The position numbers and the translations under genes are program-made. DNA of 34,762 bases, from assembly GCA_021811805.1 (NCBI GenBank), contig JAKAQA010000001.1, positions 64,533-99,294 on the forward strand, in the 5' to 3' direction. Every line of letters begins with the position of its first letter. Within the stretch, counting starts at the first letter, position 1. Source of the stretch: a bacterium. Its GTDB lineage: Bacteria; SZUA-79; Acidulodesulfobacterales; Acidulodesulfobacteraceae. The notes under the pieces were generated by a model, which was not told the DNA's origin, did not search any database, and saw only the letters and a list, made by a program, of their open reading frames with translations. Shown here in pieces: positions 1 through 34,762 of the stretch.

Positions 1-1
1 C

Positions 2-139
2 GGTAAAATCATCCGTATAAACGAGTCTAGTTTAAGAAGCATCGGAAGAAATACTATGGGCGTAAAATTAGTCAATCTGGATGAAAACGAAAGAGTCGTC
101 AGCGCCATGATATCGGCTAACGAAATAGAGGAAGATTGA
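2..139 (+). CDS. gyrA: DNA gyrase subunit A, C-terminal end (5' truncated by the window)
   Basis: Frame 2 reads GKIIRINESSLRSIGRNTMGVKLVNLDENERVVSAMISANEIEED*, resembling the GyrA C-terminal blade repeat (I.R...S.R..GR...GV....L...D.VV). Not in the ORF track. Confidence 0.8.
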   Translation, partial: GKIIRINESSLRSIGRNTMGVKLVNLDENERVVSAMISANEIEED

Positions 140-161
140 GAATAAACTTAATAATAAAAAT

Positions 162-1184
162 ATGAATAAAACTGTAGGCATTATCGGCTCCGGAAGTTTT
201 GGAACGGCGCTCGCCGTTAATTTTTCAAAATTTGCGGAGAGGGTTTATTTAAAATGCAGAAGCAAAGAATTTGCGGAAGAATTAAAAACAAAGAGATATA
301 ACGAATATTATCTAAAAGGAGTTAATTTAGGCGAAAATATTATAATAACCGACGATTATGAAACCGTTTTTAAAAATTGCGGCATTATATTCCTTGCAGT
401 TCCGTCTATTGCGTTAAAAGATACGCTTATGGACATAAAAAAAACGCGGGATAAATTTGACCTTAGCGGCTGCATATTCGTAAATACCGCAAAGGGATTA
501 GGCGATAAATCTATGGAACTGCCGCACAAAGTTTTTGAAAGCGTTCTGGGAAGCCCTATGTTTGAAAGATATGCGGTTTTAAGCGGTCCTAGTTTTGCGG
601 CGGAGGTTTCAAGGCATCTTCCGACGGCGGTTTGCATAGCGTCGTTCAACGATAAAATTTTAGATGAATTAAAAGCTTTTTTTAAAAATATAATAAACTT
701 TAGAATATACACCTTAAACGATGTTAAAGGGGTCGAATTAGGCGGGGCGCTGAAAAATATTATAGCTCTCGCCGCCGGCATATCCGACGGGCTTGGATTG
801 GGGAATAATGCGAGGGCGGCCCTCTTAACCCGCGGAATAGCTGAGATTACAAGATTCGGCGAGGCGTCGGGAGCGGATAAGCAAACTTTTACGGGATTAT
901 CGGGTTTAGGCGACTTAATGCTGACTGCCGCATCCGATTTAAGCAGAAACAGGTCGGTTGGGATAAGAATAGGAAAAGGCGAGAGCCTTGATTTGATTTT
1001 AAAAGGCATGAAGATGGTTGCTGAAGGCGTTGCGACTACTAGGTCGGTGCATAACATAGCCAAAGAAAAAAATATATATATGCCGATAACCGAAGTAGTA
1101 TATTCGGTTCTTTATGAAGGACTTAAGCCTTCGGATGCGATAATTAAACTTTTGGAAAGAGATATAAAAGACGAGTTTGTATAA
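162..1184 (+). CDS. gpsA: NAD(P)H-dependent glycerol-3-phosphate dehydrogenase
   Basis: N-terminal GIIGSGSFGTALA Rossmann motif, LSGPSFAAEV, GLSGLGDLMLT and VAEGVATTRSV motifs typical of GpsA. Confidence 0.95.
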   Translation: MNKTVGIIGSGSFGTALAVNFSKFAERVYLKCRSKEFAEELKTKRYNEYYLKGVNLGENIIITDDYETVFKNCGIIFLAVPSIALKDTLMDIKKTRDKFDLSGCIFVNTAKGLGDKSMELPHKVFESVLGSPMFERYAVLSGPSFAAEVSRHLPTAVCIASFNDKILDELKAFFKNIINFRIYTLNDVKGVELGGALKNIIALAAGISDGLGLGNNARAALLTRGIAEITRFGEASGADKQTFTGLSGLGDLMLTAASDLSRNRSVGIRIGKGESLDLILKGMKMVAEGVATTRSVHNIAKEKNIYMPITEVVYSVLYEGLKPSDAIIKLLERDIKDEFV

Positions 1185-1217
1185 ATGCGAAGCAATCCGT
1201 TCGATTGTGACAACAAA

Positions 1218-1398
1218 CCCAAATCCCGTGCTAAATAACACTGGATTCCCGCTTTCGCGGGAATGACACCTAACGAGTGAAATTATAAACACTGTATTGT
1301 CATTCCCGCGAAAGCGATATTTCCATCCGTGTTTATCGAAGCATGTCTTTGATACGGATGGAAATGCCAGAAAATAAATTTCTAAATCGGGATTTGGG
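1218..1398. mobile_element. MITE-like element, copy 1 (181 bp)
   Basis: Terminal inverted repeats CCCAAATCCCG (1218-1228) / CGGGATTTGGG (1388-1398), flanked on both sides by ACAAA (1213-1217 and 1399-1403). Nested internal palindromes. Homologous to 21678-21885. Confidence 0.85.
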
Positions 1399-1446
1399 AC
1401 AAACTAAAAAGTAGTAATAGTAAGCGGTAAAAAGGGAGGGGTTATT

Positions 1447-1869
1447 GTGGGAATTAAATTAGAATATCTTAAGGATTTACAGTTCAGGGCATTTTCAGAC
1501 AAAGATAACGGCTATTCGGTTTTACTCGACACCTCAAGGGAATCCGGCGGAGGCGACGAAGGTATAAAGCCTACCGATTTAATCCTCGTTGGACTTGCCG
1601 GGTGCAGTTCTATGGATGTAGTTTCTATTTTAAAGAAAAAAAAGCAGAATATAACGGATTACAGGGTGAGCGTTACTGGAGAAAGGGCGGAAACCCACCC
1701 CCGCGTATTTACCAAGATTTCTATAATTTATGAAATTAAAGGCGAAAATATCGACGAACAGGCGGTAAAAAGAGCCGTAGAATTATCTAAGGACAAATAT
1801 TGCAGCGTTTGGGCTATGTTAAAAAATACGGTCGATATAGAATGGTCGTATAAAATCGAAAACCGTTAA
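1447..1869 (+). CDS. OsmC family protein (GTG start)
   Basis: KPTDLILVGLAGCSSMDVVSIL and KDKYCSVWAML carry the two OsmC/Ohr-family Cys contexts. Confidence 0.85.
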   Translation: MGIKLEYLKDLQFRAFSDKDNGYSVLLDTSRESGGGDEGIKPTDLILVGLAGCSSMDVVSILKKKKQNITDYRVSVTGERAETHPRVFTKISIIYEIKGENIDEQAVKRAVELSKDKYCSVWAMLKNTVDIEWSYKIENR

Positions 1870-1895
1870 AGGTGAAAATTGCAGAGGTGATTAAT

Positions 1896-2468
1896 ATGAA
1901 ATATTTTGATTTAACGGAAGATGAAAAATCTATTCTCGTCAAAATAGCAAGAAAATCAATAGAAGACAGCTTTAATCGCAATAAAGAATTATTTATCGGC
2001 TCAAAAGAGTTATTATCCGCGTTGTCGGATAATCTTAAAACTAAAGCAGGGGTGTTTGTGACACTCAAAACCGGAGGCGAGCAGTTAAGAGGATGTATAG
2101 GTAATTTTAATTTCGATATTCCTATTTATCAAAATGTTTATAATATGGCAAAAGAAGCGGCTTTCAGCGACCCTAGATTTATGCCGTTAAATAATGCCGA
2201 ACTTCAAAAAATAAAAATTGAGATATCGGTTTTAACGCCGCTTGAAAAGATAGACAGCCTCGATAATATCGAAATCGGAAAGCACGGTCTATATCTCATA
2301 AAAGGGCCGTGCCATGGGGTTTTGCTTCCGCAGGTCGCCACGGAATGCAATATGGATAAAGAGGGATTTTTGGAAGCGGTTTCTATAAAGGCGGGTCTTT
2401 CGCCCGATGCCTATAAAAACGGGGCGGATATATGCACATTCTCCGCCATTGTATTCGGAGAAGATTAA
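1896..2468 (+). CDS. AMMECR1-domain protein (AmmeMemoRadiSam system protein A-like)
   Basis: GVFVTLKTGGEQLRGCIGNF, AAFSDPRF, GVLLPQVATE motifs. ORF track starts at 1872 but ATG 1896 has a better-placed RBS (agaggtgatt). Confidence 0.85.
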   Translation: MKYFDLTEDEKSILVKIARKSIEDSFNRNKELFIGSKELLSALSDNLKTKAGVFVTLKTGGEQLRGCIGNFNFDIPIYQNVYNMAKEAAFSDPRFMPLNNAELQKIKIEISVLTPLEKIDSLDNIEIGKHGLYLIKGPCHGVLLPQVATECNMDKEGFLEAVSIKAGLSPDAYKNGADICTFSAIVFGED

Positions 2469-3112
2469 TGAAATATTATCCCGTTAATCTTAATATTTCC
2501 GGTAAAAGAGTTCTTGTCGTAGGCGGCGGTATGGTTGCCGCAAGGAAAGTGGAAAGGCTTTTAGAAAGAGGGGCGGATATAATTTTAGTAGCTCCTGAAA
2601 TATCCGGCGAAATAAAAGAATCTGTTAAGAAGTCTAAAATAGAATGGATTGAAAGGGTCTATAAAACAGGCGACGAAAAAGGTGCATTTGCTGTTTTTTG
2701 CGCGGTTTCTCCGGGAAAAAAGAACGAAAAAATGGAGGGGAGCCTTTTTAAGCGATGCGTTAAAAAAAATATTTTAATAAACGTTGCAGACAAGCCGGAA
2801 TTTTGTACATTCACGCTCCCCGCGCTTGTTTCAAGGGGGGAGTTTGATATAGCCGTCTTTACGAGCGGACACAGCCCCAGGCTTGCTAGAAAAATAAGGG
2901 AAGACTTAGAAAAAGTTTATGGGGAAGAGTATAATACATATGTCAAAATTCTCGGATTTATGAGAAAAGAAATTAAAATGAAAAAATATCCGCAAAGCAG
3001 GAATCAAAAACTATTCGACGAATTAATCAATTCAGACCTTTACGAACTTGTCAGAGATAAAAAATTTTCCGATGTCAGTCTTTTTATAAGCGATTTTCTT
3101 AAGAGAGCGTAA
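2468..3112 (+). CDS. Precorrin-2 dehydrogenase / siroheme synthase N-terminal type (Met8/CysG-N-like)
   Basis: KRVLVVGGGMVAARKVERLLERGADIILVAPE NAD-binding motif; INVADKPEFCTFTLPALVSRGEFDIAVFTSGHSPRLARKIRE. Start at 2468 (overlapping TAATG) preferred over 2432. Confidence 0.9.
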   Translation: MKYYPVNLNISGKRVLVVGGGMVAARKVERLLERGADIILVAPEISGEIKESVKKSKIEWIERVYKTGDEKGAFAVFCAVSPGKKNEKMEGSLFKRCVKKNILINVADKPEFCTFTLPALVSRGEFDIAVFTSGHSPRLARKIREDLEKVYGEEYNTYVKILGFMRKEIKMKKYPQSRNQKLFDELINSDLYELVRDKKFSDVSLFISDFLKRA

Positions 3113-3117
3113 AAATA

Positions 3118-3963
3118 ATGCTTAAAGAATTATATTTGATTCCCGTTGCCGTATATATATTTTCTTACTTACCCCTTTTGTTTCAAAAAAAGAAAATGTA
3201 TAAAGTCTTCATTTCTTTAATTTATGCCGGTTTTGCCCTTCAAACGTTAATATTTTTTATATTTTTGGGTATTAAGGGATTCACCGTGCCCGTTCATATC
3301 GACAGATTCGTATTTTTCAATGCATGGATACTCATGTTTATAGTCGTATTATTCGGCCTTTTCTATAAAGTTGAGTATATCCTTTTATATATTACGCCTT
3401 TAGTCGCGCTAAATTTGTTAATAGGTTTTTTTGTTCCGCATGTTCATATAAAACTTGTTATGCTGAATGCGGACAAAACTATCCTTTTAACGCATATAGT
3501 CCTTATATTGATAGGCGATTCGCTTTTTGCCCTTGCTTTTATAGTTTCTTTAATATATATTTTTCAGGAAAGAAAAATCAAGAATAAGAAGAACTTGAAG
3601 CTATTCGATAAAAAAGATATTCAGCTCCAGGAAGTTCTGCATTCGGGTGGCGGATATAACTTAGAGCTGCTGGATAATATTAATTATCAGTGCCTAAAAA
3701 TAGGTTTTCCCTTTATAACGTTAGGCATAGTTATGGGTATTTATCTGTCCGGTTCTTTGTTCGGGACTTTTATGGTCGTAAAGCCTATCGAAATTATGTC
3801 TCTGATAACATGGCTTATTTACGCGGTCCTGCTTCACGAGAGGATGGCAAAGGGTTTAAGGGGAAAGAGGGCCGCCGTTTTCAGTGTTGCAGGCTTTTTA
3901 CTTATACTTTTCAGTTTAAGTTTTTCTTTTTATTTATTTCCGGCATTTCACGGATTAAAATAA
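3118..3963 (+). CDS. CcsA/HemX-like cytochrome c assembly membrane protein
   Basis: Multi-TM protein directly upstream of hemA, the position of HemX/CcsA-like proteins; LLTHIVLILIGDSLFALAFIVSLIYIFQERKIK. Confidence 0.75.
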   Translation: MLKELYLIPVAVYIFSYLPLLFQKKKMYKVFISLIYAGFALQTLIFFIFLGIKGFTVPVHIDRFVFFNAWILMFIVVLFGLFYKVEYILLYITPLVALNLLIGFFVPHVHIKLVMLNADKTILLTHIVLILIGDSLFALAFIVSLIYIFQERKIKNKKNLKLFDKKDIQLQEVLHSGGGYNLELLDNINYQCLKIGFPFITLGIVMGIYLSGSLFGTFMVVKPIEIMSLITWLIYAVLLHERMAKGLRGKRAAVFSVAGFLLILFSLSFSFYLFPAFHGLK

Positions 3964-3992
3964 ATTATAATAATTAATAATAGATAAACTAT

Positions 3993-5357
3993 ATGGATAT
4001 TTTAATAATAGGACTAAATCATAAATCGGCAGAAATTGGCAATAGGGAAACGGTTTCCAAAAAACTCCTGACTATTGAATTAAGACAGGATTTTACGAAT
4101 AAACTGCTTGACATGAAAGATGAAAACGGCAGGCCTTTCATTAAAGAGGTCGTGGTTCTTACCACATGCAACAGGTCTGAGTTCATAATGCATTTGTCTT
4201 CCCAGGCGTCGTATGGGAAAGGCGGCCATATAATTAAAAGCTTAATAGCAAAACATTTTTTCGGGGATGCCGCCGGAGAAAATATTTTTTATATGCACCT
4301 CAACGAAGATGCGGTAAGGCATTTATTCAGCGTGGCTTCAAGTCTGGATTCAATGATAATAGGCGAACCTCAGATATTGGGACAGATGAAAGAGGCTTAT
4401 AACGAAGCATGCAAGTTTAAAACAAGCGGCAGGTTCTTAAATAAATTATTTCACAAGGCTTTTAACTGTGCAAAAACGGTCAGAACGGAAACAGGAATAG
4501 CGACGTCCCCCGTATCGGTCAGTTATGCCGCCGTCGAGCTTTCCAAAAAGGTATTTAACAGTTTAGACGAGAAAAAGGTTCTTCTTCTCGGGGCAGGTGA
4601 GATGGGAAAACTTACCGTCAAGCATTTTATAAAATACGGAGTGCGAAACATTTATATAGCAAACAGGACAAAAGAAAATGCTCTTAGATTTATAGAAGAA
4701 TCTTTTAGCTCAACCGAAAAAGAATATTTGAACGTTATAGATTTTTCGGAATATTATAAACTTTTGCCGCAGTCCGATATAGTTTTATGTTCTACAGGTT
4801 CCGAAGATTATGTTTTAAAATATGTAGATATTATACCGGTGATAAAAATCCGCAAGCAGAGGCCTTTGTTCCTAATCGATATTTCCATGCCGAGAAATAT
4901 AGATCCGGAAATTAACAAAATACCCAATGTTTATCTGTTTGATATAGACGACATAGGAAAGATGATAGAAGACAATATCGAAATAAGGAAACAGGAAGCC
5001 GATGCCGCTAAGGAATTCGTGGAAACTGCCGTTAAAGAATTTATGAACTGGAAAGAATCTCTGAATGTCGTGCCGGTTATAATTTCCCTGAGAAATAAGG
5101 TAAAAGATATATTGGAAATAGAATTATCCAAATATATCGGCGACAAAAAGGAAAAGGATTTAATAATAAATTCTTTGACGAATAAAATTCTTCATGAACC
5201 GACGATGCTTATAAAAAAGGCGTCCGCAAATTCTGAAGGCATAAGTTCTATCGAGACGATAAAGGCGCTTTTTAACCTTGATTCGGAAGATTTGACCGAT
5301 ACGGACAAAGGAAAAGAAAATGAAAACGTTAGCAAATATATAAAACTTATAAAATAA
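3993..5357 (+). CDS. hemA: Glutamyl-tRNA reductase
   Basis: GLNHKSAEIGNRE, VLTTCNRSEF, SSLDSMIIGEPQILGQMKEAY, LLGAGEMGKL motifs. Confidence 0.95.
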   Translation: MDILIIGLNHKSAEIGNRETVSKKLLTIELRQDFTNKLLDMKDENGRPFIKEVVVLTTCNRSEFIMHLSSQASYGKGGHIIKSLIAKHFFGDAAGENIFYMHLNEDAVRHLFSVASSLDSMIIGEPQILGQMKEAYNEACKFKTSGRFLNKLFHKAFNCAKTVRTETGIATSPVSVSYAAVELSKKVFNSLDEKKVLLLGAGEMGKLTVKHFIKYGVRNIYIANRTKENALRFIEESFSSTEKEYLNVIDFSEYYKLLPQSDIVLCSTGSEDYVLKYVDIIPVIKIRKQRPLFLIDISMPRNIDPEINKIPNVYLFDIDDIGKMIEDNIEIRKQEADAAKEFVETAVKEFMNWKESLNVVPVIISLRNKVKDILEIELSKYIGDKKEKDLIINSLTNKILHEPTMLIKKASANSEGISSIETIKALFNLDSEDLTDTDKGKENENVSKYIKLIK

Positions 5358-5366
5358 AGGTAAATT

Positions 5367-6323
5367 TTGAAAATCAAAATAGGGACAAGAGGTAGCAAAC
5401 TTGCTTTATATCAGGCTAACCTCGTCAAAGAAAGGCTGTCTGCATATTACGGCGGACTTTCAAGAGAGATAGCCGTCGAAATAATAACTATAAAGACGTC
5501 CGGAGATAAGATTTTAAATGCATCTTTAAGCAGTTTCGGCGGAAAAGGATTGTTTGTAAAAGAAATAGAAGAAGCGCTTTTTAGCGGAGACGTCGATATT
5601 GCAGTTCACAGCCTGAAAGATGTTCCGCAGATAATACCGGACGGCTTAATCTTAGGCGCGGCTTTAAAAAGAGACGACCCGAGAGACTGTATAATCTTAA
5701 AAGACAAGCCCGAAACATTCGGGGAAGGCTACCCTGAAAACTTAGCATCGCTGTTGAAAAGCCGCGCAATCGTCGGAACTTCAAGTTTAAGAAGACGGTC
5801 GCTGATGGCGAGGTATAAGGACGACCTTATATTCGAGCCGTTAAGGGGCAATATAGACACGAGGCTGGAAAAACTCAAAAACGGGTTTTTCGACGCTATC
5901 GTTTTATCTTCGTCGGGGCTTATAAGGCTTAATCTCGAACATTATATCGATATATATTTAGACCCCATCAGATTCATTCCCCAGTGCGGACAGGGGGTAA
6001 TAGCGATAGAACATAAAATCGGCAGACAGGATATTAAAGAAATTATTGACCCTTTAAACGACCCCAATACTTATGCCGCCGTTTTCGCCGAAAGAGCCTG
6101 CATAAGGGAATTAAACTGCGGATGCGCGTCCCCGGTAGGAGCCTATGCCTATCTAAGGGGCGATATTTTATATATTAAAAGTTTCGTTTCGAACATACAG
6201 GGGGAATATCTGGAAGATGAATTAAATGGTAAAAAAGGCGATTACGAGAGCATCGGCAGAAGTTTAGCTTTAAGGCTTATAGACAAAGGCGCTTTTGAAA
6301 TACTGAGCAAAAATAATTTATAA
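5367..6323 (+). CDS. hemC: Hydroxymethylbilane synthase
   Basis: IGTRGSKLALYQA, DIAVHSLKDVP, GTSSLRR, LRGNIDTRL, ELNCGCASPVGA (cofactor Cys). Confidence 0.96.
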   Translation: MKIKIGTRGSKLALYQANLVKERLSAYYGGLSREIAVEIITIKTSGDKILNASLSSFGGKGLFVKEIEEALFSGDVDIAVHSLKDVPQIIPDGLILGAALKRDDPRDCIILKDKPETFGEGYPENLASLLKSRAIVGTSSLRRRSLMARYKDDLIFEPLRGNIDTRLEKLKNGFFDAIVLSSSGLIRLNLEHYIDIYLDPIRFIPQCGQGVIAIEHKIGRQDIKEIIDPLNDPNTYAAVFAERACIRELNCGCASPVGAYAYLRGDILYIKSFVSNIQGEYLEDELNGKKGDYESIGRSLALRLIDKGAFEILSKNNL

Positions 6324-6350
6324 AATTTCTAAAAAAGGATTAAAGATTAA

Positions 6351-7991
6351 ATGAAGACAAAAGTGGTTAAAAAAGATATTAAAGCAGGCAAAAAGAAGAA
6401 AAGGGGCAGAGTATATCTTGCAGGCGCCGGACCGGGCGACCCCGAACTGCTTACTCTTAAAACTAAAAGGATTTTAGAGGAAGCAGACGTAATAATATAT
6501 GACAGCCTTATTTCGGAGGAAATTTTATCTTACGCAAAAGAAGGATGCGAGATAATTTATGCCGGCAAAAGGTCTTCAAACCACACTTTGCCGCAATACT
6601 CGATAAACGAGCTTCTTTCGGAAAAAGCGAAAACCAATAATATTGTTTTAAGGCTTAAAGGCGGAGACCCTTATCTTTTTGGCAGGGGTGGCGAAGAAGC
6701 TGAAAGATTATTTAAGGACAATATTCCTTTCGAGGTAATACCGGGTATTTCTTCATCTTTTGCCGTTCCGGCTTACGCGGGCATACCCTTGACCCACAGG
6801 GATTATGCTTCTACCGTCGCGATAGTTACCGGACATGAAGGAGAACATAAGAAAAAAAGCACGATAAACTGGAAGGGACTGGCGGGAGCAGATACTATCG
6901 TCATATTAATGGGGTATAAAAATTTAGATTCCAACGCGAAAAATTTAATTAAAGCGGGAAAAGATAAGAATACGCCTTGTGCCGTCATTCAGGAAGGAAC
7001 TACTTTAAATCAGAAAGCCGCCGTCGGAACTTTAAGCACTATAGCCGAAGAAGTTGAAAAAAAGGGATTAAAAAGCCCTCTGATATTAATCGTGGGCAAT
7101 GTTGTAAAATTAAGGAATACTTTAAACTGGTTCGAAAAAAGACCGTTAAGCGGTTTAAAGGTGATGGTTACGAGAGGAGAGGGGCAGGCTGGCACCCTTG
7201 CGGAAAAACTTAAAAAACTCGGGGCATTCGTTATAAGCCTGCCGCTTATAAAAATACTCAAAGACGGCGAAGGCATAGATAGAACTAAAATCGATAAAGC
7301 CGTTAAGAATATTAAAAAATACGATTATCTTATTTTTACAAGCGCAAACGCCGTTTCCGCATTCTTTGAACGTTATTTTTTAAAAGGAATGGATGCCAGA
7401 GCGCTTTCGGGCAAGAAAATAATTTCCGTAGGCAAGGTTTCGTCTTCGGAACTTTTAAAATATGGCATAATTCCGGATATCATTCCGTCGGAATCTTCGC
7501 AGGCGGGAATAATAGGCATTTTAAAAGATGCTGATATTAAGGGTAAAAAAGTTCTTTTTCCTCAGGCTTTAAAAATTAATAATGAACTTCCGGAATTTCT
7601 TGCATCCAAAGGGGCGCAGGCAGAAAATCTGCCGGTTTACGAAACGGTAGTGCCGGAAGAATCTAAAGAAGCGATGCGGGAAATTTTTGATTCGCTTAAA
7701 AAAACGGGCAAAAATATAGGACTGCCGGATAATTTGGATTTAAGCTCTTTTTGGGTTACCTTTACAAGTTATTCCACAGTAGAAAATTTCGCAAATGCAT
7801 TGGAAGGCGTTAAGAAAGGGCTTTTAAAGCAAGTAATCCGTTCGGGCGTCAAGTTTGCAAGCATAGGGAAGAAGACCGCTGAATATGCATTGGGATTTGG
7901 CATAAAATCTGATATAATATCTAAAGACGTAAGTATAGATTCGTTGGTTGACGGAATAGTTAGTTTTTATAAAAAAGGAGACAATATATAA
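6351..7991 (+). CDS. cobA-hemD: Uroporphyrinogen-III C-methyltransferase / uroporphyrinogen-III synthase fusion
   Basis: N-terminal SUMT motifs VYLAGAGPGDPELLT, LRLKGGDPYLFGRGGEEAE; C-terminal HemD-like region (VMVTRGEGQAGTLAEKLKKLGA, YLIFTSANAV). Confidence 0.93.
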   Translation: MKTKVVKKDIKAGKKKKRGRVYLAGAGPGDPELLTLKTKRILEEADVIIYDSLISEEILSYAKEGCEIIYAGKRSSNHTLPQYSINELLSEKAKTNNIVLRLKGGDPYLFGRGGEEAERLFKDNIPFEVIPGISSSFAVPAYAGIPLTHRDYASTVAIVTGHEGEHKKKSTINWKGLAGADTIVILMGYKNLDSNAKNLIKAGKDKNTPCAVIQEGTTLNQKAAVGTLSTIAEEVEKKGLKSPLILIVGNVVKLRNTLNWFEKRPLSGLKVMVTRGEGQAGTLAEKLKKLGAFVISLPLIKILKDGEGIDRTKIDKAVKNIKKYDYLIFTSANAVSAFFERYFLKGMDARALSGKKIISVGKVSSSELLKYGIIPDIIPSESSQAGIIGILKDADIKGKKVLFPQALKINNELPEFLASKGAQAENLPVYETVVPEESKEAMREIFDSLKKTGKNIGLPDNLDLSSFWVTFTSYSTVENFANALEGVKKGLLKQVIRSGVKFASIGKKTAEYALGFGIKSDIISKDVSIDSLVDGIVSFYKKGDNI

Positions 7992-9181
7992 TGATAGGAA
8001 TATCGAAACTTTACTGCGGCGGGGTTCATGCATCGGACGCCCTTAGATACGGGCGTATGTCGAGCAAGCTCCCTTCGCATCTTTTGCAGTTTTCCGAGGA
8101 TAAAAAACCGGTAATAGTCTGGAATATGACAAGAACGTGCAATTTAAACTGCGTCCACTGCTATTCGCAGTCTAAAAACCTTCAATACAACAACGAGCTT
8201 ACTCTTGAAGAAGGAAAAGCTTTCATAGACGATATATCCTCTTTTGGTTCGCCGGTTATGCTTTTTTCTGGAGGCGAACCTTTAATGCATCCCCATTTTC
8301 TCGACCTGTGTTTTTATGCAAAATCAAAAGGGATGCGGGCTGTCATTTCCACCAACGGAACGCTTATAACAAAGGAATTAGCTAAAGAATTAAAAAAGGT
8401 AGGCTTGTCGTATGTCGGTATCAGTCTTGACGGACTTGAATCCGTTCACGACAGGTTCAGGGGCAAAAAAGGCGCCTTCAGGGAAGCCATCGAAGGCATA
8501 AATTACGCTAAGGAAGCCGGAATTAAAGTCGGTTTGAGATTTACTATAAACAAAAGAAACGCTCAGGAAATCCCGGGAATTTTCAAACTTTTAGAAGAGG
8601 AAAACATTCCGAGAGTCTGTTTCTATCATCTTGTTTATGCCGGAAGAGGAACAAAACTCATGGAAGAAGATTTATCCCACGAAGAGACGAGGCAGACGGT
8701 AGATGCCATACTCGAGCTTACGAAAGAGGTATATTCGAGGGATAACCAAAAGGAGGTTCTTACCGTAGATAATCACGCCGACGGACCGTATATTTATTTA
8801 AAACTTTTAAAAGAAGGAAAAGAAGAAGAAGCCGCAAACGTTATGAGCCTTCTTAAAATGAACGGAGGAAACAGTTCCGGGGTCGGCATAGGATGCGTCA
8901 GCTGGGATGGAGAGGTATATGCCGACCAGTTTTGGAGGCACTATTCTTTCGGAAACGTTAAAGAAAGAAAGTTTAGCGAGATATGGACGGACACCTCTAA
9001 TCCTCTTATGAAACAGCTAAAAAATAAAAAAGAATACGTAAAAGGAAAATGCAAAGACTGTAAATGGCTTGACATCTGCAACGGCAATTTCAGGGTAAGG
9101 TCGGAGGCGAAAGAAGACGATTTATGGGCGCCGGACCCGGCGTGTTATCTGACCGACGAGGAGATATACGATGCAAAATAA
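7991..9181 (+). CDS. ahbC: Radical SAM protein of the alternative heme pathway, AhbC-like (12,18-didecarboxysiroheme to Fe-coproporphyrin III)
   Basis: CNLNCVHC radical SAM motif, N-terminus GISKLYCGGVHASDALRYG, SPASM-type C-terminal Cys cluster (CKDCKWLDICNGNFRVR); adjacent to siroheme genes and ahbD. Confidence 0.85.
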   Translation: MIGISKLYCGGVHASDALRYGRMSSKLPSHLLQFSEDKKPVIVWNMTRTCNLNCVHCYSQSKNLQYNNELTLEEGKAFIDDISSFGSPVMLFSGGEPLMHPHFLDLCFYAKSKGMRAVISTNGTLITKELAKELKKVGLSYVGISLDGLESVHDRFRGKKGAFREAIEGINYAKEAGIKVGLRFTINKRNAQEIPGIFKLLEEENIPRVCFYHLVYAGRGTKLMEEDLSHEETRQTVDAILELTKEVYSRDNQKEVLTVDNHADGPYIYLKLLKEGKEEEAANVMSLLKMNGGNSSGVGIGCVSWDGEVYADQFWRHYSFGNVKERKFSEIWTDTSNPLMKQLKNKKEYVKGKCKDCKWLDICNGNFRVRSEAKEDDLWAPDPACYLTDEEIYDAK

Positions 9182-10340
9182 CCATATGGTTAATCCTCAC
9201 GGGCACCCGGCCGCCGGAGGACATCCAAATGCTATGCACGGTGGCGGTTTGGCGTCGCCTAAAAAAAATGAGCTCAGGCTGGTTTTCTGGGAGCTTACCG
9301 CAAGGTGCAATCTAAAATGTATCCATTGCAGGGCTGAAGCCCAGACGGAAAGGCAGGAAGACGAGCTTTCCACGAAAAAATGCTTTAACGTAATAGACGA
9401 GTTGTGCAAGTTCAGCAGCCCTATCCTTATTTTAACCGGAGGCGAGCCGCTTTACAGAGACGATATTTTTGAAATAGCGGATTATGCAACCGGAAAAGGA
9501 TTGAGAGTAGCCCTCGCGACAAACGGAACGCTCGTAGATGTTAAAACGGCGCAACGCATTAAAGAAAGCGGAATTAAAAGAGTTTCTATAAGCCTTGACG
9601 GCGCTAACGCCCAAACCCACGATTCTTTCAGGATGATACCCGGTTCTTTCGAAAGTGCGTTTAAAGGCATTAAAAATTTGCAGAGCGAAGGCATCGAAGT
9701 TCAAGTAAACACGACTATCGCAAGGCATAATGAAAACGAGGTAAAAGATATTCTCGAATTAGCGCTGCAAAACAACATAAAGGCGCTCCATATATTTATG
9801 CTCGTGCCTGTCGGATGCGGTGTTCAGATAGCGGATTCTCAAATGCTGGATAAGCAAAAATATGAAGATATACTTTCATGGTTTTACGATAAAACCATGA
9901 AGCTAAGAGGTAAAATCGAGCTTAAAGCGACATGCGCTCCTCATTTTTTCAGAATAATGCATAAAAGGGCAAAGGATGAAGGTATAACTATAACTCCGGA
10001 GACTCACGGTATGGCCGCAGTTACTAAGGGTTGTCTTGCCGGAAGCGGCGTTATGTTTATTTCGAGAAAAGGCATAGTCCAGCCTTGCGGCTATCTGCCG
10101 GTTCAGGCAGGAGACGTTACGAAACAGTCTGCCGAAAAAATATGGAGTAGTTCGGAGGTCTTTCTTAATTTAAGGGATACGGGACTTTTAAAAGGCAAAT
10201 GCGGGATTTGCGAATACAAAAAAGTTTGCGAAGGATGCAGGGCAAGGGCGTATTACGAAAAAGGCGACTATATGGAAGAAGAGCCTTACTGTATCTATGA
10301 ACCGCTAAGAGTAAGAACCTCTTTAACGAGCGATAAATAA
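9171..10340 (+). CDS. ahbD: Radical SAM heme synthase, AhbD-like (Fe-coproporphyrin III to heme)
   Basis: ELTARCNLKCIHCRAEA, ILTGGEPL, C-terminal CGICEYKKVCEGCRARAYYEKGDYMEEEPYC; overlaps ahbC by 11 nt. Confidence 0.85.
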   Translation: MQNNHMVNPHGHPAAGGHPNAMHGGGLASPKKNELRLVFWELTARCNLKCIHCRAEAQTERQEDELSTKKCFNVIDELCKFSSPILILTGGEPLYRDDIFEIADYATGKGLRVALATNGTLVDVKTAQRIKESGIKRVSISLDGANAQTHDSFRMIPGSFESAFKGIKNLQSEGIEVQVNTTIARHNENEVKDILELALQNNIKALHIFMLVPVGCGVQIADSQMLDKQKYEDILSWFYDKTMKLRGKIELKATCAPHFFRIMHKRAKDEGITITPETHGMAAVTKGCLAGSGVMFISRKGIVQPCGYLPVQAGDVTKQSAEKIWSSSEVFLNLRDTGLLKGKCGICEYKKVCEGCRARAYYEKGDYMEEEPYCIYEPLRVRTSLTSDK

Positions 10341-10347
10341 TTCTTCA

Positions 10348-10476
10348 AGATTGCTTCGCTGCGCTGGACTTCGTCCCCTGCGCTTACAATGACAATTAAC
10401 ATTTTTATGATAATCGAAAACGGATATAGAAATGGATTAGCGCTATTTTGTCATTGCGAGCGCAGCGAAGCAATCT
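10348..10476. repeat. Inverted-repeat element with 17-bp perfect arms
   Basis: AGATTGCTTCGCTGCGC (10348-10364) vs GCGCAGCGAAGCAATCT (10460-10476), with inner ACAATGACA / TGTCATTGCGAG. No clear target-site duplication found. Confidence 0.8.
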
Positions 10477-10507
10477 GTTTTAAATAATAATTATGATAAA
10501 TTGATTT

Positions 10508-10927
10508 ATGGATAAAAAAGCAAATACTCTTCACAGATTTATAGCTAAGGCCATAGATTTGCTGATATTCGGTTTTTTGAGCGAGATGTTTTATCCTTAC
10601 GGTTTTTTGGCGGGAGTTCTTTATATTTTAATTTCCGACGGTTTTTTTGACGGCGCAAGTATCGGGAAAAGGGTTATCGGCTTAAAGGTTGTAATGGCTC
10701 TTGACGAAAAAAAACCGGAGTTTAAGGAATCAATTATAAGAAACTCTTTTCTTGCCGCCCCCCTGCTTTTTGCATTTATTCCGTTTGTCGGTTATTTTCT
10801 CCTCGTAACTATAGGCATCGTTACATATGCCGCCGAGATTTATTTTATTATAAAAAGCCCCGAAGGCGAAAGAATCGGCGACAGGTTTGCCTTTACCCGC
10901 GTAATAGACGTTCAAAAACATAAATAA
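10508..10927 (+). CDS. RDD family membrane protein
   Basis: LHRFIAKAIDLLIFGF, DGASIGKRVIGLKVV, GERIGDRFAFTRV: RDD-domain signature. Confidence 0.75.
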   Translation: MDKKANTLHRFIAKAIDLLIFGFLSEMFYPYGFLAGVLYILISDGFFDGASIGKRVIGLKVVMALDEKKPEFKESIIRNSFLAAPLLFAFIPFVGYFLLVTIGIVTYAAEIYFIIKSPEGERIGDRFAFTRVIDVQKHK

Positions 10928-10930
10928 AAA

Positions 10931-13594
10931 ATGGAAAAAGACAGCATTAAAGCCGATCTTTTTTTAATAGATTCCAGTTCTTATTTCTATAGGGCATATT
11001 ATGCCCTTCCCCCGCTTACAAATTCAAAAGGCAACCCTACCGGCGCATCGCTCGGATATACCAGAATGCTTATGAAGCTGATTAAAGATGCGGATATAAA
11101 ATACGGCGCCTGCCTCTTCGATTCTAAAGAAAGTTTCAGAAAACAGTCTTATGAGGCATATAAAGCCAACAGGAAAGGGATGCCGGAAGACTTAGTTTCG
11201 CAGGTTGATTATTTAACGGATATTTCTTATCTGCTTGGATTCGAAACATTTAAGCTTAACGGATACGAGGCGGATGATTTAATTGCCCGAGCGGTTAAAA
11301 TTTTTGAAGAAAGCCCCATATCTATCTGCATAGTAAGCAGCGATAAAGATTTGAAACAGTTATTATCGGACGGAGTTTTTATATACGATGCTCTTAAAAA
11401 TAAGCTCATAACCAAAACTATGTTTGAGGCGGAGAACGGAATAAAGCCGGAAGAATACAGGTATGTTTTGGCGCTTATGGGCGATGCGTCCGATAATATA
11501 CCGGGAATTAAGGGAATAGGAGAAAAAACGGCATTCGCTTTAATCAAAGACTATCATAATCTGGACGGCATTTATAAAAATATAGATAAGGTTAATAAGC
11601 CTAAACTTAAAGAACTTTTAGTAAATTATAAGGAAGATGCCTATAAAAGCCTGGAGCTTGCTTCGTTTTATAAAGACATAGATTTAACTGAAGCATATTT
11701 TACGCCTGATTCGGGAAAATTTACAGGGAATAATAAAATATTTAATTCCCTTGACGATTTCGCTTTAAAAGAAAAAAACAAGGAAGGTCTTTACGCCGTT
11801 TTTAAAGAGCTTGAATTTAATTCCTTAATGAAAGATTTGGAAATAAAAGGCGGTATAAAGGGCAACGATGATAGCGGCTATAACGGCAGTGAAGATGAAA
11901 AATTTCTTTCGATTTACGTCGATTTCGGCGAAAAAGATAAAGAATTATTCGATAACGAATCAAATCTGATATATATATATTCGAAAGAAACCGCCCCCGT
12001 TTCTTTTAACCAGAAAGATATTGCGGACGATAAAACGATAATAAATTTACTGAAAGATAATTCGGTTTTAAAGATAGGATGCGGACTTAACGCCGTAAAG
12101 CTATTTTTAGAAAATAGCGGAATTGAATTTAATAACCTTTATTTCGATATAAAAATTGCTTCTTATCTTTTGAACCCGATAAAACATCGGCACAATTTTA
12201 TAGATATAGAAACGGAATTTCAAGACCGGCTGACCGGCGTAAAATCTGAGGATTTAAACAACTATGCCTGCACGGTCTATTCCTTGTATAAAATATTAAA
12301 AACGGAAATAGAAAAAGATGCCGATTTAAAATATCTATTTTACGATGTCGATATGCCTCTTTCGGCGGTGCTTTTTGAAATGGAAAAAGCGGGTTTTAAA
12401 GTCGATAAAGATATGCTTATGTCTTTATCGGCGTCTTTAGATTCGGATTCAAAAAAACTTACGGGCATTATACATAAAATTGCCGGAAGGGAATTTAATA
12501 TTAATTCGCCGAAACAGCTCAGTACGATTATGTTCGACGAGATGAAATTTAAGCGGGTCAAAAAAAACAGCACGGATATAGAAGTTCTTCAAACGTTAAA
12601 ATCCGAATTCGAAATACTTCTCGGAAACGGCAATGAAGATAAAACCTTAAACGACTATCTTTTATTTATAGACAGTCTTATGTCATACAGAAACAAGGTT
12701 AAACTTAAGACGTCCTTTGTTGACGTGCTTTTAAGGGAGATCGATAAAAACGGCAGGGTGCACACGTCTTTTTCCCAGATAACCACATCGACAGGCAGGC
12801 TTGCAAGCCAGAGTCCCAACCTTCAGAATATCCCTGTTTCAGGGGCGGAAGGTGTTAAAATAAGGCAGTCTTTTATCGCAAAAGAAGGCTCTGTTCTGCT
12901 TTCGGCGGACTATTCCCAGATAGATTTAAGAGTTATGGCGTCTATTTCCGGAGATAAAGCGTTAACCGAAAGCTTTAAAAATAACGAAGATATTCATGCA
13001 AAAACGGCAGGGGAAATTTTTGGGGTTGCGGCGGGCAACATCGATAAAGATATGAGAAGGAAGGCAAAAGTAATTAATTTTGGAATAATTTACGGCATGA
13101 GCCCTTTCGGCCTGTCCAAAGAACTTGGTATCTCTGCCGAAGAGGCAAGGCTATATATAGGTTTATATTTTAAAAATCATCCCGCTATTAAAGAATATAT
13201 GGAAAAAATAGTAAAAGAGGCGAGGTCTAACGGATTCGTTAGAACCGCCTTCGGAAGAAAATGCTATATAGAAAACATAAATTCTGGAATAAAAAATTTA
13301 TCGTCGTTTTCCGAAAGGGCGGCTATTAATGCTCCGATTCAGGGAACCGCCGCCGATATAATAAAAATTGCTATGGTAAATATTCATAGAAACTTTCAAA
13401 GCAGACCCGAATTAAAAGAATCAGCAAAAATGCTCCTTCAGGTTCACGATGAACTTATATTTGAAGTCGAAGAATCTTTGGCAAGCGATATTGAAAATAT
13501 TATCGCCCCCTTAATGACCGACCGTAACCTTCTGTCCGGCGTTCCGCTGGCTATCAATATCGGCATCGCAAAAAACTGGGCGGAAGCGCATTAA
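10931..13594 (+). CDS. polA: DNA polymerase I
   Basis: FLIDSSSYFYRAYYALPPL and GDASDNIPGIKGIGEKTA (5'-3' exo); SADYSQIDLRVMA, RRKAKVINFGIIYGMSPFGL, LLQVHDELIFEV (polymerase motifs A-C). Confidence 0.97.
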   Translation: MEKDSIKADLFLIDSSSYFYRAYYALPPLTNSKGNPTGASLGYTRMLMKLIKDADIKYGACLFDSKESFRKQSYEAYKANRKGMPEDLVSQVDYLTDISYLLGFETFKLNGYEADDLIARAVKIFEESPISICIVSSDKDLKQLLSDGVFIYDALKNKLITKTMFEAENGIKPEEYRYVLALMGDASDNIPGIKGIGEKTAFALIKDYHNLDGIYKNIDKVNKPKLKELLVNYKEDAYKSLELASFYKDIDLTEAYFTPDSGKFTGNNKIFNSLDDFALKEKNKEGLYAVFKELEFNSLMKDLEIKGGIKGNDDSGYNGSEDEKFLSIYVDFGEKDKELFDNESNLIYIYSKETAPVSFNQKDIADDKTIINLLKDNSVLKIGCGLNAVKLFLENSGIEFNNLYFDIKIASYLLNPIKHRHNFIDIETEFQDRLTGVKSEDLNNYACTVYSLYKILKTEIEKDADLKYLFYDVDMPLSAVLFEMEKAGFKVDKDMLMSLSASLDSDSKKLTGIIHKIAGREFNINSPKQLSTIMFDEMKFKRVKKNSTDIEVLQTLKSEFEILLGNGNEDKTLNDYLLFIDSLMSYRNKVKLKTSFVDVLLREIDKNGRVHTSFSQITTSTGRLASQSPNLQNIPVSGAEGVKIRQSFIAKEGSVLLSADYSQIDLRVMASISGDKALTESFKNNEDIHAKTAGEIFGVAAGNIDKDMRRKAKVINFGIIYGMSPFGLSKELGISAEEARLYIGLYFKNHPAIKEYMEKIVKEARSNGFVRTAFGRKCYIENINSGIKNLSSFSERAAINAPIQGTAADIIKIAMVNIHRNFQSRPELKESAKMLLQVHDELIFEVEESLASDIENIIAPLMTDRNLLSGVPLAINIGIAKNWAEAH

Positions 13595-13679
13595 AAAAGT
13601 AAAAAGCCCCCCCCTTTTTATTTAACTTATCCTATAATCTCTGCTGTTTCAGACGATTTTTATGTCTTGAATTTTTTTC

Positions 13680-13707
13680 TTGACAAAATTTTTATAAGTG
13701 ATATAAA
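13680..13707 (+). promoter_or_regulatory. Putative sigma70-type promoter (TTGACA-N16-TATAAA) upstream of cydAB
   Basis: TTGACA at 13680-13685, TATAAA at 13702-13707. Confidence 0.4.
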
Positions 13708-13803
13708 TAAGACAAATAGGATTAATTTAATCTTAAATTAAAAATACAACAAACATTATTTAAGACTTGCAACCCCTTTTTAAATGTTAAAAATAATAAT
13801 AAA

Positions 13804-13831
13804 TTGACAATTTTAAGTTTAGGAATAGAAT
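13804..13831 (+). promoter_or_regulatory. Putative sigma70-type promoter (TTGACA-N16-TAGAAT) upstream of cydAB
   Basis: TTGACA at 13804-13809, TAGAAT at 13826-13831. Confidence 0.4.
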
Positions 13832-13868
13832 TAAAATATAATAACGTTTAGCAAATTGTTAGTTTTTA

Positions 13869-13898
13869 TTGACATATATATAATCGCATATATATAAT
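13869..13898 (+). promoter_or_regulatory. Putative sigma70-type promoter (TTGACA-N18-TATAAT) upstream of cydAB
   Basis: TTGACA at 13869-13874, TATAAT at 13893-13898. Overlaps a tandem CATATATATAAT repeat. Confidence 0.45.
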
Positions 13899-14001
13899 TA
13901 TTACTATTAAGATATAGTTAGTCTTTAATAATAATTATCTATTATTTTTTATTTAATTAACTTAATTTAATTATTTTTATCCAATTTTTTGGGGGTGTTT
14001 T

Positions 14002-15417
14002 ATGGATAATTTGGCTTTATTTCTGGCGCGGTTCCAGTTTGGAATGACTGCCTTTTTTCATTTTCTTTACCCTCCCTTGACGATAGGTCTGGCAACTCTT
14101 CTTGTTATAACCGAAGGAGTTTACGTTTTTTCTAAAAATCAGGAGTATTTAAGAATTACCCGTTTTTTTGCAAAATTATTCGCTATTAACTTTGTCGTAG
14201 GCGTTGCAACCGGAATCGTCATGGAGTTTCAGTTCGGAACGAACTGGTCGCAGTATTCTTCTTACGTCGGCGCAATATTCGGAGCGCCGCTTGCCATCGA
14301 AGGGCTTTTCGCTTTTTTTATGGAATCTATTTTCGTAGGCGTTATGCTTTTGGGTTGGAACAGGCTTTCGGCTAAAGCGCACTGGGTATCTACGATATTC
14401 GTAGCCCTCGGTTCGACTTTATCGGCCGTATGGATTTTAGTCGCAAATTCATGGATGCAAAGTCCGACAGGGTATAAAATCGGTTCTAACGGAATACCCA
14501 AAATGACTAATTTCCGGCATGTCGTATTTAATCCGTATTTTCCGTCGGAATTTATTCACGTAATAGCCGCCGCATGGGAATATTCGGCTTTCTTTATGGC
14601 TGGAGTAGCGGCATGGTTTTTAATTAAAAACAATAAAGATATGATAATGAGAAAGGCATTAAAAGTAGCCGTTATATCGGGCGTAATTGTTGCCTGCCTT
14701 CAAATCGTCTTAGGCGATATAAGCGCAAAGGAAGTCGTTAAATACCAGCCTACCAAGCTTGCCATGATGGAAGCCCAGTGGCATTCCCAGAGATATGCTC
14801 CAGAGACCCTTTTTGCGATACCTAATAATCAAACAGAGTCTAACGGACCGCAAATAGGGATTCCGGGTATGTTAAGCATGCTGGCTTATATGAATCCTGC
14901 GGCCAAGGTTATGGGATTTAATAAATCTATAAGCTATATTAACCATAAGTATAATTTGAAATTGACGGCGGCAATGTTCCCTCCCGTTTCGATAGTTTTC
15001 TGGTCGTTTCATATTATGATGTATTTCGGATTTTATTTTGCGCTGGTTATGCTTATCGCAATATATCTTTTATTTAAGGGTAAATTATACGATAGTTCGA
15101 AAATGCTTAAGGTTTTCTGGTTCTCCGCTTTTTTGCCTTTAATAGCCATAGAGTTCGGATGGTTTACCACTGAGATAGGAAGGCAGCCTTTTACGGTTTA
15201 CGGTCTCTTAACTACCGTAAAATCCGTTTCGCCTAATGTCAGCGCATTAGACGTAGGGTTATCTACCTTAATGTTTACTTTGATTTATATAACGTTGGCA
15301 TCGTTTGCGATTTTCCTGTTTAAAAAAGAATTAAAAGAAAGAGCGGAAGGCAAAGACGAACTTGCCGGCGAGTCCGCCCCGTCAGCCGCTTCAAATAATA
15401 AGGAGGCGTTATCATGA
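14002..15417 (+). CDS. cydA: Cytochrome bd-type oxidase subunit I
   Basis: LARFQFGMTAFFHFLYPPLTIGLA, FAINFVVGVATGIVMEFQFGTNW, TTEIGRQPF motifs. Confidence 0.95.
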   Translation: MDNLALFLARFQFGMTAFFHFLYPPLTIGLATLLVITEGVYVFSKNQEYLRITRFFAKLFAINFVVGVATGIVMEFQFGTNWSQYSSYVGAIFGAPLAIEGLFAFFMESIFVGVMLLGWNRLSAKAHWVSTIFVALGSTLSAVWILVANSWMQSPTGYKIGSNGIPKMTNFRHVVFNPYFPSEFIHVIAAAWEYSAFFMAGVAAWFLIKNNKDMIMRKALKVAVISGVIVACLQIVLGDISAKEVVKYQPTKLAMMEAQWHSQRYAPETLFAIPNNQTESNGPQIGIPGMLSMLAYMNPAAKVMGFNKSISYINHKYNLKLTAAMFPPVSIVFWSFHIMMYFGFYFALVMLIAIYLLFKGKLYDSSKMLKVFWFSAFLPLIAIEFGWFTTEIGRQPFTVYGLLTTVKSVSPNVSALDVGLSTLMFTLIYITLASFAIFLFKKELKERAEGKDELAGESAPSAASNNKEALS

Positions 15418-16430
15418 ACTTAAATATATTGTGGTTTATTATTGTAGCGGTTCTTATTTTTGGCTGGTCGGTTATGGACGGTTTCGATTACGGGGTAGGA
15501 GGATTGTTAAATTTTATAGCTAAAAACGACAAAGAAAAAAGATACGTTATGAATGCCATAGGGCCGGTCTGGGAAGGGAACCAGGTCTGGCTGATACTTG
15601 GAGGAGGCGCGGTATTTGCGGCGTTTCCATTAGTTTATGCGTCGATTTTCAGCGGATTTTATCTTGCAATGATGTTAGTCGTCTGGCTCATAATATTCAG
15701 GGCGGTATCTTTCGAGTTCAGAAGCAAAGTCGAAAGCGCGGGCTGGAGGAATTTTTGGGATGCGGATATTACGGTTACGGGTCTCGGTATTTCTCTTTTG
15801 CTCGGCGTAGCTATTGCAAACGTCTTAATGGGTGTTCCGCTTAACCAAGACCATGTAGATTACCAGTCTCTATTCAGCTTGTTAAATATTGTCGGATTAG
15901 TCGGAGGACTTATATCGCTCTCGATGTTTTTAATGCACGGCTCGGCTTATTTAATTATGAAAACCGAAGGGGATATCCAGCAAAGGGCAAGGGTTTTTGC
16001 AAAACGCTTTGCAATATCATATATAGTGTTTACCCTGCTGTTTTTACTGATTTCTCCGATATTTGCGCCTAGGCTTCTAAGTAACGGCTTCGGCATTATA
16101 GGGGACATCATTCCGGTTATAATGCTTATCGGCGGGATAGGCGTTATTTTAACGGCGGGGTCTTCAAGCGACATTAAACCGTTTGCCTATTCTATGGTAG
16201 GCATTCTGGGAGCGGTTGCAAGTCTTGGCGTCGGGATATTTCCAGATATAGTTCCTTCGTCGATTAACCCGGAGTACAGTTTAAATATATATAATTCCGC
16301 TTCCAATCATTTAACGCTTTTGGTTATGCTGTTAGCGACGGTTATAGGTTTGCCATTAGTTTTAATATATGCTTTTTATGCGTATAAAAAGTTTGGATTA
16401 AAGGTAAAAATGGACGACAGCAGTTATTAA
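15414..16430 (+). CDS. cydB: Cytochrome bd-type oxidase subunit II
   Basis: MDGFDYGVGGLLNF, GPVWEGNQVWLILGGGAVFAAFPLVYA, ATGA overlap with cydA. Confidence 0.95.
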   Translation: MNLNILWFIIVAVLIFGWSVMDGFDYGVGGLLNFIAKNDKEKRYVMNAIGPVWEGNQVWLILGGGAVFAAFPLVYASIFSGFYLAMMLVVWLIIFRAVSFEFRSKVESAGWRNFWDADITVTGLGISLLLGVAIANVLMGVPLNQDHVDYQSLFSLLNIVGLVGGLISLSMFLMHGSAYLIMKTEGDIQQRARVFAKRFAISYIVFTLLFLLISPIFAPRLLSNGFGIIGDIIPVIMLIGGIGVILTAGSSSDIKPFAYSMVGILGAVASLGVGIFPDIVPSSINPEYSLNIYNSASNHLTLLVMLLATVIGLPLVLIYAFYAYKKFGLKVKMDDSSY

Positions 16431-16537
16431 TTTATTTCTCGGTTTTATTTAGACCTTTTAATTTTTATAGGGCATTTTTTGCCGGATAATATATAATAAA
16501 ATAGAAGACTAATTTTATCTTAATTTGAGGCGTTTAT

Positions 16538-16990
16538 ATGAATATTTCGAGAGCCAGCGATTACGCTATACGGGGACTGGTATATATGGCAAAAAAGCCT
16601 GCGGGTACGGTATGTTTCGTAAAAGATATAGCTAAAAACACGAATTCGCCGGCTTCTTTTATGTCTAAGATATTTCAAACGCTTGCAAAAAGCGGCATAG
16701 TTCATTCCTTCATCGGAACTAAAGGCGGATTTACGTTTAGTATTCAACCTGAAAATATTACCATAAAAATGGTCGTCGAAATTATAGACGGACCTATCGT
16801 TCTAAACAGATGCGTAGTTAATAAATCCTCCTGCCAGAACGCGGACAATTGCGACGTGCATTTTATGTGGGTAGATATTCAAAAAGTACTGACAAAAGCC
16901 CTAAGTTCTTATTCTATCGCCGATTTTTCCGGTTTGGAAACCCGCCGCAAGGAATTTGAAAAATGGGCAGATTTTTTATTTCGCACCTGA
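16538..16990 (+). CDS. Rrf2-family transcriptional regulator, probably Fe-S type (NsrR/IscR-like)
   Basis: SRASDYAIRGLVYMAKKP and KSGIVHSFIGTKGGF (winged helix); C-x6-C-x5-C cluster NRCVVNKSSCQNADNC. Confidence 0.85.
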   Translation: MNISRASDYAIRGLVYMAKKPAGTVCFVKDIAKNTNSPASFMSKIFQTLAKSGIVHSFIGTKGGFTFSIQPENITIKMVVEIIDGPIVLNRCVVNKSSCQNADNCDVHFMWVDIQKVLTKALSSYSIADFSGLETRRKEFEKWADFLFRT

Positions 16991-17008
16991 TTTAGCAAAT
17001 AGTGCTTA

Positions 17009-17701
17009 TTAAATTTTTTTAAAAAGAATATTATTTTCCATGTGAACGTGAATCATTATATCGTCCGAAATATTCTTCAGCAGTTTATATGTATGCTTAT
17101 AAGAAGCGCAGGCGTCTTGCGGAACCAAATAATCCGAACTTAAAAACAGCATTTCTTTCAAAATATGCCCTACGTATTCATGGCTATATAACGCATCTTC
17201 TATTTCTTTTTTTATGTTTCCGGTTTTTCCGGTTTTTATATCGGTTAGGAGCCCTTCTTCCTCTTTGTCTAAATGAAGAATCATAGCCTGCGACATTTTA
17301 GTAAAAAGCTCCCTTATTTTAAGGAGTTCCGGGTGCTTATTTCCGTGAACGTTCGCAATTTTTTCGACGTAATCCGAAGCCTCCGGAATATGAACCCTTA
17401 AAAACGTATGGTGTATATTAACTATATAGTCTATTAAAAAATCAACATCCCAATCATTTGCTTTTTTACTTAACGAATAGTTATCATCGTTTCCCGCCGC
17501 AGCCGAAGGGCTGTTTAATTCATCCGCTATAAGCAGTTGGTCTATCCCGGATTCCTCGCATACATCTTTCAACGTCTTTGAGCCGCCGCAGCAAAAATCC
17601 ACCCCGTATTTTTTAAATACCCCGATTTTTTCCGGATTTTCCGATGCAATTTCGCCGATGCTCTTTAAGAGCAAAGCATCTTTATCATTCATATTATCCA
17701 C
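17009..17701 (-). CDS. Iron-sulfur cluster repair di-iron protein (RIC; ScdA/YtfE family)
   Basis: N-terminal FKKYGVDFCCGG and His/Glu-rich hemerythrin-like helices (NIHHTFLRVHIP, HLDKEEEGLL, HEYVG, HVHMENNILF). Confidence 0.9.
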   Translation of the reverse strand: MDNMNDKDALLLKSIGEIASENPEKIGVFKKYGVDFCCGGSKTLKDVCEESGIDQLLIADELNSPSAAAGNDDNYSLSKKANDWDVDFLIDYIVNIHHTFLRVHIPEASDYVEKIANVHGNKHPELLKIRELFTKMSQAMILHLDKEEEGLLTDIKTGKTGNIKKEIEDALYSHEYVGHILKEMLFLSSDYLVPQDACASYKHTYKLLKNISDDIMIHVHMENNILFKKI

Positions 17702-17703
17702 CC

Positions 17704-17949
17704 CTATTTTTTTGTAATTTTAACGGCCCACTTAACCGGTCCGTTTTCTATATATTCCCATCCGAAAGCGTTCCCGTTTTCCGCGGTAAGCTGATAATAC
17801 AATGGCTTGGGGTCGTGGTCGTTTTCTATTATAAGACTTTTTCCGCTTTCAAGTTCTCCTAATATTTTAAATATCGCAGAATGTTTATATTTTGGTTCTA
17901 TAGCCGTCACGTCCAGAGTTATCGAATCTTTATCCCTTTTTGTTTTCAT
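17704..17949 (-). CDS. DUF2249 domain protein
   Basis: LDVTAIEPKYKHSAIFKILGELESGKSLIIENDHDPKPLYYQL. ORF track starts at 17979 but the codon at 17949 follows an AGGAG RBS. Confidence 0.8.
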   Translation of the reverse strand: MKTKRDKDSITLDVTAIEPKYKHSAIFKILGELESGKSLIIENDHDPKPLYYQLTAENGNAFGWEYIENGPVKWAVKITKK

Positions 17950-18025
17950 TTTTCTCTCCTTAAATTTTCTGTTATTCATTTTTTACTTACAATTTTATTA
18001 TGTTAAATTTTAAACCTTTAATATA

Positions 18026-18037
18026 TGATTTTTATCA
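18026..18037. promoter_or_regulatory. Candidate FNR/DNR-family operator half-site pair 1
   Basis: TGATTTTTATCA (TGAT-N4-ATCA). Confidence 0.5.
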
Positions 18038-18072
18038 CAATTAATAAAATAATTTTATAAAAAGTAAAAATG

Positions 18073-18084
18073 TGACAAAAATCA
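18073..18084. promoter_or_regulatory. Candidate FNR/DNR-family operator half-site pair 2
   Basis: TGACAAAAATCA; the reverse complement (TTATGATTTTTGTCACA) matches site 1 context (ATATGATTTTTATCACA), so the two sites are inverted copies. Confidence 0.45.
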
Positions 18085-18170
18085 TAACGTTTATTTTTTA
18101 ATTTTTTTATAATTTAATAAACTTGAGACAATTTGAATTTATAACGGAGTTTTATTTAAATAATATTATT

Positions 18171-18626
18171 ATGATTATGCCTAAAATCAGCAAGAAATTT
18201 ATGACAATATGGGTGCCCGCTATTGCAGGATTGATTGTTATCCTTACGCTATCTTTTATAGAATTATATTATTCCTTAAAAGTATCCGACGGGGTCGGAT
18301 TTAATTCTAAAACGGTTAACGCTCCGGCAGGAAAAAAAATATTTTATAAACTGGGATGCGTCAGATGCCATAATATAAGAGCCTTGAATATTAAGGGCGG
18401 ACATGTCGGCCCCGACCTTTCCGGTGCGTATTCCGATACGAAAAAAGTTTACAAGGAAAACGTAAACGCTTTTTTGAAAAATCCCGCCGGAACTATGTAT
18501 TTTGTATTGTTGTTCAATCATTTAAGCAAAGAAGACAGAAAAATCATAACGGCGGAATTAAAAAAAGCCCAGAATATTCAAGATAAAATGAAAAATAAAA
18601 AAACAAACGATAATAAAAGGGGATGA
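18171..18626 (+). CDS. Membrane-anchored mono-heme cytochrome c (NorC-like position)
   Basis: One N-terminal TM segment then LGCVRCHNIRALNIKGGHVGPDLSG (CxxCH). Start codon uncertain (track uses 18123). Confidence 0.8.
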   Translation: MIMPKISKKFMTIWVPAIAGLIVILTLSFIELYYSLKVSDGVGFNSKTVNAPAGKKIFYKLGCVRCHNIRALNIKGGHVGPDLSGAYSDTKKVYKENVNAFLKNPAGTMYFVLLFNHLSKEDRKIITAELKKAQNIQDKMKNKKTNDNKRG

Positions 18627-18688
18627 AAATATTTAAAGGAAATTTAATTTATTTTAATTAACTGTAATAAATGAAAAGAGGAGAGTGT

Positions 18689-20968
18689 ATGGAAAAAAGC
18701 ATTTATTATGACGAAAAAGCGGTAAACAAATTTTTAAAAATTACGTTATCGCTTACGATTATATTCCTTGTCGTTATATTGGTTTACGGAACGTTCAAAG
18801 TATATTACGGCGCGCCGCCTATCCCGTCGCAGGTAATAACCCAAAAAGGCAAGGCCGTTTTTACCGGAAAAGATATTGTTGCCGGTAAGGCAAGGTTTCA
18901 GGAATTCGACCTTATGGATTACGGCTCCATTTACGGCAACGGCGCATATTTCGGACCTGACTTTACCGACCAGTATATTCACAGGGAGGTTAAGTACTAT
19001 AGGGATTTTGAGGCGCAGAAGCTCTATAAAAAACCTTATGCTCAAATCTCGCCGAGAGATCAAGTTTATATAAAATCTCTCGTAATATCTAAAATAAAGA
19101 AAAACAGATTTTCTCAGACGGGCAGACTTTTGACTTATACGCCCGGCGAGATATATGCTTTGGGTAAGATTCAAAAAAGAATCGAAAATCTTTACACAAA
19201 AGGCGACCGGAATCTCGGGATAGGAAAAAATCTGGTGCCTTCTAAGCAGGATATAAAAAGGATAGTGGAATTTTATTCGTGGGCGGCGTGGAGCGCCGAG
19301 ACGTTAAGGCCTGGTGTTAACCATACATATACGAATAACTGGCCTTACAGTAGAGGCGCAGGTAATACTCCGCCGGTGTATCTTTATACGTGGACTTTTG
19401 CATCTCTGGCGACTTTTATCGCCCTTGCGGGTCTTGTCATCTGGTTTTTCCTTAATTATATTTCTCCCGGCTGGCAGGAAGCTCCGGCATTGCTCGAAAA
19501 CTGGAAACCGATGGTGGATTTGGATAATTTTAAAATTACCCATTCGATGAAAAAATCCGCCAAATTCTTTTTTTTAGGCGTTTTTCTGCTCGGCTTGCAG
19601 ATTATAGCGGGTATGCTTCTGGCCCATTATTATGCGGAAAGAGCATCGTTCTTCGGAATTCATACCCTTACCGCTTTGCCGTTTAATATCGTTAAGTCGT
19701 GGCATATTCAGCTTGCGATTTTATTCATCGCTTCGACATGGCTCGGCGCGGGGATATTCGTTTCTAAATATATAGGCGGCGGGAAAGAAGCAAAATGGCA
19801 GTCGTTTTTTATCGATTTTCTATGGTGGGCATTATTAATAGACGGAGTTGCGGCTCTTGTAGGAATGTATCTCGGAGCCAAAGGCTATTTTCATAACGGA
19901 TTATGGTTTTTCCTCGGCAATCAGGGACTTGAATATTTGCAGTTGGGAAGGCTTAACCAGATTATCGTATTTGTGGGCTTACTGCTGTGGGTCGTAATAC
20001 TTTACAGGGCATTGAAGCCGCATTTTATAAAAAATACCGATAAATGGAGCGTCGAGAGGCTGTTTTTAATCAGTGCGGCTACTATAGGCATAATGTATAT
20101 ATTCGGGATGTTTCCGCTTGCTTGGGTCCTCAAAAACTGGACGATTACGGATTTCTGGAGATGGTGGGTCGTTCATCTATGGGTCGAAGGAACTTTCGAA
20201 TTCTTTGCCGTCGCGGTTATAGGCTATTTTTTTCTTTCGCAGGGTCTCGTAAAAAGAACGACTATAGAAAATACCCTGCTTCTCGAAATAATCCTGATAT
20301 TTTTAGGAGGCATTATCGGAACGGGGCATCATTTTTACTTCATAGGAGACGCGTCTATCTGGATCGCGCTCGGTTCTATGTTCTCGTTCTTAGAGGTTAT
20401 TCCCTTACTTCTTTTAACTATGCAGGCTGTTTACGAGAAAAATATCCTGATAAAGGCGGGCAAAAAATTTCCGCAGGATTTATCGTTTAAATATTTAGAG
20501 GCTTCCACGTTTTGGAACTTTATAGGAGCGGGCGTTTTCGGCGCATTAATCAATACTCCGTTAATGAACTATTACGAACACGGTCAGTATTTAACGATAA
20601 ACCATGGACATACGGCTTTGTTCGGCGTATTCGGTCTTCTGGGCATCGCCTTGTCCTATTATGTATTAAGAATGATAGTCGAACCTTCCAAATGGACGGA
20701 AGGAGCGGGAAGAGTAGCTCTTTGGTGCTTTAACGTGGGTATGATTCTATGGGTTATTCTTAATTTCCTGCCGGAAGGCTTTTTGCAGTTTGCGGCTTCG
20801 ATTAAACACGGCTACTGGTATTCGAGAAGCATATATTTTTACGACAAGACCGACCTGTGGCTATGGTTAAGAGTTCCCGGAGATATAGTTTTCAGCATAG
20901 GCGTTCTGGTTCTTTTCATAGATATAACAAAAAAACTTTTACAGGTTAAAAAATCGGCAGAAGAATAA
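18689..20968 (+). CDS. norB: qNOR-type nitric oxide reductase (single-subunit NorB with N-terminal extension)
   Basis: GKARFQEFDLMDYGSIYGNGAYFGPDFT, KSWHIQLAILFIASTWLGAG, VVHLWVEGTFE, GTGHHFYFIG, NHGHTALFGVFG. Start at 18689 has an AGGAGAG RBS. Confidence 0.92.
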   Translation: MEKSIYYDEKAVNKFLKITLSLTIIFLVVILVYGTFKVYYGAPPIPSQVITQKGKAVFTGKDIVAGKARFQEFDLMDYGSIYGNGAYFGPDFTDQYIHREVKYYRDFEAQKLYKKPYAQISPRDQVYIKSLVISKIKKNRFSQTGRLLTYTPGEIYALGKIQKRIENLYTKGDRNLGIGKNLVPSKQDIKRIVEFYSWAAWSAETLRPGVNHTYTNNWPYSRGAGNTPPVYLYTWTFASLATFIALAGLVIWFFLNYISPGWQEAPALLENWKPMVDLDNFKITHSMKKSAKFFFLGVFLLGLQIIAGMLLAHYYAERASFFGIHTLTALPFNIVKSWHIQLAILFIASTWLGAGIFVSKYIGGGKEAKWQSFFIDFLWWALLIDGVAALVGMYLGAKGYFHNGLWFFLGNQGLEYLQLGRLNQIIVFVGLLLWVVILYRALKPHFIKNTDKWSVERLFLISAATIGIMYIFGMFPLAWVLKNWTITDFWRWWVVHLWVEGTFEFFAVAVIGYFFLSQGLVKRTTIENTLLLEIILIFLGGIIGTGHHFYFIGDASIWIALGSMFSFLEVIPLLLLTMQAVYEKNILIKAGKKFPQDLSFKYLEASTFWNFIGAGVFGALINTPLMNYYEHGQYLTINHGHTALFGVFGLLGIALSYYVLRMIVEPSKWTEGAGRVALWCFNVGMILWVILNFLPEGFLQFAASIKHGYWYSRSIYFYDKTDLWLWLRVPGDIVFSIGVLVLFIDITKKLLQVKKSAEE

Positions 20969-20978
20969 AAGGAAGGAT

Positions 20979-21443
20979 GTTTCCCCCGATTCGAAGATAC
21001 TGATTTTAACTATGTACGAAGATAGGCGGTATGTTCAAAAGGTGCTTGATAACGGCGCATTAGGTTATCTGACAAAAAAGCCGTCGAACATGATTTGATT
21101 TACGCAATTAAGACTGTAGCCGAAGGCGAATTATATATTCACCCGTCTTTTAGTAAAAGATTTAATAGGCGAAGGCAAATACAAAAAGGGTGAGGAATAT
21201 CAAGAATACGGCGGAGGCGGTTCAACCGCCTCCAAAAGCGAAAACGCTCTGTGGAATTTATGGAATAATTTAAGTCCAAGGGAGCAGGGGGTCTTGAAAT
21301 TTGTCGCCGGAGAAAAACTTTTTATTAACGATAAAACCGTTGCTACTCACCGCTTAAGGGGAATGGAAAAATTAGGATATATAAATAAATCCGACCTTGT
21401 AGATATGGTTTTCTTTAAGCTCAAATTAATCGATAAACCCTAA
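20979..21443 (+). pseudogene. Decayed NarL/FixJ-type response regulator
   Basis: Fragments in three frames: PDSKILILTMYEDRRYVQKVLDNGALGYLTKK / VEHDLIYAIKTVAEGELYIHPSF / KDLIGEGKYKKGEEYQEYGGGGSTASKSENALWNLWNNLSPREQGVLKFVAGEKLFINDKTVATHRLRGMEKLGYINKSDLVDMVFFKLKLIDKP*. N-terminus missing, HTH internally shortened. Confidence 0.85.
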
Positions 21444-21677
21444 ACCTACACCTAATCCTGCTAAAGATGCATTAATAAAATCAAGAAATAATTTTAATCC
21501 TACTTTGCATTATTTCATTAAATTATTTTACGTGATAAAAATAAAACTACCTTAATTTTGCAATAGAAAATATTTTGATTTTTCGATTATTTATAAGTCC
21601 AAAATAAAATCTCTAATCCCTTTAACGGGGGGTCAGGATAGGAGCAAATAATTTCTATCGGCAATTTTGGGGTTAAG

Positions 21678-21885
21678 CCCTAATCCCGATTTAGAAAATA
21701 TTTATAAGTTCTAATGCTAAATAATGCTGGATTCCCGCTTTCGCGGGAATGACACCCGTTGGGTGAAATCTTAAATCCCCATATTGTCATTCCCGCGAAA
21801 GCGATATTTCCATCCGTGTTTATCGAAGCATGTCTTTGATACGGATGGAAATGCCAGAAAATAAATTCCTAAATCGGGATTAGGG
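21678..21885. mobile_element. MITE-like element, copy 2 (208 bp)
   Basis: 17-bp perfect TIRs CCCTAATCCCGATTTAG (21678-21694) / CTAAATCGGGATTAGGG (21869-21885), flanked by TTAAG on both sides (21673-21677 and 21886-21890). Near-identical right half to 1218-1398. Confidence 0.9.
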
Positions 21886-21913
21886 TTAAGGAAAAAACTG
21901 TTAAGGAAAAAAC

Positions 21914-21942
21914 TTGACAGTATCAAATCGAAAAGGTATAAA
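21914..21942 (+). promoter_or_regulatory. Putative sigma70-type promoter for the TorD-like gene
   Basis: TTGACA 21914-21919, 17-nt spacer, TATAAA 21937-21942. Confidence 0.5.
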
Positions 21943-21979
21943 TAAATTAATATAAATTAATTATAGGTATATATTTCTT

Positions 21980-22702
21980 ATGGATAATGCGGCAAAGGAA
22001 GAAAAAGTCGATTTCGACGGCTTTGGAAAGCTGTCAGTTTATAGAAGCATGATGTATAATTTTTTTTCGAGGATTTTTGCAAGAAAGGTCGATTTAAAAT
22101 TTTTAGAAAGCCTTATGCAGAAAGAAATCGAAAATATAATTGGCGGCTTATGCGAAAACGACCCTGCTTCCAATGAATTAAACATAGCCGTTAGAAATAT
22201 AGTTTTTTCAAGCGTAGAATACGATAAAACCGAAAGCGAATTCGATGAACTTTTCGTAATTCCCGCGCCCGGCAGATTTATACCATCGTATATAAGCTAT
22301 TATCTTAAAGGAAGCCTTAAAAAAGCAGACGAAAGCGATATTGTTCTCGTCGATAAATTAAAAATTACTTATAAATCTTTAAATTTTGAACTAAAAGACC
22401 CGAACGGAGTTTCTATGAAAAGGTCTGACCACATTTCCTATATCTTGGGATTTATGGCGGCGCTGATAAACCTTGAAGGCAGGTACCTTTCGGAGCAGGT
22501 CAAAGAACCCCTTCCGTTTCAGGATGTCGTCGCAAACGAATTTATGTTTTTTAACGAATTCGTTGGAAACTGGGCCAACTTATTTGCCGATGAAATAATT
22601 CAGGGGTCAGGTTCAATGTTTTACGTACCTGCGGCTAAACTTATGCAGGGTTTTATAGCCTGCGAGCAGAGGGATTATAATAATATTGTTACGAAAATTT
22701 AA
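21980..22702 (+). CDS. TorD/DmsD-family molecular chaperone
   Basis: All-helical; YRSMMYNFFSRIF, EFDELFVIPAPGRFIPSYISYYL, RSDHISYILGFMAALI match the TorD-like pattern. Confidence 0.75.
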   Translation: MDNAAKEEKVDFDGFGKLSVYRSMMYNFFSRIFARKVDLKFLESLMQKEIENIIGGLCENDPASNELNIAVRNIVFSSVEYDKTESEFDELFVIPAPGRFIPSYISYYLKGSLKKADESDIVLVDKLKITYKSLNFELKDPNGVSMKRSDHISYILGFMAALINLEGRYLSEQVKEPLPFQDVVANEFMFFNEFVGNWANLFADEIIQGSGSMFYVPAAKLMQGFIACEQRDYNNIVTKI

Positions 22703-22801
22703 CATAATTGTAATAATCTTGTAACATTCGTTTGTTAGAATAAAGATGTCGAAATCGTAAAATAAATATTTTCAAACCAAACTAAAAGAGAGGAGGAAGT
22801 T

Positions 22802-24466
22802 ATGAACAAAATTAGCAAGACAAAAAGGACGATGCGGCTGAGTTCGCTGCCGGCTTTTGTTTTTGCCTTAGCCGCGGCGCTGGCTTTAGTCTTTGCGTTT
22901 AGCGGGGCAGGAACGGCTTATGCATCCGGAGCTGCCCTTTACGAAAACCCCAACACGGGCGAGATATTTTTAACGCCCGGGCCGGGAAGGGTAAAAGTAG
23001 GACAGAGCGTCGTAAACCAGCTGTTAAAGCCGAACGCAAAAAAGACGACCCTGCAGATTAATAATTTAAAAGCAACGGAAAAGAAGCTGGAGGCTTCGCT
23101 AAAAACAGTTAAGGGCGAAACCCTTCCTGCTTGGACGAAACATATCACCTTAGGTACCTTGGTTTATATGGGTTACGGGTATTATACCCAGACAGGTTTT
23201 GCTCCCGCGTTACAGCTTCAGGAAAATCCGGCGGGTCCGGGACACAACGGTTATAACGCTTTCAACGTGAACAGGGCGTATTTAATATTCTTATATCATC
23301 AGGACAATTGGTTTTTAAAGCTCACGCCGAACATTAATAAGTCGAATAATTATACGGGCGTGCCGACAAATTCCGGCACTGGTTCCGGTTGGTGGAATAC
23401 GGGACAAGGGGGATGGGTTTCTTCTTCCGGCACTACTTTCGGCAACGAATATTTCAGACTTAAATATGCATTTCTACAGTTTAACCATGTTTACGATGCA
23501 AACGGCTTAACCGTAAATCTTAAAGCAGGTCAGTTTCCGACGCCTATGGTTGCATGGGAAGACGGTTTATTAGGATACCATGTTGCGGAAAGAACCCCGT
23601 GGGGTTTTCTCGGCGTAACTTCTACCCAGGCTGGTCTCGGTGTATCCGGTAAATTCAGGTCGAACGGAAAAATTTACATGGCTTATAATGCAGGGTTTTT
23701 CGACAATGCAACCTTTCATCAGGGTGAAAATGTTGACCAGAAATCGCCTCAGGCAAGGGTTTCTTTTTATCCCATGGGAGCAGATTCCAACTTGGACGGT
23801 CTAGGTATAAGCGGATATTATGCATGGTCTGCCCAAACCAATCAATTTAACGGTTACGGTAATGTAGAAAATAATTTCCCGACTGCAAGAACTTCGGCAA
23901 TACTCGATTATAAAACTCCTCAGGGGTTAATCGCCTTACAGTTCGATTACGGTTTAAACGTTACAAGCGGGGGTTTTGCAAGCGGCGCAGGTTCTATAAG
24001 CCAGGATGCCGGAAGCTGGTGCGGATTAGAATCGGTTGCAAATCCTGTATATGCTTGCAGTTATGCGGGTGCGGCATATCCGTTTAATGTCAATGGAAGC
24101 GGACCAGATTCTTTGTATATACTTCAACAGCATAATACAGAACACGGTTATGACGCGTTTGGTTATTACAATATTCCTAACAGCAAATTTGGCGCATTTG
24201 GACTTTATCAGAGATTTTATTATTCGACTCCGTCTTTGCAGACAAATTTTACCGAGGGCAACCCGTTTGATTTCCAGAGGGTGGTTTTAGGTATAGCTTA
24301 TCATCTTAACAGCCATATAACATTGACGGTTGACGACCAGAACTATCAGTTCCTTTATGCGAAGGACTATAGGAATTTATCTTCCACGTCGGCTGGATAT
24401 ATAAATTACGGCCAGTGGATGGGACAGACCAACGCCTATTTCCTTCAGGCAAGGATTGCATTCTAA
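22802..24466 (+). CDS. Outer-membrane beta-barrel porin-like protein
   Basis: Signal peptide ending AYASG, Gly/aromatic-rich alternating strands, C-terminal ...YFLQARIAF. Confidence 0.75.
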   Translation: MNKISKTKRTMRLSSLPAFVFALAAALALVFAFSGAGTAYASGAALYENPNTGEIFLTPGPGRVKVGQSVVNQLLKPNAKKTTLQINNLKATEKKLEASLKTVKGETLPAWTKHITLGTLVYMGYGYYTQTGFAPALQLQENPAGPGHNGYNAFNVNRAYLIFLYHQDNWFLKLTPNINKSNNYTGVPTNSGTGSGWWNTGQGGWVSSSGTTFGNEYFRLKYAFLQFNHVYDANGLTVNLKAGQFPTPMVAWEDGLLGYHVAERTPWGFLGVTSTQAGLGVSGKFRSNGKIYMAYNAGFFDNATFHQGENVDQKSPQARVSFYPMGADSNLDGLGISGYYAWSAQTNQFNGYGNVENNFPTARTSAILDYKTPQGLIALQFDYGLNVTSGGFASGAGSISQDAGSWCGLESVANPVYACSYAGAAYPFNVNGSGPDSLYILQQHNTEHGYDAFGYYNIPNSKFGAFGLYQRFYYSTPSLQTNFTEGNPFDFQRVVLGIAYHLNSHITLTVDDQNYQFLYAKDYRNLSSTSAGYINYGQWMGQTNAYFLQARIAF

Positions 24467-24500
24467 ACTTAACTCAAAGCTTTTCTCTCTGCACCTCCCT

Positions 24501-24528
24501 ATACCCGCCCTAAAAAGCGGGTATTTTT
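24501..24528 (+). terminator. Intrinsic terminator after the porin gene
   Basis: ATACCCGCCCTAAAAAGCGGGTATTTTT. Confidence 0.85.
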
Positions 24529-24588
24529 ATTTCCAAAAATAAAATAAATCTTGATTTTTGTATATTATGAGAATATACTTAATTATAT

Positions 24589-24906
24589 ATGGATGACGAT
24601 ATTGCAGGCAAACTTAAAGAATGTTCCGGTTTCGACTGGGATAAAGGCAATGAATTAAAAAACTGGTCTAAGCATCGGGTAACAAAGCAGGAATGCGAAG
24701 AAATATTTTTTAACCGTCCGTTTATCGCCGCCGATGATAAAAAGCATTCTATATATGAAGAAAGGTTTTATTGCCTCGGTGCTACAAATATGAAAAAGGA
24801 ATTATTTCTGGTTTTTACGGTAAGGAATAATAAAATAAGAGTAATATCGGCAAGAAATATGAGCAAAAAAGAAAAAGAGGTTTATCAAAAATATGAAGAA
24901 AAATAA
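24589..24906 (+). CDS. brnT: BrnT-family toxin
   Basis: FDWDKGNELKNWSKHRVTKQECEEIFFNRP, LVFTVRNNKIRVISARNMSKKEKEVY: BrnT/DUF497 pattern. Confidence 0.88.
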   Translation: MDDDIAGKLKECSGFDWDKGNELKNWSKHRVTKQECEEIFFNRPFIAADDKKHSIYEERFYCLGATNMKKELFLVFTVRNNKIRVISARNMSKKEKEVYQKYEEK

Positions 24907-25165
24907 GAAAAATATTCCAGAATTTAAAAATGAGCAAGAAGAAAAAGAGTTCTGGTTAGATAACGATTCCACCGAATATATAGACTGGAATAAAGCAAAG
25001 CCGGTTATTATGCCAAAATTAAAGCCGTCCACAGAAACTATATCGTTGAGACTGCCGGAACATCTGCTTTTTGAATTAAAGCTCCTGGCAAACAAAAACG
25101 ACGTGCCTTACCAGTCCCTTATAAAGATGTATTTACAGGAAAAGGTAAGAGAAGAGTTTAATTAA
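24893..25165 (+). CDS. BrnA/CopG-like antitoxin
   Basis: EEKEFWLDNDSTEYIDW, KPSTETISLRLPEHLLFELKLLANKNDVPYQSLIKMYL; overlaps the brnT end. Confidence 0.85.
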   Translation: MKKNKKNIPEFKNEQEEKEFWLDNDSTEYIDWNKAKPVIMPKLKPSTETISLRLPEHLLFELKLLANKNDVPYQSLIKMYLQEKVREEFN

Positions 25166-25184
25166 AATCTGATATAATCAATAT

Positions 25185-25772
25185 ATGTTTTACGACGATT
25201 TTTTTTCGGAATTATATAAAAATAAAGTCAGGTATCTTCTCGGCGGCGGGCATGCCGTTAATATTTACGGCATTATAAGGTCAACCTACGATATAGATAT
25301 TTTATTAGATTTAAGCGAGGAGAATCTCGATAAACTTTTAAAGGCGTTAAAAGAGCTTAAAATGGTTCCGGCTCTTCCGGTCGATATAAATAATATTAAA
25401 TCGGAGATTATCAGAAATCAATGGATAAACGATAAAAATTTAATTGTTTTCAATCTTTATAGGCAGGATGAACCTTATCATGTCGTAGATATTTTCTTAA
25501 AGCCTTTGATTAATTTTGACGAAATGTTTGAAAGGAAAAAAATAATTAAATATAGCGATTTTGAAATATACGTTATAAATAAAAATGACTTAATAGCTTT
25601 AAAATCTATAGCCGGACGAAATAAAGATAACGACGGCAATTTCGTTATATCGGCAGACGAACATTTAGGCGGCAGTCCGCTTTCCATAAAAGAAACGTTA
25701 ATATGGCTTGAAGAATCAAGGATTTTCTTTTATAAAATTAAAGAATCGATAGAATCTAAGAAAAATTCGTAA
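25185..25772 (+). CDS. Nucleotidyltransferase-fold protein
   Basis: LLGGGHAVNIYGIIRSTYDIDILLDL: GG...DxD NTase signature. Confidence 0.65.
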   Translation: MFYDDFFSELYKNKVRYLLGGGHAVNIYGIIRSTYDIDILLDLSEENLDKLLKALKELKMVPALPVDINNIKSEIIRNQWINDKNLIVFNLYRQDEPYHVVDIFLKPLINFDEMFERKKIIKYSDFEIYVINKNDLIALKSIAGRNKDNDGNFVISADEHLGGSPLSIKETLIWLEESRIFFYKIKESIESKKNS

Positions 25773-25890
25773 ATATTATAAAAAAGACTAAAAAGGTAAT
25801 AAAAAGGTGTCAGATTTATTTATTTTTCGTGTTTAAACTATAAAAAAATTTGTAAATATCAATAATGCGAAATTATGATAAAATAATAAA

Positions 25891-26229
25891 ATGTTTTCAT
25901 ATGAAGCCGATTCATTTAAAAGGATTATTGAGAAAATAAAAACGGGAGCAGGAAGCAATATAATAAGCATCACAGCTTTCGGTTCCCGCGCAAGGGGTGA
26001 TTTTTCCGGAGATTCCGATATGGACGTTCTTGTAGTTGTCGATAAAAAAACATCCAAGGACGTTTCTTTTATAAATGATATTTTTTATGAGGAAGAAATT
26101 AAGACCGGCATACCGTTTTCCGTAACAATAGTATCAATACGGTCATTTGATAATAACAAAAGATTTAAAACAGGTTTTTATCAAAACATTAAAAAAGACG
26201 GAGTTGTTTTTTATGGAATTAACCCGTGA
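25891..26229 (+). CDS. MNT-type minimal nucleotidyltransferase (antitoxin-like)
   Basis: ITAFGSRARGDFSGDSDMDVLVVVD: GS-x-R...DxD motif. Confidence 0.85.
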   Translation: MFSYEADSFKRIIEKIKTGAGSNIISITAFGSRARGDFSGDSDMDVLVVVDKKTSKDVSFINDIFYEEEIKTGIPFSVTIVSIRSFDNNKRFKTGFYQNIKKDGVVFYGINP

Positions 26230-26644
26230 TGAAAAGGCGGCATTATCGGACTTAAGATTTCAAAAATCGAAAGAAATGCTTGAAGATGCCTTATTCAACC
26301 TGAAATCCAAGAGATTTAAAACATCGGCCAACAGAAGCTACTATTCCGTTTATCATGCCGCAAGGTCGTTGCTGATTCTAAAAGGTATAGATCCGGCAAA
26401 ACACGACGGAGTCAAAACCATGTTTTCGCTTCATTTCGTTAAAGATAAAACGGTTACTCTTGAAACGGGTAAAATATACCAGGAATTAATGTCTTTAAGG
26501 AATGAAGCCGATTATGACGATTTTGCAGAAGTAACCGAGCCGGAGGCAAAAAGGGCTGTAGAAATTGCCGGAGAATTTATAAAAAACATCGATAAATTAA
26601 GGCAATTGTTAATTAAAGACAGAGCCGGTATAAGCAATAAATAA
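26213..26644 (+). CDS. HEPN-domain protein (toxin-like partner of the MNT)
   Basis: KTSANRSYYSVYHAARSLLILKG, LRNEADYDDF; overlaps the MNT gene. ATG 26213 preferred over 26147. Confidence 0.82.
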   Translation: MELTRDEKAALSDLRFQKSKEMLEDALFNLKSKRFKTSANRSYYSVYHAARSLLILKGIDPAKHDGVKTMFSLHFVKDKTVTLETGKIYQELMSLRNEADYDDFAEVTEPEAKRAVEIAGEFIKNIDKLRQLLIKDRAGISNK

Positions 26645-26652
26645 ATCGATAG

Positions 26653-27609
26653 ATGAATAAAAAAAGCGGCGGCGGCATTAAAAACAGGAATATCGTAGAA
26701 TATCTCTGTAACGGCGTCAGTTTTACAATGCATCCTATAAATGCCCGTTATGGGTACGACTGCAATACGGAGCATCCCACCGTAGTATGGAATATCGAGT
26801 TCAGCGGCGAGGTATATCTTTTGAACAACGAATCATTCGGGGGGCGGACGGGCGACGAAAGGCAGAGAATTTATACAAAAAACGTAAGAGGCTCCCTTTG
26901 TTCCGAAGGTTCAGATAAATATACTTTTTATAATAAAGCGTCTATTCCCATAGAATTCGAAAAAGACGGCGTATCGTTTATATTAAAAATAAATAAAAAA
27001 GATTATGAAAAGGCTGAAATTATAGAAAAAGAAATTTATAAAGAATTCGAAGATTTAGGTCTAAACGCCGCGTATTCTATTGCCGAAGGCAATATCAGGA
27101 TTATTTTAAACAGGCTCTCCAACAGAAGATTCACCGTTTTAAATTTAAACGTCAAGGACGAAGATATGCTTTTCGAAAAAGACGGCATAGATTATTTTTT
27201 CACGGAAAACGAGCCGATTATAGACAAGGCGATAAAAGAAATATTTACCGGTCATCTGGAGCTTATAAAAACGTCGGACAAGTTTTATAAATATATATTA
27301 GAGGGATTCAATAGAATGGTCGGTTCGGGACTTAACTGCTTGAATATTCTTCTTGCGGCAGTTAATTACGAACTCCAATACGATATTTTCGACGACGAAA
27401 AATATCTTGCAGATTATTTAATTTCACGAGTTAAAAATAACGATAAAAATAATAAAGAAGTATGCTGTATTAATATTCACGATAAAGAAGAAAATTTTTA
27501 CGAAAAAGGGGTAAAACTTATCGATATAGCAATTCCCTTAAAGAGTTTAATCGAAGCCTTCGACCTTTTAAATAAAATTAAATGCCTTGCTTTAATCGAT
27601 TATGCTTGA
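26653..27609 (+). CDS. Unknown protein, 318 aa
   Basis: Long ORF starting 8 nt after the HEPN stop; no family recognised by eye. Confidence 0.7.
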   Translation: MNKKSGGGIKNRNIVEYLCNGVSFTMHPINARYGYDCNTEHPTVVWNIEFSGEVYLLNNESFGGRTGDERQRIYTKNVRGSLCSEGSDKYTFYNKASIPIEFEKDGVSFILKINKKDYEKAEIIEKEIYKEFEDLGLNAAYSIAEGNIRIILNRLSNRRFTVLNLNVKDEDMLFEKDGIDYFFTENEPIIDKAIKEIFTGHLELIKTSDKFYKYILEGFNRMVGSGLNCLNILLAAVNYELQYDIFDDEKYLADYLISRVKNNDKNNKEVCCINIHDKEENFYEKGVKLIDIAIPLKSLIEAFDLLNKIKCLALIDYA

Positions 27610-27660
27610 TAATGAAAAATTTGATATAATCGCTTAACTTTTTAAACAATAAAAACATTT

Positions 27661-28581
27661 ATGGTTAACGATAATTTTAATAAAGATAACGGGCTTAATT
27701 TCGGGGTCAATACCGATTCGTTTTTCGGCATCGGGTTCGGACTTTTGGGCGATAACAATCTCGACCGCTTACAAACCTCATTCAACGATTTTTTTAGTCT
27801 TTTAAATTCGTATAAGATAGGAAATATCGAGATAAATACCGAGATAGAACAGTTAAATCCGGGTTCTTTGCAAAAATTAATTATTCCTTTAATCAGTTCT
27901 TTTTCTTCAAAATCGTCTATCCCGCTTTCGGTCTCGGTCCATCTTCCGTATCTTCAGCTTAATCCGGCAAGCCCTTTAGAAGAATACAGGCGTATTTCGG
28001 TTGACGCGGTTATAAGGGTAATAAACGCCTGCCGCGGATTGGGCGTTAAAAAATTCGTTATTCATCTGACTTCCGAATTTGAAGATTCTATCTTATTTTT
28101 TCCTATCGAAGAAAAAGCAAAAAGGACGTTGATAGATATTGCAGTGAATCAGGCAAAGAAAAGTATGTCGGATATACTAAAGGAAACTAAACTGCCGCCA
28201 TCTGTTTTCGCGTTAGAAAACCTCGAGGTTTTCCCGTTCGATTATTTATACCCCATAGTCGAAGAATTCGGCATATCGGTCTGTTTCGATATGGGTCACT
28301 GGGGGTTAAACGGTTTTATGCCTGAAAAATTTCTCGAAAAATTTAACCTTAACCGCATAGGCGAGATGCATATTCAGGATATGACGGAAAAAAGAAGCGA
28401 CTTAAGAACGACCGTAAGAAACGAACATAGACCTTTAGGAACCGGCATTTTAAAACCGGACGAATTTTTTAACTCTCTGGTCGAGAATAGGCAATTTTCA
28501 GGGTCTTTGATAATAGAAAACAGGTCTAAAGAAGATTTAATTTCTTCCTTAGATTACTTAAAATCCGGTAATTTTATATAA
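27661..28581 (+). CDS. Sugar phosphate isomerase/epimerase-like TIM-barrel protein
   Basis: SVSVHLPYLQLNPASP, FALENLEVFPFDYLYPIVEEFGISVCFDMGHWGLNG, GEMHIQDM, PLGTGILKPDEFF. Confidence 0.75.
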   Translation: MVNDNFNKDNGLNFGVNTDSFFGIGFGLLGDNNLDRLQTSFNDFFSLLNSYKIGNIEINTEIEQLNPGSLQKLIIPLISSFSSKSSIPLSVSVHLPYLQLNPASPLEEYRRISVDAVIRVINACRGLGVKKFVIHLTSEFEDSILFFPIEEKAKRTLIDIAVNQAKKSMSDILKETKLPPSVFALENLEVFPFDYLYPIVEEFGISVCFDMGHWGLNGFMPEKFLEKFNLNRIGEMHIQDMTEKRSDLRTTVRNEHRPLGTGILKPDEFFNSLVENRQFSGSLIIENRSKEDLISSLDYLKSGNFI

Positions 28582-28598
28582 TGCAGTAAATTTTCTTT

Positions 28599-29834
28599 AT
28601 GCCTTCCTATAAAGATATAGATAAAAACGGTTTTTTTACCAGACCTCTTCTGCTTTCTTCTACCGGAATGTTTTTGGACGGTTATTCTCTCACTATAATC
28701 GCATTCGCGATAATACTTATCAATCCGTATTTCAGCCTGAATGCGTTAGAATCGGGCTTGATAATAGCATCCGTGGTATTCGGCAGTATAATAGGGGCAT
28801 TGTTGATTGGATATTTCAGCGACATTTTCGGGAGAAAATCGGTTTATATTTTAAATATGGCGGTTTTTGTAGTTTTCGGAATCGTATCGGCTTTTTCGGT
28901 TAATTTTTTAATGCTGTTTATATCGAGGTTAATTCTTGGTGTTGCGGTCGGAGCCGATTATCCGGTATCCAATTCTTATATTGCGGAAACGGCGCCGGAG
29001 GCGCTCAGGGGTAAACATCTTTCCTTCGCCGGTTTGTCGTTCGGCGTAGGCTCGATATTTTCTTCTTTAACCGCGGCGGTTCTTTTTCCTTTCGGACCTG
29101 AAATGTGGCGGCTTATGCTTGGTATCGGCGTTATCCCCGCATTTATAGTAATGTTTTTAAGAATTTCTATGCCGGAATCTAAAAGATGGATAAATGCAAA
29201 AAGTCTAAGAAACGAATATAAAAAAAATAAGTTATACATCGAAGGAATGTTTTCAAAAGCGCATATAAAAAACACGGTTCTTTATTCCTCTATCTGGTTT
29301 TTATACGACGTCGGAGCATACGGTATCGGTCTGCTAATACCGTTAATCTTTAAAAAAAGCGGACTGATTTCAAACGAAGACAATGCGCTTATAACGTCTT
29401 TAATTCTTTTAGTCGGCATAGCAAGCTCCTCAATCGGGCTTTTAGAAATAGATAAAATAGGAAGAAAAAAGATACAGCTTATAGGTTTTGCCGGAATGGG
29501 CGCCGCCCTTTTTTTTCTTCCTTTCGTATACGGAACATTAGCCGGTCTTGTCGCCGTAATTTTTATAGCCGAAATTTTTAATTCTTTAGCGTCTTTAACG
29601 GTAGGGATTTTCCCCGCCGAGCTTTCACATACGTCTTTCAGGTCGTCGGCTTACGGATTTTCGGCCATGGCGGGAAAAATAGGAGCCGTATTCGGAGTTT
29701 TGATAATGACGTATTTCGTTAAGGAAAATAAAGATTTAGGTTATTATTCGGTTGCGGTTTTAATGTTTGCGGCATTTTTCCTTTCTTCTTTTCTGCCGGA
29801 AACCAGAAGTAAACAGCTTGATGAAATTAAATAA
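28599..29834 (+). CDS. MFS transporter (sugar/aromatic-acid porter-like)
   Basis: GALLIGYFSDIFGRKSVYI, RLILGVAVGADYPVSNSYIAETAPEALRG, second-half IDKIGRKK motif. Confidence 0.85.
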   Translation: MPSYKDIDKNGFFTRPLLLSSTGMFLDGYSLTIIAFAIILINPYFSLNALESGLIIASVVFGSIIGALLIGYFSDIFGRKSVYILNMAVFVVFGIVSAFSVNFLMLFISRLILGVAVGADYPVSNSYIAETAPEALRGKHLSFAGLSFGVGSIFSSLTAAVLFPFGPEMWRLMLGIGVIPAFIVMFLRISMPESKRWINAKSLRNEYKKNKLYIEGMFSKAHIKNTVLYSSIWFLYDVGAYGIGLLIPLIFKKSGLISNEDNALITSLILLVGIASSSIGLLEIDKIGRKKIQLIGFAGMGAALFFLPFVYGTLAGLVAVIFIAEIFNSLASLTVGIFPAELSHTSFRSSAYGFSAMAGKIGAVFGVLIMTYFVKENKDLGYYSVAVLMFAAFFLSSFLPETRSKQLDEIK

Positions 29835-29860
29835 TATTAAGTGGGTTGTTCCGATTTTCC

Positions 29861-29888
29861 TTGACTTAATTTTTATCAGATATATAAT
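29861..29888 (+). promoter_or_regulatory. Putative sigma70-type promoter of the kdp leader
   Basis: TTGACT (29861-29866), 16-nt spacer, TATAAT (29883-29888). Confidence 0.6.
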
Positions 29889-29920
29889 TGTAATAAATTA
29901 TAGCATTATCCGAATAAATC

Positions 29921-30062
29921 GTTCTTTGAAAATTAAAGCTTAATTCCCTTATATATAAGGGAAGCGGAGGAACCAAAATTTTGGGGCGAATATCTTTGAT
30001 AGAGGAGCACTCTTTATCCTTAGCCCGTCAGCTAACTTCGTAAGCTATTAAAGAGCGCCGAA
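29921..30062 (+). promoter_or_regulatory. c-di-AMP riboswitch (ydaO/yuaA type)
   Basis: AAAGCTTAATTCCCTTATATATAAGGGAAGCGGAGGAACCAAAATTTTGGGGCGAATATC...TTAGCCCGTCAGCTAACTTCGTAAGCTATTAAAGAG matches the ydaO core (GGGGRACC-CAAAATTTGGGGYGAAT-...-CCCGTCAGCTAACYTCGTAAGC). Precise ends are approximate. Confidence 0.93.
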
Positions 30063-30114
30063 AGTATAGCTAATATATATATCCGCATATCGATAATATT
30101 TTTATTTATTCTTT

Positions 30115-30151
30115 AATAGCCGAAGGTTTTGAAACCTCCGGCTATTTTTTT
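30115..30151 (+). terminator. Intrinsic terminator of the kdp riboswitch expression platform
   Basis: AATAGCCGAAGGTTTTGAAACCTCCGGCTATTTTTTT. Confidence 0.9.
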
Positions 30152-30207
30152 GCAAAAAATGCGCAACATAAACATTTTAATTTAATAAAAACGGAGGCGG
30201 GTAGTTT

Positions 30208-30294
30208 ATGATAGAAAATATTATTCTTCTTATAGTTTCTATAATGGTATTAGTATATTTGTTTTATGTGTTGATATATCCGGATAAATTTTGA
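30208..30294 (+). CDS. kdpF: KdpF, small membrane subunit of the Kdp K+ ATPase
   Basis: MIENIILLIVSIMVLVYLFYVLIYPDKF (28 aa): one TM ending PDKF, RBS GGAGG, upstream of kdpA. Not in the ORF track. Confidence 0.85.
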   Translation: MIENIILLIVSIMVLVYLFYVLIYPDKF

Positions 30295-30348
30295 ACATAT
30301 ATAAATTTAGCGTGAATTGAAATTTAAAGGAGTGGGGAGGGGCTATAA

Positions 30349-30435
30349 ATGATAGTATTTTTAGCAGCTTTTGCCGGCATAGCTATAATGTATGCCTTAT
30401 TATGGTTTTTTACGGATTTTATAGATAAGATTTAA
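30349..30435 (+). CDS. 28-aa single-TM micro-protein between kdpF and kdpA
   Basis: MIVFLAAFAGIAIMYALLWFFTDFIDKI with RBS AAAGGAGTGGGGAGGGG; same strand, inside the kdp operon. Not in the ORF track. Confidence 0.65.
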   Translation: MIVFLAAFAGIAIMYALLWFFTDFIDKI

Positions 30436-30468
30436 TTTAAATTTAAACATAAAAAGAGGTGTCGAATA

Positions 30469-32196
30469 ATGACTTACACGGGAGTTTTGCAGATTTTAAT
30501 AACGCTTGCCGTTATGGTTATAGCCGCAGTTCCGTTAAGTAAATATCTTGCGCATGTTTTTAAATGCGAACATACATTTTTAGACGGGATTATAAATCCG
30601 GTGGAAAGTTGGACTTTAAAGTTTCTGAAAGTTAACGGAAATGAAGAGATGGACTGGGTTAAATATTTAAAGACGGGGCTTATCGTTAATTTCTTAATGC
30701 TGTCGATAGTTTATTTCATATTGAGGTTTCAAAACTTTTTTCCGTTCAACCAGATGCGCTATCCGGGCATTCCTTGGGCACTTGATTTTAACACGGCGAT
30801 AAGTTTTATAACCAATACGAACTGGCAAAATTACGGCGGAGAGGAGGTTTTATCCAATTTTTCCCAGATGGCGCTTGTTTTTCTACAGTTCACTTCGGCT
30901 GCCACGGGACTTGTTTTTGCCGTAGCTTTTATCCGCGGGCTTATAAGGCGCGAAGCAAAATATGTGGGTAATTTTTACGCAGATTTTATAAAGGCTGTTT
31001 ACAGGCTTTTTTTTCCTTTAGCCGTTATATTTGCGGTTATTATGCTGTGGCAGGGATCGCCGCAAAGCATCTTTACCATGCAGAAAAACGTCGTGAATAT
31101 GACGGGAACTAAACAGACTCTTTCCGTAGGACCCGTAGCTTCTATGGTATCTATCGAAAATATTGGGACTAACGGAGGAGGTTTTTACAACGCAAATGCC
31201 GCCCAGCCTTACGAAAATCCTAACCCCTTTACTAACGCCTTAATTATATTTATGATGGGGACGATTCCTATAGCGCTTTTTTTAATGTACGGAATAATGA
31301 TAGGGAATAAAAAGCATGCATGGACTTTATTTGCGGTCGCTATGACGCTCCTCGTAGTCTGCCTTGCAACGGTTTATTCTCAGGAGGCGCACGGCAATCC
31401 GTTCCTTGCAAAGTTAGGAGCAAATATCCGTGTTTCTAAAAATAATCCGGGCGGCAATATGGAAGGAAAGCAGGAACATATCGGAATTGCCCAGACCTCT
31501 TTATTTGCAGTCGCTACTACGGCGTTTACCACCGGCAACGTCGATTCCGCCCACGACAGTTTTATGCCTCTTTCAGGCATGGTTCTAATCGCCGAAATGA
31601 TGTTAAACCTTATATTCGGCGGTAAAGGAGTGGGGCTTTTAAATATGCTCGCAATGGTAATAATAGCCGTGTTCATAGCCGGACTTATGGTAGGACGGAC
31701 GCCTGAATTTCTTGGGAAAAAAATAGAGGCTAAGGAAGTGAAACTTGCAACGCTTGCAATGTTTGCCCATGCGTTTATTATTCTTATCCCTTTTGCGATA
31801 GCTTTAGCTTTACCGGCGGGGTTGGCGGGTATATTGAATCCCGGTCCGCACGGATTAAGCGAGATTTTATACGCCTATACCTCGACGACGGCAAACAACG
31901 GGTCTGCGTTTGCCGGTCTTAACGGCAATACGCTTTTTTATAATATTTCGCTCGGGCTTACTATATTTTTCGGCAGATATATTCCTATAATTTGCCAGGT
32001 TGCAATAGCGGGTTCATTAATCAAAAAGAAAAGCATACCGGAATCGGCGGGAACGTTTCCGGCGCACGGCATTTTATTTTATACGGTCGTGATGGGAACT
32101 ATACTGCTTGTCGGAGCGCTAACGTTCTTTCCGGCGCTGGCGCTTGGACCTATTGCGGAACATTTCGCAATGGTAAAAGGGCATCTGTTTTATTAA
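30469..32196 (+). CDS. kdpA: Potassium-transporting ATPase subunit A
   Basis: TNTNWQNYGGE, IGTNGGGFYNANAAQPYENPNPFTN, TTGNVDSAHDSFMPL, TSTTANNGSAFAGL selectivity-filter segments. Confidence 0.97.
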   Translation: MTYTGVLQILITLAVMVIAAVPLSKYLAHVFKCEHTFLDGIINPVESWTLKFLKVNGNEEMDWVKYLKTGLIVNFLMLSIVYFILRFQNFFPFNQMRYPGIPWALDFNTAISFITNTNWQNYGGEEVLSNFSQMALVFLQFTSAATGLVFAVAFIRGLIRREAKYVGNFYADFIKAVYRLFFPLAVIFAVIMLWQGSPQSIFTMQKNVVNMTGTKQTLSVGPVASMVSIENIGTNGGGFYNANAAQPYENPNPFTNALIIFMMGTIPIALFLMYGIMIGNKKHAWTLFAVAMTLLVVCLATVYSQEAHGNPFLAKLGANIRVSKNNPGGNMEGKQEHIGIAQTSLFAVATTAFTTGNVDSAHDSFMPLSGMVLIAEMMLNLIFGGKGVGLLNMLAMVIIAVFIAGLMVGRTPEFLGKKIEAKEVKLATLAMFAHAFIILIPFAIALALPAGLAGILNPGPHGLSEILYAYTSTTANNGSAFAGLNGNTLFYNISLGLTIFFGRYIPIICQVAIAGSLIKKKSIPESAGTFPAHGILFYTVVMGTILLVGALTFFPALALGPIAEHFAMVKGHLFY

Positions 32197-32216
32197 TTTA
32201 AAATAATTTAAAGAGG

Positions 32217-32846
32217 ATGTTTATTGTGGGAAAAGAATTTATAAGAATGATAAAATTAACGGTTTTATTATATATTATATGCTCTATAGGCTATACTTTT
32301 CTTATATGGGGCATAGGAAAAATAGCCTTTCCCTTTCAGGCGGGCGGAAGCATCGTTTATAAAAATTCAAAGCCGGTCGGTTCATTTTTGATAGGCGAAA
32401 AATTTACTTCTCCGTATATATTTAACGGCAGACCGTCGTATGCCGGAAACGGTTATAACGGAATGGAATCAGGCGCTTCAAATTACGCTCCCGTCAACGG
32501 AAAGTATATAAACCATGAAAAAAAACTTATAAATAAATTTTTAAAGGAAAATCCGGCCGTTAAAAAAGGCGGTGTGCCGGTCGATATAATAACCGGCTCC
32601 GGCTCGGGTTTGGGACCTTATATTTCTATAGCGGCGGCGTTAGACCAGATACCGAGGATATCGTCGCTTACCGGAATATCTAAAACTATACTTCATAGGC
32701 TTGTTAAAAACAATATATCTTATAGGCAATTAGGCATATTTGGAACTCCCGGGGTAAACACGATGAAATTAAATTTAAAACTTTCTTTACTTCTTAAAAA
32801 AAGCGATTATAAGTTATATAAACGTATTTTCAAGGGACTGGCTTAA
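32217..32846 (+). CDS. kdpC: Potassium-transporting ATPase subunit C (start codon uncertain, 32217 or 32247)
   Basis: GSFLIGEKFTSPYIFNGRPS, ASNYAPVNGK, PVDIITGSGSGLGPYISIAAA, RQLGIFGTPGVNTMKLNL. Confidence 0.93.
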   Translation: MFIVGKEFIRMIKLTVLLYIICSIGYTFLIWGIGKIAFPFQAGGSIVYKNSKPVGSFLIGEKFTSPYIFNGRPSYAGNGYNGMESGASNYAPVNGKYINHEKKLINKFLKENPAVKKGGVPVDIITGSGSGLGPYISIAAALDQIPRISSLTGISKTILHRLVKNNISYRQLGIFGTPGVNTMKLNLKLSLLLKKSDYKLYKRIFKGLA

Positions 32847-32898
32847 GCCGATTAATTAATATTTGTTTAATTTTTAAATAAAAGGGATAAGAAAAATT

Positions 32899-34762
32899 AT
32901 GTCCAGAAAATCATATTATGTTTCTGCGTTTAGCAAAGATATAATGTTATCCGCAATAAAGGATTCTTTTAAAAAGCTTAATCCGAAAATAATGATTAAA
33001 AATCCGGTTATGTTTGTCGTCGAGATAGGTTCCGTTATTACCACGGCAATATTTATCAAAGACCTTTTTCTGCATGATTTTAAATTTATCGCCTTTGTTC
33101 TTCAAATAACGTTATGGCTATGGTTTACCGTTCTGTTCGCCAATTTTGCCGAAAGCATTTCCGAAGGAAGAGGCAAAGCGCAGGCGGACAGCCTGAGAAG
33201 AACAAAGACCGAGGTAATAGCAAGGCTGTTTAAAGAAGACGGAAAGGAGGAAAAAATAAAAACCTTCCTCTTGAGAAAAGGGGATGTAGTTATTGCCGAA
33301 TCGGGCGATACTATACCCGCCGACGGAGAAATAATAGAAGGAATCGCTTCCGTAGATGAATCCGCCATTACCGGAGAATCCGCTCCCGTAATAAGGGAAA
33401 GCGGCGGCGATAGAAGCGCGGTTACCGGCGGTACGAAAGTCTTATCGGATAAAATTATAATCAGAGTAACGTCGAACCCGGGAGAGAATTTTATAGATAA
33501 GATGATAGCTCTCGTCGAAGGAGCATCAAGACGGAAGACGCCGAACGAAATAGCGCTTAATATTTTACTTGTAATGCTGACGGCCCTTTTTTTAGCCGTC
33601 GTTATTACTTTAGAACCTATGGCCGGTTATTTTCACGGATACATTTCTCCAGTAATTTTAGTCGCCCTTCTTGTGTGCCTCATACCTACGACTATAGGCG
33701 CTCTGCTTTCCGCCATAGGTATTTCCGGTATGGACAGGCTTGTCAAACATAACGTAATTGCCATGTCCGGAAAAGCCGTAGAAGCGGCAGGCGACGTCAA
33801 CACCCTCTTGCTTGATAAAACAGGAACTATAACATTCGGAAACAGGATGGCCGTTTCTTTTATTCCGCCCGAGGGTTCGGACATTAACGAGTTAGCCGAT
33901 TATGCACAGCTTTCGTCTTTAAGCGACGAAACGCCTGAAGGAAGGTCTATTGTAACTCTGGCAAAGCAGTACGGCTTCAGGGGAAGGCATATAGACGAAA
34001 AAAATATAGAGTTTATTCCCTTTTCGGCATTTACCAGAATGAGCGGAGTTAACCTTTTAGATAAGAGTTTGCAAATAAGGAAAGGAGCGGTAGATGCGGT
34101 TATAAAATTCGTCGAGCAAAATAACGGCACAGTTGCTGATAAAACCGTAAAAATAGCGGAGGAAATTTCTAAAAAAGGCGGGACGCCTCTTGCCGTTGCG
34201 GTAAATGACCGCATGCTAGGCATTATACATTTAAAAGACGTCGTAAAAGGCGGAATTAAGGAGCGGATTAATAGTTTAAGAAAGATAGGCATTAAAACCG
34301 TCATGATAACTGGCGACAATCCTTTGACGGCAAAAGCGATTGCAAGCGAAGCCGGAGTTGACGATTTTGTAGCGGAAGCTACTCCGGAAACCAAAATGGC
34401 GATTATAAAAAAAGAACAATCGCTTGGCAAGCTAGTAGCGATGACCGGGGACGGAACTAACGATGCGCCTGCTTTAGCTCAGGCTGATGTCGGCGTCGCT
34501 ATGAACACAGGCACTATGGCGGCAAAAGAAGCGGGGAATATGATAGACCTAGATTCAAATCCTACTAAACTGATAGAAATCGTCGAGATAGGCAAGCAAC
34601 TTCTTATAACCAGAGGGTCACTTACCACATTTTCCATAGCAAACGACATAGCAAAATATTTTGCCATAATACCGGCTATGTTTGCGCCTATTATTCCATG
34701 GCTTAGGCCTTTAAACGTTATGGGGTTGTCTTCGCCGGAGTCGGCTATACTTTCGGCGGTAA
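32899..34762 (+). CDS. kdpB: Potassium-transporting ATPase subunit B (3' truncated by the window)
   Basis: Open frame from ATG 32899 ([16 protein letters not shown]...) to the window end; [47 protein letters not shown]. Missing from the ORF track because no stop is inside the window. Confidence 0.97.

What the first reader, a model, noticed from the sequence alone, without database searches (positions are those of the whole stretch)
29861..30294. c-di-AMP riboswitch with an OFF-type terminator platform controlling kdp, with explicit antiterminator complementarity
Seen: a full ydaO/yuaA-like aptamer (CCCGTCAGCTAACTTCGTAAGC and TTTGGGGCGAAT cores) sits between a TTGACT-N16-TATAAT promoter and kdpF. 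It is followed by a strong intrinsic terminator (30115-30151). The 3' strand of the aptamer closing region, GCTATTAAAGA, is perfectly complementary over 11 nt to TCTTTAATAGC, which overlaps the 5' arm of the terminator. The same 3' strand can also pair with the 5' side of the aptamer (TCTTT / AGCTTA around 29922-29942). These two pairings are mutually exclusive. Established: ydaO-class RNAs bind c-di-AMP and repress K+ uptake genes in Firmicutes. Inference: the same logic operates here in what looks like a Gram-negative genome, so kdp would be shut off by c-di-AMP rather than by KdpDE alone.
Basis: partly seen in the sequence, partly recalled or inferred. Interest (0 to 1): 0.75.

Follow-up and report, generated by a model that had tools for sequence, protein, structure and literature searches.

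The report
c-di-AMP riboswitch with boxA controlling kdp
The RNA leader of a potassium-pump operon in an uncultured acid-mine bacterium, probably Gram-negative, carries a genuine c-di-AMP-sensing riboswitch with a terminator, preceded in every fully assembled relative by a boxA, the site that ribosomal RNA operons use to keep RNA polymerase going; this pairing was not found in the papers searched and can be tested.

Summary
A c-di-AMP riboswitch aptamer (RF00379, 82.7 bits, E 5.5e-18) lies between a TTGACT-N16-TATAAT promoter and kdpF, followed by an intrinsic terminator. The 11-nt antiterminator complement is exact; at least 10 nt of it is kept in 18/18 leaders of the phylum across spacers of about 55-400 nt. 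The genome encodes a CdaA cyclase and a PgpH-type phosphodiesterase domain.

Corrections: TCTTT at 29922 is part of GTTCTTTGAAAATTAAA, which matches the boxA of this phylum's own rRNA leaders and spacers (0 of 4.2 million random positions score as well). It occurs in 17/17 full riboswitch leaders and in none of 3 kdp leaders lacking the riboswitch. The tail AAAGAG more likely forms the known ydaO pseudoknot with CUCUUU (30010-30015). KdpDE is not there: only a short KdpD without sensor or kinase parts.

In a sister genus the same aptamer carries 165-205-nt insertions in one peripheral stem and escapes Rfam. c-di-AMP control of kdp by termination is known in Bacillus thuringiensis; a published survey called it restricted to Bacillales. 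New here: the phylum, the boxA partner, the giant-stem variant. Nus-factor function is inferred. No ligand or termination assay was possible.

The parts
29861..29888 (+). sigma-70-type promoter TTGACT-N16-TATAAT
   Evidence: Read in sequence; similar promoter 44-106 nt upstream of boxA in nine leaders checked
29921..29937 (+). boxA-like element GTTCTTTGAAAATTAAA (putative NusB/S10 site)
   Evidence: Best site in the window for a profile built only from rRNA boxA of this phylum: 25.5 bits, runner-up 14.9, 0 of 4,169,520 random positions as high; present in 17/17 full riboswitch leaders; rrn copies
29927..30062 (+). c-di-AMP riboswitch aptamer (RF00379)
   Evidence: cmscan 82.7 bits, E 5.5e-18; covariation
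29937..29940 (+). P1 5' strand AGCU (pairs with 30043-30046)
   Evidence: Rfam alignment, pair counts
29991..30001 (+). peripheral stem (TATC/GATA); expands up to about 207 nt in relatives
   Evidence: 3 of 4 counted pairs changed on both sides
30010..30015 (+). pseudoknot loop CUCUUU, partner of tail AAAGAG 30050-30055
   Evidence: 100% paired in 10 distinct rows but nearly invariant; same topology can be read in the 4QLM construct printed in PMC5393176
30044..30054 (+). antiterminator 5' strand GCUAUUAAAGA (overlaps P1 3' strand and pseudoknot tail)
   Evidence: 11-nt exact complement; 10-11 nt in 18/18 leaders
30110..30120 (+). antiterminator 3' strand UCUUUAAUAGC (overlaps terminator 5' arm)
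30116..30151 (+). intrinsic terminator hairpin and U-tract
30208..30294 (+). kdpF
   Evidence: PF09604 1.6e-8; TIGR02115
30349..30435 (+). orfX, conserved 28-aa membrane-type small ORF between kdpF and kdpA
   Evidence: No Pfam or NCBIfam match; counterpart in the leaders read
30469..32196 (+). kdpA
   Evidence: PF03814 2.9e-214
32217..32846 (+). kdpC
   Evidence: PF02669 9.6e-54
32899..34762 (+). kdpB, cut by contig end
   Evidence: E1-E2 ATPase and hydrolase domains; complete KdpB in the C156 copy

Best explanation
The kdp leader is a transcriptional OFF riboswitch for c-di-AMP with a boxA element in front. RNA polymerase starts about 25 nt upstream of boxA (inferred). The Nus complex probably loads on boxA and keeps polymerase processive on the untranslated leader, perhaps holding the aptamer near the RNA exit channel. 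Without c-di-AMP, the aptamer tail GCUAUUAAAGA pairs with UCUUUAAUAGC as it emerges, blocking the terminator so that kdpFXACB(D) is made. With c-di-AMP, P1 and the pseudoknot hold the tail, the terminator forms and K+ pump synthesis stops. Shown here by sequence: aptamer, terminator, conserved mutually exclusive pairings, boxA match to rRNA, genes for c-di-AMP synthesis and breakdown. Inferred: ligand binding, sign, Nus binding and its role. (Confidence given is for the riboswitch with OFF-type termination control; for a functional boxA I give about 0.6.)
For: RF00379 hit with covariation. Antiterminator complement of at least 10 nt in 18/18 leaders despite spacers of about 55-402 nt. Mean antiterminator pair probability 0.62-1.00 in all 17 nascent transcripts; once the terminator 3' arm is made it is at most 0.38 in 16 and 0.90 in one. 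CdaA (TIGR00159; CdaA_N + DAC); DAC in 19/19 near-complete genomes; 7TMR-HD phosphodiesterase domain in 29/30. boxA: matches in 10/10 rRNA leaders and 8/8 assembled 16S-23S spacers, ahead of two CRISPR arrays, and profile statistics. Precedent: PMC6488665 shows a c-di-AMP riboswitch terminating kdpFABC in B. thuringiensis.
Against: No binding or termination data. boxA function is unproved; a Nus complex that also resisted intrinsic termination (suggested in PMC10250234) would defeat the switch unless it acts mainly on Rho, pausing or folding. Three kdp operons of the same phylum lack both elements, so the switch is not essential. P0 (UUCUUU/AAAGAG) and the pseudoknot are almost invariant, so covariation cannot decide between them. 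Leaders from close relatives are not independent.
Confidence: 0.85

Rival explanations
1. Plain c-di-AMP OFF riboswitch; the GTTCTTTGA element is only the 5' strand of an aptamer-extending helix P0 (UUCUUU with AAAGAG), and resembles boxA by chance.
For: P0 pairs are kept in every row and appear in the minimum-energy fold of the whole leader.
Against: Conservation reaches beyond the six pairing bases (G1, G8, A9, A11, A15-A17 invariant) and follows the rRNA boxA letters; the profile match is not reached in 4.2 million random positions; the tail has the known pseudoknot partner.
Confidence: 0.15
2. ON switch or non-termination control: c-di-AMP stabilises the antiterminator or acts on translation.
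For: No experiment excludes it; the balance is close in some leaders (G004 keeps the antiterminator at 0.90 in the full-length fold).
Against: P1 3' strand and pseudoknot tail are contained in the antiterminator strand, so ligand binding should compete with it; the published kdp case is OFF (PMC6488665).
Confidence: 0.06
3. Decayed riboswitch relic no longer used.
For: Several relatives have kdp without it.
Against: About 70 invariant columns, compensatory changes and a conserved terminator across three genera.
Confidence: 0.03

Closest known systems
c-di-AMP riboswitch of kdpFABC in Bacillus thuringiensis (PMC6488665)
   Same: c-di-AMP aptamer, downstream intrinsic terminator, kdpF first gene, KdpD reduced to its N-terminal part
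   Different: Different phylum; boxA precedes the aptamer; gene order F-X-A-C-B-D; giant-stem aptamers in a sister genus. That survey described the arrangement as restricted to Bacillales. Whether Bacillus leaders carry a boxA was not tested
rRNA boxA / Nus antitermination elements (PMC5725501, PMC10250234)
   Same: Sequence of the element and its place near the start of a long untranslated RNA
   Different: Here joined to a metabolite riboswitch and its intrinsic terminator; binding of Nus factors untested
boxA in front of CRISPR arrays (Stringer et al. 2020, as cited in PMC7862264)
   Same: boxA before an untranslated RNA outside rRNA; also seen in this phylum
   Different: There no ligand-controlled terminator is described
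Short c-di-AMP-controlled KdpD of Deinococcus geothermalis (PMC11018627)
   Same: KdpD N-terminal domain plus Usp-like part, no histidine kinase; KdpB keeps the TGES motif
   Different: The S. aureus c-di-AMP motif SXS-X20-FTAXY is not conserved here

Membership tests
c-di-AMP (ydaO/yuaA) riboswitch RF00379 | Covariance-model match above gathering score | tested here: met
   82.7 bits vs 38
c-di-AMP (ydaO/yuaA) riboswitch RF00379 | Conserved helices supported by covariation in relatives | tested here: met
   9 pairs with changes on both sides, 99.1% paired
c-di-AMP (ydaO/yuaA) riboswitch RF00379 | Pseudoknot between terminal loop and 3' tail | tested here: inconclusive
   CUCUUU/AAAGAG 100% pairable but nearly invariant
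c-di-AMP (ydaO/yuaA) riboswitch RF00379 | Binds c-di-AMP | not testable with these tools
   Cyclase and phosphodiesterase genes present; binding needs an assay
OFF-type transcription-terminating platform | Mutually exclusive antiterminator and terminator, antiterminator overlapping the ligand-stabilised helix | tested here: met
rrn-type boxA | Match to boxA of the organism's rRNA operons | tested here: met
   (rRNA operons of relatives in the same family; the window's own bin has no assembled 16S)
rrn-type boxA | Binds NusB/S10 and changes termination | not testable with these tools
   Needs biochemistry; presence of nusB in the genome was not searched
KdpDE two-component control | KdpD with DUF4118 sensor and histidine kinase | tested here: not met
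   0 of 30 genomes with PF13493; KdpD about 385-396 aa
c-di-AMP-binding KdpD Usp domain | SXS-X20-FTAXY motif | tested here: not met
   SSN and (L/F)(Y/F)VLH at these places; only a weak match to 7ji4 (E 0.0015)

The most novel reading that the evidence does not exclude
A composite leader in which an rRNA-type Nus antitermination complex is loaded at boxA first, protects the leader from Rho and tethers the aptamer beside the RNA exit channel, so that a c-di-AMP-controlled antiterminator can form across 50-400 nt. In a stronger form, the ligand-bound tail (AAAGAG) hides boxA itself, so c-di-AMP gates Nus loading.
Probability: 0.35. Interest if true: 0.8.

Novelty: new variant of a known kind. 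Interest (0 to 1): 0.62.

Why it matters
It extends c-di-AMP control of the Kdp pump beyond Bacillota to an acidophilic, probably diderm phylum, where K+ import is proposed to help hold protons out (PMC6776010). It contradicts a published statement that the arrangement is restricted to Bacillales (PMC6488665). If boxA is functional, it joins two control layers studied separately: processive Nus antitermination and ligand-controlled attenuation. It would also suggest why very long untranslated riboswitch leaders survive, and how a tail and a terminator 400 nt apart find each other. The giant-stem aptamers show that Rfam counts of this class can be too low.

Tried and rejected
Paralogy within one genome: the second locus on C156 is 86-87% identical with the same upstream gene, more likely a co-binned related species. 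Transfer from acidophilic Firmicutes: the nearest outside KdpA (about 50%) include Alicyclobacillus-like genomes, but those loci have no RF00379 hit; not pursued with a tree. KdpD as second c-di-AMP receptor: motif not met. Loss of the riboswitch in genus g2: suggested by Rfam, rejected on reading the sequence. Terminator covariation: 8 of 11 pairs never vary, no signal above shuffles, as expected where one arm also serves the antiterminator. A first try at constrained folding failed (constraints not applied); pair probabilities were used instead. Papers on the ydaO crystal structures and on boxA before CRISPR arrays were not held.

Full report
Rfam's c-di-AMP model matches 29927-30062 end to end with 82.7 bits, E 5.5e-18. 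It is followed by an intrinsic terminator and then kdpF, a second 28-aa ORF, kdpA, kdpC and kdpB. The 11-nt complement lies at 30044-30054 and 30110-30120.

The window lies on contig C28 of a 1.6-Mb bin, 84% complete. A second, 86-87% identical kdp locus with its own riboswitch is on C156, probably from a co-binned sister species. The nearest named records are MAGs labelled bacterium or Deltaproteobacteria. The collection holds only 30 genomes for the whole phylum, all in one family. I infer Candidatus Acidulodesulfobacteriota (PMC6776010); this was not tested against a named reference.

Relatives. The core CCCGNCAGCTAACTTCGTAAGC occurs at 18 places in 16 genomes. Twelve are found by Rfam. The other six, all in genus g2, carry the same aptamer, but the stem after GGGGCUA holds about 165-205 nt instead of about 20; its base stays paired and varies in a compensated way. 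Rfam gives such a locus only 16 bits. Structure counts on 11 aptamers: 99.1% of cells paired, 9 pairs changed on both sides against 3.7 shuffled, and sliding the partners destroys it.

Switch. All 18 leaders keep at least 10 nt of the complement GCTATTAAAG/CTTTAATAGC, although the spacer runs from about 55 to 402 nt. In nascent transcripts ending before the terminator 3' arm the antiterminator has mean pair probability 0.62-1.00 in 17/17; once the arm is present it is 0.38 or less in 16/17. This fits a kinetically controlled OFF switch. The tail strand also holds the P1 3' strand and the pseudoknot tail, so ligand binding should compete with the antiterminator (inference).

The 5' element. First read as an aptamer strand, GTTCTTTGA[AC]A starts 16 to about 35 nt before P1 in 17/17 full leaders, with the 17-nt element abutting P1 in most of them. 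One-mismatch matches in G000 lie only at the two kdp leaders. One match in G028 fell between tRNA-Ala and 23S rRNA. All ten assembled 16S leaders carry GGTCTTTGA[AG]AACTAAA and all eight assembled 16S-23S spacers carry G[TC]TCTTTGAAAATTGAA. Two further matches precede CRISPR arrays, one with a Cas12a-type repeat. A profile from rRNA copies alone puts the kdp site first in the window (25.5 bits, runner-up 14.9), with 0 of 4.17 million random positions as high. The three assembled kdp leaders without riboswitch (G010, G022, G028) have no such element. I conclude that it is a boxA-like element; that it binds NusB/S10 is inference.

What boxA might do. Roles reported elsewhere: protection from Rho, RNA folding during rRNA synthesis (PMC5725501), and a proposed tether that holds RNA downstream of boxA near the exit channel until its distant partner emerges (PMC10250234). 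The last has the geometry needed here. A caution: the same paper suggests that such complexes may also resist intrinsic termination, which would undo the switch.

c-di-AMP system and KdpD. CdaA with its transmembrane domain sits next to folP-like and ftsH-like genes. DAC is in 27/30 genomes and 19/19 near-complete ones; 7TM-HD in 29/30. KdpD is short and DUF4118 is absent from all 30. Its Usp-like part weakly matches the S. aureus KdpD structure 7ji4 but lacks the c-di-AMP motif. A post-translational role via KdpB TGES, as in PMC11018627, is possible but untested.

Known against new. A c-di-AMP riboswitch terminating kdp is established in B. thuringiensis; that paper found the arrangement restricted to Bacillales and exclusive with a working KdpDE. 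The exclusivity holds here, the restriction does not. The same paper notes earlier predictions ahead of K+ transporters in other phyla including Proteobacteria, so presence in a Gram-negative lineage alone is modestly new. No paper describing a boxA-riboswitch pairing turned up in the held library; that library is partial.

Noticed in passing
window 30349-30435: A second 28-aa membrane-type small ORF (MIVFLAAFAGIAIMYALLWFFTDFIDKI) between kdpF and kdpA, with counterparts in the other kdp loci read, without Pfam or NCBIfam match; possible extra small Kdp subunit.
   Followed up: partly
window 30208-34762; L129: Unusual gene order kdpF-X-A-C-B-D, kdpC before kdpB.
   Followed up: no
L156 1501-2030 (G018:C228): boxA directly before an array of repeats ending AATTTCTACTGTTGTAGAT (Cas12a-type), period about 63.
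   Followed up: partly
L164 1083-1517 (G004:C6): Another CRISPR-like array (period about 65) with boxA in its leader on the minus strand.
   Followed up: partly
L131 9148-10674 and 705-2021: In genus g2 a BBP2 beta-barrel porin gene lies between kdpB and kdpD and arsB lies upstream of the leader.
   Followed up: no
window 14002-20968: Cytochrome bd subunits, Rrf2 regulator, ScdA-type hemerythrin and a NorB-type nitric oxide reductase side by side, suggesting a nitric oxide/oxygen stress cluster.
   Followed up: no
window 22802-24466: 554-aa ORF without any Pfam match.
   Followed up: no
window 28502-28518: Weaker boxA-like site GGTCTTTGATAATAGAA, 14.9 bits, inside ORF 27661-28581; probably chance.
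   Followed up: no
L110 (G001) between promoter and boxA: Well over 100 nt of AT-rich sequence inserted between promoter and boxA relative to G007, so insertions in g2 leaders hit several places.
   Followed up: no
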